Shown: piece after piece, positions 1-64,000 of the stretch
Layout: every line of letters begins with the position of its first letter
Position numbering within the stretch: position 1 is the first letter of the stretch
Program-made: the position numbers and the translations under genes
Notes under the pieces: model-generated
What the model was told of the DNA's origin: nothing
What the model saw: the letters and a program-made list of their open reading frames with translations, nothing else
The model's database searches: none
Source: Flavobacteriaceae bacterium
Lineage (GTDB): Bacteria > Bacteroidota > Bacteroidia > Flavobacteriales > Flavobacteriaceae
DNA length: 64,000 bases
Direction of reading: 5' to 3'
Assembly: GCA_947463515.1 (NCBI GenBank)
Contig: CANHRI010000007.1
Span: 1-64,000, forward strand

Positions 1-938
1 AAAGTATAAGGATCTAAACCTGTTTTCCCTTGCGCTTCTAATTCTTTACTTTTTTTGGTACGGATAGCATTAATGTTGTCCACTTTGGCAATCATTTCAG
101 GCGTATCACGCATTTCTTGTGTCGTCATGATTGGTGTAAAGGCAAATTGCGTAACCATACCTGGCACACAGTTCATTTGTGCACGGAAGTGAGGCATGTA
201 CATCGAATGTAATACATCTTGTGAACGTATCTTGAAGATTACCTTTTTCCCTTTTGGGATGTGTAGTTCTTCAGTAACGATATCATCTTGCGCATTGGGG
301 TCTGCTAAATCAACCCCGAGTGTATTCACCCCTTCGATAAGGCGAACATTGGCTTTTCCTAATACATTATCTTCACCAGCATAACGGGCAGTCCATTTAA
401 ATTGCTGTGCATAGACTTCAATTACAATAGGTTTTTCCTCTTTTTCATTGATAAACATGATGTCTGTCCATGCATACAACCCGAAGAAAATTAACACAGC
501 CAATACGATAGCTGGAATGGCACTCCAAATAAATTCTAATTTGTTATTGTCTGAGATGTAAGCAGCTACTTGTCCTTTTTTACCTGAATATTTGTAGGCA
601 TAATAGTGAAGTAAAGCTTGTGTAACAGTTTGTACGAAGAAAATCAAAATCATGGAAATCCACATCAATTGATCAACCTCTACACCATGTTCAGATGCAG
701 AATTACTCATTAATGGATAGGAACCATATTTTACGATACAGATAATGGTAATCAAATAAATGAAGGCCAAAAATCCGAACATTAAGTAACCATTTACTCT
801 ATTGTCGTTATCACCCGCAACTTGTGAGGATTCATCAGTGGACTTTTTACCAATTTGCGTTAAGGCAAAAATCTTGCTTAACTGCCACAAGGCTACGGAT
901 AATAAAACTAAAACAAGAACTACTAATAAAGCTGTCAT
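1..938 (-). CDS. coxB: Cytochrome c oxidase subunit II, C-terminal part runs off the window start
   Basis: Minus-strand reading frame from ATG at 936-938 to the window edge; position directly downstream of actF as in flavobacterial act-cox clusters; absent from the ORF list because it is truncated by the window. Confidence 0.75.
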   Translation of the reverse strand, partial: MTALLVVLVLVLLSVALWQLSKIFALTQIGKKSTDESSQVAGDNDNRVNGYLMFGFLAFIYLITIICIVKYGSYPLMSNSASEHGVEVDQLMWISMILIFFVQTVTQALLHYYAYKYSGKKGQVAAYISDNNKLEFIWSAIPAIVLAVLIFFGLYAWTDIMFINEKEEKPIVIEVYAQQFKWTARYAGEDNVLGKANVRLIEGVNTLGVDLADPNAQDDIVTEELHIPKGKKVIFKIRSQDVLHSMYMPHFRAQMNCVPGMVTQFAFTPIMTTQEMRDTPEMIAKVDNINAIRTKKSKELEAQGKTGLDPYT

Positions 939-957
939 TTGTTCTTTTCTTTAAATA

Positions 958-2481
958 TTAATAATGAAAATGTTTACTTTCTTCCATGAATGGATTACGT
1001 TTTGGCGTAAGTGGTGCCTTGGTTAAAGCGTTAAACACAACCAAAATAAATAAGCCTAAGAAGAACAATACAGAACTGATTTCGGATACACCGATAAACC
1101 ATTGGTCACCTACTGTAGCGGGCATAATCATATTGAAGAAATCAATATAATGACCGAATAAAATGACAACACCAGCTGTAACTACTATTGGAGCTACACG
1201 TTTGAAATCAGTATTGATTAATGTCAAGAACGGGAATACGAAATTTAATCCGACAGCGCCCCAGAATGGCAAGGTGTAATCGTTGATACGTGTTATGAAA
1301 TAAGTAACCTCTTCAGGAATATTGGCATACCAAATTAACATGAATTGTGAGAACCATAAGTACGTCCAAAATACGCTAATCCCGAACATAAACTTAGATA
1401 AGTCGTGAATATGACTTGAATTTACATATTCTAAATATCCTTTTGATTTTAAATACAATGTAACCATTGAAATCGTAGTAATTCCACTTACAAAGAAACT
1501 CGCAAATACATACCAACCAAACAAAGTACTAAACCAATGTGGATCTAAGGACATAATCCAGTCCCAAGCCATAATCGACTCGGACACAATAAAGAACACT
1601 AAGAATGTAGCAGAAAGCTTGAAATTTTTCTTGTAGTAAGCGTCATCAGAAGCTTCATCTTGAGCCAAACAGTTTTTACGTGAGAAATAACGGTATAGGT
1701 TCCAACCCAACAAGAAAACAGCAGCGCGGATAATCCAAAAACCGAAATTCAAATAGCCAGACTTCCCTGCAATTAAGGCATCATAGTTTGGTGAACCTGG
1801 TTTGGTTACACCATCCTCCATCCAAGTGAACAAATGGTTCATGTGTAAACCTGAAGCTAATAATAATCCGAAGAAAATGATGGATCCCACCGGTAAATAA
1901 GCGGTAATTCCTTGCATCACACGGAACAATACGGGAGACCAACCTGCTTGAGCCACTTGTTGAATAGCGTAGAAAGCTAAGGCTCCCATAGTCACTAATA
2001 AGAAAAAGATACATGCTACATATAAGGCAGCCCAAGGCTTATTTTGCAATTGATGCATCACATGCTCGATATGTTCTTTGTGGGCTACCGCCGGGTCGAT
2101 ATGTTTCTCTTTCTTAGGAACTACGGATAGCGATTTTTTAGCAGTTTCAGGAGCTAATGGCTGCGCGATAGAATCTGTTGCCGCTACGTGTGTGGTATCA
2201 CTGGAAACAGCATGAGCTTCCTCAGTTTTATGAGTTACTTCGAGATGTTCCTCTGTTTTTGCTGCGTGTGCCTCATGTGCAGGGGCTGCATGGGTATCGT
2301 GAGAAGCAGCAGTGGCATGACCACCGTGTCCGCCATGACCCTCATGATGAGCCGCAGCAACAATTTTCTCAACATCTTCTAAAGTTTTCGGAGTAGATAA
2401 AAACCCATAAACGATACCTACCAATCCTAATGCAATTAGAATGAAGGCCGAGGTTTTTAATCTTTGTGAAAATGTGTACAT
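958..2481 (-). CDS. actF: Alternative complex III quinol:cytochrome c oxidoreductase membrane subunit (ActF-like) with His-rich N-terminal insert
   Basis: 507 aa multi-TM protein; last gene of the act order A-B-C-D-E-F; HHEGHGGHGGH... insert. Confidence 0.88.
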   Translation of the reverse strand: MYTFSQRLKTSAFILIALGLVGIVYGFLSTPKTLEDVEKIVAAAHHEGHGGHGGHATAASHDTHAAPAHEAHAAKTEEHLEVTHKTEEAHAVSSDTTHVAATDSIAQPLAPETAKKSLSVVPKKEKHIDPAVAHKEHIEHVMHQLQNKPWAALYVACIFFLLVTMGALAFYAIQQVAQAGWSPVLFRVMQGITAYLPVGSIIFFGLLLASGLHMNHLFTWMEDGVTKPGSPNYDALIAGKSGYLNFGFWIIRAAVFLLGWNLYRYFSRKNCLAQDEASDDAYYKKNFKLSATFLVFFIVSESIMAWDWIMSLDPHWFSTLFGWYVFASFFVSGITTISMVTLYLKSKGYLEYVNSSHIHDLSKFMFGISVFWTYLWFSQFMLIWYANIPEEVTYFITRINDYTLPFWGAVGLNFVFPFLTLINTDFKRVAPIVVTAGVVILFGHYIDFFNMIMPATVGDQWFIGVSEISSVLFFLGLFILVVFNALTKAPLTPKRNPFMEESKHFHY

Positions 2482-2508
2482 ATCTATATTAATCTGATAA
2501 TTCTACAA

Positions 2509-3090
2509 TTATAATTTGCTCTTCAATTGCATCACATAATGCGATACCATCCAACGTTCTTCACGGTTTAACTGATTGGCATACGATCCCATGGAGTTCA
2601 AACCGTACATCAAAACGTGATTCACGCTTCCTTCTGTGACTTGGCGATCCTTGTAATTAGGTACCCCTAGGTATTTCCCTTGCGTAACCAATTTTCCTTT
2701 ACCGTCCCCAGCAGTTCCATGACAAATAGCGCAGTAAATTACATACAATTCTTCTGCTTTTTTCATGTCGATTTTGTCTGCTGGAAAAGGATTAACTACT
2801 GCTTTGGAAGCTTCATACCCTTCTGTGGAATTAGGTAATTCATAAGGAACATGACCTCTTTTGATGGTACCATCGGGTGGAATTTGTCCTTCTTTACCGT
2901 TTTCACTTTTCGCATTTACTGAATTGAAAGCATCCGACTCAGCATAAGTTTCATAAGCCACCGATTCGTACATGTTGGGCATGTATTGGTAGTTCGGTGA
3001 TTTATCATCTTTACAAGCTGTGAATAAAGCTACAGCTCCAAACATCATGGCTATTTTTAAACTATTCTTCATGGTCTTAATGCTTTTCAA
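2509..3090 (-). CDS. actE: Alternative complex III monoheme cytochrome c subunit (ActE-like lipoprotein)
   Basis: CAICH heme motif, lipobox-like FTAC, act gene order. Confidence 0.88.
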   Translation of the reverse strand: MKSIKTMKNSLKIAMMFGAVALFTACKDDKSPNYQYMPNMYESVAYETYAESDAFNSVNAKSENGKEGQIPPDGTIKRGHVPYELPNSTEGYEASKAVVNPFPADKIDMKKAEELYVIYCAICHGTAGDGKGKLVTQGKYLGVPNYKDRQVTEGSVNHVLMYGLNSMGSYANQLNREERWMVSHYVMQLKSKL

Positions 3091-3604
3091 TAACTTTAAC
3101 TTCTACAGCACCTGTATTTTTGAAGAAAGCCACCATTGCTTCTTCATCACCAGAAACCGAAACTTCCATTAAAAAGTGATCGTCTGTAGTACGTACATCT
3201 GGATTTTCTGCTTTTTTGAAAGGCCATAAACGACTTCTCATATAAAAAGTAATTACCATCAAGTGAGCGGCAAAAAATACCGTCATTTCAAACATTACAG
3301 GAACAAAAGCCGGCATGTTTTGAAGGTAAGTGAAACTTGGTTTTCCACCGATATCTTGAGGCCAATCATTAATCATGATATTCCACATCATCCAAGTGGC
3401 TACTGAAATACCAATACATCCATAAATGAAAGCGCAAATCGCTAAACGTGTGGGCGCTAATCCCATCGCTTTATCCAAACCGTGCACCGGAAATGGAGTA
3501 AATACTTCTTCAATATGATGATGTGCTTTACGGGTTTGCTTTACAGCATCCATCAATACATCGTCATCGTTATATAGTGCGTGAATAACTTTTGTACTGC
3601 TCAT
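3077..3604 (-). CDS. actD: ActD-like DUF3341 membrane protein
   Basis: DUF3341-like sequence with two TMs, act gene order. Confidence 0.88.
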   Translation of the reverse strand: MSSTKVIHALYNDDDVLMDAVKQTRKAHHHIEEVFTPFPVHGLDKAMGLAPTRLAICAFIYGCIGISVATWMMWNIMINDWPQDIGGKPSFTYLQNMPAFVPVMFEMTVFFAAHLMVITFYMRSRLWPFKKAENPDVRTTDDHFLMEVSVSGDEEAMVAFFKNTGAVEVKVIEKH

Positions 3605-3612
3605 GACGTTTA

Positions 3613-5028
3613 TTAATGATTATCTGAATGATGATTATTATGTCCTTCTTTTTCACGGGCTCTCTTGTAATTGTCACCGGAAGACTTCAAAATTGTTTTC
3701 ACCTCTGCTTGGGCAATCACAGGGAAAGAACGAGCATACAATAAGAACAATACAAAGAAGAATCCAATAGTTCCGATATAGATACCGATATCAACAAAAG
3801 TCGGTGAAAATTTCGTCCAAGAAGAAGGTAAGTAGTCGCGGTGTAATGAGGTCACAATAATTACGAAACGTTCAAACCACATCCCAATATTTACGACAAT
3901 TGAAATAATGAAAGAGAACATGATGCTTGTACGTAATTTTTTAAACCACATGAACTGAGGTGAAAATACGTTACACGTCATCATCAACCAATACGACCAA
4001 GCATAAGGACCGGTTGCACGGTTTAGGAAAGCATATTGCTCATACTCAACCCCTGAATACCAAGCTACAAATAACTCGGTAATGTAGGCCACCCCTACAA
4101 TTGAACCCGTGATCATGATAATGATATTCATCAATTCAATGTGTTGCAAGGTAATGTAAGCTTCTAAATTAGACACTTTACGCATTACAATCAAAAGCGT
4201 GTTTACCATCGCAAATCCTGAGAATACCGCACCTGCAACGAAGTACGGAGGGAAAATCGTGGTATGCCATCCAGGAACAACAGAGGTAGCAAAGTCAAAC
4301 GATACGATGGTATGTACTGAAAGTACCAAAGGAGTTGCTAAACCGGCTAGTACTAAAGAAACTTCTTCAAAACGTTGCCAATCTTTAGCGCGACCACTCC
4401 AACCAAAACTCAAAATAGAATATACACGTTTTGAAAAAGGTGTTACTGCACGGTCACGAAGCATCGCAAAGTCAGGCAATAAACCTGTCCACCAAAACAC
4501 CAAAGAAACTGAAAGATACGTTGAAATCGCAAATACGTCCCATAAAAGTGGCGAGTTAAAATTCACCCACAAAGAACCAAATTGGTTAGGTATGGGCAAT
4601 ACCCAGTAGGCTAACCAAGGTCTACCCATGTGGATAATTGGGAACAAACCTGCTTGAACTACCGAGAAAATGGTCATTGCTTCAGCAGAACGGTTAATCG
4701 CCATTCTCCAACGTTGACGGAAAAGTAAAAGTACAGCGGAAATTAAGGTTCCTGCGTGACCAATACCTACCCACCAAACGAAGTTGGTAATATCCCAAGC
4801 CCAACCTACTGTTTTGTTGAGTCCCCAGGTTCCGATACCCGTAGAGATGGTATAGATGATACAGCCTATTCCCCAAAGGAACGCGGCCAAAGCGATTGAA
4901 AAAACGGTCCACCATTGTTTGTTGGCTCTTCCTTCTACAGGAGCAGCAACATCAACAGTTACATCGTGATAAGTTTTATCACCTATAACTAATGGCTTTC
5001 TAATGGGTGCTTCGTAATGAGACGACAT
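3613..5028 (-). CDS. actC: NrfD/PsrC-family integral membrane subunit (ActC)
   Basis: 471 aa NrfD-like polytopic membrane protein, act gene order. Confidence 0.9.
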   Translation of the reverse strand: MSSHYEAPIRKPLVIGDKTYHDVTVDVAAPVEGRANKQWWTVFSIALAAFLWGIGCIIYTISTGIGTWGLNKTVGWAWDITNFVWWVGIGHAGTLISAVLLLFRQRWRMAINRSAEAMTIFSVVQAGLFPIIHMGRPWLAYWVLPIPNQFGSLWVNFNSPLLWDVFAISTYLSVSLVFWWTGLLPDFAMLRDRAVTPFSKRVYSILSFGWSGRAKDWQRFEEVSLVLAGLATPLVLSVHTIVSFDFATSVVPGWHTTIFPPYFVAGAVFSGFAMVNTLLIVMRKVSNLEAYITLQHIELMNIIIMITGSIVGVAYITELFVAWYSGVEYEQYAFLNRATGPYAWSYWLMMTCNVFSPQFMWFKKLRTSIMFSFIISIVVNIGMWFERFVIIVTSLHRDYLPSSWTKFSPTFVDIGIYIGTIGFFFVLFLLYARSFPVIAQAEVKTILKSSGDNYKRAREKEGHNNHHSDNH

Positions 5029-5061
5029 AATCCTATATAGTGTTTCTTATTAATTTATTGA

Positions 5062-8000
5062 TTAGGTATTTCTAACTTTTACGTGGTAGAATACATTAGG
5101 TTTCGTTCCTACATGCTCCAATAAATGGTACATACGGTTGCTTTCTGCCAATTGAGCCACTTCACTTTCCTTGTTGTTTACATCGCCAAACACCATAGCA
5201 CCAGTGCTACAAGCTGCCGAACAAGCAGTCTCAAATTCATTAGCCTCTACAGGTCTTCCTTCACGTTTAGCTGTTAAAATGGTCAACTGTGTTTTTTGGA
5301 TACACATTGAACATTTTTCCATGACCCCACGCGAACGAACATTCACATCTGGATTAACCACCATACGGCCTAAATCATCATTCATGTGGAAATTAAACTC
5401 ATCATTGTGGTTGTACAAGAACCAGTTGAAACGACGCACTTTATAAGGACAGTTGTTCGCACAATAACGCGTACCCACACAACGGTTGTATGCCATCTGG
5501 TTTTGACCTTGACGACCGTGAGAGGTAGCTGCAACAGGACATACCGTTTCACAAGGCGCGTGGTTACAGTGCTGACACATGATGGGTTGGAATACTACCT
5601 GTGGATTCTCAGCAGGATTTTCCATTTGACCAAATCCGCCTAACGAACCTTTGTCTCCAAATAATCCATCAAAATCTTTTTTCTTCGCCACATCATCGGC
5701 AAAAGTTTCTTCAGACGAATAATAGCGGTCAATACGTAACCAGTGCATATCACGGCTTCTTCTTACCTCTGATTTACCAACAACAGGTACGTTATTTTCG
5801 GCATGACATGCAATTACACATGCTCCACAACCTGTACAACTGTTTAAGTCAATTGATAAATTGAAGTGGTGACCAATAGAACGGTCAAAAGATTCCCATA
5901 AATCTACTTTAGTAGCTTCGATTTCTTTGTGATCCAAAGAAACCACTGGAACAGGATTCCAAATTTCAGCATCCTTCGTATTGAAAATCTCTAACGTTGT
6001 TTCTTTAACGATATCACCGCGACCCATTAAGGTTTTATGCGACTGAACACAAGCAAATTCATGTTCCCCTGATTCAGCAGTAATTTCTACCGACTGAACA
6101 TCATTAAAGTTTTTGTATAAAGTATAGGCATTAACTCCTACTTGCATTTCTTCTTTTAAAGCGGCTTTGCGACCGTAACCAAAAGCCAATCCAACAGTAC
6201 CTTTGGCTTGACCGGGTTGTACGATAACTGGAACATTTTTGAGAGTAGTTCCATTTACAGTTAACGTAACATAACTTCCATTTAACCCGCCGTTGGCAAC
6301 AATGCTATTGCCTACTTTTAATTCGTCAGCATCAGCTTGCGAAAGGGTTAAATAATTGTCCCAAGAAACTCTTGTGATAGGATCGGGGAATTCTTGCAAC
6401 CATGGGTTATTGGCTTGTTGTCCGTCACCCATACCCGTTTTTGAAAACAACACCAACTCGAATCCAGCAACTTTTGATGTAGCTAAAGCTGACGCAGCAG
6501 CACCATAATCAGCGGTTCCACCTACTAAATTACCCGCACCATAAACCGTGAGACCATCGTGTAGGGCTTGGTTCCAAGTTGAACTTCCTAAGAATCCTGC
6601 AGCACCTGCTTTGATATAATCGTAATAGGTACCAGCTACGCCATTCCAAGTCATTAAAGCTTCTTGGAATTGTTTGGTATTGAATAAGGGACGAATCGTA
6701 GGTTGGGTTAAAGAATACGAACCTTTTGTCAACACATGATCATTCCATGATTCTAAATAATGGGGAGCTGCAGCAGCAATGGTTGTTTTTAATGCCGTTT
6801 CGTCCTCACGTTGTGTGAAACTTACAGAAAGTTTTACTTTACCTAAAGCATTAGCGAAAGCTTCACCGTCAGCAAGTGTATACACAGGATTCACACCACT
6901 CATAATTAATGTGTGAACAGCACCAGCGGCCATGTCTTTTAACAATTGAGCCACTTGAGCATTGTTTCCTTTACGAACGTAACGAACTCCTGCCTGTGCT
7001 AACGCTTCACTTTTTAATACTTGGTTAATAGCAAATACTAAAAGTTGCGCATTTTTATCTTGAATTCCAGAAATTAAAAGTCCTTTAGAACCCGCTTGCT
7101 TTAATTGTTCAGCGGCTTTGGAAATTACAGCATCGTGCGCTGTTTTTGCTGTTCCAATAGAAGAACCCGTTAAAGCATTATAAATTTTTACTAAAGCTAA
7201 TTTTTGATCAGCGATCGACATCGGAACACGCTTGTCAGCAGCCGCTCCAGATAATGTCATGTTGGCTTCAAATTGGAAATGTTTAGACATTTTACCGTTT
7301 TGAGGCACACGCCCTTGAGCATAGCTACTATCATAGCCACCACCTTGCCAATCGCCAAGGAAGTCAGCCCCAATAGACACAATCATGGCAGCTTTTGAAA
7401 AGTCAAAATCCGCAAGAGCACGCTCTCCATATACGGTTTCGAAAGCATCCAAAGCAGCAGATTCAGAAATAGCGTCATACACCACATGCTTAGCCGTTGG
7501 ATTTTTTGCAATAAAATCGGCAATCAAGCGCTCTGTAGATGGACTCGCTAAAGTAGATGTCAACAATACCACTTGTTTTTCAGAGGCTTTTGCTTCCGCT
7601 AAAGATGTTTTTACACGCGCATTTACATCCGACCAAGAAGCATTTTTACCTTCTATTCTAGGATTTTGCAAACGTAAACTGTCGTACAAAGACAAAACAG
7701 AGGCGTGCGCACGGGCGTTAGCAGCAAATTTAGCTCCCGTTAAACGGTTGTTTTCTACTTTAATAGGTCGACCCTCACGTGTCTTGATCAATAAGTTAGC
7801 AAAATCAAAACCATCAAACATAGTAGTAGCATAAAAATCAGCTACACCAGGTATAATAGTTTCTGGTTGCACTACATAAGGAATTGATTTATGCACAGGT
7901 CCTTCACAAGCAGCCAAAGTGGCAGCGGCTGTGGAAAAACCAACATATTTTAAGAAATCACGACGGGAAGTTGATGAAGAAGATAAAGATTCGTCAGACA

Positions 8001-8115
8001 AAAACGCGTCAGTTGGAATTTCTTCCACGAATTCATTATTTCTAAGCGTCTCAACAATAGAACTATTTTCGTTTAGTTCTTCAACACTTTTCCAGTATTT
8101 TTTGTTAGATGACAT
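5062..8115 (-). CDS. actB: Molybdopterin-oxidoreductase-like / Fe-S subunit (ActB)
   Basis: 1017 aa; Tat-like SRRDFLK signal followed by LAAC; C-terminal ferredoxin-type clusters (CTGCGACVIAC, CQHCNHAPCETVCP, CVGTRYCANNCP). Confidence 0.92.
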   Translation of the reverse strand: MSSNKKYWKSVEELNENSSIVETLRNNEFVEEIPTDAFLSDESLSSSSTSRRDFLKYVGFSTAAATLAACEGPVHKSIPYVVQPETIIPGVADFYATTMFDGFDFANLLIKTREGRPIKVENNRLTGAKFAANARAHASVLSLYDSLRLQNPRIEGKNASWSDVNARVKTSLAEAKASEKQVVLLTSTLASPSTERLIADFIAKNPTAKHVVYDAISESAALDAFETVYGERALADFDFSKAAMIVSIGADFLGDWQGGGYDSSYAQGRVPQNGKMSKHFQFEANMTLSGAAADKRVPMSIADQKLALVKIYNALTGSSIGTAKTAHDAVISKAAEQLKQAGSKGLLISGIQDKNAQLLVFAINQVLKSEALAQAGVRYVRKGNNAQVAQLLKDMAAGAVHTLIMSGVNPVYTLADGEAFANALGKVKLSVSFTQREDETALKTTIAAAAPHYLESWNDHVLTKGSYSLTQPTIRPLFNTKQFQEALMTWNGVAGTYYDYIKAGAAGFLGSSTWNQALHDGLTVYGAGNLVGGTADYGAAASALATSKVAGFELVLFSKTGMGDGQQANNPWLQEFPDPITRVSWDNYLTLSQADADELKVGNSIVANGGLNGSYVTLTVNGTTLKNVPVIVQPGQAKGTVGLAFGYGRKAALKEEMQVGVNAYTLYKNFNDVQSVEITAESGEHEFACVQSHKTLMGRGDIVKETTLEIFNTKDAEIWNPVPVVSLDHKEIEATKVDLWESFDRSIGHHFNLSIDLNSCTGCGACVIACHAENNVPVVGKSEVRRSRDMHWLRIDRYYSSEETFADDVAKKKDFDGLFGDKGSLGGFGQMENPAENPQVVFQPIMCQHCNHAPCETVCPVAATSHGRQGQNQMAYNRCVGTRYCANNCPYKVRRFNWFLYNHNDEFNFHMNDDLGRMVVNPDVNVRSRGVMEKCSMCIQKTQLTILTAKREGRPVEANEFETACSAACSTGAMVFGDVNNKESEVAQLAESNRMYHLLEHVGTKPNVFYHVKVRNT

Positions 8116-8146
8116 CGTATATAAATATTAGCTTCTTAATAATTGA

Positions 8147-9502
8147 TTAATAGTGACACTTACCACATTCCAAACCACCCATGTCGGCGATGGTTAGCTT
8201 CTCTTTTCCATATTTTTTGGAAAGTTCAGCGTGAATTTTTTCATAGTAAGCGTTGCCTTCCATTTTCACCTCAGTCTCACGGTGACAGTTGATACACCAT
8301 CCCATGGTTAACGGGGCAAATTGCTTTTGAATTTCGTAAGTTTCTACAGGACCGTGACATTTTTGACACTCGATACCAGCTACGGTAACGTGCTGAGAGT
8401 GGTTGAAGTAAGCAAAGTCAGGTAAATTGTGGATACGCACCCATTTTACAGGTTTCGTTTTTCCAGTGTACGATTGGGTAGATTTATCCCAACCTACAGC
8501 ATCATACAATTTTTGAATTTGGGCATCATAGAATGCTTTCGAGTATTCTGCAGTAGCAGTAGTATCTGAAACTTCAGAAATATTCTTGTGGCAATTCATA
8601 CATATATTTAAAGAAGGAATACCTCCATTTTTACTTACGCGCGCTGCCGAGTGACAATATTTACAATCGATTCCATTGCTTCCCGCGTGAATACGGTGTG
8701 AATAGTGAATCGGTTGAATCGGGGCATAATCTTGATCTACACCAATTTGCATTAAATATCCGTAAGCAAAATAACCACTGGACAACAATAAAAATATCGA
8801 AGTAACCAAAACTAAGAATTGGTTTTGCGCAAAAGATTTCCAAATAGGAAGAGAATTACTTTTTGTAGTCGGAATTTCAACACCATTAGACTTCGCAATC
8901 TTGGTTAAAACATTGTTAACCAATAACAACATTACCACCAACATGAGCATCACTAAGGCTAAAGCACCTAAAATGATTTCATTTGAAATACCTCCCTCAG
9001 CACCAGTCCCTTGTCCCGCAGGACCTACAGCACCCGCTGCCGGAGCTGGAGCTTCTGGTTTTGGCTCAGAGGTATAAGCAATAATGTTGTCTATGTCAGC
9101 ATCGGTCAGTTGTGGGAAAGCGGTCATTACTTTTTTGCCGTTTTCTTCAAAAACCTTTACAGCTTGCGCATCACCTGAGGCAATCAAGGCCGAACTGTTT
9201 TTAATCCACTTGTACAACCATGCTTTATCGTACTTGTTGGCTACCCCACGAAGCGCAGGACCTGTCATTGGCTTATCTAAATTGTGACAAGCAGCACAGT
9301 TGGTGTTAAACAATTCCTTCCCTTTGGCCACATCACCACCTGCTGAAGCTGCCGGAGCTGCTGCCGCTGCATCTGCGGGGGCTGCTGCTGGAGCTGCTGG
9401 AGCTGGATCTTGAGCAAAAGTAGAGAGTGAAAACGTTAGCATTAATGCTAACCCGAAGGAATACATTTTTGAAATCGAATTATGGTTACCCACTTTTTTC
9501 AT
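8147..9502 (-). CDS. actA: ActA-like multiheme cytochrome c with N-terminal monoheme domain
   Basis: Six CXXCH motifs (CAACH, CKYCH, CMNCH, CQKCH, CINCH, CGKCH); first gene of the act operon. Confidence 0.9.
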   Translation of the reverse strand: MKKVGNHNSISKMYSFGLALMLTFSLSTFAQDPAPAAPAAAPADAAAAAPAASAGGDVAKGKELFNTNCAACHNLDKPMTGPALRGVANKYDKAWLYKWIKNSSALIASGDAQAVKVFEENGKKVMTAFPQLTDADIDNIIAYTSEPKPEAPAPAAGAVGPAGQGTGAEGGISNEIILGALALVMLMLVVMLLLVNNVLTKIAKSNGVEIPTTKSNSLPIWKSFAQNQFLVLVTSIFLLLSSGYFAYGYLMQIGVDQDYAPIQPIHYSHRIHAGSNGIDCKYCHSAARVSKNGGIPSLNICMNCHKNISEVSDTTATAEYSKAFYDAQIQKLYDAVGWDKSTQSYTGKTKPVKWVRIHNLPDFAYFNHSQHVTVAGIECQKCHGPVETYEIQKQFAPLTMGWCINCHRETEVKMEGNAYYEKIHAELSKKYGKEKLTIADMGGLECGKCHY

Positions 9503-9584
9503 ATTATTAATGATTATCGACGTTTTGGCATAGTTTTTTGAAGGTATTTCAAGAGGAAACTACACACTTTTTTAAAAACTTGAG

Positions 9585-9614
9585 CAAAAATACGATTTAT
9601 GGACTATTATCAAA
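9585..9614 (-). promoter_or_regulatory. Bacteroidetes-type promoter of the act operon (TTTG-N18-TATTTTTG)
   Basis: Minus strand TTTG (9611-9614) and TATTTTTG (9585-9592) separated by 18 nt, upstream of actA. Confidence 0.65.
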
Positions 9615-9716
9615 ACCTAAAAAGAATGTAAAATAACAATTTATAACAATTCTAAATAGCAAAATTTTAGCATAAATAAAAGGATACTCTTACATTTGCA
9701 TATAAATCAAAAGATT

Positions 9717-10109
9717 ATGAAAATTAGGCTTCAAAAACCTGAAAAAAAGTGGCTTTTTTTGGGACTGTTTTTTTTAAATTTTAACACCCTTTTTAGCCAA
9801 CAAGTTACCGTTGAACAAGACCTTAAATTTGAACAGTTATTAGCTGAAAAAAGAAAAATTAATGCAGCGATTACCGTTAACAATCGCTATAAAATTCAGC
9901 TTTTTAGTGGAGCCAGTGAAGACGCAAAGAAAATGCTGGCCCTGTTTCGTAAAGACAACAAACAATACGATGCTACAATCGTTTTTAGCACCCCTATATA
10001 TAAGGTTTGGGTCGGTAATTTCAAAAGTAGAATTGAAGCTGAAAGAAACCTTATCCTACTCAAAAAAAAGTACCCCAACGCTTTGGTTGTTAAACCCAAT
10101 AGAGCATAA
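9717..10109 (+). CDS. SPOR-domain-like small exported protein
   Basis: MKIRLQKPEKKWLFLGLFFLNFNTLFSQ signal peptide followed by YKIQLFSG...VWVGNFKSRIEAERNLILLKKKYPNALVV, SPOR-like. Confidence 0.75.
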   Translation: MKIRLQKPEKKWLFLGLFFLNFNTLFSQQVTVEQDLKFEQLLAEKRKINAAITVNNRYKIQLFSGASEDAKKMLALFRKDNKQYDATIVFSTPIYKVWVGNFKSRIEAERNLILLKKKYPNALVVKPNRA

Positions 10110-10140
10110 AAAAAGCGGTTCAGTTGAACCGCTTTTTTTA
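10107..10140. terminator. Bidirectional intrinsic terminator between convergent SPOR gene and infB
   Basis: AAAAAGCGGTTCAGTTGAACCGCTTTTTTT. Confidence 0.85.
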
Positions 10141-10152
10141 TAAAATTACAAA

Positions 10153-12870
10153 TTATTTCAATTTTTTTCGAACCTCAACTTCGTGGTAAGCTTCGATGAT
10201 ATCGTTGATTTGAATATCGTTGTAATTTTTGATTTGAATACCACAATCGTACCCTTTGGAAACTTCTTTTACGTCATCTTTAAAACGTTTTAATGCGGTA
10301 AGTTCGCCTGTAAATATTACCACCCCCTCGCGAATTAAACGAATACGAGAGTTGCGGAATATTTTACCATCCGTAACCATACATCCTGCAATAGTACCCA
10401 CTTTCGATATTTTGAAGGTTTCGCGAATCTCTGCATTCCCGGTGATTTCTTCTTTCATCTCCGGCGATAACATACCTTCCATCGCATCTTTCAAATCATC
10501 GATTGCATCGTAAATAATCGAATAGTTACGAATATCAATCTCTTCTTTTTCTGCCAATTGTTTGGCAGCCCCTGCGGGACGAACGTTAAATCCGATGATA
10601 ATTGCGTCAGAAGCTGAAGCTAACATAACGTCAGACTCCGTAATCGCACCTACACCTTTGTGAATGATATTGATTTGAATTTCCTCGGTAGATAATTTAG
10701 AGAACGAATCGGATAGTGCTTCTACTGAACCATCCACGTCTCCTTTCAAAATCACGTTTAATTCTTTAAACTGTCCTAAAGCAATACGGCGTCCGATTTC
10801 GGCCAACGTAATATGCTTTTGCGTACGAACCGATTGTTCTCGTAAAAGTTGGGTTCGCTTGGCTGCAATTTGCTTCGCTTCGCGTTCATCTTCAAATACA
10901 TTGAATTTATCCCCCGCGGTAGGTGCACCGTCCAAACCTAAAATAGAAACGGGTGTTGAAGGACCTGCCACTTTAATACTGTGACCACGCTCATCGTACA
11001 TCGCTTTTACTTTTCCATGGTTTTTACCGGCCAATACATAATCGCCAACACGCAAGGTTCCTGCTTGCACCAATATTGTGGTTACATAACCACGGCCTTT
11101 ATCCAATTGTGCTTCCACAACGGTACCGATGGCTGGTTTATTAGGATTGGCTTTTAAATCTAAAATTTCAGCCTCCAAAAGCACTTTTTCCAACAATTCA
11201 TTAACCCCTTGACCAAACTTTGCTGAAATTTCATGGGATTGGTATTTTCCACCCCAATCTTCTACCAACAAGTTCATTTGCGCCAATTGTTCTTTTATAC
11301 GTTCTGGATTTGCCGCTGGCTTATCCACTTTATTAATGGCAAAAATCATCGGAACGCCAGCTGCTTGCGCGTGACTGATCGCCTCTTTGGTTTGTGGCAT
11401 GATATCGTCATCGGCAGCACACACAATAATGGCGACGTCGGTGACTTGAGCTCCACGGGCACGCATCGCCGTAAAGGCCTCGTGACCGGGTGTATCTAAA
11501 AATGTGATACGCTTCCCGTTTTCTAACGTTACCGAATAAGCTCCGATATGTTGGGTAATTCCTCCGGACTCTCCTGCAATTACATTTGTTTTACGAATGT
11601 TATCCAACAACGAAGTCTTACCGTGGTCAACGTGACCCATCACCGTAACAATAGGTGCTCGGGATTTCAGATCTTCTTCGCGGTCCTCTACTACTTTTAT
11701 TGTTTCCTCTATTTCGGTAGAGATAAATTCCACTTCAAATCCGAATTCATCCGCCACAATGGTCAACGTTTCTGCATCTAGACGTTGGTTCATGGTCACC
11801 ATGATTCCCAAAGACATACAGGTTCCAATCACTTTTGTAATTGGTACATCCATCATACTCGCAATCTCCCCTACTGTTACAAACTCGGTTACTTTAAGGA
11901 TTTTACTTCCTTCTTCCAATGCTTGTAATTCGTCTTCATTTCGTTGACGGTGGGTGTCGCGTTTTTCACGACGGTATTTCGCCGCTTTTGATTTATTTCC
12001 TTTTCCTTGAAGACGTTCCAAGGTTTCTTTAATTTGATTTTTAACTTCTTCCTCCGTAGGTTCTACTTTTTGAACAACGGCAGGTCGATTGCCTCCTTTT
12101 TGAAAACCAGGCTTATTACCAAACTTCGAATTACCTCCTTTATTGGCGTTACCTCCAGCATTGGGATTTCCACCTCCAGGACGTGCGTCGGGTTTGGCTT
12201 GAATACGTTTGCGTTTGTTTTTGCCTTCCCCTTCTTTGGCACCCTCTTCTTTCTTCTTTTTGGGCTTTTCAAACTTGGATAAGTCAATTTTATCCCCCGC
12301 TACAACCGGACCTGTCAACTTCGTATAGATCGTTTTATATGTATCATCTTGTCCTTCAACAGGAGCTGATGCAGGAGCTGGAGTTGCTTCTTTTGGAGTT
12401 ACTGCTTGAGGTTGCGCTTTCTCAACAGGGGCCACCTCGGCCGGTTTATCAACCGCTTCTGGGGTTGGAGTTGGAGTCGGAGCAGGTGTTGCTACGGGAG
12501 CTGGCTTGTTTTCTAAATCAATTTTGCCTAAGGGTTTTGGCCCTGTGACTACAGCTTTGGCCTTAATTACTTCTTGACGTTGACGTTCTTCTTCTTGGCG
12601 TTTTTTCTCTTCCAGTTCGCGCTCACGTTCTAAACGCAACGCTTCTTTTTCTTTGCGAATTTCTTCGCTTACGCCTTTGGAAGCTTCTTTGTTTCCACGA
12701 TCCCCTGCAAATTGATTTTGAAGAATATCAAATTCCCCTGCAGAAATTTTGGCATTTGGATTCGAATCAATGGAGATTCCTCTTTCTTTAAGGAAGTCCA
12801 CAGCACGGTCCAGAGAAATATTTAATTCCCGTAAAACTTTGTTAATTCGTATATTTCTTTCGTCAGACAT
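10153..12870 (-). CDS. infB: Translation initiation factor IF-2
   Basis: [17 protein letters not shown]1 motif, [18 protein letters not shown]-2 C-terminal domains. Confidence 0.98.
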
Positions 12871-12915
12871 ATAGTGTAATTAAGTTCTGTATTCTTTTGT
12901 AAATGTAGGCATTAT

Positions 12916-14157
12916 TTAGTCTTCAAACTCTTCTTTCAGAATGCGCATCACTTCAAGGATGGTTTCTTCTTCTAAATCGGTTCTTCGGGCTAAATCGGCT
13001 ACATCTTGTTTGAGGATACTTTTGGCCGTATCCAGTCCTATTTTGGCAAACTCATCGATAATCCATCCATCGATTTCATCTGAGAATTCGGTTAATTCAA
13101 CATCATCATCTTCGGTTGCACTTCCTTCGCGAATGACATCCAATTCAAAGCCTGTCAACAAACTAGCCAATTTAATATTTTGTCCTCCACGACCAATCGC
13201 TTTGGAAACTTCTTCTAATTTTAAGAAAACTTCTGCCGACTTACGTGCTTCGTCCAACTTGATGGAAGACACTTTCGCTGGACTCAACGCTCTTGAAATC
13301 AACAAAGAAGGGTTGGTTGTAAAGTTAATTACGTCAATATTTTCGTTGCCTAACTCACGAACAATGCCGTGGATACGCGACCCTTTCATACCTACACACG
13401 CTCCTACTGGGTCGATGCGATCATCGTAGGAATCAACCGCTACTTTGGCTTTCTCTCCAGGGATACGCACCACTTTTTTAATCATAATCAAACCGTCGAA
13501 TACTTCTGGGATTTCTTGTTCAAACAATTTCTCCAAGAACTTTTCTGAAGTACGCGACATTACGATTTGTGGCTTATTGCCTTTCAGCTCGACACTTTCG
13601 ATAATCCCTTTAACATTATCTCCTTTACGGAAAAAGTCGGAAGGAATTTGTTTTTCTTTTGGCAATACAATTTCATTCCCATCATCATCCACCAAAATAA
13701 CCACTTTAGGACGCACATGGTGCACCTCAGCTGTGTAAATTTCACCGATAATATCTTTAAACTGCTTATACAAGTTGGTATTATCGTGCTCGTGAATTTT
13801 TGAAATTAAGTTTTGACGTAATGCCAAAATAGCACGACGGCCCAAGTCAATCAACTTCACTTCTTCCGAAACGTCTTCACCGACTTCAAAATCGGGTTCA
13901 ATCTTGCGGGCTTCCGAAAGAGAAATCTGTGAATTAGAATCTTCAACATCTCCATCGGCAACCACTACGCGATTTCTCCAGATTTCCATATCCCCTTTAT
14001 CAGGGTTGATAATGATATCAAAATTGTCATCAGAACCATATTTCTTTTTCAAAGCGTTACGAAAAACATCCTCAAGGATAGCCATCAGCGTAACACGATC
14101 GATTAATTTATCATCTTTAAACTCAGAAAATGATTCTATTAATGCAAGATTTTCCAT
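12916..14157 (-). CDS. nusA: Transcription termination/antitermination factor NusA
   Basis: NusA N-terminal, S1 and KH domains; DPVGACVGMKGSRI. Confidence 0.97.
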   Translation of the reverse strand: MENLALIESFSEFKDDKLIDRVTLMAILEDVFRNALKKKYGSDDNFDIIINPDKGDMEIWRNRVVVADGDVEDSNSQISLSEARKIEPDFEVGEDVSEEVKLIDLGRRAILALRQNLISKIHEHDNTNLYKQFKDIIGEIYTAEVHHVRPKVVILVDDDGNEIVLPKEKQIPSDFFRKGDNVKGIIESVELKGNKPQIVMSRTSEKFLEKLFEQEIPEVFDGLIMIKKVVRIPGEKAKVAVDSYDDRIDPVGACVGMKGSRIHGIVRELGNENIDVINFTTNPSLLISRALSPAKVSSIKLDEARKSAEVFLKLEEVSKAIGRGGQNIKLASLLTGFELDVIREGSATEDDDVELTEFSDEIDGWIIDEFAKIGLDTAKSILKQDVADLARRTDLEEETILEVMRILKEEFED

Positions 14158-14171
14158 TATATAATGATTTA

Positions 14172-14639
14172 TTAGAATTTTATTGTAACCACCGCTTCTT
14201 TGATTTGGGCATAGGGAACTTCCATCACTTTTTGAACGGTTTCCTTACCCTTTCCTATTTTTTTCGGTTCACGTGCTTCCCAAGTGAGCGTAATTTTCTG
14301 TTCATCCGCCGCCTCTAAAACCGCTTCAATCACAGTACTCTCAGTTGTCTTTACAACCAACCAACGGCCTACGTTGTTTTGGTATTGACGCACTAATTTT
14401 AAGGGCGATCCAACACCTGCCGACGCTACATCCAATGAAAAGTCAACTTCTTCCCGATCCAAATTATGTTCAATGGCGCGACTGATATCCATACAGTCTT
14501 GTAAAGTTACTCCATTATCCCCGTCCAAAGTTACATTAATTTTGTAACTATCTGAAATCGAAACATCTATTAAAAACAAGTGTGGCTTATCGGCCAAGCC
14601 TTGCTCCAACAACTGCGCTACTTTTTCTTTGAAGGTCAT
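14172..14639 (-). CDS. rimP: Ribosome maturation factor RimP
   Basis: 155 aa, RimP-like, upstream of nusA-infB. Confidence 0.93.
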
Positions 14640-14647
14640 CTTTTGTT

Positions 14648-14675
14648 ATAAAAAGAGGGAAGCAGTGCTTCCCTC
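14648..14675 (-). terminator. Intrinsic-terminator-like hairpin in the 5' leader of rimP-nusA-infB
   Basis: On minus strand GAGGGAAG-CACTG-CTTCCCTC followed by TTTTTAT, 9 nt before the rimP ATG; TATATTTG (-7 type) at 14704-14711 lies upstream. Confidence 0.7.
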
Positions 14676-14807
14676 ATTATGCATCATTCGTTAAACAACG
14701 GTGCAAATATAGGTTTTTTTTATTTTAGAAAAACAGCAAGGGTTGATATTTTTTTTGTACTTTTATACAAGCAAATAAATAAACAAAAACCATAATACTA
14801 CGTTACA

Positions 14808-15632
14808 ATGAAAAAAATTCTTATCCCAACGGATTTTTCTGAACACGCCGAATACGCTTTAAAAGTTGCCGCCCAAATCGCTCGCAAAAATAACGGTGAA
14901 ATCATTCTATTACACATGTTGGAATTACCTCACGAAGGAAGTGATGCGATTAGCAAAGGTCACGATATTCCTGAATTAATGTTTTTCAAAAACGCAGCCA
15001 TCAATAAGCTCGAAGAAATTATGGATTCACCCTATTTGGACGGAATCAATGTTTCTGAAGTGATTCAATTTGAAATGGCTTTTGAAGGTATTTTAAATAT
15101 CAGTCGTTTAAACAATGTAGACTTAATCGTAATGGGTTCCCATGGTGCGAGCGGGTACAAAGAAATGTTTATAGGTTCAAATGCTGAGAAAGTCGTACGT
15201 AATGCCGAAGTTCCCGTGTTGATCATAAAAAAAGACATGGGAGAATTCAATGTAGACAGATTTGTTTTCGCCTCTGATTTCTCTGAAGAAACCCGCTTAC
15301 CATTCACTAAAGCAGTAGAATTTGCTAATAAATTTGACGCAACGCTGCATTTGGTAATGATCAATACACCCAACAACTTTAAATCGACTTCAACTGCGCA
15401 AGGCATTATTGATGGATTTGTGCGTAATTTCCAAATCAACAATTACGTTACACACATCTACAACGAAACCAATGTGGAAAAAGGAATTTTGAACTTTGCC
15501 AACAGCATTGACGCAGATCTCATCGGAATGAGTACACACGGCCGAAAAGGATTAGCGCACTTCTTTAACGGAAGTATTAGTGAAGACTTGGTCAACCACG
15601 CGCAACGGCCTGTAGTTACTTTTAAAATCTAA
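14808..15632 (+). CDS. Universal stress protein (two UspA domains)
   Basis: MKKILIPTDFSEHAEYALKVA; two G-x2-G-x9-G(S/T)-like motifs (GSHGASGYKEMFIGS, STHGRKGLAHFFNGS). Confidence 0.93.
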   Translation: MKKILIPTDFSEHAEYALKVAAQIARKNNGEIILLHMLELPHEGSDAISKGHDIPELMFFKNAAINKLEEIMDSPYLDGINVSEVIQFEMAFEGILNISRLNNVDLIVMGSHGASGYKEMFIGSNAEKVVRNAEVPVLIIKKDMGEFNVDRFVFASDFSEETRLPFTKAVEFANKFDATLHLVMINTPNNFKSTSTAQGIIDGFVRNFQINNYVTHIYNETNVEKGILNFANSIDADLIGMSTHGRKGLAHFFNGSISEDLVNHAQRPVVTFKI

Positions 15633-15638
15633 TTAAGA

Positions 15639-15666
15639 CAAAAGCCCGGACAAGCCGGGCTTTTTC
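15639..15666 (+). terminator. Intrinsic terminator downstream of the uspA-like gene
   Basis: AAAGCCCGGACAAGCCGGGCTTTTT. Confidence 0.85.
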
Positions 15667-15672
15667 ATAAAA

Positions 15673-15702
15673 CAAAAAACCCGACTAGTCGTCGGGTTTT
15701 TG
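15673..15702 (-). terminator. Terminator downstream of tRNA-Gln
   Basis: CAAAAAACCCGACTAGTCGTCGGGTTTTTG inverted repeat. Confidence 0.75.
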
Positions 15703-15773
15703 TTGGTCTACAAGGATTCGAACCTTGAATGACTGAACCAAAATCAGTAGTGTTACCGTTACACCATAGACCA
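15703..15773 (-). tRNA. tRNA-Gln (anticodon TTG)
   Basis: Reverse complement TGGTCTATGGTGTAACGGTAACACTACTGATTTTGGTTCAGTCATTCAAGGTTCGAATCCTTGTAGACCAA folds as a cloverleaf; anticodon loop TTTTGGT. Confidence 0.95.
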
Positions 15774-15785
15774 ATATTGCGGGTG

Positions 15786-15816
15786 CAAATTTATGGCTTT
15801 TTTTTATTTAAGCAAA
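15786..15816 (-). promoter_or_regulatory. Bacteroidetes-type promoter for tRNA-Gln (TTTG-N19-TAAATTTG)
   Basis: TTTG at 15813-15816 and TAAATTTG at 15786-15793 on the minus strand, 19-nt spacer. Confidence 0.7.
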
Positions 15817-15977
15817 CGTTTTGCATTTTTTTAAGTTCTTTTTTTTGGCATCATACGAAAACGCATCCCTTTGCGTTTGGGGAATGCATGTAAATCAGTT
15901 TTTTAGAATTTTTTGTTAACCCATGGAGCAATACACAAAAAAATAGTTTCTTTGCACCATAATACATAAACCATACT

Positions 15978-18900
15978 ATGACGCCTTTTGACTTTAAAAA
16001 GTGGAACAACATTCTGGGTTGGACAGCTTTTGCGATCGCTTTACTTTGCTACAGCCTTACCGTAGAACCAACCATGAGTTTTTGGGATTGCGGAGAATAC
16101 ATTGCTACTGCAGCCAACTTAGAAGTCGGTCACCCTCCAGGAGCACCACTTTTTCAAATGCTAGGAGCCTTCTTTGCGCTTTTTGCAGTGAGTCCCGATA
16201 AAGTTGCACTCATGGTGAATATGCTCTCGGTTTTTTCGAGTGCCTTTACCATTTTATTCCTTTTTTGGTCGTCGTCCTTGCTTTTACAAAAAATTGTAAG
16301 CCGATATACTTCACTCCATGAAACCAATCTTAAAGTGATCTTAGGAGCTTCATTCGTTGGGGCGCTAACCTTTACCTTTTCCGATAGTTTTTGGTTTAAT
16401 GCGGTGGAAGCCGAGGTATATGCCATGGCGATGTTCATGATTGCCCTATTGTTGTGGCTTGGATTGCGCTGGGAAGCCGACATGGACAAACCCCAGGGTA
16501 ACCGTTGGCTATTATTGATTAGTTTGATGATTGGACTTTCCTTTGGGGTACACTTCATGGCTTTATTGACCTTACCTTCCATCGGGTTTTTGTATTTCTT
16601 TAAAAAATACCCCAAGGTGACTGTAAAGAGTTTTATCCTAGCCAACGTCATTATTATTGCAATCCTTTTATTCATTTTCAAACTACTCTTACCCTACACC
16701 TTAGCTTTTTTTGCTAAAACGGAAATCTTTATGGTGAACTCTTTCGGATTGCCATTTAACTCTGGGACACTTATCGCCTTTTTAGCCATCGTTGGGTTCT
16801 TCTATTTTGCGCTACAATACACCCGCAAAAAAGAAATGCCTGCGGTCAATACCGCTTTGTTGTGCATTCTGTTTGTTTTAGTTGGTTTTTCAACCTGGTT
16901 AATGCTTCCTTTGCGTGCCAATGCTAACACACCCATCAACGAAAACAAACCCTCCGATGCCGCCGAGGTACTGGCTTATTACAACCGTGAACAATACGGA
17001 TACAACCCCTTGTTTTATGGACCTCAATACACCGACATGTTTGCCGGTGCCGACGAAGAGGAACCCTATTTGGATAAAAAACCAAACTATGAGCGCGACG
17101 AAAAAACAGGCAAATATGTCATCGTCAACAATTACGAAAAAGCAGAGCAAAACTCGAATAGCAAGCACCGCGCTGTCCTCCCACGTTTGTGGAGCAACGA
17201 CAATGTCAAAGGGTACATGAACTTTGTAGGGGTGCCGAAGTTTACCATCAAACCTGAGTTTGCCGACAATCAAGAATTAGTTGAAGAAGTAGCCGCATTT
17301 CGTCAAGCGTTCAATCAAAAAAGAGTGGATAACGAAGACTACATCAGCTTTTTGAAATACTATAGCGAATATATTGAGGTAGAAAAACCTACATTTTGGC
17401 AAAACATCAGCTTTATGGTCGAATACCAATTTGGCTATATGTATGGTCGCTATTTGCTATGGAACTTTGTAGGACGTCAAAATGACAATCAAGGCCGCTA
17501 CGACAACCTTGATGGCAACTGGATGTCGGGCATTAAGGCGATTGATGAAATGCATTTGGGTTCGCAAGACAATTTACCCGACGATGTTAAAAATAACAAA
17601 GGGCGTAATTTCTATTATTTCTTGCCTTTCTTTTTGGGCTTACTTGGACTGATGTACCATGCACAACGGGACCTAAAATCGTTCTACGTGTTGCTTACCT
17701 TGTTTTTATTTACAGGGTTAGCCTTAAAAATCTATTTGAACGAACGGCCCTTCGAACCCCGTGAGCGCGATTACGCATTGGTAGGCTCCTTCTTTGTGTT
17801 CGCGATTTGGGTTGGATTTGGCGTTTTTGCCCTCTACGAAATGATCGCTGAGAAAATCAATGCTAAAACGGCTGCTTGGTCGGCAATTGCTGTTTCCCTG
17901 TTGGTGTCGCCCATCTTGATGGCCAAACAAAACTGGGATGATCATGACCGTTCCAACCGATATACTGCCATTGCGATGGCGAAAAACTACTTAGACTCGT
18001 GCGACAAAAACGCCATCTTGTTTACTATTGGTGACAACGATACCTTCCCGCTTTGGTATGCGCAAGAAATTGAAGGATACCGCACCGATGTACGCATTGT
18101 GAACACGAGCTTGTTGATGACCGATTGGTACATAGACCAAATGAAGCAAAAAACCAATCTTTCGGAAGGGTTACCAATTTCCTACTCGCACAGCCAAATT
18201 GTAGCCGATAACCGCGATGTAATTTTGTTCCATAAACAAACCGAAAACCGTTGGAACTTAAAAGACTTTATCGAGTTTGCGAAAAGTGAAGACACCTTGA
18301 CCACTATCGAAATGCAAAGTGGCCACCGTCTCCATTTCTTCCCTACCAATAAAGTCCGCATCCCAGTGGATAAAACTTCCATCTTGAAACATAAAATTGT
18401 AAATGCCAAACAAGCCGATTCCATTGTTCCCTACATCGATTTGGACATCAAAGGAGGTGCGTTATACAAAAACCGTTTAATCATGTTGGACATCCTCAAC
18501 AATAACAATTGGAAACGTCCGATTTATTTCAGTCCCGGAAGTTTTGGGGATGACGATTATTTGTGGATGAAAGATTACTTGCAATTGGACGGAATGGTGT
18601 ACAAATTGGTTCCGATTAAAACACCGGTGATTGAAGAAAATTATCCCGATATGGGACAATTGGACACCGATAAAATGTACCAATTGATTATGAACTGGAA
18701 ATGGGGTAATGGCGAACGGACCGACATTTACCACGATCCTGAAACCCGCCGCAACTGCATTTCCTACCGTGGTAACATGGCCCGAACCATGGATGCCCTT
18801 ATTGCCGAAGGTCGTATTCCCGAAGCGAAAAAAATTATCGAGCTTGCACTTGATAAAATGCCTTTGGACTATTACGGCTATTATCTTACGCTAGAACCAT

Positions 18901-19178
18901 TTGCCAATGGGTATTATAAAGTGGGTGAAAAAGAAAAAGCACGCGCGTTGATGACTCAACTTTTTGCAAAATACCAACAGGAATTGCTCTACTATACTAC
19001 GTTCTCCCCCGCTGACAAATCGTTTATGGGAACCGATATCGTATCGGCTATTGAACGATACCGCAGCTTGCTTCGCGTAAGCAAGAAAAATGGCGACATT
19101 GACTTCTATCAAAAAAATCGCCAGGCCTTCAATCAATACAATGCACGATTCCCGCAATTTGACCGCGATAAAGAATAA
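15978..19178 (+). CDS. DUF2723-family integral membrane protein (putative glycosyltransferase/O-mannosyltransferase-like)
   Basis: 1066 aa; WDCGEYIATAANLEVGHPPGAPLFQMLGAFFAL characteristic of DUF2723. Confidence 0.9.
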   Translation: MTPFDFKKWNNILGWTAFAIALLCYSLTVEPTMSFWDCGEYIATAANLEVGHPPGAPLFQMLGAFFALFAVSPDKVALMVNMLSVFSSAFTILFLFWSSSLLLQKIVSRYTSLHETNLKVILGASFVGALTFTFSDSFWFNAVEAEVYAMAMFMIALLLWLGLRWEADMDKPQGNRWLLLISLMIGLSFGVHFMALLTLPSIGFLYFFKKYPKVTVKSFILANVIIIAILLFIFKLLLPYTLAFFAKTEIFMVNSFGLPFNSGTLIAFLAIVGFFYFALQYTRKKEMPAVNTALLCILFVLVGFSTWLMLPLRANANTPINENKPSDAAEVLAYYNREQYGYNPLFYGPQYTDMFAGADEEEPYLDKKPNYERDEKTGKYVIVNNYEKAEQNSNSKHRAVLPRLWSNDNVKGYMNFVGVPKFTIKPEFADNQELVEEVAAFRQAFNQKRVDNEDYISFLKYYSEYIEVEKPTFWQNISFMVEYQFGYMYGRYLLWNFVGRQNDNQGRYDNLDGNWMSGIKAIDEMHLGSQDNLPDDVKNNKGRNFYYFLPFFLGLLGLMYHAQRDLKSFYVLLTLFLFTGLALKIYLNERPFEPRERDYALVGSFFVFAIWVGFGVFALYEMIAEKINAKTAAWSAIAVSLLVSPILMAKQNWDDHDRSNRYTAIAMAKNYLDSCDKNAILFTIGDNDTFPLWYAQEIEGYRTDVRIVNTSLLMTDWYIDQMKQKTNLSEGLPISYSHSQIVADNRDVILFHKQTENRWNLKDFIEFAKSEDTLTTIEMQSGHRLHFFPTNKVRIPVDKTSILKHKIVNAKQADSIVPYIDLDIKGGALYKNRLIMLDILNNNNWKRPIYFSPGSFGDDDYLWMKDYLQLDGMVYKLVPIKTPVIEENYPDMGQLDTDKMYQLIMNWKWGNGERTDIYHDPETRRNCISYRGNMARTMDALIAEGRIPEAKKIIELALDKMPLDYYGYYLTLEPFANGYYKVGEKEKARALMTQLFAKYQQELLYYTTFSPADKSFMGTDIVSAIERYRSLLRVSKKNGDIDFYQKNRQAFNQYNARFPQFDRDKE

Positions 19179-19190
19179 CCTAAAAATGCT

Positions 19191-19213
19191 CCGCTATAGG
19201 AGCATTTTTTTTG
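19191..19213 (+). terminator. Terminator-like hairpin after the DUF2723 gene
   Basis: AAAATGCTCCGCTATAGGAGCATTTTTTTT. Confidence 0.75.
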
Positions 19214-19226
19214 CGATATTGCAGCT

Positions 19227-19874
19227 ATGATGCGATGGATAAAAACACCGTTATGGGTGAAAAAAAGTACGCCAACTTTGGTTTGGGACATTCCGCAAAC
19301 CGAACGGGTGGTGTACCTTACGTTTGATGACGGACCAACGCCTGAAATCACCCTATGGGTACTGGAAACGTTGGCCGCATACGATTTTAAAGCTACTTTT
19401 TTTCTTATTGGAAATAATTTGGCGCAGTATCCCGACATTGCACAATCCTTGATCAAAGAAGGCCATGGTATCGGAAACCACACCTACCATCATCGCAACA
19501 GTTGGAAAACATCGCGTGTGGCGTATCTTGAGGACATTAAGGCGTGTACAACGAGTATGGAGACCCATTTGGGGCGCACTCCTTTGCTGTTTCGTCCGCC
19601 GTACGGCAAATTAAAACTTGGCCAACCGCAACAGTTGCGCTCCCACAATCTAATTCCTGTAATGTGGGATATTCTTACGTATGATTGGGATGTAAATACA
19701 ACCCCTGAAGATTGCCTAAAAAGTATTACCAAAAATGTACAACCGGGTAGCATTATCGTTTTTCATGATAGCAAAAAAGCCTTTGGCAACCTGAAAACAG
19801 TATTACCAAAGGCTCTAGCCTATCTTAAAGCACAAGGATATCGTGGTGAAATCCTTCCTAAATCTGATCTTTAA
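19227..19874 (+). CDS. Polysaccharide deacetylase (NodB) family protein
   Basis: VYLTFDDGPTPEITLWVL, GNHTYHH, FRPPYGK motifs. Confidence 0.92.
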   Translation: MMRWIKTPLWVKKSTPTLVWDIPQTERVVYLTFDDGPTPEITLWVLETLAAYDFKATFFLIGNNLAQYPDIAQSLIKEGHGIGNHTYHHRNSWKTSRVAYLEDIKACTTSMETHLGRTPLLFRPPYGKLKLGQPQQLRSHNLIPVMWDILTYDWDVNTTPEDCLKSITKNVQPGSIIVFHDSKKAFGNLKTVLPKALAYLKAQGYRGEILPKSDL

Positions 19875-20154
19875 CCAATGCAATCAAGGAATTGGCATCC
19901 AATTCTCCGGACTGCCGCCATACCATTTGACCGTTTTTGTAAATCATTAACGTTGGAACCCCTTTAATACGTAGGGCTTCTGCCAGCTCTTGATTTTTAT
20001 CCACATCAATTTTAATCACTTTTGCCTTATCGCCTAAGGCCGCAGCAACATCGCGTATCACCGGATGCATTGAAACAGAAGATTCGTTCCATTCGGTGTA
20101 AAAGTCGATTAAAACAGGGACTTGTGCGTTGATAAGTTCTCCAAATTTCGACAT
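19858..20154 (-). CDS. Thioredoxin-fold protein with non-canonical active-site region
   Basis: VLIDFYTEWNESSVSMHPVI...VIKIDVDKNQELAEALRIKGVPTLMIYKNGQ; thioredoxin fold with the CxxC absent. Confidence 0.85.
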   Translation of the reverse strand: MSKFGELINAQVPVLIDFYTEWNESSVSMHPVIRDVAAALGDKAKVIKIDVDKNQELAEALRIKGVPTLMIYKNGQMVWRQSGELDANSLIALVKDQI

Positions 20155-20229
20155 ACAATCAATCGGTATTTAGCATTCTTCACCCAAAGTAAAGAAAAAT
20201 TAGGATACAAAGGTACTATTTTTAACAAA

Positions 20230-21465
20230 TTATGCGACAGGACGACCTTTTTTTAGTGTAAGCACTGTGATTTCAGGCATAATTCCTACGCGCCCTGGAT
20301 AGGCATGGAATCCAAAACCGCGATTTACGTACAAGTATCGCCCCGTATGTTCATACAATCCTGCCCATTGTTTGTACACATATTGCACAGGCGACCATTT
20401 GATAAAACCAGGGATTTCGATACCAAATTGCAAGCCGTGTGTATGTCCCGATAACGTGAGATGGTATACTTCAGGATGCGATTTAACTTCCACCTCCCAA
20501 TGGCTGGGATCATGACTCATTAAAATTTTAAACGCATTGGGATCCAATCCGGCGGAGGCTTTAGCTAAATCCCCTGCTTTTTTGAACTTTACCCCCCAAT
20601 TTTCAACCCCAACCAAAGCGAGGGCCGATGCCCCTTTTTGAATGTTCACGTGCTCATTGCGGAGGAGTCTAAAATCAATTTGACGGTGCAAATCGATGAT
20701 ATCTTTAAAATTTTGCTCCTTTTCAGCAGCGGTATTCCACTCAATATATTCGCCATAATCATGATTCCCCAATACCGAATATTTTCCATACGGATGGGAT
20801 TTAATCTTCGAGAACAAATCAACCCAAGGGTGCATCTCTGTAGCATGCGTGTTGACAATATCGCCTGTAAACAAAAGCATATCCGAGTCTTGCGCATTAA
20901 CAATGTCGATAGCATGAGCAATTTTCTCGGCATCGTCAAAACTTCCGCTATGGATATCCGAAATTTGCGTAAAGGTAAATCCGTCGAAATCGTCGGGCAA
21001 ATCGTCAAAATACAAGGTTTCTTTTCGAACTTTAAAATTGTATTTGCCTTTGGTCATGCCATACACCAAGGATAAAAAGGGAACAGCAGCCAATCCGATA
21101 GCCAATTGACTTACAAACTTACGGCGGGCAGGGATATAGGACTCTTCGGCATCGTATTGGACAAAAAAGTTTTTAGCTCCCAACACCAACCGGAACATAT
21201 CTTCAGCTAAAAGCACCAAAATCATAATCAACTTGGGGACTAATACCAACAACAATAACCCAATGGTCAACATGGTCATCGGGGTCTGTCCTACTTTTCG
21301 GTCAAACTTGGTGAATTGATAAAACACAAAAAACAAGGTCCCCAATGATACCGCCAGGTAGGTCCATTGCACCCATTTGGTTTTGGTTACCGTACGAACC
21401 GCTTGAAACGCATACAATTCAATAAGCGTCAACAGGATCAAAAGAATCAACAATCGAAAAGTCAT
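20230..21465 (-). CDS. Membrane-anchored metallophosphoesterase
   Basis: ISDIHSGSF, LFTGDIVN, VLGNHDYG, LSGHTHGLQ motifs. Confidence 0.92.
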   Translation of the reverse strand: MTFRLLILLILLTLIELYAFQAVRTVTKTKWVQWTYLAVSLGTLFFVFYQFTKFDRKVGQTPMTMLTIGLLLLVLVPKLIMILVLLAEDMFRLVLGAKNFFVQYDAEESYIPARRKFVSQLAIGLAAVPFLSLVYGMTKGKYNFKVRKETLYFDDLPDDFDGFTFTQISDIHSGSFDDAEKIAHAIDIVNAQDSDMLLFTGDIVNTHATEMHPWVDLFSKIKSHPYGKYSVLGNHDYGEYIEWNTAAEKEQNFKDIIDLHRQIDFRLLRNEHVNIQKGASALALVGVENWGVKFKKAGDLAKASAGLDPNAFKILMSHDPSHWEVEVKSHPEVYHLTLSGHTHGLQFGIEIPGFIKWSPVQYVYKQWAGLYEHTGRYLYVNRGFGFHAYPGRVGIMPEITVLTLKKGRPVA

Positions 21466-21677
21466 ATGTGATTATAAAGCGCAAAGGTATTGTAGGTCAG
21501 CACAAGTCCGCTTTAAATTTAAGGAAATTTTAACCGCTGTTACCTAGACATTTTTCCTGCATCTTCATTGGAAAAGATTAAAAGGGAAATTTCAACCTTC
21601 CACCGCAGATTTCAACTTGAATCCTTACATTTGAAAACCCACTCTAATGGAACAAGAATGGGTCTAAATGTGTTATT

Positions 21678-24524
21678 ATGGAACAAAAACGTTTATTCCT
21701 CCTCGATGCCTATGCCCTTATTTTTCGTGGGTATTATGCCTTTATCAAAAATCCACGCATCAACTCCAAAGGCATGGATACTTCAGCCATTATGGGATTT
21801 ATGAATTCCTTGATGGATGTGATAAAACGCGAAAAACCCGACCATTTGGCCGTAGCTTTTGATAAAGGAGGCAGCGATTACCGTTTGGAAATGTTTACCG
21901 AATACAAGGCCAACCGTGACGAAACCCCAGAGGCCATTAAAATTGCAGTCCCTTTCATCCAGGCGCTGCTCCATGCTATGCACATTCCGATTATTGAAAA
22001 AGCAGGCTTTGAAGCCGACGACTTGATCGGTACGTTAGCGAAAAAAGCCGAGAAAAAAGGCTACAAAGTATATATGGTGACCCCCGATAAGGACTTTGGC
22101 CAATTGGTTTCGGAAAATATTTTCATGTACCGACCCGCCCGAATGGGGAACGATATTGAAATCTGGGGGGTGGAAGAGGTAAAACAAAAATTTGAAATCA
22201 ACAATCCGCTACAAGTAATTGACTTCTTGGGCATGATGGGCGATGCGGTCGATAATATTCCCGGACTTCCTGGAGTGGGTGAAAAAACGGCAAAAAAATT
22301 ACTGGCCGAGTTTGGCTCCATGGAAAATCTCCTGGCCAATACCGATCAATTAAAAGGTGCCTTGAAAGACAAAATCGAAGCCCACAAAGAGCAAGGACTT
22401 CTTTCCAAAAAATTGGCAACGATCTTATTGGATTGTCCTGTCGAATTTGACGAAAAAGCCTTTGAATTAAGTCGTCCCGATGTTGAAAAAACCGATGCCT
22501 TATTTCAAGAATTGGAGTTTCGCCAAATGAAAGCCCAATTTGACAAGCTTTTTGGACAAGGAAATGATTACGATGCGATTGACACAAATAATGGCGCAGC
22601 GGAAACGGTTGTAGCCAAAAAACCTACCCCAAAGAAAACCCCCGAAAATCAAATGGATTTGTTTGGGTTTGTAGACGATGAAGAAGCGACTCTTACGTCT
22701 ACAACCTATGCCACTTTAGAAACAACGTCGCACTTGTATCAAATCGTGCAAGGAGACTTTCCAATGCAGTTGTTGTTGCAAAATTTACTGAAACAAACCG
22801 CTGTATGTTTTGACACAGAGACCACCGGTATTGATGCTAAAAATGCTGAATTGGTGGGGATTTCTTTCGCCTGGGAAAAAGGGAAAGCCTACTACGTTCC
22901 GGTGCCTGAAAATCCTGAAGAAGCACAAAAAATCGCAGCCCAATTGCGTCCCTTTTTTGAAAATGAAACCATTGAAAAAATTGGACAGAACTTAAAATAC
23001 GATTTAAAAGTATTGGCCAATTACGGAATTACCGTGCGCGGGCCGCTTTTTGACACCATGATTGCGCATTACCTCATCAATCCCGACATGCGACACAATA
23101 TGGACGTGTTGAGCGAAACCTATTTACAGTATGCACCACAGTCCATTGAAACCTTGATCGGAAAAAAAGGAAAAAACCAACGTTCCATGCGGGACGTTCC
23201 TCTTGAAGCCATCAAAGAATACGCGGGGGAAGATGCCGATGTAACCTTGCAACTCAAAGCGCATTTTCAACCCATACTCGAACGTGTGGGAACGAAAAAG
23301 CTCTTTGACGAAATCGAGATTCCCCTGGTACAAGTCTTAGCCGATATGGAACGTGAAGGCATTCGCTTGGATGTGACTTACCTCCAATCGATGTCGGCCG
23401 ATATGGCGCTTGAAATTCAAGCCTTGGAACAAAAAATTTATACCTCCGCCGGAACATCGTTCAACTTGGCGTCACCAAAACAATTGGGCGATATTTTGTT
23501 TGATAAAATGAAAATTGGAGGGCAGAAACAAAAGAAAACCAAAACCGGGCAATACGCTACCGGTGAGGAAGTTCTCAGTTATTTAGCCCATGAACATGAG
23601 ATTGTACGCGATATCCTCGAGTGGCGTCAGCTGGTGAAATTACAAAGTACATATGTAGAGGCTTTACCGCATCAAGTGGATGCCAAAACCAAACGCGTCC
23701 ATACCGACTATATGCAAACCGTGGCGAGTACCGGCCGATTGAGTTCGAACAATCCCAACCTGCAAAACATTCCGATTCGTACCGAACGGGGCCGTCAAAT
23801 TCGAAAAGCCTTTGTGGCAAAAAATGAAGACTATGTTTTACTGTCTGCCGACTACTCCCAAATCGAATTACGTATTATTGCGGCATTGAGCGGCGAAGAG
23901 AACATGATCAAAGCCTTTCAAAACAAAGAAGACATTCACCGCAGTACCGCCGCCAAAGTATTTCAAGTAGCTCTCGAAGATGTCACCAAAGAGCAACGCA
24001 GCAATGCCAAAACGGTCAATTTCGGAATCATCTATGGGGTATCGGCCTTTGGGCTATCCAATCAAACGAGTCTCTCGCGAAGTGAAAGCGCTGCCTTGAT
24101 TGAGGCCTATTACCAAACCTACCCCAAATTGAAATCATATATGCAAAACCAAGTTGATTTTGCGCGGGAAAACGGCTATGTAGAAACGATTTCAGGGCGC
24201 CGTCGCTATTTAAAGGACATCAATTCGGCCAATGCGGTGGTGCGAGGAGGGGCCGAACGCAACGCAGTTAATGCCCCAATACAAGGATCGGCGGCCGACA
24301 TTATCAAAATCGCCATGATCAATATTCACCGAAAACTAACCACCGAAAATTGGCAATCCAAAATGTTGTTGCAGGTGCATGACGAATTAGTATTTGATGT
24401 GCATCGATCCGAACTTGAAGCGATTCAAAAAATGATCAAACACGAAATGGAACATGCCTTTCCGATGGCCGTCCCGCTTGAAATTGAAATGGGCTTTGGC
24501 GAGAATTGGCTGGAAGCGCATTAG
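21678..24524 (+). CDS. polA: DNA polymerase I
   Basis: 948 aa with 5'-nuclease, 3'-5' exonuclease and polymerase domains; LSADYSQIELRIIAALSG, MLLQVHDELVFDV. Confidence 0.98.
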   Translation: MEQKRLFLLDAYALIFRGYYAFIKNPRINSKGMDTSAIMGFMNSLMDVIKREKPDHLAVAFDKGGSDYRLEMFTEYKANRDETPEAIKIAVPFIQALLHAMHIPIIEKAGFEADDLIGTLAKKAEKKGYKVYMVTPDKDFGQLVSENIFMYRPARMGNDIEIWGVEEVKQKFEINNPLQVIDFLGMMGDAVDNIPGLPGVGEKTAKKLLAEFGSMENLLANTDQLKGALKDKIEAHKEQGLLSKKLATILLDCPVEFDEKAFELSRPDVEKTDALFQELEFRQMKAQFDKLFGQGNDYDAIDTNNGAAETVVAKKPTPKKTPENQMDLFGFVDDEEATLTSTTYATLETTSHLYQIVQGDFPMQLLLQNLLKQTAVCFDTETTGIDAKNAELVGISFAWEKGKAYYVPVPENPEEAQKIAAQLRPFFENETIEKIGQNLKYDLKVLANYGITVRGPLFDTMIAHYLINPDMRHNMDVLSETYLQYAPQSIETLIGKKGKNQRSMRDVPLEAIKEYAGEDADVTLQLKAHFQPILERVGTKKLFDEIEIPLVQVLADMEREGIRLDVTYLQSMSADMALEIQALEQKIYTSAGTSFNLASPKQLGDILFDKMKIGGQKQKKTKTGQYATGEEVLSYLAHEHEIVRDILEWRQLVKLQSTYVEALPHQVDAKTKRVHTDYMQTVASTGRLSSNNPNLQNIPIRTERGRQIRKAFVAKNEDYVLLSADYSQIELRIIAALSGEENMIKAFQNKEDIHRSTAAKVFQVALEDVTKEQRSNAKTVNFGIIYGVSAFGLSNQTSLSRSESAALIEAYYQTYPKLKSYMQNQVDFARENGYVETISGRRRYLKDINSANAVVRGGAERNAVNAPIQGSAADIIKIAMINIHRKLTTENWQSKMLLQVHDELVFDVHRSELEAIQKMIKHEMEHAFPMAVPLEIEMGFGENWLEAH

Positions 24525-24646
24525 CACAGTTTAGTAAGCAGTGTTCAGTGTTCAGTGTTCAGTTTCAAAAATCTTCAATAAACAACCGTTAATTCCCATT
24601 CCCCCTTTGGGGGTGAGGGGGCCGACAACCAAATACGACACAAAAA

Positions 24647-26314
24647 TTATTCCTTAATTACTTTCGTGTTTTGCACCGATCCGTCGCGCATTTGTAAAGT
24701 GACCAAATACAAGCCCGAGGCTAAGTCGGCTAGGTTCACCGAGGCTTCTGGAGATTCGAGGGTACGAATGACTTTTCCTGTTGTATCTGCAAAAGTAACC
24801 GATTGAATTTCGGCGGCTTGAGTCATATGTAACACCGAACTAAAGGGTACAGGGTATACGGTAACTTTAGGTTGTTCGTTTTCTGTATTCGAAAGGGTTT
24901 GCGTTAGGGTAACCGTAATCTTCCAAGAATTGTTGTCCACCTTGTTATAGTTGGCATCACAACCCGAGCCCCCAAACGTTCGCCAAGCCCGAAGTTCAAA
25001 GTTGACAGCTCCAGTTAAATTGTTGGCCAAATTTAAGCCCGAACGACTATACGAATAGGTTCCTGTAGTACCTCCCACTCCAGAAGAAATCGCTGCCTCT
25101 GTCGTAGCATTGGTCGTACACACCAATAACGAGCGCTGCTCGCTCATCCAACCGTTGCTGGCAGTCGTCATGGTATACGACACATCGGTTGCCGCAATGT
25201 AATACCCGGTAGGGACATTAATCGTAAGCGACCCCGGACAGGCATTGGTGCTGGTTACAGTGGCCGTGGTGGAAAACTCTGTATTGATATCGCCATTGGT
25301 GTAGGTAACCGAAAGCTGCCCTGTAGTAAACGATGTAAACTGCCAAAACCCTTGCTCAGTACCACAATTGGAACGTACCCAAAAATAGTAGGTGGCCCCA
25401 ATAGGCAATCCGGTTAAGGTTACTGAAGTTACACCTGCTGCAACACTTCCGGACGGGATAGTCGTATCGTTTGGTGGTGTTGCGGAAGTACTATAGTAAT
25501 ACTCATAACCCGAAGACGGGGCATTGGCAGGTGCCGTCCAACTCAAGGTGCCTCCATCGTTGGCGGAAACATAGGTAATGTTGGTTGGTCCATCACAAGG
25601 CGTAAACGCATTGGCCGAAAAAGCCATGATATTAGGAATCCCTCCGGTGCCCGTTTTGGTTACGGTGACACTCTGAATCAATTTGGACTGATTGCCTGTC
25701 GCAAGGGTCATCGGAATTTGATACAACCGCGGATTCGTCCCACTGCCCGTTTCCAAAACATCATTGGTCCGGTTAATGCGACCTAAGCCAGTAATGGCAA
25801 AATTGGTCCCGCCATACCAATCAGCCAAAGCCAAATTGGTGAAGGTTTGCGAGGTATTATCGGTAAAATTAACCGTGACACTTACGGTAGACGCCCCACT
25901 TCCTGAAGTTGCTAACATATACAAATTGAGGGCCGCCAAGGGAGTTGTAAAAACCAACGTTCCAGCATCGTTGGCATTTTGAAGTCGTAAACTATTGGGA
26001 CTGCTGTACGAGGCCAACTGATAGGTCAGCCCCGCGGGAGCCGCCACAAGACTCGTAATAAGTCCGTTGGCAGGTAAGCCATACGTCAATGCCGCGCTGG
26101 TGGAAGTCAATTGAAAATCACGAGAGACAAAATTATAATTTACGCCATCGACATCGGCTGTAGTAGAAGATGCTGAAGGTCCCACGCCGTTGGCTACCAC
26201 ATCGGCATTAAACCCACTTTGTATCGGCATGGGTTGGAGATTCTGACTAAATACGAGGCTTTCACTTGAGCCTAACACCAAGGCTAGCCCCCAAAAAAGT
26301 AGTGTTTTTTTCAT
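24647..26314 (-). CDS. T9SS-sorted protein with fibronectin type III domain
   Basis: Signal peptide; Fn3-like region; C-terminal VTVYPVPFSSVLHM...GLYLVTLQMRDGSVQNTKVIKE type A sorting domain. Confidence 0.85.
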   Translation of the reverse strand: MKKTLLFWGLALVLGSSESLVFSQNLQPMPIQSGFNADVVANGVGPSASSTTADVDGVNYNFVSRDFQLTSTSAALTYGLPANGLITSLVAAPAGLTYQLASYSSPNSLRLQNANDAGTLVFTTPLAALNLYMLATSGSGASTVSVTVNFTDNTSQTFTNLALADWYGGTNFAITGLGRINRTNDVLETGSGTNPRLYQIPMTLATGNQSKLIQSVTVTKTGTGGIPNIMAFSANAFTPCDGPTNITYVSANDGGTLSWTAPANAPSSGYEYYYSTSATPPNDTTIPSGSVAAGVTSVTLTGLPIGATYYFWVRSNCGTEQGFWQFTSFTTGQLSVTYTNGDINTEFSTTATVTSTNACPGSLTINVPTGYYIAATDVSYTMTTASNGWMSEQRSLLVCTTNATTEAAISSGVGGTTGTYSYSRSGLNLANNLTGAVNFELRAWRTFGGSGCDANYNKVDNNSWKITVTLTQTLSNTENEQPKVTVYPVPFSSVLHMTQAAEIQSVTFADTTGKVIRTLESPEASVNLADLASGLYLVTLQMRDGSVQNTKVIKE

Positions 26315-26470
26315 AAAAGGTAAAGGTTAGGTTTCTAGAAGCCTAATTTACAATTTATTACAAAACAGTAGTGAAAATTTGAAAAAACTTATGGGTACGA
26401 CTTGGTATTTTATTAAAGAACTGTTAGAAAACATGAGATGATTTATATTTTTAAAGGAAATTTTAGACCT

Positions 26471-26740
26471 TCAATCGCTTTTCTTTCCCAAAAAAGAATA
26501 AACTAAAAATCCCATAAATCCTCCTGTAGTTAATGTGAATAGCACGTTGAATAAATTAATTTCTGGATGACCGCCAGAGGCTGAAGAAGAACTATAAAAT
26601 AAACCAAGTAAAATACTCATTTCATGATTATGATAATAACAAGGATCTGGCATTACCATTTCGTCAATAATAGTGACGTTTAGTACTAGCGCACAAATAG
26701 CGAATACAACGATGAGTAACCCCTTCATGTGACCGTTCAT
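26471..26740 (-). CDS. Small hypothetical membrane protein
   Basis: 89 aa, two hydrophobic segments. Confidence 0.5.
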   Translation of the reverse strand: MNGHMKGLLIVVFAICALVLNVTIIDEMVMPDPCYYHNHEMSILLGLFYSSSSASGGHPEINLFNVLFTLTTGGFMGFLVYSFLGKKSD

Positions 26741-26746
26741 AATAGG

Positions 26747-27031
26747 CTATTTTTTTTTAAACACCCATTTAAACAGGTTGATCACACCCCAGAGCGCAAC
26801 ATGAAGCATCACAAAAAGAAATCCATAAAAGAGAACCGCCAAAGAATTTCCGGATTTAAAATTTTCGGCATCAGCAAAAACAATAATCATTAGGGTAAAA
26901 TAGGAGAAAAATAGGAAAAGGTTAATTTTGAAGACTCTTTTTCTGGAGTGCAAATATTGAAACAAAAAATAACCAAAAACGGAAAGATATAGCAGATAAA
27001 GTATAACAAACTCAGAATCTAACGGGAGCAT
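26747..27031 (-). CDS. Small hypothetical membrane protein
   Basis: 94 aa, about three hydrophobic segments, 6 bp from the neighbouring ORF. Confidence 0.5.
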   Translation of the reverse strand: MLPLDSEFVILYLLYLSVFGYFLFQYLHSRKRVFKINLFLFFSYFTLMIIVFADAENFKSGNSLAVLFYGFLFVMLHVALWGVINLFKWVFKKK

Positions 27032-27086
27032 ATTTTCTTTTTATTTAGATATCTTTTTTTGGCACGAAGTCATTTCCGCTACCTCC

Positions 27087-27605
27087 TCACCCCTTCAACA
27101 AGGCAATAATCGCCTCATCTCTGGATTGCACGGCGTACTCAAAAGCCGTCATGCCCTTACCGTCTTTGGCCTCGCGGAGCGCACCATGCGCCAAGAGTTG
27201 TCGAATAATCGCGATATTTTTGAACTGAACTGCAAAATGCAAGGCCGTATTTCCTTGTACATCGGTCAAATTGGGATCGGCTTTATTGTCCAAAAGCAAG
27301 CCGACAACCGTGGCATTACCCCGCACCACCGCCGCCATTAAAGCGGTTCCCTGATCGGAAGTATAATTTACAGCAACCCCCGCTTCCAACAATACCTTTA
27401 CAACAGAAGTATTGCCTTTATAGCAGGCAAGGATCAAAGGAGTGAATCCCGCGGGACTAACGCAATCAAACGCACGGGGCTGGGTAGCCAATACGGAACG
27501 CACCGCCTCTTCCGAACCCTTGCGGGCCAAATCAAATACATCGGGTGTGGGTTGCGCTCCTAAAAGGAGTGGAAACCAAAGTCCACAAAACACCCACCGC
27601 CACAT
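27087..27605 (-). CDS. Exported ankyrin-repeat protein
   Basis: Signal peptide then repeated GFTPLILACYKGNTSVVKVLLEAGV / GNTALHFAVQFKNIAIIRQLLAHGA units. Confidence 0.87.
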   Translation of the reverse strand: MWRWVFCGLWFPLLLGAQPTPDVFDLARKGSEEAVRSVLATQPRAFDCVSPAGFTPLILACYKGNTSVVKVLLEAGVAVNYTSDQGTALMAAVVRGNATVVGLLLDNKADPNLTDVQGNTALHFAVQFKNIAIIRQLLAHGALREAKDGKGMTAFEYAVQSRDEAIIALLKG

Positions 27606-28630
27606 TAGGCCAACCGTTTAACAGATTCACGTTGGCGCAATTCGGTAGCAATAACCGTGGTTCGGGGTTTGTATGGCTCCCCTTTATGTTCTAAGCGCTC
27701 AATCAACATACGCGTCGCCACTTCCCCAATCTCGGGACCGTGCTGACTCACTGTAGACAAACTCGGTGTTAAACGACGCGACCAAACGCCATCGGCAAAA
27801 CCGATAACCGCTAACGCATCGGGAATGCGGAGTCCTTTTTTTACCGCCATTTTCATAGCCGAGACCGAAGCATGTTCGTCTACCGCAAAAACAGCATCTA
27901 CTTTATGTTTGTCAAAAAAACCAGCGGCCTTTTGATCAAAATCTTCTTCCGAGTTGGATAAAATGACATGCTGAGCATCGATCGTCAGTCCGGCATCAGC
28001 CATGGCTTTTCGAAATCCTTCGGCGCGCAACTTGGCGACACTCAAATTGTCAATGGCCGAAAATAAAGCTATCGTTTTATTTCCCGTTTTAATCAAATGT
28101 TGGGTCGCATTCACCGCCGAATCAAAATCATCGACAATTACTTTATCACAATGCACTTCATCGGCAATACGGTCAAACATTACAATGGGAGTCCCCTCAT
28201 TGAGGATTTGCTTAAAATGATCAAACTGCTGCAGTTTCTGTGCTTCTTCACAAATCGATAAAATAAATCCGTCAATGGCGCCATTACTCAGCATTTCCAA
28301 TGCAGCAATCTCTTTTTCAAGCGACTCGTTCGAAATATACGTCATCACCTTGTACCCTTTTTCATCGGCTACTTTCTCGATACCCGTAAACACTTTGGCA
28401 AAAAAGGAATTTAATATATTAGGAATAATCACGCCGATGGTTTTGGTCGAACGGTTTTTTAAATTCAATCCAATTGCATTCGGCTTGTAGTTTTTCAACT
28501 TCGCATATTCCTGCACCCGTTGCTTGGTGGGTTCGCTGATTTCGGGACTGTCATTCAAGGCTTTGGACACGGTAGATACCGACACGCCCAATTCTTTGGC
28601 AATTTGTTTTAACGTAGCTTTTGATTTCAT
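27605..28630 (-). CDS. LacI-family transcriptional regulator
   Basis: MKSKATLKQIAKELGVSVSTVSKALND HTH plus periplasmic-binding-protein-like effector domain; start set at the internal Met (28630). Confidence 0.93.
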   Translation of the reverse strand: MKSKATLKQIAKELGVSVSTVSKALNDSPEISEPTKQRVQEYAKLKNYKPNAIGLNLKNRSTKTIGVIIPNILNSFFAKVFTGIEKVADEKGYKVMTYISNESLEKEIAALEMLSNGAIDGFILSICEEAQKLQQFDHFKQILNEGTPIVMFDRIADEVHCDKVIVDDFDSAVNATQHLIKTGNKTIALFSAIDNLSVAKLRAEGFRKAMADAGLTIDAQHVILSNSEEDFDQKAAGFFDKHKVDAVFAVDEHASVSAMKMAVKKGLRIPDALAVIGFADGVWSRRLTPSLSTVSQHGPEIGEVATRMLIERLEHKGEPYKPRTTVIATELRQRESVKRLA

Positions 28631-28801
28631 AGCAATGGACTTTGACGAGCGTAAATTTAACAAATTTAAAAAGACAAAAAATGAATTGCTGCTTTTTCCA
28701 GCGAAATAAATTGTATCCCGCTTATCGCAAACGCCCATCCCACTAGGATAGCCCGCTCATCCCCAAAATTTTAGGAATCAATAAAATAAATAAAAAGGAG
28801 G

Positions 28802-28832
28802 TTTGGATATAAAAGAATAAATTGTACTTTTG
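28802..28832 (+). promoter_or_regulatory. Bacteroidetes-type promoter of rplM-rpsI (TTTG-N19-TACTTTTG)
   Basis: TTTG 28802-28805, TACTTTTG 28825-28832. Confidence 0.75.
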
Positions 28833-28891
28833 CACTCCCTTATCCCGAAGCCTCGGGGAGGGAAAGGAATGTTTAATTTAAAATAAGTACT

Positions 28892-29347
28892 GTGAACACA
28901 TTAAGCTACAAGACAGTTTCAGCCAACAAGGCTACTGCAGACAAGCAGTGGATTGTTGTGGACGCTGAAGGTCATAACTTAGGTCGTTTAGCTTCAAAAG
29001 TAGCGATGCTTTTGAGAGGTAAATACAAACCAAGTTATACCCCGCACGTTGATTGTGGTGATAACGTTATTGTTATCAACGCTGAAAAAATCAACCTGAC
29101 TGGTAACAAGATGGAGGATAAAACCTATATCCGCCATACCGGTTATCCAGGTGGTCAAAGAAGCTTATCTGCCAAAGAAATGTATCGCAAAAATCCTGCG
29201 ATCATGGTAGAGAAAGCTATTAAAGGAATGTTACCTAAAAACAAATTAGGGGCACAATTATTCCGCAATTTGAATGTATACGTTGGCGCTGAGCACAAAC
29301 ATGCGGCTCAAACACCAAAAACCGTTAACTTAAACGATTTGAAGTAA
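28892..29347 (+). CDS. rplM: 50S ribosomal protein L13
   Basis: 151 aa; [23 protein letters not shown]. Confidence 0.97.
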
Positions 29348-29733
29348 TGGGAACAATTCACAAAATTGGTCGTAGAAAGACCGCTGTGGCACGTGTTTAC
29401 GTTTCAGAAGGAACTGGTAAAATCACGGTAAATAAAAGAGAGTTCGAAAACTACTTCCCCACAGCTACGTTGCAATACAAAGTATTACAACCTTTAGCCA
29501 TGACAGACAACGCTTCCAACTTCGACGTTAAAATTAACGTATACGGTGGAGGTTCAACCGGTCAAGCTGAAGCCGTTCGTATGGCTATTGCCCGTGCAAT
29601 GTGCGAAGTGGAAGCTGAGAACAGAGCGATCCTAAAACCAGAAGGATTACTTACCCGTGATCCACGTATGGTAGAACGTAAGAAATTCGGTCAGAAAAAA
29701 GCACGTAAGAGATTCCAATTCTCGAAACGTTAA
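29347..29733 (+). CDS. rpsI: 30S ribosomal protein S9
   Basis: 128 aa ending ...[25 protein letters not shown] overlap with rplM. Confidence 0.98.
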
Positions 29734-29772
29734 TCCGTTTTTCCTACCCTTAAGTTTGAAATTAATCTGTTG

Positions 29773-29860
29773 CCGTTATTCCTTTTCGTCAAAGGAAGTT
29801 AGTTTAGCATCTAAATTATCCCAAAAAGCCTTCAAAAGCCCGATAATTGCTAATCAACGG
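29773..29860 (+). ncRNA. Candidate structured rpsB leader (three paired elements)
   Basis: CCGTT(29773-29777)/AACGG(29856-29860); CCTTT-TCGTC-AAAGG(29781-29795); TTAGC..AATTATC(29804-29820)/GATAATTGCTAA(29842-29853). Confidence 0.45.
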
Positions 29861-29879
29861 AACGTAAACTAGTAAAAAG

Positions 29880-30671
29880 ATGGCAAATAAAATAGACGTA
29901 AAAGAATTATTAGAGGCCGGTGTTCACTTTGGACACATGACCCGCAAGTGGGACCCCAACATGGCGCCTTATATTTACATGGAGCGCAATGGGATACACA
30001 TCATTAACTTGTACAAAACCGCAGCCAAAATTGAAGAAGCGAATGAAGCTTTGAAAAAAATCGCTGCCTCTGGTAGAAAAATCTTATTCGTAGCTACCAA
30101 AAAACAAGCAAAAGACATCGTAGCTGAAAAAGCAGCCGCAGTAAACATGCCTTACATCACCGAAAGATGGCCTGGAGGAATGTTGACCAACTTCGTAACA
30201 ATTCGTAAAGCCGTGAAAAAAATGGCAACCATCGATCGTATGAAGAAAGACGGTACGTTCAACACCTTGTCGAAAAAAGAAAAATTACAAATCGATCGTC
30301 TTCGTGCTAAATTGGAGAAGAACTTAGGTTCTATCGCCGATATGTCAAGACTGCCTGCAGCCTTGTTCGTAGTAGATATCAAAGCCGAGCACATCGCGGT
30401 GAAAGAAGCACACAAATTAAACATTCCAGTATTTGCAATGGTGGATACCAACTCTGACCCTCGTCAGGCAGATTACGTAATCCCCGCCAACGATGATGCT
30501 TCTAAATCTATCGAAAAAATTCTTTCTCTCGTTACGGCTGCCGTTCAAGACGGATTGTCCAACCGTACCAACGAAAAAGAAGCCGATGATGCTCCTGAAG
30601 TAGAAGAAACAGTTGAAGCAGTTGCCACTCCTGAGGTAGCTGACACGACTGAAGCCGCTGCTGAAGAATAA
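29880..30671 (+). CDS. rpsB: 30S ribosomal protein S2
   Basis: LLEAGVHFGHMTRKWDPNMAPYIY. Confidence 0.98.
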   Translation: MANKIDVKELLEAGVHFGHMTRKWDPNMAPYIYMERNGIHIINLYKTAAKIEEANEALKKIAASGRKILFVATKKQAKDIVAEKAAAVNMPYITERWPGGMLTNFVTIRKAVKKMATIDRMKKDGTFNTLSKKEKLQIDRLRAKLEKNLGSIADMSRLPAALFVVDIKAEHIAVKEAHKLNIPVFAMVDTNSDPRQADYVIPANDDASKSIEKILSLVTAAVQDGLSNRTNEKEADDAPEVEETVEAVATPEVADTTEAAAEE

Positions 30672-30681
30672 ATAAAACACT

Positions 30682-30755
30682 AAATTCCAATGGAAGGATG
30701 CCAAATTCCTACGGTTTTTAGTAACCCGGAGTTTGGAATCCCGAAATTGGAATTT
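30682..30755. repeat. Long imperfect palindrome between rpsB and tsf
   Basis: AAATTCCAAT (30682-30691) / ATTGGAATTT (30746-30755) plus inner CCAAATTCC/GGAGTTTGG. Confidence 0.75.
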
Positions 30756-30794
30756 GATTTTAAACGAATTTTTTAATCAAAAAATAAAAAAGAA

Positions 30795-31619
30795 ATGTCA
30801 ACTATTACTGCGTCTGACGTAAACAAACTAAGAACCATGACCGGTGCCGGTATGATGGACTGTAAAAAAGCCTTGGTAGAAGCCGAAGGTGATTTTGACA
30901 AAGCAATTGAAATCCTACGTAAAAAAGGACAAAAAGTAGCCGCTAACCGTTCGGACCGTGAATCTACGGAAGGAGCTGTTATCGCTGCCGTGAATGCCGA
31001 CCACACTTCGGGAGCAATCATCTCGTTGAACTGTGAAACCGACTTCGTAGGGAAAAATGAAGGATTCGTGAAGTTAGCCCAAGAATTGGCAGCTTTAGCC
31101 TTGAACTTCGAAACCAAAGAAGATTTACTAGCAGCTGATTTCCACGGAATCACTGTTGCCGAAAAATTAATCGAACAAACCGGTGTTATCGGTGAAAAAA
31201 TCGAAATCGGTTCTTTCGAACGTTTACACGGTGCCTTCGTAAACTCATACATCCACGCAGGAAACAAAATCGCCACTTTAGTAGCTTTGTCTGCTAATGT
31301 AGCGGGTGCTGATGAAGCAGCTCGTAACGTAGCCATGCAAGCAGCGGCGATGAATCCTATCGCGTTGAATGAAGACGGTGTAGATGCCGATACAATCGCT
31401 AAAGAAATCGAAATCGCAAAAGACCAATTGCGTGCTGAAGGAAAACCCGAAGCGATGTTAGACAATATTGCCAAAGGGAAATTAAACCGTTTCTTCAAAG
31501 ACAATACCTTGGTCAACCAAGATTATATTAAAGACAGCTCCATGAGTGTAAGCGCTTACGTAAAATCAGTAGATGCTGGTCTTACCGTAACCGGATTCAA
31601 AAGAGCCGCTTTAGGTTAA
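30795..31619 (+). CDS. tsf: Elongation factor Ts
   Basis: VNKLRTMTGAGMMDCKKALVEAEGDFDKAIEILRKKG. Confidence 0.98.
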   Translation: MSTITASDVNKLRTMTGAGMMDCKKALVEAEGDFDKAIEILRKKGQKVAANRSDRESTEGAVIAAVNADHTSGAIISLNCETDFVGKNEGFVKLAQELAALALNFETKEDLLAADFHGITVAEKLIEQTGVIGEKIEIGSFERLHGAFVNSYIHAGNKIATLVALSANVAGADEAARNVAMQAAAMNPIALNEDGVDADTIAKEIEIAKDQLRAEGKPEAMLDNIAKGKLNRFFKDNTLVNQDYIKDSSMSVSAYVKSVDAGLTVTGFKRAALG

Positions 31620-31640
31620 TTACTAATTCACCCAAAATAC

Positions 31641-31672
31641 AAAACCCGATGCTTTCCGTATCGGGTTTTTTT
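31641..31672 (+). terminator. Intrinsic terminator downstream of tsf
   Basis: AAAACCCGATGCTTTCCGTATCGGGTTTTTTT. Confidence 0.88.
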
Positions 31673-31807
31673 ATAAGGAGCATCACGCCCCTGCCCAGTA
31701 CCACTCCCCTCCCGTTTTCGCCTTTATCCCCGAAGGGTCGGGGGATATCGGCTCTACCGGGGCTAAAAAGAAACAATCGGACTAAATCTATATCTAAAAC
31801 TTATTTA

Positions 31808-32167
31808 CTAAATGAATGGATTGATATACCATTCTTTATGTATTAATTCATTATTTAAAAGTGATCTAACAAAACATTCTCCTTCTCGATCTTCAATATA
31901 TCTTGTGTCATTTTTTATTTTCATAAATTTATGTTCATGTTTTTGAGCACTAGATATGTAAATTTTTTTGAATTCTTTAATAGCTTCTGCAATAATAAAT
32001 TTTCCAATTCCTTTGCCCCTATAATCTTCAACTACCATACAATTATTCAACCAAATTTTATTTTTTTCACATAAAAAATCAAATTCAACAATTATATTAT
32101 TTTTTTGATTATTATTTGAGTGAAGTTTCCAGGTAATAACATTATCTTTTATTGATTTCACTATCAT
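31808..32167 (-). CDS. GNAT-like N-acetyltransferase
   Basis: VVEDYRGKGIGKFIIAEAIKEFKK acetyl-CoA binding motif. Confidence 0.75.
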   Translation of the reverse strand: MIVKSIKDNVITWKLHSNNNQKNNIIVEFDFLCEKNKIWLNNCMVVEDYRGKGIGKFIIAEAIKEFKKIYISSAQKHEHKFMKIKNDTRYIEDREGECFVRSLLNNELIHKEWYINPFI

Positions 32168-32242
32168 AACATTGCAATTAAAAATTCAAAAACTTAAACT
32201 AAAAATTAAGTTGTACTTAAATGGATTATATGAATCCTTTTT

Positions 32243-33007
32243 TCACTCAACAATTTCTTGCAAAGACTCCCCATTCAATACAAAATAATGCAGTTTACCT
32301 TTACTTGCGAATCCTGGGGAATCATTTTCATCAAAAACCTCTTCAACAACAATTAGCCTATTTTCCTTAATTGATTGAATATGAAAAGGATATTCTGGAT
32401 TAAGAGCTGTGATAGCCTTAACAGTTGAACCCATGTTTAAGTAAATAGCTGCCTCCCTTCCCACTATCATATTCCCACCCGACTTTGGGGTACAAACGAA
32501 GTAAATGACAATTTCATCTAATCCATCATTATTTAAATCACCATTGAATGTTTTTGAATAAGTTATATTCTTGCCCTCTGATTCAATATTAGGTGTATAT
32601 TTTAAAAACTTTTTTTCAGCGATCTTTATGGCTTGGTCAACGCTAATCAGGCTTTCCATTTCTTTAATTGAATCTTCTTTAACTACCTCATATTTATTAG
32701 ATCTATCAAGTTTATTTGACTCAAATTTTTTAATAAATAACACTAGTAGTACAATAAAAATAAAAGAAGAGAAAATTACGATCAATTTACTACTAAATGA
32801 AGGTTTTTTCTGTTGGTAATCTTCAGGTAAAGGTGGTGGACTCTTTTTAATAAGACCCTTTAATTCAGTTACATCTCCAGCTCTAATCCAATTTGTTAAG
32901 TCTTCATGCCATACAAGAGTATTTTCGCTTATGTCCTCAGATAATAGCTCTTTAAGTGTATAAGGCCCTTTACTAGCTCCTTCTTTTGAATAATAATATT
33001 TACTCAT
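32243..33007 (-). CDS. GYF_2 (DUF4339) domain membrane protein
   Basis: MSKYYYSKEGASKGPYTLKELLSEDISENTLVWHEDLTNWIRAGDV plus TM segment. Confidence 0.7.
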   Translation of the reverse strand: MSKYYYSKEGASKGPYTLKELLSEDISENTLVWHEDLTNWIRAGDVTELKGLIKKSPPPLPEDYQQKKPSFSSKLIVIFSSFIFIVLLVLFIKKFESNKLDRSNKYEVVKEDSIKEMESLISVDQAIKIAEKKFLKYTPNIESEGKNITYSKTFNGDLNNDGLDEIVIYFVCTPKSGGNMIVGREAAIYLNMGSTVKAITALNPEYPFHIQSIKENRLIVVEEVFDENDSPGFASKGKLHYFVLNGESLQEIVE

Positions 33008-33497
33008 TTTTGAAAGTTATTTTTTTGAAAGTATTACCAGATTCATCAACCAATGAATTTGTTTTTTTTTCAAACCTCCAATTCATTAATGTATCTTTAT
33101 CTGTATAACCGAATTCACCATTAATAAAAATTTCATTATTATTTTCCTCCAAATTCCATACAAAAACCTGATTATTATTCAGTTCTTTTATACTATTAAT
33201 ATCATTACTATCTGAATGATATACAAGTAATTTATAGGAAGCTGAATCAAAAAAAAGTGTTTTGTATTTATTTTTTTTCGTATCAAAATATTGCCAACCA
33301 ACATTATAGTCTGAACATATCAATTTGTGTATTAAACTATCTTGATCTACAATTTCCTCTTCAATCGGCAAACTATCAAACTTTTGATGAATAACTTCAT
33401 TGCCATTATTTTCACTTTTATTTCTAATAAAAACGAAAATAACTCCGCATATCAATACCATTGATATCACAAAAAAAATAATTCTCTTTTTATTCAT
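33000..33497 (-). CDS. Hypothetical membrane-anchored protein
   Basis: 165 aa with N-terminal TM; overlaps the GYF_2 gene by 8 bp. Confidence 0.55.
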   Translation of the reverse strand: MNKKRIIFFVISMVLICGVIFVFIRNKSENNGNEVIHQKFDSLPIEEEIVDQDSLIHKLICSDYNVGWQYFDTKKNKYKTLFFDSASYKLLVYHSDSNDINSIKELNNNQVFVWNLEENNNEIFINGEFGYTDKDTLMNWRFEKKTNSLVDESGNTFKKITFKNE

Positions 33498-33522
33498 AAT
33501 TATTAATTATTTAGGTTTAAAC

Positions 33523-35634
33523 TTATTTCACCGGAAAATTACGAGCCCGCATCAAGGCCGCCGTACTCGCTTTCTTCCCTCTAAACTTCGGATAGGCCTC
33601 CTCAGGGTCCAAGGTGTTCCCTACTTTAAATACGTAGTCCAACAAACGCTTTGCCACCGCAGGATCATACAAGCCTTTGCCATCAACCGTAAACGCCTCC
33701 GTCGCATCGGCACTGATTACATCCGCCCACAAATAGCCATAATAACCCGCAGCATAATCATCGCCCGAGAAAATATGTCCAAACTGCGGAATGCGATGGC
33801 GCATTACAATTTCCTTCGGCATACGCAACGCCTTCAACGCCTCGGCTTCAAAAGTCTTCGGGTCAATCTCCGGTTGCTCAAACAAATGCAGCTGCATGTC
33901 TACCAACGCACTCGACAAGGTTTCTACCGTGGAAAAACCTTCGTTAAACGTGGCCGCAGCCTCCAAGCGTTCCACCAGCGCCATAGGCATCGGGGCACCC
34001 GTTTGGTAATGCAACGCAAAACGATTCAACACCTCGGGCGTCGACAACCAACGCTCCAATATCTGCGACGGAAACTCGACATAATCCCGCGGCGTATTCG
34101 TTCCCGATAACAAAGGATAATTCACATCCGAACACAAGCCGTGCAACGCATGGCCAAACTCGTGAAACAACGTATTGGCATCATCCCACGAAATCAAAAC
34201 GGGCTCTCCCGGCTTGCCTTTGATAAAATTACAGTTGTTGGACACCAACGTCAACACCTCACCGTCAAAACGACTCTGATCGCGGTAGGCCGTCATCCAT
34301 GCCCCCGAACGCTTTCCTTTGCGGGCGTACGGATCAAAATACCAAAGACCGACCACTGCACCCGTCGACTTTTTGCGCACTTCCCACACCCGCACATCGG
34401 GATGAAAAACGGGCACATCAGTCACGGGCGCAAAGGTCAAATCAAAAATCGTCTCAGCCACCCAAAACATGCCTTCCCGCAAGGGTTCCAACTGCATATA
34501 GGGTTTGATTTCATTAGCGTCTACAGCGTATTTTTCTTTGCGGACTTTCTCTGCATAATAGCGGTAATCCCAGGGTTCCAACGCAAAGGTGCCGGCCTCC
34601 GCCGCGATCAACTGTTGCATCGCCTTCACATCGTCTTGCACTTTCAACAAAGCGGGCTCCCATACCGAAAGCATCAAATCCAACGTGCGCTGGGGTTGCT
34701 TCGCCATGGTATTCGACAAACTCCAATGAGCAAACGTAGGAAAGCCCAATAATTTTGCTTTTTCGGCACGCAACTTCAAAATCGCAACCACCGTTGCATT
34801 ATTGTTGTGGGCATTGGCATTATCGCCGCGGTTTACAAACAATTGAAAGGCTTTCTCCCGCAACGACCGCTGCGATGAAAAGGTAAGAAACGGCTCAATC
34901 GACGAACGCGTGTTGGCAATACAGCCCAATGCCTTCAGCTGACGCTCTTGGGCTTCTTGACGCGCAGCATCTGCCAATTCTAGGGGTAAACCCGCAAAAT
35001 CGGCTTCGGTTTCCAACAGTAAATATTGATTGTTCTCATCGGCCAATTGATTTTGACTGAATTGCGTAAACAAGCCAGCCAAAGCCTTATTGATCTCGGC
35101 AATGCGCTGCTTACTTTTGGCATTGGCCAACGCGCCTTCTTTGACAAATTGGGCGTAATACGTTTGCACCAACCGCTTTTGTTCAGGGGTTAATTTTTCC
35201 ATTTCCTTCCCATTGTGAACGGCGGCAATTCGGGCAAACAAAGCCGCATTTTGGTAAATAGTGCTGCTCATTTCCGAGAACTTTGGCGCCATTTCCAATT
35301 CGATGGCTTCAAACTCTGGGGTATTCAAATTGGCACTGTACAATTCAAACACGGCACGCACTCGCAGATAGGTTTTCCCCGTGCGCTCCAATGCGGCAAT
35401 CGTATTGGCAAAAGTCGCTGGCGCTTTTTGTTGCGCAATTGCATCGACCTCACGCAATCGTTCGGCTATCGCCTGGGTAATGGCGGGTTTAAAGTCGGTC
35501 AACGAATACAAACCAAAAGCGGGAACCCCACCGTAGTTCCCTTTCCAAGGCTGCAAAAGCGGATTAGCGGTTTGTTGGGCTTCACTCGTATACATGGGCA
35601 AGGTGATCAAAAGTAATCCTACTATTTTTTTCAT
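33523..35634 (-). CDS. M3-family metallopeptidase (peptidyl-dipeptidase Dcp / oligopeptidase A-like)
   Basis: LFHEFGHALHGL zinc motif; start set at MKKIVGLLLITLPMYTSEAQ. Confidence 0.9.
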   Translation of the reverse strand: MKKIVGLLLITLPMYTSEAQQTANPLLQPWKGNYGGVPAFGLYSLTDFKPAITQAIAERLREVDAIAQQKAPATFANTIAALERTGKTYLRVRAVFELYSANLNTPEFEAIELEMAPKFSEMSSTIYQNAALFARIAAVHNGKEMEKLTPEQKRLVQTYYAQFVKEGALANAKSKQRIAEINKALAGLFTQFSQNQLADENNQYLLLETEADFAGLPLELADAARQEAQERQLKALGCIANTRSSIEPFLTFSSQRSLREKAFQLFVNRGDNANAHNNNATVVAILKLRAEKAKLLGFPTFAHWSLSNTMAKQPQRTLDLMLSVWEPALLKVQDDVKAMQQLIAAEAGTFALEPWDYRYYAEKVRKEKYAVDANEIKPYMQLEPLREGMFWVAETIFDLTFAPVTDVPVFHPDVRVWEVRKKSTGAVVGLWYFDPYARKGKRSGAWMTAYRDQSRFDGEVLTLVSNNCNFIKGKPGEPVLISWDDANTLFHEFGHALHGLCSDVNYPLLSGTNTPRDYVEFPSQILERWLSTPEVLNRFALHYQTGAPMPMALVERLEAAATFNEGFSTVETLSSALVDMQLHLFEQPEIDPKTFEAEALKALRMPKEIVMRHRIPQFGHIFSGDDYAAGYYGYLWADVISADATEAFTVDGKGLYDPAVAKRLLDYVFKVGNTLDPEEAYPKFRGKKASTAALMRARNFPVK

Positions 35635-35718
35635 GAATCTCATTTTAGCCAAATATAAAAAATCTGTGGCGATTCTTTTCATGAAGCGACGCTAATTTAT
35701 CCGGCAAGGCTTCCCGTT

Positions 35719-38700
35719 GTGGCTCAGTTTTTTACCTATATTTGTTCAGAACCAAAAAAATACCTCGTGAAGTTACTTATTCGCCTTTTGTGGGTAGTCG
35801 GCGCCGTAGCCTACGCCCAAACCCCTGTAGAAAAATCACTTTTATGGGAAATCTCAGGAAACGGAATCGCCAAAAAATCCTACCTCTACGGCACTTTTCA
35901 TGTCAATGAAAAAATCTCCTACCACCTGCCCGACGATTTTTATACCCACCTTTTGAATGCCGATATCGTTAGCAACGAGAGTAATCCTGAAACATGGAAT
36001 TCCATCTTTGATTTGCTCTACAATAGCATGGCAAAAACGATGATGGAAAGCAAAAATCCATTTGCCTTCAAACCCATTTCCCAACAACAACTGGTGCAAC
36101 TTTTCAGCAGCCGCAATTACCTCAAAGACATGTCATCGGTCAACAACGGCCCCAAAAGCGACTACGAGGAAAATACGGTTTTGGATATGTTTATCTTTCA
36201 AACCGCCAAAAAACACGGTAAAAAAATCGTTGGCTTGGAAGACGCCAAAAAATCAGTAATCAACCTTATCCAAACTACCCGAGCAGAACTCGAAAAACAA
36301 ATGAAAGGCATGGAGGAAGGCTCGACAACCGAAGAAACACGTCGCAACGCCCTCACCAAACTCCTTAAAGGCCGCACGGAAGAAGCCGCACTCAAAGATT
36401 ACTACCGCGATAAAGATATTGTCATGCTCGATTCGTTGAGCAAACTCAGCGCCTCTCCCGGCAATCACAAAGCCTTAATCATCGACCGCAATTACACGAT
36501 GACCCGCAGCATCGACTCTTTGGCCCGCCAAGGGAGTTTGTTTAGTGCCGTTGGGGCCGCGCATTTGGCAGGGAAAGAAGGAATTCTGCAATTGTTGCGC
36601 AACAAAGGATATACCGTCAATCCCGTAATCAGCACCACCACCCAAGCGGGACGCGATCGAAAAAAAACCCTTGAGAATCTTGTGATTCCTCCGGTAGTGA
36701 AAACCGTCAAAACTAGTGACGGACTCTTGCAGTACCCCGAATTTGAAATGACTATTGAGATTGAAACAATGGTGAGCTCCCTCGACCTGTCGAATGGTGC
36801 GTATCTAAACATTAACCGCTTTCCGCTGAATAATTTCTTGCAAAAACACAAAAATTACTTGCATCCGGAAGCCATTGATAGTCTCACCTACGAATTCGTT
36901 CCCGGGGACATTCAGATGAAAAAACAAAGCACAAAGGGCGCTTACACCCGCTATGACATTGTGAGCAAACTCAAAAACGGCAACTTCCAACGCTACCGCA
37001 TTTACCTGACTCCGCTGGAAGCGATTAGCATTTCACTTTCAGGTGTAGGCGATTATGCGGAAAAAATGGAAGCACGCATTTTCAATACCATTCAACTCCC
37101 TCCACTACCCTCCGGATGGAAAACCAAATCACCCGTAAAAGGCGGTTTTCAAGTGCAACTCCCCGCCTACTGTGCCACCTATAGCGATAGCGAAAATGCT
37201 AAAGGACCGCTGCTTTGGCAAGCCTATGACCCAATCGACCAAAGTTATTACCTCGTCGTTGAAAAACAACTTGGGGAAAGCTTTACGCCTACCAACGGCT
37301 GGTTTTTGCATTCGCGATTACACAACGAATTCTACATGCACCAAGGACTGCCCGAAACCGCACAATTTACCGACTATACGAAAACTACGTTTGAATCGTT
37401 TACCCAAAACGAACACCATAACTACCGTTTAAAATCGGTGGTAGAAGGTGGCAAATGTTACCTTCTCGTAGCCGTCGACGTCCCCGAAACACAAGCGCGT
37501 AAATTCTTCAGTTCGTTTACGCTTGCACCTTTTACCCCCGAAAAAACCACCGTATACCATTCCAAAAAAGGAAAATTCACCATTGAAATTCCCGAAAAAG
37601 TAAACGATGCCGCGATCCATGGATTGGACTTTGCCAATGTTCTTTTCAACAATTTCGGAGGCAACAATAAAGAAGACACGTATATGGGCGACACGTTTAC
37701 TTCACGCAATGGACACGCTCTTGAAATCAGTGAAACTATTTTTGACCACTACGAAAGTTGGCTCCCCGCCGATACGCTAAGAGCACAACTTATTAATCGT
37801 TTCACCCGTAAGTTAAAGCCCCGAACCTACGAAAACGAGCTACAAGAAACCGAGTGGAGTAACTACGTGCCTACTATGGAACCGCAAGACGTTGTCCTCC
37901 ACGATTTCAGTTACAACGCCACCACACAGACCGCGGTTTTTGATGCCTTGGTCGCAGCGCCTCATGCTCTGCACGCCGAAAAAATTCGGGTCATCACCAC
38001 GCCCGAGCGTCAGCTTACGCTAAAAACCATGGTGCCCTATCCATACTCCCAAAACCTCCCCTTTGTCGAAAAGGCATTTAGCAGTTTTACCCTCGATCCT
38101 TACGACAAACCGCTGCCACCCAACGACCGTTTGCAGCTCTTTTTTGACGAAGTGAAAAGCGAAACCGATTCGATTCGCAACCAAGCCCTAGACGATATGG
38201 ATGGATTGACGCTCACCGATAGCGACGCCGCCCGTTGGATACAATGGATGCAAAGCTATGCCTTTAGCAACGATGAAGAAATCTACAAAGACCAAGCCTA
38301 CGAGCAGTTGCGCGGACTCAAAGCGCCCGAAATTTTACCGTTTTTGGAACAAGCCTACCGCAACCCAAAAGCCTATTCCTCAGAGCGCATGACGATTTTG
38401 GATGTGATGAGTGAAAACCCAACACCTGCAGTATATGAAAAGATTGCCGAATTAATGGCTTTTGACTTACCCCTTCCCGACAATGCCGAGCGTATTGAGG
38501 ATGTGTTCAACACCTTCAAAAACTACCCCGACGCAAGTGCTGTGCTGTATCCTGGCATTTTAAAACATTATGCCATCGACGAGTACAAAGCGCCTATTAT
38601 CGACTGGTGTGCCCATTTGCTACACCTAAAAAAAATCGACCCTAAAAAATTGGGGAGCTTCCAAAAAGTAGTACTCGCCGACGCGAAATTAGAACAAAAG

Positions 38701-39423
38701 CGACTACAAAGCAGCCTTGAAGAAAAGACCAAAACAGCAAAAATGCATGCCAAAGATGAGGATTATATCGAATATGAAGAAGAAAGCGATGAAATCCCAT
38801 ACACCTCGTTTTACCAATACGTAAGTGTCCTCAAAGCAATCCTCAACAAAAAGACAGAAGTCTTGGTGCAGGAAGCCTATGCGATGGATATTCCCGAGAT
38901 GCAATTGGAACTCTTAGCCGATGACATCCAGCAAGGGCGCGCCACCGCGGTGCAAATCGACAGTGCCTTAGCCCAGCCCAAACTGCGGTTTAAAACACTG
39001 GTAATGCTCAGCCGTATTGATACGTTCAACAAGCGACAAACCCTCACCGACGACGAAATTGCAGAAGCCGCCATGCGGGTTTTTGACGAGGTAGCCGACG
39101 ACGAACCCGTGCAGTTTTTGGAAAAACAAACCCTCAATTACGAGGGACATACACTGCAATGCTATTTTTACGAATCGCAACCGCAAAAAGACGGCAAACC
39201 CAACGGAGCCAAAATATTCCATGCCATGCTGTTTTTGGTGCGCGATGGAAAAATTGTCCCCCACGTATATTTCTCCCCCGTAGTGGAAGAAATCGACGAA
39301 GAAAACACGGCCGAAAAGCTCAAAACGATTATAATTCAAGAGAGCTTGAACCGCCAGTATGATTATGCGAAATTCCGCAAAAACAATCCGTTACTCCCTG
39401 ACTTTTCTAACTTCGAAGAATAA
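35719..39423 (+). CDS. TraB/GumN-like N-terminal domain protein with long uncharacterised C-terminal region
   Basis: N-terminal LLWEISGNGIAKKSYLYGTFHVNEK...GAAHLAGKEGILQLLRNKGYTVNPV typical of TraB/GumN; about 900 further residues. Confidence 0.8.
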   Translation: MAQFFTYICSEPKKYLVKLLIRLLWVVGAVAYAQTPVEKSLLWEISGNGIAKKSYLYGTFHVNEKISYHLPDDFYTHLLNADIVSNESNPETWNSIFDLLYNSMAKTMMESKNPFAFKPISQQQLVQLFSSRNYLKDMSSVNNGPKSDYEENTVLDMFIFQTAKKHGKKIVGLEDAKKSVINLIQTTRAELEKQMKGMEEGSTTEETRRNALTKLLKGRTEEAALKDYYRDKDIVMLDSLSKLSASPGNHKALIIDRNYTMTRSIDSLARQGSLFSAVGAAHLAGKEGILQLLRNKGYTVNPVISTTTQAGRDRKKTLENLVIPPVVKTVKTSDGLLQYPEFEMTIEIETMVSSLDLSNGAYLNINRFPLNNFLQKHKNYLHPEAIDSLTYEFVPGDIQMKKQSTKGAYTRYDIVSKLKNGNFQRYRIYLTPLEAISISLSGVGDYAEKMEARIFNTIQLPPLPSGWKTKSPVKGGFQVQLPAYCATYSDSENAKGPLLWQAYDPIDQSYYLVVEKQLGESFTPTNGWFLHSRLHNEFYMHQGLPETAQFTDYTKTTFESFTQNEHHNYRLKSVVEGGKCYLLVAVDVPETQARKFFSSFTLAPFTPEKTTVYHSKKGKFTIEIPEKVNDAAIHGLDFANVLFNNFGGNNKEDTYMGDTFTSRNGHALEISETIFDHYESWLPADTLRAQLINRFTRKLKPRTYENELQETEWSNYVPTMEPQDVVLHDFSYNATTQTAVFDALVAAPHALHAEKIRVITTPERQLTLKTMVPYPYSQNLPFVEKAFSSFTLDPYDKPLPPNDRLQLFFDEVKSETDSIRNQALDDMDGLTLTDSDAARWIQWMQSYAFSNDEEIYKDQAYEQLRGLKAPEILPFLEQAYRNPKAYSSERMTILDVMSENPTPAVYEKIAELMAFDLPLPDNAERIEDVFNTFKNYPDASAVLYPGILKHYAIDEYKAPIIDWCAHLLHLKKIDPKKLGSFQKVVLADAKLEQKRLQSSLEEKTKTAKMHAKDEDYIEYEEESDEIPYTSFYQYVSVLKAILNKKTEVLVQEAYAMDIPEMQLELLADDIQQGRATAVQIDSALAQPKLRFKTLVMLSRIDTFNKRQTLTDDEIAEAAMRVFDEVADDEPVQFLEKQTLNYEGHTLQCYFYESQPQKDGKPNGAKIFHAMLFLVRDGKIVPHVYFSPVVEEIDEENTAEKLKTIIIQESLNRQYDYAKFRKNNPLLPDFSNFEE

Positions 39424-40077
39424 ATGTTTCAATCCCGTAAAGATTTCGTCTATATCGTCTTAGCCGGCATTTTTATCACCAATGCCTTGGTGGCCGAACT
39501 CATTGGGGGCAAACTCATCTATGTGGGACAAGCCGTGATGAGTTTGGGCATCCTCCCGTGGCCCGTTGTTTTTGTCACCACCGACCTCATCAACGAGTAT
39601 TTTGGGGAAAAAGGCGTGCGCAAACTCTCCCTGCTCACAGCCTCCTTGATTGGGTATACGTTTGTGTTGCTGCTCATCGGACTCCAAATTCCCGCCGTAA
39701 AAGGCGACGGCTTGGTAACCGACAGTCAATTTACAGCCGTCTTCGGGCAAAGCATGCTCATCATTGTGGGGAGCATTACCGCGTTTTTGGTCTCCCAATT
39801 GATTGATGTTACGATTTTTCATTTTGTCAAAAACCGAACGGGCAACCGCATGATTTGGTTGCGCAGCACCGGATCGACCGTGATCTCACAACTCTTTGAT
39901 AGTTTTATCGTACTGGGTATTGCCTTTTGGCTTCCCGGCAAAATGACTGCCGAAACCTTTATCCTCTCGGCGTTGACAGGCTATTCGGTCAAATTGGGAA
40001 TTGCCATTTTGCTGACGCCACTGATTTATGTAGGCCATTCGTTAATTGATTCCTATTTGAAAAAAGATGGACGCTAA
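39424..40077 (+). CDS. Queuosine precursor transporter (YhhQ/DUF165 family)
   Basis: 217 aa; VFVTTDLINEYFGEKGVRK motif. Confidence 0.88.
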   Translation: MFQSRKDFVYIVLAGIFITNALVAELIGGKLIYVGQAVMSLGILPWPVVFVTTDLINEYFGEKGVRKLSLLTASLIGYTFVLLLIGLQIPAVKGDGLVTDSQFTAVFGQSMLIIVGSITAFLVSQLIDVTIFHFVKNRTGNRMIWLRSTGSTVISQLFDSFIVLGIAFWLPGKMTAETFILSALTGYSVKLGIAILLTPLIYVGHSLIDSYLKKDGR

Positions 40078-40627
40078 ACCACGTTGCGGTTGGTGCGAGA
40101 AAGACGATTTGTACCGCTGCTATCACGATGACGAATGGGGGCGCCCTGTGCGGGATGACCATACCATGTTTGAATTTTTGATCTTAGAAACCTTTCAAGC
40201 GGGACTGAGTTGGTACACGGTGTTGGCCAAACGGGAACACTTTCGCAAGGCCTTTGACCACTTTGATTTTGAAAAAATAAGCCAGTACGACGAAGCCAAA
40301 GTGCAAGCCTTACAGCAAGACACGGGCATTATACGCAACCAGCTCAAAATACGAGCTGCCATCACCAACGCCCAAGCTTATCGTAAGGTGCGGGAAGAAT
40401 TTGGTTCATTTTGCAACTACATTTGGAGTTTCACCGGTGGCAATCCCATCGACAACGCCCCTGCCACGCTGAGCGACATTCCCGCCTCGACGCCCCTCTC
40501 CGACGCCATCAGCAAGGACCTCAAAAAACGAGGCTTCAAGTTTGTGGGCACCACCGTTGTCTACGCGCACATGCAAGCCACAGGGATGGTGAATGATCAT
40601 TTGGTTTCGTGTTGGACGAGAAAATGA
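40067..40627 (+). CDS. tag: DNA-3-methyladenine glycosylase I
   Basis: RCGWCEKDDLYRCYHDDEWGRPVRDD...FEFLILETFQAGLSW. Confidence 0.95.
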   Translation: MDAKPRCGWCEKDDLYRCYHDDEWGRPVRDDHTMFEFLILETFQAGLSWYTVLAKREHFRKAFDHFDFEKISQYDEAKVQALQQDTGIIRNQLKIRAAITNAQAYRKVREEFGSFCNYIWSFTGGNPIDNAPATLSDIPASTPLSDAISKDLKKRGFKFVGTTVVYAHMQATGMVNDHLVSCWTRK

Positions 40628-40740
40628 GAGGAAAGAAGAAAGAAGAAAGAAGAAAGAGAAATGTGCTTACTTACATGGCACGCATTACACTCATAAACCT
40701 TTTACCCTTTTAAACTTCTATTTGAAAATGAGCGTAAAAA

Positions 40741-40802
40741 CGCAGCTACTACACTATTAAACCCATTCCACTTTTACACCTCCTGCCCACTGCGACTGCG
40801 AC
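40741..40802 (-). repeat. Intergenic repeat copy, inverted relative to 44545-44608
   Basis: Reverse complement of 40767-40802 is identical over 36 bp to 44545-44580 and similarity continues beyond. Confidence 0.9.
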
Positions 40803-40905
40803 TATCCCGACCCTTCGGGGCTGTGACTTATAACTAAAACCTTCGCGTCTTCACGCCTTCGTGGTAAAAAAAATGATAGCATTAAGGTTTAGTAGTTATC
40901 AATCA

Positions 40906-41568
40906 CTAGTCACTTTCCGGTTCTGACAAATCCACCTTATGCAAAATCTGCATAAACGCTGCTCTAGAAATCTCAAACGCGCCTAGTTTTTCCAGATGAT
41001 CGTTATGCACTTGGCAATCCAGTAAGGCATAATTTTGGGCTTTGAGGTCTTCTACCAGTTGTAAAAAAGCCAACTTACTAGCATTGGGAACGAGCGAAAA
41101 CATGCTCTCCCCACAAAATACATGACCGAGGTCAACGCCATACAACCCGCCTACCAAACGGTCGCCTTGCCATACTTCATACGAAACGACTTCCCCCTGT
41201 GCATGCCATTCTGTATACGCCCGGATGATGTCGCGGGAAATCCAGGTTCCGGTTTGTCCCCGTCTTGGCGCACGCTGGCAATGGGTAATCACCGCTTTGA
41301 ATTGGGTGTTGCGCGTTACGGTAAAGAGTCCGCGGTTGCGTAAATTGCGCAAACTCTTCGACGGCTTATAGGTTGCAGGATGCACCACCATTCGCTGTGG
41401 CGGCGCCCACCACAAAATGGGTTCGTCGGCATCAAACCAAGGAAAAATCCCCGAACGGTACGCCAATTGCAATCGCGGCAGCGACAAATCACCTCCCACC
41501 GCCAACAACCCCTCCATTGAAGCTTCGGTTACCGGCGGAAAATAAAGAGTCTTGGTAAGGAAATGCAT
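40906..41568 (-). CDS. aat: Leucyl/phenylalanyl-tRNA--protein transferase
   Basis: GLLAVGGDLSLPRLQLAYRSGIFPWFDADEPILWWAPPQRMV. Confidence 0.96.
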   Translation of the reverse strand: MHFLTKTLYFPPVTEASMEGLLAVGGDLSLPRLQLAYRSGIFPWFDADEPILWWAPPQRMVVHPATYKPSKSLRNLRNRGLFTVTRNTQFKAVITHCQRAPRRGQTGTWISRDIIRAYTEWHAQGEVVSYEVWQGDRLVGGLYGVDLGHVFCGESMFSLVPNASKLAFLQLVEDLKAQNYALLDCQVHNDHLEKLGAFEISRAAFMQILHKVDLSEPESD

Positions 41569-41760
41569 GGGATTAACGATTGAAGATTTTTGATTTTTGA
41601 AGTAAGAAGTAGCGCTATTAATGATTTATATCTAACGGCTGTCATAACGACAACCAATACTCTTTTCGGGGCTAATCACTAGCTTTCCTGACGGCAAAGG
41701 CAGGTCACTAATCACCAGTCACTAATCACTAGTCACTAGTCACTAATAACTACCTAAAAC

Positions 41761-41801
41761 AAATTCCAAACCCTACAGCCTACACAATAGAATTTGGAAT
41801 T
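41761..41801. repeat. Short palindrome related to the rpsB-tsf palindrome
   Basis: AATTCCAAA (41762-41770) / TTTGGAATT (41793-41801). Confidence 0.6.
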
Positions 41802-41856
41802 GGATTAATTTAACCGCATGGGTTCAACGTGAAACTTTAAACTTTAAACGTGAAAC

Positions 41857-42252
41857 CTAAAACGGCAAATCGTCGTGTTCTTCTTCGTTGAAACTCGTTG
41901 CGGGTTCAAACGCAGGAGCGGCGGGCATAGGAGGCATATTTTGCGCCAACGGTTGACCGCCTTGTGCAGGGGCTTCCGCGGCTACACGCTCAATGCGCCA
42001 CCCTTGAATCGAATTGAAATACTTGGTTTCGCCTTGGGGACTCACCCACTCGCGACCGCGTAAGTTGATGGAAACTTTCACGGGTTCCCCAACTTGATAA
42101 CTGTCCAATAAATCACATTTATCTTGCGTAAACTCCACCATAATATGTTGTGGATACTGCTCTTCGGTCGTGACGACCAATTCTCTTTTTCGGAAAGTGG
42201 GGCTCACCTGCTGTACGGCATTAATCACTTTTACTCTTCCTGAAACTTCCAT
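41857..42252 (-). CDS. DUF3127-family protein
   Basis: MEVSGRVKVINAVQQVSPTFRKRELVVTTEEQYPQHIMVEFTQDKCDLLD; OB-fold/SSB-like; start set at the internal Met. Confidence 0.82.
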   Translation of the reverse strand: MEVSGRVKVINAVQQVSPTFRKRELVVTTEEQYPQHIMVEFTQDKCDLLDSYQVGEPVKVSINLRGREWVSPQGETKYFNSIQGWRIERVAAEAPAQGGQPLAQNMPPMPAAPAFEPATSFNEEEHDDLPF

Positions 42253-42281
42253 AATCGTTGTTGAATTAATAATACATAAAT

Positions 42282-43169
42282 TTAGTGTACTCGTGGCGCC
42301 AAGAGGGTTTTCCATGCGGCATCAACCGCTCCGGCATCGAGAAAAGCTTTAGCTTTAAGGTGCACTTGCTCCTCATCGGCGGAGCTTAGGGCGGCTTTCA
42401 CCGGCAAATTCTCTTTCACAAATATAGCAATTTCCGCTTCGGTGGGCAAGGCTTCGACATTTCCTAATTTGCCCAAATCATTCCCATCAAACACGGCGCT
42501 TTCACGCACAAAACTTGGAATAGCATCGACTCCTATGCCCAGGGTAGCCAAGGGTTTTTCGACTTCAAAAAGTCCGGCATTAGCGCGCGAGTACCAATTC
42601 CCACCCAAGCGGGCCACCAAATCAATCGCCTGTGGATCGATGGTTCCTTTGGCATCCAAGACCGCTTCGTTGATATGGATTTTAACCACCTCACAAAGGA
42701 TAAGATTACCTGCGCCGCCTTCAGTACCAAGGGCGATTATCTCATTGACTTTACATTCCAATTGCACCGGACTTTCTTGTACCCGATAGGGTTTGACCAC
42801 ATGCGAAGGCACAGCGGTGAATCCGGCTTTAATAAATTCATTGACGCCATCGGGATATTCGGTACTCGAAAGTGACATTTGTTGTACCATTGCATAATTG
42901 ACCACATTGATCACCACTTCGCGGGTATCTTGGCAATTGATCAAGGTATGTTTAACGGTATTATCGCGCACCCGTCGGGCGGGGGAAAATACCAGTATCG
43001 GCGGATTGGCACTGAAAATATTAAAAAAGCTAAAGGGCGACAAATTGGGATTCCCCTGAGCATCGACTGTACTGGCAAAGGCGATGGGACGGGGACCGAT
43101 AGCGCCTTGCAAATAGCCTTGAATTTGAACGGGAGTTAGCGTTTTCGGATCTAATGTAAGCATGACCAT
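42282..43169 (-). CDS. Flavin reductase-like family protein
   Basis: GPRPIAFASTVDAQGNPNLSPFSFFNIFSANPPI. Confidence 0.88.
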   Translation of the reverse strand: MVMLTLDPKTLTPVQIQGYLQGAIGPRPIAFASTVDAQGNPNLSPFSFFNIFSANPPILVFSPARRVRDNTVKHTLINCQDTREVVINVVNYAMVQQMSLSSTEYPDGVNEFIKAGFTAVPSHVVKPYRVQESPVQLECKVNEIIALGTEGGAGNLILCEVVKIHINEAVLDAKGTIDPQAIDLVARLGGNWYSRANAGLFEVEKPLATLGIGVDAIPSFVRESAVFDGNDLGKLGNVEALPTEAEIAIFVKENLPVKAALSSADEEQVHLKAKAFLDAGAVDAAWKTLLAPRVH

Positions 43170-43206
43170 AGGTTTGAAGCAAAGATAGCCAATTTTCTGC
43201 ATTGCT

Positions 43207-43347
43207 AGTACGGGGTACGGGGCCGCGCGAGGGGGAGCAGCAAGGTACCCTGACGTGGCGGAGCCCGGCCGGTACCGCGAATCACCCGACCCCGAACGGG
43301 AAGTTACTATGCCGGCGCAGGGAATTGCATTCGGGGACGCGCCACAA
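43207..43347. other. GC-rich structured intergenic segment of unknown function
   Basis: About 140 bp visibly GC-rich block with repeated GGTACC and GGGTAC/GTACCC pairing, between divergent genes. Confidence 0.5.
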
Positions 43348-43383
43348 TAAAAAAAATAGCTATTTTTAAAAAAAATTCATTGC

Positions 43384-44538
43384 ATGCAGTTTTCCGATCG
43401 TCGCGCGGTTACCCGTTGGATCATTATTGCCACTTCGTTTGTGATTGTGTCCCTTATTTTGTGGAACACCTATGCCTTTTTTCAGATTTTTAAGGAGGAG
43501 GAACGGGTGAAGATGCAACAGTGGGCGCTGGCGCAAAAGACGTTGGCCAATGCCGATATAGATGCCGATATCGCGTTGCCGTTTGAAGTGATTCAGAATG
43601 CGCACATCCCAATTATGGTGACCCAACAAGGGAAGATTGTGAACCATATCAATATTGCCCCGGCGATTGAAAAGGACCCGAAGCAGATGCAGGTGATGCT
43701 GGAAAATTTGAAGTCGCAAAACGACCCTATCAAAATGGAATACGTTCCGGGGAAGTTTCAGTACCTCTACTACGGCGACTCTGATTTACTTAACAAGCTT
43801 AAATACTATCCGGCGGCTTTGTTGTTGATTATTTTCTTGTTTGCGGCCGTGGTTTACAACTTTTACCGCAGCACGAAAATGGCCACGCAAAACAAATTGT
43901 GGGCGGGGATGGCGAAGGAAACGGCGCATCAAATTGGCACCCCCTTGTCGTCGCTGATCGGTTGGCTCGAATATTTGAAGGCTGAGGGTACGGTGACCGA
44001 ATCGACGCTTATGGAAATTGAAAAGGACATCGTGCGACTGCAAGTGATTACGGATCGGTTTTCCAAAGTAGGGTCAGAACCGGTATTGGAAACCCGGGAC
44101 CTGGTGGCGGAGACCCGTGCCTCGTTTGATTATTTGCAATCGCGGTTTTCGAATCAAGTTCAATTTACCTTTACCGCACCTGAAGGGCCGTTGTGGGTAG
44201 CAATTAATCCGGCGCTCCACAGTTGGACTATCGAAAACCTCATGAAAAATGCCATCGACGCGATGCGGGGCAAAGGTGCGCTGACGGTTGCGATTGAAAA
44301 CGACGGCACGCACTATAAAATTAACATTACCGACAACGGCAAGGGCATCCCGAAAAATCAGTTCCGCAAGGTTTTTGAACCCGGTTTTACGACCAAAAAA
44401 AGGGGCTGGGGCTTGGGACTTTCCTTGACCAAACGCATCGTGGAGGACTACCACAAAGGGAAAATTCGGGTGTTGAATTCCGAAATTGGAAAAGGCACGA
44501 CGATGCAGATGGTGTATGGGGTAACCCCAAAGAATTAG
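43384..44538 (+). CDS. Membrane sensor histidine kinase
   Basis: Two TMs; H-box KETAHQIGTPLSSLIGWLEYLK; NLMKNAIDAM; GKGIPKNQFRKVFEPGFTTKKRGWGLGLSL. Confidence 0.93.
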   Translation: MQFSDRRAVTRWIIIATSFVIVSLILWNTYAFFQIFKEEERVKMQQWALAQKTLANADIDADIALPFEVIQNAHIPIMVTQQGKIVNHINIAPAIEKDPKQMQVMLENLKSQNDPIKMEYVPGKFQYLYYGDSDLLNKLKYYPAALLLIIFLFAAVVYNFYRSTKMATQNKLWAGMAKETAHQIGTPLSSLIGWLEYLKAEGTVTESTLMEIEKDIVRLQVITDRFSKVGSEPVLETRDLVAETRASFDYLQSRFSNQVQFTFTAPEGPLWVAINPALHSWTIENLMKNAIDAMRGKGALTVAIENDGTHYKINITDNGKGIPKNQFRKVFEPGFTTKKRGWGLGLSLTKRIVEDYHKGKIRVLNSEIGKGTTMQMVYGVTPKN

Positions 44539-44567
44539 TATTCAGTCGCAGTCGCAGTGGGCAGGAG

Positions 44568-44830
44568 GTGTAAAAGTGGAAAGGGTTTACTAGTGTAGCA
44601 GTAGCTGTGATTGAAAGATCATTTTCAAATCTTCAAATTGTCTCATTTTCAAATTGAAGTGTAAAAGTGGAAAGAGTTTACTAGTGTAGCAGTAATTACG
44701 TTTGAAAGATCATTTTCAAATTTTCAAATTACCTCATTTTCAAATTAAAGTGTAAAAGTGGAAAGGGTTTACTAGTGTAGCAGTAATTACGTTTGAAAGA
44801 TCATTTTCAAATCTTCAAATTGACAAATCG
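44568..44830 (+). repeat. 91-bp tandem repeat, about 2.9 copies
   Basis: GTGTAAAAGTGGAAAG(G/A)GTTTACTAGTGTAGCAGTA... begins at 44568, 44659 and 44750. Confidence 0.93.
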
Positions 44831-44852
44831 TCTCATTGACTCATTGACTCAT

Positions 44853-44881
44853 TAAAAAAACCACCGTTTCCGATGGTTTCT
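44853..44881. terminator. Terminator between convergent histidine kinase and HIT genes
   Basis: AAAAAAACCACCGTTTCCGATGGTTTCTT. Confidence 0.7.
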
Positions 44882-44883
44882 TG

Positions 44884-45273
44884 TTATACTTTTTCAGCGA
44901 TACGTTTTGCAAGTGCAGTAAATTCCTCGGGGGAGAGACTCGTTTTGCGTTGGAAGCGCATATCGTCCATGTCTTGCAGCGGAATGAGGTGTACATGCAC
45001 GTGCGGCACTTCGAGTCCAACCACCGCTACCCCAATGCGTTTGCAATCCACTGCTTGTTCCAAGGCTTTGGCGACTTTACGTGAAAACTGCATCAATCCC
45101 AAATAATGTTCCTCTTCCATATCAAACAGTTTGTTGATTTCCTGTTTGGGAATACATAACGTATGTCCTTTGGCGTTGGGATTGACATCCAAAAACGCCA
45201 AATAACGGTCATCTTCGGCTACTTTATAGCAGGGAATTTCGCCATTTACAATTTTTGTGAAGATACTGCTCAT
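44884..45273 (-). CDS. HIT family protein
   Basis: HVHVHLIPL histidine triad; SSIFTKIVNGEIPCYKVAEDD. Confidence 0.95.
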   Translation of the reverse strand: MSSIFTKIVNGEIPCYKVAEDDRYLAFLDVNPNAKGHTLCIPKQEINKLFDMEEEHYLGLMQFSRKVAKALEQAVDCKRIGVAVVGLEVPHVHVHLIPLQDMDDMRFQRKTSLSPEEFTALAKRIAEKV

Positions 45274-45275
45274 GG

Positions 45276-45752
45276 TTAGTCACGGGTAATTTCTAAGATT
45301 TCAAATTTTAAGGTCCCATTGGGCACGGTGATTTCAGCCACCTCGCCAACGGATTTACCCAGTAAACCTTTTCCAATCGGAGACGTTACCGAGATTTTTC
45401 CGGTTTTTAAATCGGCTTCACTTTCTGCTACCAGGGTATATTTCATTTCCATACCGTTGGCTTGGTTTTTTATTTTCACATTGGAAAGTACCAATACTTT
45501 GGAAACATCCAATTGCGATTCGTCAATCAAACGGGCATTGGCATACAACTCCTCCATTTTGGCAATACGCATTTCCAATAACCCTTGGGCTTCTTTTGCC
45601 GCATCATATTCGGCATTCTCCGACAAATCGCCTTTATCACGGGCTTCAGCAATCGCCTGTGACGCTTTCGGGCGTTCAACGGATTTCAAATATTCCAATT
45701 CGTCTTTTAATTTTTTTAATCCTTCTGCGGTGTAATACGATACATTACTCAT
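45276..45752 (-). CDS. greA: Transcription elongation factor GreA
   Basis: YYTAEGLKKLKDELEYLKSVERPKASQAIAEARDKGDLSENAEYDAAKEAQG. Confidence 0.97.
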   Translation of the reverse strand: MSNVSYYTAEGLKKLKDELEYLKSVERPKASQAIAEARDKGDLSENAEYDAAKEAQGLLEMRIAKMEELYANARLIDESQLDVSKVLVLSNVKIKNQANGMEMKYTLVAESEADLKTGKISVTSPIGKGLLGKSVGEVAEITVPNGTLKFEILEITRD

Positions 45753-45786
45753 AATCAATTTTTTTACTTTATTATATCAGAAGCCG

Positions 45787-45837
45787 TTGTTTCAACGTTT
45801 CATAAAATAGAAAAAATCCCATCGCGACGGGATTTCT
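45787..45837 (-). promoter_or_regulatory. greA leader with terminator-like hairpin and a second hairpin
   Basis: Minus strand GAAATCCCGTCGCGATGGGATTTTTTC (hairpin plus U-run) then CGTTG-AAA-CAACG, upstream of the greA ATG. Confidence 0.6.
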
Positions 45838-45948
45838 TCCTCCAAAGATATATTTTTTTGATGAATTAATTCCTACTTTTGTTGTGTTGTAGAACGCAAA
45901 TATACGCAAATTGTAGGCGTAAAATCAAGTTAAAATGAATATTTTACC

Positions 45949-46371
45949 ATGAAAAAAGGGATGTACTTACTATGTTTACTCGGGTTGCTTGCCGGTTGCT
46001 CTCGCGAGCAATTCAACAATGAAAATCCGTTTTTACCCAATTATGCGTTTTCCATGAGTTTGGACACGAATTTGGCCAACTACAACCCCCTTCTCTTTGC
46101 TGGAAATAGCATTCGTGTGTTTCCTGTCAACGGGCCAGCCAATGGGGTGATAGTATTTTACACCGGCGCTCAATACAACGCGTTTGACGGCTCCTGTCCC
46201 AACCAAAACATCACCAGCTGCTCGCGTCTCACCCTGTCAGGCTCTAATGCACAGTGCGAATGCGAAGGCGAGAATTACAACCTTTTCACAGGACAAGCGC
46301 CTAACAAACCCTACAGCTTAAAACTGTATCGAGTGCAAGTAGCCGGGAATATCATTACTATTTTCAATTAA
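45949..46371 (+). CDS. Small lipoprotein, hypothetical (Rieske-like C-x-H absent)
   Basis: MKKGMYLLCLLGLLAGCSRE lipobox; conserved-looking FDGSCPNQNITSCSRLTLSGSNAQCECEGENYNLFTG. Confidence 0.75.
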   Translation: MKKGMYLLCLLGLLAGCSREQFNNENPFLPNYAFSMSLDTNLANYNPLLFAGNSIRVFPVNGPANGVIVFYTGAQYNAFDGSCPNQNITSCSRLTLSGSNAQCECEGENYNLFTGQAPNKPYSLKLYRVQVAGNIITIFN

Positions 46372-46372
46372 T

Positions 46373-46400
46373 AAAAAAGCCGATTTTCACCGGCTTTTTA
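46373..46400. terminator. Terminator between convergent lipoprotein and TonB receptor genes
   Basis: AAAAAAGCCGATTTTCACCGGCTTTTTA. Confidence 0.82.
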
Positions 46401-46403
46401 TCG

Positions 46404-48524
46404 TTAAAACTGCAAGGTCAATCCTACCAAGAAATTACGCCCCGCCTGTGGATAATAATACGGGAAAATATCCCACATATATCCGTTGGAGACATAGGTC
46501 TTGTCCAAAATATTATTGACCAAACCATTGACCGTAATCGTACGGAAAACCGACTTAGGATTCCATGAGTACGAGACATTAAAGTCGTTGACAAAATAAT
46601 CCGGCAAGCGCGCTTCAGGACGCTCCAAGTTGTTCATGAACTGCTCCCCCACAAACTTACTCAACCAAGTAAGGTGTAAATTCTTCACGGGTTCAAACAG
46701 CAATAAATTGCCTGCAATAAGATTGGGAGAATAAGCAATAGCGGTGTTGCCTACAGCGACTCCATTATTGGTTAAATCGATATTTTGGTTCTGACTTATA
46801 GTAAAATTGGGTTTCCAAATCCACTGCTTAGACAAGGCAATCGTAGCATCAACTTCCAAGCCCAAACGGTAACTTCGCTCGCTGTTGGAACGCACCGGAC
46901 TCCCCACATCGTCAAGAGCTCCGGTCAAAATGAGTTGATCGCGATACAACATGTAGTACACGTTGGCATTGAATTGGACTTTAGACGCTTCATAACGCCA
47001 CCCCAATTCAAAGTCGTTGAGTTTCTCGGGACGTACATTACCTCCTTCATAGTCGGTACGATTGGGTTCGCGGTTGGCTCTCGCATACGAGAAATAAAGA
47101 ATATTTTTGGTATTCACCGCATAATTCACCCCTACTTTGGGATTAAAAAAGTTGAACGTATCGTCGACCAAGGTAGGTTGTACTCCATTGGCTTTGTAAT
47201 TCACCCGACGGTATTGCACATCGCCGTAAACGCTCCATTGCGAAGAAAGATCGTAGGTCGCTTTGGCAAAAACATTCCCATCGGTTTTGATTCCGTAGTC
47301 ATTGTAGTATTCATCCCCCAACTCCGATGTCGAGGCAAAACGCGCCCAAATCACGCGACCGAAATGCAAACCTTCATATTTGTTCCATCCCCCACCGAGA
47401 ATCAAGTCAAACTTGTCCTTTTTATAATTGGCTGAAAAGGTTGTTCCATAAAAATCATTGTCCAACCATTTCTGACGAATCAAATCCGTACTGGTTTGTC
47501 CCGCTACAGGAGCGAGTCCGTACTCGGCAAAATCGGCATCTTCTTTGTAATTTTCAAAATACCCTTTTCCTTTGGTGTAATGCAAGGCAACGTTGGTACT
47601 CCAGTGGTCATTCCAGCGCTCACTCCAATGCAATTGCGCATGATCTTGCTGGTAATTATCGGTTTCATTGTCATAAAAACGGGTATTCCCAAATTCGTCG
47701 GTAAAAATCCCTGCCGAATTGAAAGTACGATCAACCGCCAATGTAGGTCCATCAATACCATTCCACGACTGATAGGTACGTTCGCGTCCACCAAACACCA
47801 ACCCTTTGATTAAAGTTGTTTTTCCTACATAGGTCCCTTGCAAGAAATACGATTTCAGGTCGGCACTAGCGCGGTCAACATAACCGTCGGAGGCAATTTG
47901 CGAAAGCCGCCCTGCAATTTCAAAACGGTCATTCATTAATCCTGTACTGAATTTAACCGTGTGTTTGCGGGCGTTAAAACTCCCAAACGAGTTGGCAATT
48001 TCTCCCGTTCCTTTTTTGGAATACGAATCGGTAAGCAGATTCAAACTCGCTCCGAAGGCTCCAGCCCCATTGGTCGAGGTACCGACCCCACGTTGCAATT
48101 GCATACTTTGAACCGACGAGGCAAAATCGGGCATGTTTACCCAAAAGGTGCCGTGACTTTCGGAGTCGTTATAGGGAATCCCGTTGATGGTTACATTCAC
48201 ACGAGTCGCATCGGTACCCCGAACGCGTATACCCGTGTACCCAAAACCATTTCCAGCATCGGAAGTGGTCACTACCGAGGGCATATAATTCATCAAAATA
48301 GGAATGTCCTGCCCCAAATTGCGACTGGCAATGTCTTTTTGGGTAAGGTTGCTAAAGGTGACCGGTGTTTTTTTGTTCACACGGACAGCTTTGACCAACA
48401 CTTCATCCAGTTGGTTGACTTGGGTGGAGTCGTTGGACTTTTGCTGGGCACTTAGCCACAGCGGACCGAGAAATAGCGTCAGAAAGACCGAAGCTTTCAA
48501 GGATTTAACATAGGAATTTTCCAT
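46404..48524 (-). CDS. TonB-dependent outer membrane receptor, predicted thiamine-related
   Basis: Plug domain (VNVTINGIPYNDSESHGTFWVNMPDFASSVQSMQLQRGVGTSTNGAGAFGASLNL), barrel ending in FLVGLTLQF; preceded by a TPP riboswitch. Confidence 0.93.
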   Translation of the reverse strand: MENSYVKSLKASVFLTLFLGPLWLSAQQKSNDSTQVNQLDEVLVKAVRVNKKTPVTFSNLTQKDIASRNLGQDIPILMNYMPSVVTTSDAGNGFGYTGIRVRGTDATRVNVTINGIPYNDSESHGTFWVNMPDFASSVQSMQLQRGVGTSTNGAGAFGASLNLLTDSYSKKGTGEIANSFGSFNARKHTVKFSTGLMNDRFEIAGRLSQIASDGYVDRASADLKSYFLQGTYVGKTTLIKGLVFGGRERTYQSWNGIDGPTLAVDRTFNSAGIFTDEFGNTRFYDNETDNYQQDHAQLHWSERWNDHWSTNVALHYTKGKGYFENYKEDADFAEYGLAPVAGQTSTDLIRQKWLDNDFYGTTFSANYKKDKFDLILGGGWNKYEGLHFGRVIWARFASTSELGDEYYNDYGIKTDGNVFAKATYDLSSQWSVYGDVQYRRVNYKANGVQPTLVDDTFNFFNPKVGVNYAVNTKNILYFSYARANREPNRTDYEGGNVRPEKLNDFELGWRYEASKVQFNANVYYMLYRDQLILTGALDDVGSPVRSNSERSYRLGLEVDATIALSKQWIWKPNFTISQNQNIDLTNNGVAVGNTAIAYSPNLIAGNLLLFEPVKNLHLTWLSKFVGEQFMNNLERPEARLPDYFVNDFNVSYSWNPKSVFRTITVNGLVNNILDKTYVSNGYMWDIFPYYYPQAGRNFLVGLTLQF

Positions 48525-48545
48525 TCGTAAAAAAGGTTTACGAAT
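48523..48545 (-). promoter_or_regulatory. Hairpin overlapping the TonB receptor start codon
   Basis: Minus strand ATTCGTAAA-CCTTT-TTTACGAAT; last A and T are part of the ATG (48522-48524). Confidence 0.6.
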
Positions 48546-48629
48546 AACTGGGGTACATTATTCTTTGGTTAAAAAATGATTGTACTGGCCCGACATAGGC
48601 GAAGGCGCGCTTCTTCTACCGCTGTCTTT

Positions 48630-48712
48630 TTTTCCTTGGCAGCATTACCTGCCCAGGTTCAATGGGTATGATCTCAGCTCGTAATTTTGAGCACCCCGAT
48701 GAGACGATGCAA
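48630..48712 (-). promoter_or_regulatory. TPP riboswitch (THI element)
   Basis: Minus strand CATCGTCTCATCGGGGTGCTC...GAGCTGAGATCATACCCATTGAACCTGGGCAGGTAATGCTGCCAAGGAA contains the CUGAGA and ACCUG...UAAUGC..GCC signatures. Confidence 0.95.
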
Positions 48713-48750
48713 AGGTAAATTAATTTCTCGGGGAATTGCAAACCCTTTTT

Positions 48751-49152
48751 TTAAAAATTCGGCTTGCGACGATTTTGCTTGATTTCGGATTTGGATTTTT
48801 TGGCCGCCAAGCGTTCCATTTTGACACTGAAAGGGATGTTTGTCGCCTTACGAGGCTTGGGCACTTCAAGAGCTTGTGCCACCAATCGTAAGAGTTTTTT
48901 CTCGGCATTGGTTCGGTTTTTCAACTGGCTACGATCGGCTTCTGAGGTGATTTGCAACCAACCCTCGTTGGAAATTCGAGAAGCCAATTTTTCAAGAATA
49001 CGAACTTTTTCCTGAACATCAACCGCTTTAGAGGCTTGAACATCCCAAATCAACACGGCTTTGGAGGCCACTTTATTGACGTTTTGACCGCCAGCACCGC
49101 TGCTGCGTACCGCTTTAAATTGGAGTTCGGCTAGGAGTTGTGTCGCATTCAT
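48751..49152 (-). CDS. arfB: Alternative ribosome-rescue peptidyl-tRNA hydrolase ArfB-like
   Basis: AVRSSGAGGQNVNKVASKAVLIWDV GGQ motif and basic C-terminal tail. Confidence 0.92.
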   Translation of the reverse strand: MNATQLLAELQFKAVRSSGAGGQNVNKVASKAVLIWDVQASKAVDVQEKVRILEKLASRISNEGWLQITSEADRSQLKNRTNAEKKLLRLVAQALEVPKPRKATNIPFSVKMERLAAKKSKSEIKQNRRKPNF

Positions 49153-51272
49153 GAGCGGGGTTGATGGGCTGGTTTTAGTAAATCATTGACCGTTTTTACA
49201 GGATTAAAGGTTTCTAGAGGAACTTCCACAAAAAGGGTAATCCATTTGGCCATAGCGCCGTTCCACAACCCAGGCAATTCAAAGGCTTTCAGCGGACGAC
49301 CATCTTTGTTTTTCTCGACAATAAATCCGGTATGCGGATCCACAAATCGGGTTAGGTCAAAATTGCGCCCTTGAAAATCACGAATGCCACACACCAAGTC
49401 CACAGGGTTGAAATGGGTTGCTTGCTCCATAATGAAGCGCTGGTTTTTTTCAATTTGTGACGACTCTATGATTTGCAAAAACACACGTCCTTTCTGATCG
49501 CGTACCCAAAAAGGACCTCCCCCAGGTTCGCCTTCATTTTTAACCATCCCGCAAACTCGAATGGGTCGGTTGAGTGCTTCCATTAAATACTCAATCTTGC
49601 TTTCGCGGGTATATTTGGGGAAGTCTTCGCTGATTTCCATGAGCAGTTTCTGACTCACAAACTGGGCGATTTCATGGAGCATCTCGATGGTTACCTGATC
49701 TTGATGCAAGTATTTTAAATAGCGGAAAACGGTTTCTTGCACTTGCAATAAAATTCCCCCAAGAGCTTTTTTGTACAAAGCGATTTGGGTGGTGTAATTG
49801 TGCGCTACGTTGTCAATATTTTTTACAAAAACAATATCGGCGTTCAAGCAATTCATGTTTTGAATTAGTGCACCGTGCCCCCCAGGACGAAATACGATAG
49901 CATCATGCTTGTCGCGAAAGGGTTTTCCATCAGGGGTAAGGGCAATAACGTCGGTCGCTTTATCTTGGTAGGAATAGTTCACTTGAATGAATACCTCATG
50001 GGTCGCTTCAATTTTCGGCTTAACCGTTTCTACAATAGATTCAAATTGAGACTGATACTCCTCCGATACGGTAAAATGCACTTTTGATTTTCCATCAGCA
50101 TGGGCATAGAGCGCACACTCCAACAAATGTTCTTCAATAGGCGTAATACTTGCTCCGCCCTGTTGATGAAAAGGCAACACCCCTTTGGGTTTATTGGCAA
50201 AATCAAATTGCGGCGCCGTCATCAAGGTTTTAATAAAATAATAATGCTTCTCGTCGGTTGATAGAGAGTTAAAACTCGGGTACAAAGTTCGTGTCGTTTC
50301 AGTAACTTCCTTGAAAAAAGGGAATTTCTCAAGCGCGATTAAAAACAGGGCTAAGTCTTTATTTTTCGCGTGGTTGATGTAGGAGTTAATGGTATCCTTC
50401 CCGGGTTTAAAATCGTGCAAAAACTCGTTTAAGAATTTAAACATACGACTCGCAGCACCCGAGGCGGGAACGAATTTTTTAAGGCAATAGGTTTCTTTTT
50501 TTTGGTCAAAATACGTAGCGTAATACCGTGCTTCCTCTTCCGACAAGGCTTGAATGCCATCATCGATCGTGGCAGCGCGTTCCAATTGAATCTTGGGCAA
50601 GCCATTTTTTAGGATAGAAAATTGGTAGCGCAAGACATCCCAATCCATGTTTCGGGCTTGAATTTGCAAAAAGTCATGGGAAGTAAAGCCCCATAGTAAC
50701 GCTTTTTCCAGATCCAAAATCAGTTGCTTTACTAGGGCAACACGCGTAGTTATATCGCCACTAAGTTTGATATATGGTTTTTGATAGCGAATGAGTTGCT
50801 CTTCAAAAAACTGCAATGTTTCGGCGCGGTTATGGGGACGATCGCGGAGGTCATCGGGTTCCCAAGGCACGTCGATGTCGGTGAGAAAAATAAGGTCGTA
50901 TTTATGTTTTTTTGCCGCTTTTTCCAGCATGGGGTCTACGGCGCCATAGTACAATTCTCCAAACGCTTTGGTGACCAAAACCGTGGTATCACAAAACAAA
51001 AAACGGCGGGCTTCTTGCAATTTTTGATTCTCCAACTGGGTTTGTCCCACAGCAATGGGCAACAAATCATCAGGCTGACATAGTTCCCCTTTTTCATCCC
51101 ATTTTTCTTGCAGGTAATCCCGTGCAAATTCAGGAGCCCAAACGGTATCAAAATCGGCCGCCAACTGCCGAGCAAGAGTCGTTTTACCGGTTGATTCGGG
51201 ACCATAAAAAGCAATGCGTAAAACCGATTTCTCTAAGTTGAGGAGGGAGTATTGTTTAAGATTTTCTTCCAT
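49149..51272 (-). CDS. NadR-like P-loop kinase domain fused to a DUF4301 domain
   Basis: FYGPESTGKTTLARQLAADFDTVWAPEFARDYL followed, after ILDLEKALLW, by GFTSHDFLQIQARNMDWDVLRYQFSILKNGLPKIQLERAATIDDGI, DUF4301-like; start set at MEENLKQ. Confidence 0.8.
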   Translation of the reverse strand: MEENLKQYSLLNLEKSVLRIAFYGPESTGKTTLARQLAADFDTVWAPEFARDYLQEKWDEKGELCQPDDLLPIAVGQTQLENQKLQEARRFLFCDTTVLVTKAFGELYYGAVDPMLEKAAKKHKYDLIFLTDIDVPWEPDDLRDRPHNRAETLQFFEEQLIRYQKPYIKLSGDITTRVALVKQLILDLEKALLWGFTSHDFLQIQARNMDWDVLRYQFSILKNGLPKIQLERAATIDDGIQALSEEEARYYATYFDQKKETYCLKKFVPASGAASRMFKFLNEFLHDFKPGKDTINSYINHAKNKDLALFLIALEKFPFFKEVTETTRTLYPSFNSLSTDEKHYYFIKTLMTAPQFDFANKPKGVLPFHQQGGASITPIEEHLLECALYAHADGKSKVHFTVSEEYQSQFESIVETVKPKIEATHEVFIQVNYSYQDKATDVIALTPDGKPFRDKHDAIVFRPGGHGALIQNMNCLNADIVFVKNIDNVAHNYTTQIALYKKALGGILLQVQETVFRYLKYLHQDQVTIEMLHEIAQFVSQKLLMEISEDFPKYTRESKIEYLMEALNRPIRVCGMVKNEGEPGGGPFWVRDQKGRVFLQIIESSQIEKNQRFIMEQATHFNPVDLVCGIRDFQGRNFDLTRFVDPHTGFIVEKNKDGRPLKAFELPGLWNGAMAKWITLFVEVPLETFNPVKTVNDLLKPAHQPRS

Positions 51273-51853
51273 TCGATGTAGGCTAAAACGGCCAAAACCG
51301 TGAATAGTAAATATTGTAAGGAGAGCATACCGAGTCCGCGGTAGGCAAACAAGGGTACAGCGATGCAATCTCCAATAATCCAAAGGGTCCAATTTTCAAT
51401 TTTTTTTAACGCCATGTACCACATCGCGGTAAAAAATAACCCTGAAGTAAAAATATCAATATAATTGGGAATTTCAAGGGTATAATCAAAAATTTGGTAG
51501 ACGCCATAGGTAACCAAAAGCGTGAAAACAAACAATCCGATACCGATGATTTTCTCGTTAACGGTGGTGCGTGAAATGGGCAATGGACCCGAGATAGTAC
51601 CCTTAGACCAGCGGTACCAGCCGTAAACACTCATGATGGAGTAATAGACATTGATGGTCATGTCACCGAAATACTGCGCTTGGTACAACAAATAGACGGT
51701 GATAACGGTAGAAATGAGTCCGGTGGGGTACACCCAAATATTTTCCTTCTTCGCAAAATACACGCTCAAAATACCGCTGACAAAAGCCAAAAACTCCAAA
51801 GTAATTTGGAGTGCCGAGGCATTTTCATACGCTTTTAAAAAGAAATCGAACAT
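51233..51853 (-). CDS. pnuC: PnuC-family transporter
   Basis: 206 aa; VYFAKKENIWVYPTGLISTVITVYLLYQAQYFGDMTINVYYSIMSVYGWYRW. Confidence 0.92.
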   Translation of the reverse strand: MFDFFLKAYENASALQITLEFLAFVSGILSVYFAKKENIWVYPTGLISTVITVYLLYQAQYFGDMTINVYYSIMSVYGWYRWSKGTISGPLPISRTTVNEKIIGIGLFVFTLLVTYGVYQIFDYTLEIPNYIDIFTSGLFFTAMWYMALKKIENWTLWIIGDCIAVPLFAYRGLGMLSLQYLLFTVLAVLAYIEWKKILNNTPSST

Positions 51854-51930
51854 AGTTTTGGGTTGGAGGGTAAAAGTACGGATTCTCCACAGAAAACGAA
51901 GTTATGCTTTTGTAAAATGACCGTTTGAAT

Positions 51931-52647
51931 TTATAAGGCTTTAAAAAAATGGGGATTTTCCTCAAAGGCGGTTCCAATCACCACCATAGTAGCGCCTGCT
52001 TGGTGGGCCGCCTGAATTTGGGAAAAGGAACGAATACCGCCCCCTACAATTAACGGTATCGCTAAGGTTTGGGCTACCGTGGTAATCATTTCGAGCGGCA
52101 CAGCGTGTTGCGCCCCACTCCCCGCTTCCAAATAAATCAGTTTTTTACCCAAGAGTTGGCCCGCGAGTGCAGTCATTGCTGCGTGTTGGGGATTATTTCG
52201 CGCCAAAGGTAGCGTACCACTCACGCGTTGCACAGCGGTTTCGGCACCGCTTTCAATGAGGAGATAGCCGGTAGGCAGAATTTCTAAATTGGAATGGTGC
52301 AACAGTGGCGCGGCTTTTACTTGTTGTTCAATTAAGTACTCGGGGTTGCGGCCGGAGAGCAGCGATAAAAACAAAATTCCGTCGGCGGCTTCGGTGATTT
52401 GGGCATAATCGCCCGGAAATAAGAGTACGGGTAAACCCGATGTTTTTTTGAGTTGGAGCACCAATTCCTCCAAATGCGGCCCTTGAAATGTGCTGCCGCC
52501 CACGAGCAAATGCGTCACGGGCGTTTCCTTTAACTGCGCGCACAACGCAACGGCTTGATCGGGTTGGGTTTTCTCGGGATCAATGAGTACCGCCAACAAG
52601 CGCTGTTGGTTTTGGTAGGCCGTAAAAAGGGAGTCGTATACCTTCAT
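51931..52647 (-). CDS. Geranylgeranylglyceryl phosphate synthase family (PcrB-like)
   Basis: LLAVLIDPEKTQPDQAV, LLVGGSTFQG, FLSLLSGRNPEYLIEQQ, GSGAQHAV, PLIVGGGIRSFSQIQAAHQAGATMVVIGTAFEE. Confidence 0.92.
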   Translation of the reverse strand: MKVYDSLFTAYQNQQRLLAVLIDPEKTQPDQAVALCAQLKETPVTHLLVGGSTFQGPHLEELVLQLKKTSGLPVLLFPGDYAQITEAADGILFLSLLSGRNPEYLIEQQVKAAPLLHHSNLEILPTGYLLIESGAETAVQRVSGTLPLARNNPQHAAMTALAGQLLGKKLIYLEAGSGAQHAVPLEMITTVAQTLAIPLIVGGGIRSFSQIQAAHQAGATMVVIGTAFEENPHFFKAL

Positions 52648-53276
52648 TAGGATTCAAAAACGCACACAAAGATATAGTCTTCGCGTTGAATAAATTGTAC
52701 CGGGAATAATTCCGTTCGGTGCTTAAAGTCCAAACGCGCCACCGTGGCTCCCTCGGCAGGATCAAAGGGTTGCTCACTGATATGGCTAGGGTAACTGATG
52801 CCTTTTTCGTTTTTGATTTTGAACACCGCTTCTTTGATACTCCAAATGATGGTGGCTTTTTGGAGTTGTTCGGCAAGCGACAAGCCTGATAGGTGCGTAT
52901 CAACATCCATAAAACGGGGGGCTATTTTGAGGACTTTAGGCCGCATCGCTTCAACGTCGAGACCGAGGTTTTCGTTACTGATGGCTACCGCAGCAAACCC
53001 ATGGGAATGGGAAATCGAAACATATTGCCCGTGAGACAAATGGGGTTTTCCACTGGTATCGTAACTGAGATCTGCATCGGAAAATCCGAGGTGCTGCAAC
53101 AAATGCCGCACGGCTAGGAATCCTTTTTGGTGAACTTCCGATTTGAGTTTGTGTAACCGAATCAAGGAATGATCCTGTAGGGGAACTCCGGCAATCAAAC
53201 TGTCTAAGGGCTCCTCAATTTTCCAGAGGTGCAATTGGGTTTGGGGACGGATGGGTATGGTTTCGTAAAATGGCAT
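52647..53276 (-). CDS. 4'-phosphopantetheinyl transferase superfamily protein
   Basis: ISHSHGFAAVAISNENLGLDVEAMRPKVLKIAPRFM...IIWSIKEAVFKI; start uncertain (53276 or 53381). Confidence 0.85.
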   Translation of the reverse strand: MPFYETIPIRPQTQLHLWKIEEPLDSLIAGVPLQDHSLIRLHKLKSEVHQKGFLAVRHLLQHLGFSDADLSYDTSGKPHLSHGQYVSISHSHGFAAVAISNENLGLDVEAMRPKVLKIAPRFMDVDTHLSGLSLAEQLQKATIIWSIKEAVFKIKNEKGISYPSHISEQPFDPAEGATVARLDFKHRTELFPVQFIQREDYIFVCVFES

Positions 53277-53531
53277 TTGTGCAGTATATCCTAGCCCCGA
53301 TAGTAGTGGAAATCCTTTTTGGGGTGGGAGTAACGGCGTGAATTCGATACCTTTGACCTCATCACCCCAAAAAGATTGCAACGGATAGCGGGAAATAGCT
53401 CCTTATTATTTTTCTGATTATTAGCGGGTTAAATCGGATTAACGATTCATAAAATTACATTAAAGTTTTTTATTTCGAAACTTAGTTTGTAATTTTGCAC
53501 CCTCAAATATAAACACAAATATACACAATAC

Positions 53532-54848
53532 ATGAGTACGAAAACTGTGCCTTACGTGGCGTACAAAGTTAAAGACATTTCCCTAGCTGCTTGGGGACGT
53601 AAAGAAATTGAATTGGCTGAAGCGGAAATGCCAGGATTAATGGCATTGCGTGAAGAATACGGTGCTTCGCAACCGTTGAAAGGAGCGCGCATCGCAGGAT
53701 GTTTGCACATGACCATTCAAACAGCGGTTTTGATTGAAACCTTGAAAGCCTTGGGCGCTGAAGTAACTTGGTCTTCGTGTAACATTTTCTCTACGCAAGA
53801 TCACGCTGCTGCTGCGATTGCTGCGGCGGGTATCCCAGTATATGCATGGAAAGGAATGAACGAGGAAGAATTCGACTGGTGTATTGAGCAAACCTTATTC
53901 TTTGGTGAAGACCGTCAACCGTTGAACATGATTTTGGATGATGGTGGAGATTTAACCAATATGGTATTTGACCGTTACCCAGAGTTAATTGGCAACATCA
54001 AAGGTTTGTCGGAAGAGACAACGACAGGGGTTCACCGTTTGTACGAGCGTATGAAAAACGGTACGTTACATATGCCTGCCATCAACGTAAACGACTCGGT
54101 TACAAAATCAAAATTTGACAACAAATACGGCTGTAAAGAATCGGCTGTAGATGCGGTTCGTCGTGCTACCGATATCATGTTGGCTGGAAAACGCGTGGTA
54201 GTTTGTGGCTACGGTGACGTAGGTAAAGGTACAGCAGCTTCATTCCGTGGAGCGGGTTCGATTGTTACGGTTACTGAAATCGATCCAATCTGTGCGTTAC
54301 AAGCGGCTATGGACGGATTTGAAGTGAAAAAATTGGATACGGTGATCGCAACAGCAGATATCGTAATCACGACTACAGGGAACAAAGATATCGTAGTAGG
54401 TCGTCACTTCGAGAACATGAAAGACAAAACGATTGTATGTAATATCGGACACTTTGATAACGAAATCGACATGGCGTGGTTGAACGCGAACTATGGCGAA
54501 ACCAAAATCGAAATCAAACCCCAAGTGGACAAATACAACGTAAACGGGAAAGACATCATCATCTTGGCTGAAGGTCGTTTAGTGAACTTAGGTTGTGCTA
54601 CAGGTCACCCTAGCTTTGTAATGAGTAACTCGTTTACCAACCAAACGTTGGCACAAATCGAATTGTGGAACAACAGCGCGAACTACAAAAACGAAGTGTA
54701 CATGTTACCGAAACATTTGGATGAAAAAGTAGCGGCATTACACTTGGCGAAATTAGGCGTGGAGTTGGAAACCTTAAACCACGAACAAGCCGAATACATC
54801 GGAGTTCAAGTAGAAGGGCCGTACAAGCCTGAGTACTACAGATACTAA
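53532..54848 (+). CDS. ahcY: Adenosylhomocysteinase
   Basis: 438 aa; [47 protein letters not shown]; ending [10 protein letters not shown]. Confidence 0.98.
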
Positions 54849-54878
54849 AAAATTTAGATTTTAGAATTTAAAATAATC

Positions 54879-54911
54879 AAAAGTCGTTTCTTCGTTGAGA
54901 CGACTTTTTTT
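54879..54911 (+). terminator. Intrinsic terminator of ahcY
   Basis: AAAGTCGTTTCTTCGTTGAGACGACTTTTTTT. Confidence 0.85.
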
Positions 54912-54936
54912 ATGGCGTTCCCCCCGATGAAGAATA

Positions 54937-55027
54937 CAGCTTCAATACGCGTTGGGTTGTCGGGGGTCAGGCTTTCCGCTGTATCTCCCTAAGGATCGGG
55001 AGGATGCCGCTTCAATCCTTAACGCGA
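54937..55027. repeat. Flavobacterial-type dispersed intergenic palindromic element
   Basis: ACGCGTTGGGTTGTCGGGGGTCAGGCTTTCCGCTGTATCTCCCTAAGGATCGGGAGGATGCCGCTTCAATCCTTAACGCG with outer CGCGTT/AACGCG arms and inner CTCCC/GGGAG hairpin. Confidence 0.65.
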
Positions 55028-55117
55028 AGAGAGGCAAGAAGAAAGAGAAAAGAAGCAAGAGAAAAGAAGCAAGAAAAAGAGAAAAGAGAAAGCCAATGCA
55101 AAACACTGGCTTTTCTA

Positions 55118-55171
55118 TTATAGGGTTTCTTTCAACCCTTTGTAAAATTCATTTTGCCAAACGATGGCGTT
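55118..55171 (-). pseudogene. Displaced second copy of the S9 peptidase 3' end (NAIVWQNEFYKGLKETL-stop)
   Basis: Aligns to 55851-55904, about 48/54 nt identical, same frame, ends in a stop. Confidence 0.9.
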
Positions 55172-55178
55172 TGTCCAA

Positions 55179-55529
55179 TTAAAAATCATCTTTATCCAAA
55201 ATGGCTTGTACCTTAACTTTCAATTCGGGTAAATTAATTTTGACTACATTCCATATCGTGAAATCATCAATACCAAAATATTCATGAATAACTAAATTTC
55301 GTAATCCAATAATTCTCGCCCAAGGTATTTCTGGATGATTTAAAAGTAAATTTTGTGATAATCTATTACAAGCTTCTCCGATAATTTCAAGCTGCCTTAA
55401 GGTTGCATTAAACATCATTGAATTTTTTACAAAATGATCCAAATCGGCATCTTGAATATAGTTTTCTATTTCAGTTATTGCGTCCATGACATGAAGCAAT
55501 CGAACTTTATCCCCTAACCTATCTTGCAT
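55179..55529 (-). CDS. HEPT-domain protein (HepT-like)
   Basis: 116 aa DUF86/HepT-like; NATLRQLEIIGEACNRLS...WARIIGLRNLVIHEYFGID. Confidence 0.92.
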   Translation of the reverse strand: MQDRLGDKVRLLHVMDAITEIENYIQDADLDHFVKNSMMFNATLRQLEIIGEACNRLSQNLLLNHPEIPWARIIGLRNLVIHEYFGIDDFTIWNVVKINLPELKVKVQAILDKDDF

Positions 55530-55812
55530 AAATTAATTTTTTCTCTTTATCCACGATGGGTTTGATGTATTTTGACAAACCTCGTTCAGAAACTAAATCT
55601 ACTTTTTTGGATAGTAGTTCTTGTAAATCCAATTGCATCTGAATAAATTCTAAACCAATGGGCTGGGAATAATCTAACTCAACCAACAAATCAATATCAC
55701 TAGAATCATTTTCTAAATCTTTACTATAAGACCCAAAAAGGTAGGCTTTCAAAACAGGTTGTTTCGAAAAAAAATTCTGTATAATATTGATTTGATTGCT
55801 GTTAAGACTCAT
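55519..55812 (-). CDS. MNT-domain minimal nucleotidyltransferase (MntA-like)
   Basis: LKAYLFGSYSKDLENDSSDIDLLVELD: GS...DxD nucleotidyltransferase motif; overlaps the HEPT gene by 11 bp. Confidence 0.92.
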   Translation of the reverse strand: MSLNSNQINIIQNFFSKQPVLKAYLFGSYSKDLENDSSDIDLLVELDYSQPIGLEFIQMQLDLQELLSKKVDLVSERGLSKYIKPIVDKEKKLIYAR

Positions 55813-55850
55813 CTTCAAAGTGTTTGAACAAAATTAATCAAAAAAAACAT

Positions 55851-57755
55851 CTATAACGTCTCTTTCAACCATTTGTAAAATTCATTTTGCCACACGATGG
55901 CGTTTTGGGGTTTTAGCACCCAGTGGTTTTCATCGGGGAAGTACAAAAACCGACTCTTAATGCCTTTCAATTGAGCCGCTTGGAAAGCTTCTTGTCCTTG
56001 TCCAATCGGTACGCGGTAGTCCTTGCCTCCTTGAATGATCAAAATCGGCGTATTCCAGTTGTTCACGAAGTTAATCGGGTTAAACTGACTGAACGTTTTC
56101 TGTGCTGCAGCATTGTCTTTTTCCCAATAGGGTCCGCCGTGGTCCCAATTGGTAAAGAAAACTTCTTCGGTGGTACCGTACATACTTTCTAAGTTAAACA
56201 CCCCACAATGGGAAATAAACGTTTTGAAACGGTTGTTGTGAATTCCGGCCAAATAAAACACCGAATACCCTCCATAACTCGCTCCTACCGCTCCCAAACG
56301 GGCTTTGTCGACATAGGCTTCTTTGGAAACATCATCAATGGCTGACAAATAATCTTGCATCACTTGCCCGCCCCAATCTTTGGAGATTTGTTCGTTCCAA
56401 GCGACGCCATGACCGTGCATTCCACGTCGGTTGGGCGCCACCACGATATAGCCTTGCGAAGCCATCAACGAAAAATTCCAACGGAACGAATACGACTGGG
56501 TCAGCGGTGACTGGGGTCCGCCCTGGCAATACAACAAGGCGGGGTATTTTTTGGTCGCATCAAAATTGGGCGGTAAAATCACCCACACCAACATTTTCTT
56601 ATTATCGGTAGTGGTCACATAGCGACGCTCGAATTTGGGTAAGTTCAAACTCGCATAGGCCGCATCATTCACATGCGTCACTTGATTCCACGCTTTCGAT
56701 TTTAAATCATAGGTATACACCTCAGCGGCATGATTCATGTCGGTGCGCGTCACCACTACTTTAGTTCCTGAAAACCCAATGATATCGGCTACATCAAAGT
56801 CGCCGTTGGTCACTTGTTTCACGGTTACCGCAATTTTGGTTAGCCCCGGATAGTTCACTTCAAACAGTTGTTTTGTACCGTCGATAGCGGCCACAAAATA
56901 GATTTTTTTTCCATCTGGAGCCCACATGAAGTTATCGACACTGCCGTCCCAAGCGGCGGTTAAATTCACTTTTACTTGATCGTTGATACGAACAATGATA
57001 TCATTTTTGTCGGCTTCATAGCCGTCGCGTTGCATTTGTAAATAGGCCAAAACCCCTTGTGCTGAAAACGCCGGATTGGTGTCGTATCCTAAATTCCCTT
57101 CGGTGAGGTTACGGGTGGTTTTGGTTTCGATGTTATACTCGTACAAATCGGTATTGGTCGAAATCGCATAGGCGGTTCCTGCTTTCTTTTTACACACATA
57201 AATAATGGTGTTGTTGGGTGACCAAATATAGTCTTCTTCTCCCCCGTGTGGTTTTTGGGGTGCGTCAAAAGGTTCGCCCGCCATAATATCAAACGGTGTG
57301 GCCTTAGGGTCGTTTGCATCGGCAAAATACACGTGGTTGTGGGTACCGTCGTTCCAAGTATCCCAGTGGCGGTAATCGAGTCCGTTGTAGACTTGCGCTG
57401 TAGACTTATCCAGTTCGGGATAAAAGTCTTTTCCTAAAACCTTTTCAACTTTGGTTTCTTTTGAAGACAACAAATACTTCCCATTGGGCGATAGATTCCG
57501 GTTGGCCACCAGTGCTTCTGCATTTTGAACCTCGGTAGCGGTTCCGCCAGCAACGGGAACTGTAAAGTATTTTGATGACGATTTATTTTCGGCCACAGAA
57601 GGCGTTGAAACTTTATATACTATCGTTTGTCCGTCTTTGGTTAAACCCAAAACGGAAACGCGCCCTAGTTTCCAGAGCATATCTGGAGTTAGGGCTTGCG
57701 CACTTGCTGCAACACTCATAAGACTTAAGATTACAATGCCAATTTTTTTATTCAT
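55851..57755 (-). CDS. S9-family prolyl oligopeptidase-like peptidase
   Basis: GAVGASYGGYSVFYLAG nucleophile elbow; PDENHWV catalytic His region; WD40-like N-terminal beta-propeller. Confidence 0.93.
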   Translation of the reverse strand: MNKKIGIVILSLMSVAASAQALTPDMLWKLGRVSVLGLTKDGQTIVYKVSTPSVAENKSSSKYFTVPVAGGTATEVQNAEALVANRNLSPNGKYLLSSKETKVEKVLGKDFYPELDKSTAQVYNGLDYRHWDTWNDGTHNHVYFADANDPKATPFDIMAGEPFDAPQKPHGGEEDYIWSPNNTIIYVCKKKAGTAYAISTNTDLYEYNIETKTTRNLTEGNLGYDTNPAFSAQGVLAYLQMQRDGYEADKNDIIVRINDQVKVNLTAAWDGSVDNFMWAPDGKKIYFVAAIDGTKQLFEVNYPGLTKIAVTVKQVTNGDFDVADIIGFSGTKVVVTRTDMNHAAEVYTYDLKSKAWNQVTHVNDAAYASLNLPKFERRYVTTTDNKKMLVWVILPPNFDATKKYPALLYCQGGPQSPLTQSYSFRWNFSLMASQGYIVVAPNRRGMHGHGVAWNEQISKDWGGQVMQDYLSAIDDVSKEAYVDKARLGAVGASYGGYSVFYLAGIHNNRFKTFISHCGVFNLESMYGTTEEVFFTNWDHGGPYWEKDNAAAQKTFSQFNPINFVNNWNTPILIIQGGKDYRVPIGQGQEAFQAAQLKGIKSRFLYFPDENHWVLKPQNAIVWQNEFYKWLKETL

Positions 57756-57804
57756 AATTCGTAATAATTAGTTTGTGGGAATTTAAGATTCCGCCTTAAA
57801 AGTA

Positions 57805-57836
57805 ATAAAAAAACCACTCCGAAGAGTGGTCTTTTT
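57805..57836 (-). terminator. Terminator hairpin between reprolysin and S9 peptidase genes
   Basis: AAAAAAACCACTCCGAAGAGTGGTCTTTTT; upstream gene is on the minus strand (U-run sense supports either strand). Confidence 0.65.
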
Positions 57837-57854
57837 GGAATTGAAAAACGGATA

Positions 57855-60800
57855 TTATTGTTTGATAAATCGTTTTGTAGCAGCTCCTTCAGCCGTAGAT
57901 ACTTCTAAAAGATAGGTGCCTGGCGCAAGGTTTTGTACTTCAATACCTTCGCCTTGCGTGGTACCGCGTTGCACTTCTTGACCCATCACATTCACAATGC
58001 GGTAGGAAGCCTCTTGGGCTAAATCGGAAATATACAATACATCACGCACTGGGTTTGGATATACTTTAACAGCCAACTCTGGTGTGCTTTCCTCGCCTCG
58101 AGCTGTAGCGGTAATGTTTACGGTGTAATCTTCCACTTGACCAAAACCGAAAATTTCACAAGCGGTGGGTACCGCATTGTACTTCATAGAAACGCGCATA
58201 CGGGTAGTTCCTAAAGCAGCGGTAGTGGGTATAGTGAACGAACCTGAAACTGGAGTTGTATTGGTAGGATTACGAGAAAATACGCGCTCTCCAGTATCCA
58301 AGAAATCACCATCGCGATTTAAATCGATAAATACAGCATAACCTTCACGATACACCGTAGCCGTCCACGTTGGAGTAATGGTGATCGTATTGGCCACACC
58401 CCGAACTAAATTGGTCGAGATAGCGGTAAAATCTTCATAACCGGCCGTTCCTGTTGAGGCATTATTGATGGTTCTCAATTGAACACGTCCGATACGCTCA
58501 TCGGCAGTACTGTTTCCTTGGGAGGCACAATACGTTACCGAAGCCGTTAATGTGGTTACCGTAACCGTATTACTGTTTGCTGAAACGTTCCCTGCTGCAT
58601 CTTTAGCGCGAACGTTAAAGGTGTAAGTGGTTGCAGCCGTTAATCCAGTTACTGCAAAAGTCGTGTTGGCTGTTGAACCGATTAAGGTTGTGCCACGGAA
58701 TACATCATAACCTGTTACAGCTACGTTATCGGTAGCGCCAGTCCATGACAAATTGGTGCTTGTTGACGTTGTTCCTGACGCAGATAAGGTAGGAGCCGTA
58801 GGCGCAGTAGTATCGGGTGCTGAAGTAGTTACACTAACCGCATTACTAGCCACTGAAACATTTCCTGCAGCATCTTTGGCACGAACTGTAAACGAATAGG
58901 TAGTGGCTGGTGTTAATCCCGTTACTGCAAACGTAGTAGATGCCGTAGAACCCAATAATGTAGCCCCTTGGAACACATCATATCCGGTCACAGCGACGTT
59001 ATCGGTTGCCCCTGTCCAGGATAAGTTGGTTGATGTACCTGTTGTTCCCGAAGCACTTAACGTTGGTGCTGTTGGTGCTTGTGTATCAGCTACACCTGAA
59101 GTAATAGTGAAGTTGGCATTGGAAACATCAAAGAAAATATGGTTGGTTCCTTTTACCATGATACGACAAGTCGTGCTCGGTGTATTTGGAATAGTTACGG
59201 CTTGCGTTCCATCATTGGGGGTCGCCGCTAATAAGGTTGACCATGTGGAGCCACCGTTGGTAGAAAGCATGATATCTACATTGGCACAATTCACTCCATT
59301 GGCAGTAGTTCCTGCTACATTCCAAGTAATGGTTTGAGACGATCCGCCTGTGTACGACACAGCAGTGTTCGGTGCTGTTACTGTAAACGGACCTGCAGTA
59401 CCATTTACTGTGACAATCATATCGTCGCTGTTGTTGTTACCCCCACCGACACGGTTGTCGCGAACGGTTAAACGGAAATTCATGGTACGTGCCACAGAGG
59501 GCAAGGCCTCCACGGTAATTTCAGTTCCCGCAGTGGTGGTCGCTCCCGCTAGGATCGATTGCATTCTTGGGAAATAACGCACTGGAGACGTAGAAGAATT
59601 GTAGGAACGGAACGTAGGACCACTGGTACGTGTAGCACTCGCAGCTGAACTTGCACCTGTAGCTGTAGAAGCGGCATTGTCAAACTGTTCCCAATTGTAA
59701 GTGATTACATCACCATTGCTGTCAGACCCCGCTCCTGTCAACATGAAAGGCGTGCTACGTGGAATCGTATAATCCAAACCGGCATTGGCAGTGGGTACTG
59801 CATTTCCGGTAGGCGTATTTACTGAACACGTTTTGGCTTTGATATTGTTGGTCACTTGCTGAATACTAAACGCATGGAAATATGCATCCGAATTCGGCTG
59901 CACATCTTGACTGGTGATTCCTGCATACCCCATAATGGTAGATCCAGATCCGGGTTCCATATTTGCTCCTGTTCCTTCGTTACTCATTGAAAAGGTATGA
60001 TTCGCACCAAATTGGTGACCCATTTCATGCGCTACATAATCGATGTCAAAGGTGTCGCCAGTCGGAATCGTACTCGATGTAAAAGCACTTCCTTTTCCAG
60101 AGGCACAAATACAGCCGATACATCCTGCATTCCCGTTATTCGAAGCTCTCACAAATAAATGTCCTACATCATAATTGGCATCGCCAATAACAGAAGTTAA
60201 AGTTGATTGCAATTGACTGTTGTAGCTTGTAGTATAGGGATCTGTCGCTGCATCGGTATAAATTACCAAGTCAGTATTGGCAATCAACACCATACGCGCA
60301 TTGAAATCGTTTTCAAAAACCCCATTAACACGCGTCATTGTGTTATTAACTGCAGCTAACGCTAAGGCTTTGGTACCACCAAAATAGGCGGTATATTCCC
60401 CTGTACACGATAATGCCAAACGATAGGTTCGCAATACACCATCATCTGCATTTGGACGCGCTTCCATACTGTTTGTCAAAACTTGGGCCATGGGCTCATC
60501 ATCGACCAAACAACGGAAGGTATCCGCAGCAATATAGGACCCTTTTTGAAAAATGGTATACGTATTTAAATCTTCTGTCAAGGGCTCAATAAACTCCGCT
60601 TTGCGATCGGCACCTAGCACCATTGATTTAAATCCAAGGGGAGAAACACTGAAATACGCCGTTAATGTTGGATGATCCACACCGTAGCCGATGTAGGATT
60701 TGATTTCAGGATATTGTGCTGCTAAAGCGGGATCCATATTGGAATTTTCAAACACTTGAAAACGCTCCATTACCCCTTTACTGTTGGGAATTTCCACAAT

Positions 60801-61031
60801 TACAGCACTCGAACGACCCGTAAAATTGCGTTGAGGCGCTGCTTGTAAGGCTGCTTTAAAATCATTGACGCGCAAGTGCATCACATTTTGTTCTGGAAGT
60901 TGTATACGGCTCTCCAACAAGGTTGCATTTCCTCGCGAGGCCGAACTCCAAAATGAGCCCTTTTGCTGTGCCGACACCAAACTGGTAAAGGTCAAAAGAG
61001 CGATAGTTAGTAATCTGAACTTCATATTCAT
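57855..61031 (-). CDS. Reprolysin-like zinc metalloprotease with two Fn3 domains, GEVED-like domain and T9SS sorting domain
   Basis: HEMGHQFGANHTF zinc motif; two near-identical PTAPTLSASGTT...DAAGNVS units; ELAVKVYPNPVRDVLYI...GTYLLEVSTAEGAATKRFIKQ C-terminus. Confidence 0.92.
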   Translation of the reverse strand: MNMKFRLLTIALLTFTSLVSAQQKGSFWSSASRGNATLLESRIQLPEQNVMHLRVNDFKAALQAAPQRNFTGRSSAVIVEIPNSKGVMERFQVFENSNMDPALAAQYPEIKSYIGYGVDHPTLTAYFSVSPLGFKSMVLGADRKAEFIEPLTEDLNTYTIFQKGSYIAADTFRCLVDDEPMAQVLTNSMEARPNADDGVLRTYRLALSCTGEYTAYFGGTKALALAAVNNTMTRVNGVFENDFNARMVLIANTDLVIYTDAATDPYTTSYNSQLQSTLTSVIGDANYDVGHLFVRASNNGNAGCIGCICASGKGSAFTSSTIPTGDTFDIDYVAHEMGHQFGANHTFSMSNEGTGANMEPGSGSTIMGYAGITSQDVQPNSDAYFHAFSIQQVTNNIKAKTCSVNTPTGNAVPTANAGLDYTIPRSTPFMLTGAGSDSNGDVITYNWEQFDNAASTATGASSAASATRTSGPTFRSYNSSTSPVRYFPRMQSILAGATTTAGTEITVEALPSVARTMNFRLTVRDNRVGGGNNNSDDMIVTVNGTAGPFTVTAPNTAVSYTGGSSQTITWNVAGTTANGVNCANVDIMLSTNGGSTWSTLLAATPNDGTQAVTIPNTPSTTCRIMVKGTNHIFFDVSNANFTITSGVADTQAPTAPTLSASGTTGTSTNLSWTGATDNVAVTGYDVFQGATLLGSTASTTFAVTGLTPATTYSFTVRAKDAAGNVSVASNAVSVTTSAPDTTAPTAPTLSASGTTSTSTNLSWTGATDNVAVTGYDVFRGTTLIGSTANTTFAVTGLTAATTYTFNVRAKDAAGNVSANSNTVTVTTLTASVTYCASQGNSTADERIGRVQLRTINNASTGTAGYEDFTAISTNLVRGVANTITITPTWTATVYREGYAVFIDLNRDGDFLDTGERVFSRNPTNTTPVSGSFTIPTTAALGTTRMRVSMKYNAVPTACEIFGFGQVEDYTVNITATARGEESTPELAVKVYPNPVRDVLYISDLAQEASYRIVNVMGQEVQRGTTQGEGIEVQNLAPGTYLLEVSTAEGAATKRFIKQ

Positions 61032-61228
61032 TCGCTTTTTAGGTTACAGCTTCGAAAGTATTAAGTTTTTGTTAAGAAATCGGCTCCCGTTAACAAAAGA
61101 TATTAACAAATCGATGAAATGCAGCACTTTAAATATCCATTTTATAACAATTTTACAATTTTATTGTTGTATATCCATTATCAAAAAAATGGAATAAAAA
61201 ATCTGCGTATTTTCGTAAAAAAAAAGAA

Positions 61229-62341
61229 ATGACCTATAGTTTTTGGGAAATAAAAAATTGGTTTACGAATGTAGATTACACCATCGTAGGGAGTGGAATT
61301 GTGGGATTGCATTGCGGTTTACATTTACGGGAACGGTTTCCACAAGCTAAAATACTTATTCTTGAACGCGGTATTTTACCCCAAGGCGCAAGCACAAAAA
61401 ATGCGGGTTTTGCCTGTTTTGGAAGCATTTCAGAAGTTATCGACGACTTGAAAACGCACTCGGAAGAGGAAGTGATTCAATTGATCCAAAAACGTTGGGA
61501 GGGACTGCAACTTTTACGCAAAAGCATCGGCGATGACCTATTGGATTTTAAGCCTCATGGCGGATATGAATTGTTTTTAAAAGAAGATGAAAGCTTATAC
61601 CATGAATGTTTGCAAAAAATTCCCTTTGTAAATGACCTTTTGAAGCCGCTTTTTAAATCGGATGTTTTTGCCCGCGAAATGGATCGTTTCGACTTTAAAG
61701 GCATCCACGAATATGTTGTTTTTAATCCTTTTGAAGCCCAAATCGACACGGGAAATATGATGCAGGTTTTACTGCAAAAAGCAGCTGCAGCGGGAATATT
61801 AATCCTTAACCAAATGGAGGTAAAGGGCTATTATGAAAGCAACAATCAGGTGCAAGTTGAATTGGAACAGCTGCGCTTTGCGACCCAAAAATTACTTTTT
61901 ACTACCAATGGCTTTGCGGGTGGAATAACCCAAAATGCGGTTCGTCCCGCACGAGCACAAGTGTTGATTACCGAACCCATTCCGGACTTAGATATTCGAG
62001 GAACCTTTCATTTGGATCGCGGTTATTATTATTTCCGTAATTTTGAAAACCGAATACTATTGGGCGGCGGAAGAAATTTGGATTTTGAAGGAGAAACCAC
62101 AACCGAGCTGGAAACCACAGAAAAAATTCAAAACCGTTTAGACCAGCTTTTAAAAGAAGTAATTCTTCCGGGTAAAGAAGTTAACGTTGCACACCGTTGG
62201 AGTGGCATCATGGGGATTGGAAATAGTAAAAAACCTATTGTTGAACGTTTGTCAGAACACACGTATTGCGGCGTACGAATGGGCGGTATGGGCGTAGCCA
62301 TCGGGAGTTTGGTAGGAAAAGAATTAGCAGACTTGATATAA
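61229..62341 (+). CDS. FAD-dependent oxidoreductase (DAO family)
   Basis: DYTIVGSGIVGLHCGLHLRERFPQAKILILERG dinucleotide-binding motif. Confidence 0.9.
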   Translation: MTYSFWEIKNWFTNVDYTIVGSGIVGLHCGLHLRERFPQAKILILERGILPQGASTKNAGFACFGSISEVIDDLKTHSEEEVIQLIQKRWEGLQLLRKSIGDDLLDFKPHGGYELFLKEDESLYHECLQKIPFVNDLLKPLFKSDVFAREMDRFDFKGIHEYVVFNPFEAQIDTGNMMQVLLQKAAAAGILILNQMEVKGYYESNNQVQVELEQLRFATQKLLFTTNGFAGGITQNAVRPARAQVLITEPIPDLDIRGTFHLDRGYYYFRNFENRILLGGGRNLDFEGETTTELETTEKIQNRLDQLLKEVILPGKEVNVAHRWSGIMGIGNSKKPIVERLSEHTYCGVRMGGMGVAIGSLVGKELADLI

Positions 62342-62348
62342 TCTAACC

Positions 62349-63035
62349 ATGAAACGATTCTTGAAAATAGTACGGAAAATTATACTTTGGTTCTTAGGAT
62401 TATCCATCGGTGCTGTCATCTTGTTTAAATGGGTTCCCATTCCGTTTACGCCTTTAATGATCACCCGTGCTATCGAAAACAAATGGGATGGCAAAGAAAT
62501 GATTTGCAACCACGATTGGGTACCGCTAGATAGTATTTCGGTCAATCTACAACGGGCCGTCATCGCCAGTGAAGATGGAACTTTTGAAGAACATTGGGGT
62601 TTTGATTTTACCGCCATGCAAAAAGCATTCAAAAACAACCAAAAAGGCCGACGCATCAAAGGGGGAAGTACTATTTCACAACAAACCGCCAAAAATGTGT
62701 TCCTGTGGCAAGGGAGAAGCTATGTGCGAAAAATTTTTGAAGCCTATTTTACCGTTTTGATTGAAGTAATTTGGAGCAAAGAACGCATCATGGAGGTATA
62801 CCTCAACAGTATAGAAATGGGCGATGGCGTGTATGGAGCCGAAGCTGCCGCAAACTATTGGTACGACCATTCGGTGCGATCGTTAACCAAACGGGAAGCG
62901 GCCGGTATTGCTGCTATTCTACCGAATCCCCGTAAATATAAACCCGTCAATAGCTCGAGCTATATTGAACGACGAAAAGATAAAATACTGCGAATTATGA
63001 GGCATGTGAAACGTCCCGCTTATTTGGAACCTTAA
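62349..63035 (+). CDS. mtgA: Monofunctional biosynthetic peptidoglycan transglycosylase
   Basis: IASEDGTFEEHWGFD, GGSTISQQTAKNVFLWQGRSYVRK, MEVYLNSIEMGDGVYGAEAAA. Confidence 0.95.
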   Translation: MKRFLKIVRKIILWFLGLSIGAVILFKWVPIPFTPLMITRAIENKWDGKEMICNHDWVPLDSISVNLQRAVIASEDGTFEEHWGFDFTAMQKAFKNNQKGRRIKGGSTISQQTAKNVFLWQGRSYVRKIFEAYFTVLIEVIWSKERIMEVYLNSIEMGDGVYGAEAAANYWYDHSVRSLTKREAAGIAAILPNPRKYKPVNSSSYIERRKDKILRIMRHVKRPAYLEP

Positions 63036-63073
63036 AAAAAAGCGTTGTTTTTTTAGAACAACGCTTTTCTTTT
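63033..63073. terminator. Bidirectional terminator between mtgA and DoxX-like gene
   Basis: AAAAAAAAGCGTTGTTTTTTTAGAACAACGCTTTTCTTTTTTT. Confidence 0.85.
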
Positions 63074-63074
63074 T

Positions 63075-63455
63075 TTATAAAAACAACGATCGGTATTGCG
63101 ACCAATGTTTGTAAATCAAAATGCTATTCAACACGGCAATTACCAAAGCCACGAGCATCCCTGAAGCATCTAAGAATAAATGAAAGAGCACTATATTTAT
63201 AGAAATTGGTGCCAACATGATTAAGGCAAAGGCAACCCATTTTCGAGTCAATAATAGTGCGCCAATAAAAACTTCCAAAATCCCTAATACTTTCAAAACA
63301 TATCCCGTAGCAGCCAAGGAAGCCATAAATGACGCAGCATTGTTTGGCAGCTGAGGCAACGGAATTAGGGGTGATGGAAGAACTTTGTTGAGTCCAAAAA
63401 CCACCAAGACGAGACCCAGCACTATTCGGACAATTTTAGTAAACATTGAATTCAT
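63075..63455 (-). CDS. DoxX-like membrane protein
   Basis: 126 aa, four TMs, VLGLVLVVFGLNKVLP...LGILEVFIGALLLTRKW. Confidence 0.75.
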   Translation of the reverse strand: MNSMFTKIVRIVLGLVLVVFGLNKVLPSPLIPLPQLPNNAASFMASLAATGYVLKVLGILEVFIGALLLTRKWVAFALIMLAPISINIVLFHLFLDASGMLVALVIAVLNSILIYKHWSQYRSLFL

Positions 63456-63615
63456 AATATACAGGTTTATTGGTTATCATTATGGTAAAAATATAACATT
63501 TTTTATTTATTTTTTGCATTCTTATTGTTAATTTATAAAAACAATCTTTTAAAGTTGCTCCGTTGTAACGTTTAATTTAGGGTTCACACTAATACGTATA
63601 AAAAAGAAAAACAAC

Positions 63616-63774
63616 ATGAATGCACATGAAATAGATTACACCATTTACGGTGAAGAGATGCAATACGTAGCGATAGAATTGGACCCTCAAGAAGTCGTGG
63701 TCGCCGAAGCGGGAAGTTTTATGATGATGGACCACGGCATTCATATGGAAACCATCAATGACAGATGGATATGA
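63616..63774 (+). pseudogene. Truncated TIGR00266/AIM24-family protein, N-terminal about 47 codons only
   Basis: [47 protein letters not shown] then abrupt switch to transposase-derived sequence and stop. Confidence 0.75.
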
Positions 63775-63982
63775 TTGTTATCAAAATGCCTTGGCAGAAA
63801 GAATAAATGGGATTATAAAGAATGAATTTTTAATCTATAAATGTAAGGATGGTAAAACATTAGAAAAGCTTATTGAAACATCAATAAAGACTTATAATAA
63901 TAAAAGGCATCATTTAAGCTTATCAATGAAAACTCCTAACTTTATACATGAAAAAACCAGTCAGCAAATACCGACTGGTTAA
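63758..63982 (+). mobile_element. C-terminal part of an IS3-family (OrfB/rve) transposase
   Basis: [28 protein letters not shown]...KTYNNKRHHLSLSMKTPNFIH typical of the IS3-family integrase core C-terminus. Confidence 0.88.
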
Positions 63983-64000
63983 TATAATTTTTATTGTAAA

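What the first reader, a model, noticed from the sequence alone, without database searches (positions are those of the whole stretch)
46404..51853. Putative vitamin-scavenging locus: TPP riboswitch-TonB receptor next to PnuC and NadR-like kinase fused to DUF4301
A clear TPP riboswitch precedes the TonB receptor. Upstream on the same strand lie pnuC, a NadR-like P-loop kinase/DUF4301 fusion and arfB. In Bacteroidetes, TPP-regulated TonB receptors are known next to PnuC paralogs (PnuT) proposed to import thiamine. This neighbourhood suggests that the PnuC here moves thiamine or a precursor, and that the NadR-like kinase or DUF4301 traps or processes it. DUF4301 has no function I know of.
Basis: partly seen in the sequence, partly recalled or inferred. 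Interest (0 to 1): 0.7.

Follow-up and report, generated by a model that had tools for sequence, protein, structure and literature searches.

The report
Thiamine-uptake locus with unusual kinase
This Flavobacterium locus takes up vitamin B1, and comparison of about 280 genomes suggests that the enzyme beside its transporter, annotated as a vitamin-B3 kinase, is an unrecognised thiamine kinase that replaces the usual thiamine-activating enzyme across much of the Bacteroidota.

Summary
All the reported features are real. A TPP aptamer (48614-48708, minus; 45.3 bits, below Rfam's cut-off of 54.3 but E 9e-8) and its own promoter precede only the TonB receptor; pnuC, the kinase-DUF4301 fusion and arfB lie upstream of the riboswitch. 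The thiamine reading of PnuC and the kinase is well supported. (1) The order PnuC-kinase-TPP riboswitch-receptor recurs in many families, often with a YkoF/PF01910-like thiamine-binding gene or a TMP-synthase-family gene. (2) The kinase is nearly exclusive with thiamin pyrophosphokinase (TPK): 78 versus 30 of 149 Bacteroidia genomes, both only in this genus. (3) Nineteen genomes with kinase plus ThiL lack TPK, ThiC and any ThiE-family hit. (4) Window PnuC groups with TPK-linked PnuT proteins; all seven NadR-linked PnuCs fall outside. Best reading: the NadR-like protein is a thiamine kinase feeding ThiL. Its activity is predicted, not shown, and this genus also has TPK. DUF4301 is probably not a thiamine enzyme: its model resembles UDP-sugar pyrophosphorylases, it is usually a separate gene away from thiamine genes, and it persists where the kinase domain is gone. 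An extra observation: a covarying hairpin closes on the receptor's start codon, a candidate translational riboswitch platform.

The parts
46404..48524 (-). TonB-dependent outer-membrane receptor, probable thiamine receptor (OMthi/Omr1-like)
   Evidence: Pfam PF00593/PF07715; profile of this receptor matches the TBDT of the TBDT-PnuC-TPK loci at 1e-266 (L284) and 3e-261 (L296); TPP aptamer in its leader
48523..48545 (-). Start-codon hairpin ATTCGTAAA/CCTTT/TTTACGAAT whose 3' arm includes the A and T of the receptor's ATG; candidate expression platform
   Evidence: conserved in 21 of 22 aligned leaders by the scan (the scan picked another stem in L056, whose letters also hold ATTCGTA/TACGAAT), with base changes that keep pairing; mean stem 8.6 versus 5.25 in shuffles, maximum 6.05
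48542..48563 (-). Alternative hairpin GAATAA/TTATTC with CCCC in its loop; cannot form together with the start-codon hairpin
   Evidence: near-invariant block in alignment A5; switching logic inferred
48614..48708 (-). TPP riboswitch aptamer
   Evidence: RF00059, 45.3 bits, E 9.2e-8; same position in relatives
48710..48741 (-). Flavobacterial-type promoter-like element TTG-N21-TAccTTTG for the receptor transcript
   Evidence: TAnnTTTG at 40-41 nt before CTGAGA in all 13 leaders examined in this genus; consensus from general knowledge
48751..49152 (-). arfB, ribosome-rescue hydrolase; overlaps the fusion gene by 4 nt; conserved neighbour, no thiamine role inferred
   Evidence: NF006718 above cut-off
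49149..50684 (-). DUF4301 domain, UDP-sugar-pyrophosphorylase-like fold
   Evidence: PF14134 4.9e-198; AF2 pTM 0.84; Foldseek top 10 all UGP/UAP, E 2e-8 to 2e-6
50697..51272 (-). NadR-RNK-like P-loop kinase domain (KIN), predicted thiamine kinase; likely start ATG 51272, about 40 nt inside pnuC
   Evidence: AAA_28 2.1e-38; model pLDDT 91.5, best structural hits NadR 8x7f and 1lw7; catalytic residues kept
51233..51853 (-). PnuC-family inner-membrane transporter, probable PnuT
   Evidence: PF04973 5.2e-50; tree placement
51931..52647 (-). GGGPS/PcrB-family prenyltransferase, conserved neighbour without evident thiamine role
   Evidence: NF003198 above cut-off; adjacency in many families
52647..53381 (-). 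4'-phosphopantetheinyl transferase, conserved neighbour; real start probably near 53276
   Evidence: PF01648/PF17837; adjacency

Best explanation
The locus is a thiamine-salvage module. When TPP is scarce the riboswitch lets the TonB receptor be made; the receptor brings thiamine across the outer membrane, PnuC (a PnuT) lets it equilibrate across the inner membrane, and the NadR-like kinase domain phosphorylates it to thiamine monophosphate, which traps it. The separately encoded ThiL then makes TPP. Across the Bacteroidota this kinase stands where Bacteroides uses thiamin pyrophosphokinase (TPK). Shown by sequence: the parts, their conserved order, the near-exclusivity with TPK, and retained kinase catalytic residues. 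Inferred: the substrate, the product and the trapping step. DUF4301 is an unrelated UDP-sugar-pyrophosphorylase-like enzyme fused through adjacency. In the window's genus TPK is also present, so the kinase may be a second route or on the way to being lost.
For: Linkage: PnuC is immediately upstream of the kinase in 60 of 90 kinase loci and a matching receptor within 5 kb downstream in 50 of 90; a regex finds the TPP riboswitch downstream in 41 of 90, in 10 families, with Rfam adding f75; also in Pontibacter and Hymenobacter. Thiamine-binding (PF01910/YkoF) gene beside it: 19 of 23 members match PF01910, best 3.7e-8; profile hits MJ1052 and YkoF structures. TMP-TENI family gene beside it in seven loci. 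TPK occupies the same place after PnuC in L284, L286 and L296. Near-exclusivity: class 78 kinase, 30 TPK, 3 both, all this genus; genera 52 versus 23 sharing only g1, Fisher p 7e-8; order 86 versus 70 of 148, both 15, neither 7; 13 of 14 named or reached kinase-locus genomes lack TPK, the exception being Flavobacterium orientale. 19 of 24 sampled kinase-positive TPK-negative genomes lack ThiC and a ThiE-family hit above cut-off, yet all 19 have ThiL. Two Flavobacterium-group genomes with TPK lost only the kinase. PnuC tree. Separate bona fide NadR-PnuC loci exist in genomes that also have the kinase.
Against: No biochemistry. Fisher values ignore shared ancestry. Some kinase loci have no nearby thiamine feature, and some lack PnuC. 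44 of 149 class genomes have neither enzyme; some of the order-level ones (G260, G284) have PnuC but no known thiamine kinase. ThiL is also kept in TPK-positive genomes without the kinase or ThiE (G192, G267), so ThiL presence is not diagnostic. PPT and GGGPS are equally conserved neighbours with no thiamine role. Kinase and NadR domains are not cleanly separated in the tree.
Confidence: 0.75

Rival explanations
1. The PnuC-kinase pair salvages nicotinamide riboside (as in PnuC-NadR), and its position beside a TPP-controlled receptor is only a conserved gene neighbourhood.
For: Best-characterised homologues of the kinase and PnuC handle nicotinamide riboside; unrelated genes (PPT, GGGPS, ArfB) are also conserved neighbours.
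Against: No NMN adenylyltransferase domain on the kinase; near-exclusivity with TPK; thiamine-binding and TMP-TENI genes in the cluster; PnuC groups with TPK-linked PnuT; true NadR-PnuC loci exist separately, in some genomes beside the kinase.
Confidence: 0.1
2. The kinase acts on a thiamine precursor or breakdown product (HMP, thiazole alcohol, or another vitamer) rather than on thiamine itself.
For: YkoF-like proteins bind HMP as well as thiamine (general knowledge; PMC10881298 lists ykoF as a B1/HMP-binding protein); TMP-TENI family genes occur in some of these clusters.
Against: 19 kinase-positive genomes have no ThiC and no ThiE-family hit above cut-off and no TPK, so precursor salvage would still leave no known route to TMP or TPP.
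Confidence: 0.1
3. The kinase is a thiamin pyrophosphokinase that makes TPP directly from thiamine, a functional copy of TPK.
For: It stands in the same place as TPK after PnuC and is nearly exclusive with it.
Against: Its closest fold and sequence relatives transfer one phosphate (NadR RNK, thymidylate kinase); ThiL is present in all 19 genomes of the informative set, although ThiL alone is not diagnostic.
Confidence: 0.07
4. DUF4301 takes part in thiamine metabolism, and the fusion reflects a shared pathway.
For: Fused to the kinase in Flavobacterium and G254 and adjacent in most Flavobacteriaceae.
Against: UDP-sugar-pyrophosphorylase-like fold; separate copies in 19 other genomes' loci without pnuC, kinase or receptor nearby; kept when the kinase is lost; the kinase is fused to PPT or aldose epimerase elsewhere.
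Confidence: 0.08

Closest known systems
Bacteroides OMthi-pnuT-tnr3 thiamine uptake operon (PMC5613172)
   Same: TPP riboswitch, TonB receptor, PnuC-family transporter and a thiamine-phosphorylating enzyme; window receptor and PnuC match those of TBDT-PnuC-TPK loci
   Different: the enzyme after PnuC is a NadR-like P-loop kinase instead of TPK; the riboswitch and receptor lie downstream as their own transcription unit
NadR (NMN adenylyltransferase plus ribosylnicotinamide kinase) with PnuC
   Same: kinase domain fold and catalytic residues; PnuC beside it; model's best structural hits are NadR
   Different: no NMNAT domain; invariant differences such as Q117 (97%) where NadR mostly has His; genome context is thiamine, not NAD
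ThiK and ThiN/TPK, known thiamine salvage enzymes (PMC6593275)
   Same: predicted role: first phosphorylation of imported thiamine
   Different: unrelated protein family; not listed among salvage enzymes in the paper read
UDPGP family (UDP-glucose and UDP-GlcNAc pyrophosphorylases)
   Same: Foldseek top ten hits of the DUF4301 model, probability 1.00
   Different: 10-14% identity, TM 0.35-0.52, no sequence-profile hit; substrate unknown
YkoF / PF01910 thiamine-binding proteins
   Same: 86-aa neighbour gene in relatives matches the family
   Different: absent from the window's genus; half the size of YkoF

Membership tests
TPP riboswitch (RF00059) | covariance-model match at the curated threshold | tested here: not met
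   45.3 bits versus 54.3
TPP riboswitch (RF00059) | full-length aptamer with conserved CUGAGA and GAACCUG cores in the leader of a thiamine gene, conserved in relatives | tested here: met
   positions 1-105 aligned, E 9.2e-8; same place in relatives
TPP riboswitch (RF00059) | TPP binding and gene control | not testable with these tools
   needs in-line probing or reporters
PnuT (thiamine transporter of the PnuC family) | PnuC-family membrane protein | tested here: met
   PF04973 5.2e-50, TIGR01528 above cut-off
PnuT (thiamine transporter of the PnuC family) | groups with PnuC proteins in thiamine context rather than NadR-linked ones | tested here: met
   50-row clade, support 95/92, with all 3 TPK-linked and the riboswitch-preceded L185; all 7 NadR-linked outside
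PnuT (thiamine transporter of the PnuC family) | transports thiamine | not testable with these tools
   uptake assay needed
NadR | ribosylnicotinamide-kinase-type domain with Walker A and catalytic residues | tested here: met
NadR | NMN adenylyltransferase domain | tested here: not met
   no CTP_transf_like match in the fusion, unlike L095 and L206; TIGR01526 match covers only the kinase part, 104.7 versus cut-off 341 bits
Thiamine kinase (functional class) | replaces known thiamine-activating enzymes in genomes that need one | tested here: met
   near-exclusive with TPK; exception is this genus
Thiamine kinase (functional class) | phosphorylates thiamine | not testable with these tools
   enzyme assay needed
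Thiamin pyrophosphokinase (PF04263) | TPK catalytic domain | tested here: not met
   no PF04263 match in the kinase; a separate TPK lies at G000:C11
UDPGP family | overall fold | tested here: inconclusive
   all significant Foldseek hits are UGP/UAP but TM is at most about 0.5
UDPGP family | sequence-family match | tested here: not met
   only PF14134 matches; no PDB profile hit

The most novel reading that the evidence does not exclude
A NadR-ribosylnicotinamide-kinase-like family, present in about half of the Bacteroidia sampled, is an unrecognised thiamine kinase that together with ThiL replaces thiamin pyrophosphokinase, and so explains how many flavobacterial and other Bacteroidota thiamine auxotrophs activate vitamin B1.
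Probability: 0.7. Interest if true: 0.75.

Novelty: new variant of a known kind. Interest (0 to 1): 0.64.

Why it matters
If right, a protein annotated everywhere as NadR-like or AAA ATPase fills the missing thiamine-activation step in many Bacteroidota that lack ThiC, ThiE and TPK, including abundant aquatic Flavobacteriales. [quoted passage not shown] It would correct vitamin-B1 auxotrophy predictions, remove false NAD-salvage annotations, and give a directly testable enzyme. The start-codon hairpin is a candidate answer to how a TPP riboswitch acts in Bacteroidetes, which PMC5613172 calls uncertain. In the papers that could be searched, no report of a NadR-like thiamine kinase was found; subscription literature is largely missing, so prior mention cannot be excluded.

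Tried and rejected
Treating the kinase-DUF4301 fusion as evidence of a shared pathway: rejected because the kinase is fused to a phosphopantetheinyl transferase in f67/g146 and to an aldose epimerase in Hymenobacter L214, each a usual neighbour. DUF4301 as a thiamine enzyme: no thiamine neighbours around 19 free-standing copies; only recurrent neighbours were RelA/SpoT, pxpBC-like carboxyltransferases and others. Using ThiL presence as proof of a TMP route: weakened, because G192 and G267 keep ThiL without the kinase or ThiE. Sequence search of DUF4301 profile against solved structures gave nothing. Guess that the roughly 240-aa extension in G246 was PnuC: it is PPT. Guess that the 86-aa neighbour was a SemiSWEET-like half transporter: it is thiamine-binding-protein-like. 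Looking for a replacement kinase beside PnuC in G260 and G284: none recognised. The strong thi-operon riboswitches were read for a similar platform; no counterpart was obvious by eye. One paper on Dokdonia and vitamin B1 was not held.

Full report
What is there. On the minus strand, in transcription order, lie a phosphopantetheinyl transferase (PPT), a GGGPS-family prenyltransferase, pnuC (51853-51233), a kinase-DUF4301 fusion ending at 49149, arfB (49152-48751), a TPP aptamer (48708-48614) and a TonB receptor (48524-46404). The aptamer scores 45.3 bits, under Rfam's cut-off of 54.3, with E 9.2e-8 in the 501 bases searched; it is the only match in the 2.45-Mb genome at E up to 0.001. The fusion's listed TTG start overlaps pnuC by 160 nt; in relatives the gene starts about 40 nt inside pnuC, which corresponds to ATG 51272. 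The genus is probably Flavobacterium: Flavobacterium orientale carries the same fusion and order, but the window's name was not given.

Control. The riboswitch follows pnuC, the kinase and arfB, so it cannot directly control them. A promoter-like TAccTTTG (48717-48710) with TTG 21 nt upstream precedes it, and TAnnTTTG recurs 40-41 nt before CTGAGA in all 13 leaders examined in this genus. Downstream, a hairpin (48545-48523) includes the first two bases of the receptor's ATG. In 22 leaders the mean stem is 8.6 pairs versus 5.25 in mononucleotide shuffles (maximum 6.05), and sequence changes keep pairing (L060; the L071/L077/L196 group; L106 from another family). A second near-invariant hairpin, GAATAA/TTATTC with a CCCC-type loop, shares bases with it. 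The proposed switch, in which the loop's CCCC competes for the aptamer's GGGG, is inference.

Linkage of the kinase. The kinase domain is found in 86 of 148 genomes of the order. Around it the order PPT-GGGPS-[86-aa gene]-PnuC-kinase-[DUF4301]-[ArfB]-riboswitch-receptor recurs, with pieces missing in different lineages. Over 90 loci in 36 families, PnuC is directly upstream in 60, a matching receptor within 5 kb downstream in 50, and a regex-detected riboswitch in 41; the regex misses some that Rfam finds, such as family f75. The arrangement extends to Pontibacter and Hymenobacter. The 86-aa gene matches PF01910 in 19 of 23 members (best 3.7e-8) and the profile finds MJ1052 and YkoF structures at about 2e-6. 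In seven loci a neighbouring gene is of the TMP-TENI family.

Exclusivity with TPK. In 149 Bacteroidia genomes the kinase (E at most 1e-20) occurs in 78 and TPK in 30; only three, all of this genus, have both. At genus level 52 have the kinase and 23 TPK, sharing one (Fisher p 7e-8; not corrected for ancestry). In the order, 86 and 70 of 148, 15 both (14 of this genus plus G283, a weak hit in a 333-aa frame), 7 neither. Of 24 kinase-positive, TPK-negative genomes examined for biosynthesis, 19 have no ThiC and no PF02581 hit above cut-off, and all 19 have ThiL. Such cells can reach TPP from thiamine only if something makes TMP or TPP; the kinase is the only candidate seen. ThiL alone is not diagnostic, since G192 and G267 keep it with TPK and without the kinase. 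In G196 and G235, which have TPK, exactly the kinase domain is missing while PnuC, DUF4301, ArfB, riboswitch and receptor remain. TPK directly follows PnuC, next to or near a matching receptor, in L284, L286 and L296, as in the Bacteroides operon of PMC5613172.

PnuC and kinase relatives. In a 97-protein tree the window PnuC lies in a 50-row clade (95/92) that holds all three TPK-linked PnuCs and L185, which is directly preceded by a TPP riboswitch; all seven NadR-linked PnuCs fall outside. The kinase model (pLDDT 91.5) is closest to NadR and then to thymidylate kinases. Walker A, E88, R91, D135, D180 and R183 are kept; position 117 is Gln in 97% of kinases versus His in most NadR proteins. 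Kinase and NadR domains are mostly separate but not reciprocally monophyletic. Separate NadR loci, several with PnuC, occur in genomes that also have the kinase.

DUF4301. The AlphaFold2 model (pTM 0.84, ten sequences) has UDP-glucose or UDP-GlcNAc pyrophosphorylases as its ten significant matches (E 2e-8 to 2e-6, TM at most 0.52); no sequence-level match was found. Free-standing DUF4301 genes occur without pnuC, kinase or receptor nearby. The kinase also fuses to PPT and to aldose epimerase, so the fusion follows adjacency.

Interpretation and limits. The best-supported model is a thiamine-salvage locus whose NadR-like protein is a thiamine kinase working with ThiL. Every functional step is inferred from genomes. 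The window's organism lacks ThiC and ThiE-family genes but has TPK and ThiL, so it is probably a thiamine auxotroph with two possible activation routes.

Noticed in passing
window 48523-48563 (-): Two mutually exclusive hairpins between the TPP aptamer and the receptor's ATG, one closing on the start codon and covarying in relatives, the other with a CCCC loop that could pair with the aptamer's GGGG: a candidate translational expression platform.
   Followed up: partly
L232 genome handle G232, locus L185:4996-5758: A TPP riboswitch lies directly upstream of pnuC, which supports a thiamine role for that PnuC lineage.
   Followed up: partly
window 53289-53399 (+): Flavo-1 RNA (RF01705, 75.5 bits) between the PPT gene and S-adenosylhomocysteine hydrolase; it overlaps the listed start of the PPT ORF, whose real start is probably near 53276.
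   Followed up: no
window 55179-55818 (-): Two small adjacent ORFs that read like a nucleotidyltransferase (MNT) and HEPN-type pair; recognised by eye only.
   Followed up: no
window 49149-50684 (-) and relatives L116-L134: DUF4301, a family with no assigned function, models as a UDP-sugar-pyrophosphorylase-like enzyme; in four Bacteroidia loci it stands beside a RelA/SpoT gene.
   Followed up: partly
L290, L294, L295: Receptor-PnuC-NadR loci without the thiamine features, apparently the nicotinamide-riboside counterpart with a related TonB receptor.
   Followed up: partly
L307 (G260) and L308 (G284): Genomes with PnuC and a TPP riboswitch but with neither the kinase nor TPK found; how they phosphorylate thiamine is unexplained.
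   Followed up: partly
window 51931-53381 (-): GGGPS and phosphopantetheinyl transferase genes stay beside this thiamine cluster across many families although no functional link is evident.
   Followed up: no

Follow-up and report, generated by a model that had tools for sequence, protein, structure and literature searches.

The window analysed here is a stretch of 64,000 nucleotides from a Flavobacteriaceae bacterium (assembly GCA_947463515.1, contig CANHRI010000007.1; Flavobacterium genome G000 in our comparisons). On its minus strand a 634-aa gene of the S9 prolyl oligopeptidase family (55851..57755; PF00326, 1.5e-53), the host gene of the insertion described below, is followed by two small genes whose reading frames overlap by 11 bp: an MntA-like antitoxin of 97 aa (MNT; 55519..55812; PF18765, 7e-13, and PF01909, 9e-12) and a HepT toxin, a HEPN RNase, of 116 aa (55179..55529; PF01934, 1.7e-26). 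The convergent right neighbour of the site is ahcY, the gene for S-adenosylhomocysteinase (53532..54848, plus strand; PF05221, 1.5e-139). The translations contain GSX10DXD in MNT (GSYSKDLENDSSDID) and RX4HXY in HepT (RNLVIHEY), motifs known from active HepT/MntA pairs (as defined in PMC7641770). The adjacent PF01909 and PF01934 genes with both motifs make this a type VII HepT/MntA pair, which also has the gene order of the known systems (PMC7641770), and by analogy with them the MNT protein should adenylylate and silence the HEPN RNase. HepT relatives were found on 1443 plasmids, every one at <60% identity, so our plasmid search gave no close plasmid source. Elsewhere in the window, at 44565-44837, there is a 91-bp unit in three tandem copies of 85-89% identity, and the 2.4-Mb genome G000 has eleven matches to PF05635, the 23S rRNA intervening-sequence protein.

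The pair is bracketed by a 54-nt direct repeat at 55119-55172 and 55852-55905 (91% identity, start-to-start spacing 733), the copies of which read NAIVWQNEFYKWLKETL and NAIVWQNEFYKGLKETL. They align with a BLAST E value of about 1e-17 in a search within the locus, and since the runners-up among the direct repeats of this 5-kb region measure only 14-19 nt, the 54-bp repeat is far above chance. The proximal copy (55852..55905, minus strand) is the last 54 bp of the intact peptidase gene. The distal copy (55119..55172, minus strand) is an orphan duplicate of the peptidase 3′ end that is decaying, with a W-to-G change and, in genome G038, an indel. A preliminary description of this locus had proposed an insertion at the 3′ end of the peptidase gene with a duplicate of the gene end on the far side, and the repeat search and the Pfam gene calls confirm what was seen; the reading as an insertion that leaves the peptidase gene intact is likewise supported. 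Of its details the repeat itself stands, while the number of differences between the copies, put at about 6, is 5 of 54 positions, and the stop codons, which each copy was said to keep, differ because the repeat stops after the TA: the proximal stop is TA|G, with its G from the insert, and the distal one is TA|A, with its A from the native side. The boundary of the repeat thus lies within the stop codon, and it is the insert that, with its G, completes this codon for the host gene.

The insert between the copies (55173..55851, minus strand, from the repeat coordinates and the junction table) is 679 bp long and consists of a leader, MNT, HepT and a 6-nt tail, in agreement with the earlier estimate of about 0.7 kb without a visible integrase; in the ORF list and the Pfam searches MNT and HepT are its only genes, with no integrase or transposase, and the repeat search of the locus gave no inverted pair bracketing it, that is, no terminal inverted repeats. 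Within the insert and 16 nt ahead of the MNT start, TAATTTTG (55829..55836, minus strand) is a candidate -7 element, read from the sequence on the basis of TAnnTTTG, which we take to be the Bacteroidota consensus, and a similar TAAATTTG precedes MNT in loci L076, L077, L106, and L107. Downstream of the distal copy lies a terminator-like hairpin, AAAGCCAGTG..CATTGGCTTT (55088..55114, minus strand), probably, to judge from the sequence, the original terminator of the peptidase gene.

The peptidase gene is present in 199 of 200 congeners. The closest genomes, G099 and G038 (94% peptidase protein identity), have the same module with both copies of the gene end, the between-copy identity being 85 and 80%, respectively. 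Flavobacterium fontis DSM 25660 also has the module, with a TAA stop at codon 5 of HepT (L104:3501-3848) and a distal copy that is interrupted by another insertion of about 2.3 kb; the module is common to the window genome and these three relatives. The distal copies of three genomes have 2 to 4 mutual differences vs. at least 5 from any proximal copy, and the W-to-G change is common to them, a pattern to be expected if the copies go back to one event and the orphan has decayed since. A relative without MNT/HepT, in which a single gene end was to be looked for, is available in G171 (78% protein identity only), where there is no insert and one gene end situated 267 bp from ahcY. In a pattern scan of 400 genomes, both copies were found only in G000, G038, G099, and G141, all of them occupied, and G301 had a single match on each of two contigs. 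These data bear on the idea that the gene end was first duplicated in tandem and that the module entered between the copies at a later time. Tandem duplications are common in general, and the two copies have diverged; yet among the 400 congeners there is no genome with the copies side by side and no cargo, an arrangement that the preliminary description had named as fatal to its proposal, and prior duplication does not predict that repeats tightly bracket modules across HepT loci (see below). We therefore consider this history very improbable.

Other MNT/HepT modules beside duplicated host-gene ends, for which a search had been suggested, were found at rimO, a DUF924-like gene, arginase and pyruvate carboxylase. 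The rimO end is duplicated beside a HepT module in Rudanella (63 bp, 92%; 45 bp, 93%); at other rimO-linked modules the second copy of the gene end is not present. The end of a gene that we take to be DUF924-like is duplicated over 37 bp in Limnohabitans and 30 bp in another Comamonadaceae genome, that of arginase over 62 bp at 100% identity in G495, and that of pyruvate carboxylase over 112 bp at 97% in G441. Six relatives provide the empty arginase site, having a single gene end and no second copy, and in the sequence read there no module lies directly behind the gene. The split stop codon at the left junction recurs at arginase (L203; TA|A proximal, TA|G distal) and pyruvate carboxylase (L283; T|AG proximal, T|GA distal), while in L264, L223, L224, and L231 it is the start of the downstream gene that is duplicated instead. 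The duplication is about 27-120 bp long in the other HepT loci and varies from about 30 to 140 bp over all events, and each insertion event duplicates a different sequence; no shared core or end motif was seen when the junctions were compared by eye. By our own count, the left junction is ≤5 bases from the host stop codon in about 8 of the 13 HepT positives with the upstream copy over the 3′ end of a co-oriented ORF, but part of this could come from selection for an intact host gene and part from non-coding flanks decaying faster, so that we treat the junction position as a lead only. In several Flavobacterium genomes MNT/HepT modules lie between nuoE and nuoF (L089-L097; the nuoF domain is confirmed, and the neighbor is presumably nuoE from its position), and neither these nor the HepT modules ahead of a peptidase-like gene had flanking repeats. 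Modules without any repeat are in fact the majority of HepT modules, which counts against insertion with a long target duplication.

To place these cases in proportion, we scored 165 distinct HepT modules, drawn from a scan of named genomes, a class-wide sample and a genus sample with the clade of the window counted once, for the best direct repeat between stop-1000..-450 and stop-45..+150. With a cut-off of ≥40 bits, picked after the first survey had been inspected, bracketing repeats were found at 28/165 HepT modules (17%), and also at 5/30 PIN and 6/30 ParE modules. The corresponding values were 5/570 for ordinary ORFs, taken from the same genomes and 80-250 aa in length (HepT vs. ordinary ORFs, Fisher p = 8e-15), 8/1046 for arbitrary anchors and 0/30 for GNAT acetyltransferases; one of the five positive ordinary ORFs shares its repeat with ParE locus L320, with which it is probably identical. 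In a test of position, 24 of the 52 repeats in HepT loci lay close around the module, in a zone that makes up 2% of the position space. The survey supports the general idea, put forward in the preliminary description, of a small unit that moves with duplicated gene ends.

Two single-gene controls indicate how these counts should be read. PF05635 genes were positive in 2/30 cases, both low-complexity repeats, and GIY-YIG genes in 12/28, with repeats that are mostly palindromic and intergenic, a result which means that the repeat statistic alone is no proof of target duplication. The cases with a duplicated gene end or gene start, roughly half of the HepT positives, are the strong evidence; among all HepT positives we count about 15 in which there is overlap with a long host ORF. 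Some of the counted HepT repeats are without a long ORF (L239, L257, and L265), and some that are intergenic may belong to repeat families instead of being target duplications. The flanking direct repeats of the standalone GIY-YIG genes of Bacteroidia (L465, L471, L473, L477, L478, L479, L483, L487, L488, L490, L492, and L493) are an observation in their own right: they are long, and with their mostly palindromic character the genes look like REP-associated nucleases, a phenomenon distinct from target duplications.

The peptidase site has received other cargo. In G141, a more distant species, an Mrr restriction gene (PF04471) lies at the same peptidase site, flanked by a 48-bp, 94% identical duplicate of G141's own peptidase end, and this insertion is an event independent of that in the window, at the same site. 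Among Mrr relatives elsewhere in the genus, gene-end duplications were not found besides that of G141. The peptidase/ahcY interval is a cargo hot spot in Flavobacterium (L036-L043, L046, L063, and L066), with MNT/HepT, Mrr-type, GIY-YIG-like, Xre-like and other cargos (names beyond Mrr were assigned by eye), and the second gene-end copy is absent at most of the occupied sites. Tyrosine-integrase elements enter the 3′ ends of genes and restore them, and the window locus is like them in that the gene end is regenerated and a second copy remains on the far side; unlike them, its insert is sub-kilobase and has neither an integrase nor a common core, and the duplication length is variable. One could suppose, with the preliminary description, that an integrase supplied in trans uses the peptidase 3′ end as its attachment site, as two cargos, MNT/HepT and Mrr, occupy one gene end with duplications of similar extent, and many different cargos occupy the interval across the genus. 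However, the insert is without an integrase, other modules duplicate unrelated sequences of differing length with no common core or terminal motif, and most occupied peptidase sites do not have the second copy, and we give site-specific recombination in trans very little credence. The likeness to integrases at tRNA 3′ ends drawn in the preliminary description is not supported, for the same want of an integrase, shared core or terminal inverted repeat and for the varying lengths.

At the peptidase site the module occurs in just one further lineage, represented by the much more distant G159: its gene end is followed by MNT, behind a leader similar to that of the window, and by a truncated HepT, and there is no distal copy. 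The two copies in G000 differ from each other at 6 aligned sites vs. 15 between the G000 distal copy and the gene end of G159, and these values do not fit a single old insertion with a shared duplication unless there was later homogenization or transfer. From the sequences, either the copies would have been homogenized, or the module would have moved between lineages after the first insertion, or there would have been two insertions at one point. G159 is also pertinent to one-sided recombination facilitated by homology, in which the left join to a donor consisting of the peptidase 3′ end and MNT/HepT would be made by homology in the peptidase, and the right join would be illegitimate, just inside the recipient's gene end, which would be left as the distal copy. 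The module of G159, at the same gene end and with a similar leader, means that such donors could exist, and the cargo of G000 is somewhat closer to G159 (84% nucleotide identity for MNT and 82% for HepT) than the peptidase is (72%). Similarity does not rise toward the peptidase 3′ end, though, where G000 is no closer to G159 than to other relatives, a result that also lends no support to the homologous exchange suggested earlier. Recombination of this kind leaves the variety of host genes unexplained, as well as the perfect arginase duplication, since the sampled relatives have neither a second copy nor a module behind the gene. We consider it unlikely, although less so than the two alternatives above.

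We think it likely that a minimal MNT/HepT module of about 0.68 kb inserted into the stop codon of the peptidase gene, that about 54 bp of target were duplicated, and that no self-encoded recombinase took part. What was observed is the pair of copies around a minimal insert, which one relative lacks and a small clade shares, together with the same arrangement at unrelated host genes. We infer a staggered insertion: the openings in the two strands would have been about 54 nt from each other, and the overhangs on both sides would have been filled in. Fill-in would leave the upstream copy with the complete gene, its stop codon finished by the first base of the insert, and the downstream copy as a functionless relic with the native terminator still attached. 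The candidate routes for the joining, with no recombinase of the module's own, are that linear module DNA was captured at a break with staggered ends or that it was copied in through template switching in the course of repair. Two things may then favor the persistence of such modules: the host gene is spared, thanks to the long duplication, and a cell that loses the antitoxin pays for it.

Insertion with long target duplication is the simplest reading of such an event, which is unlike transposition in having neither a transposase nor terminal repeats; the closest precedent is that of restriction-modification complexes, whose target duplications are long and variable (Nobusato 2000; Furuta 2010, cited in PMC3874152 and PMC3031569). 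As in that precedent, there is no known transposase, the direct duplications are long and variable (theirs of the order of 100 bp), and insertion is deduced by comparing related genomes. The loci described here have variable long flanking repeats, single-copy empty sites (G171 and the six arginase relatives) and, in the window insert, no transposase, integrase or terminal inverted repeats. Unlike the restriction-modification insertions, the cargo is a type VII toxin-antitoxin (TA) pair, and in other cases a PIN or ParE pair, so that the window cargo is not a restriction-modification system, although a restriction gene, Mrr, is at the same site in G141; further differences are that the repeats were measured here against controls, that they recur at gene ends and that the junction is at the stop codon. 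HEPN/MNT pairs have been called mobile two-gene modules (Makarova 2009, PMC2701414); in the passages searched on known HepT/MntA systems, mobility is inferred from patchy distribution, and no insertion structure or flanking repeats were found. Our literature search, with most subscription papers outside its scope, found no earlier report of long target duplication for non-restriction TA pairs.

The distribution of TA pairs is patchy and they are described as mobile, although a solitary pair has no genes for mobility. The scar, at 17-20% of the modules of three families vs. about 1% of ordinary genes, is a concrete and datable trace of their entry into the chromosome, and it ties TA pairs to the long target duplications of restriction-modification genes. 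It also makes the mechanism testable, through the age of the duplications, the chemistry of the junctions and the dependence on repair genes. As a tentative generalization, for which the case falls somewhat short of even, solitary TA modules of unrelated families might commonly spread by inserting without a transposase, in many cases at or within the stop codon of a conserved gene, and duplicating 30 to 120 bp of target as they do so; it would be the length of this duplication that allows a selfish, autonomous unit of two genes to enter dense operons without harming them. The scar suggests how TA pairs enter genomes without a jumping enzyme of their own while the host gene remains unbroken.
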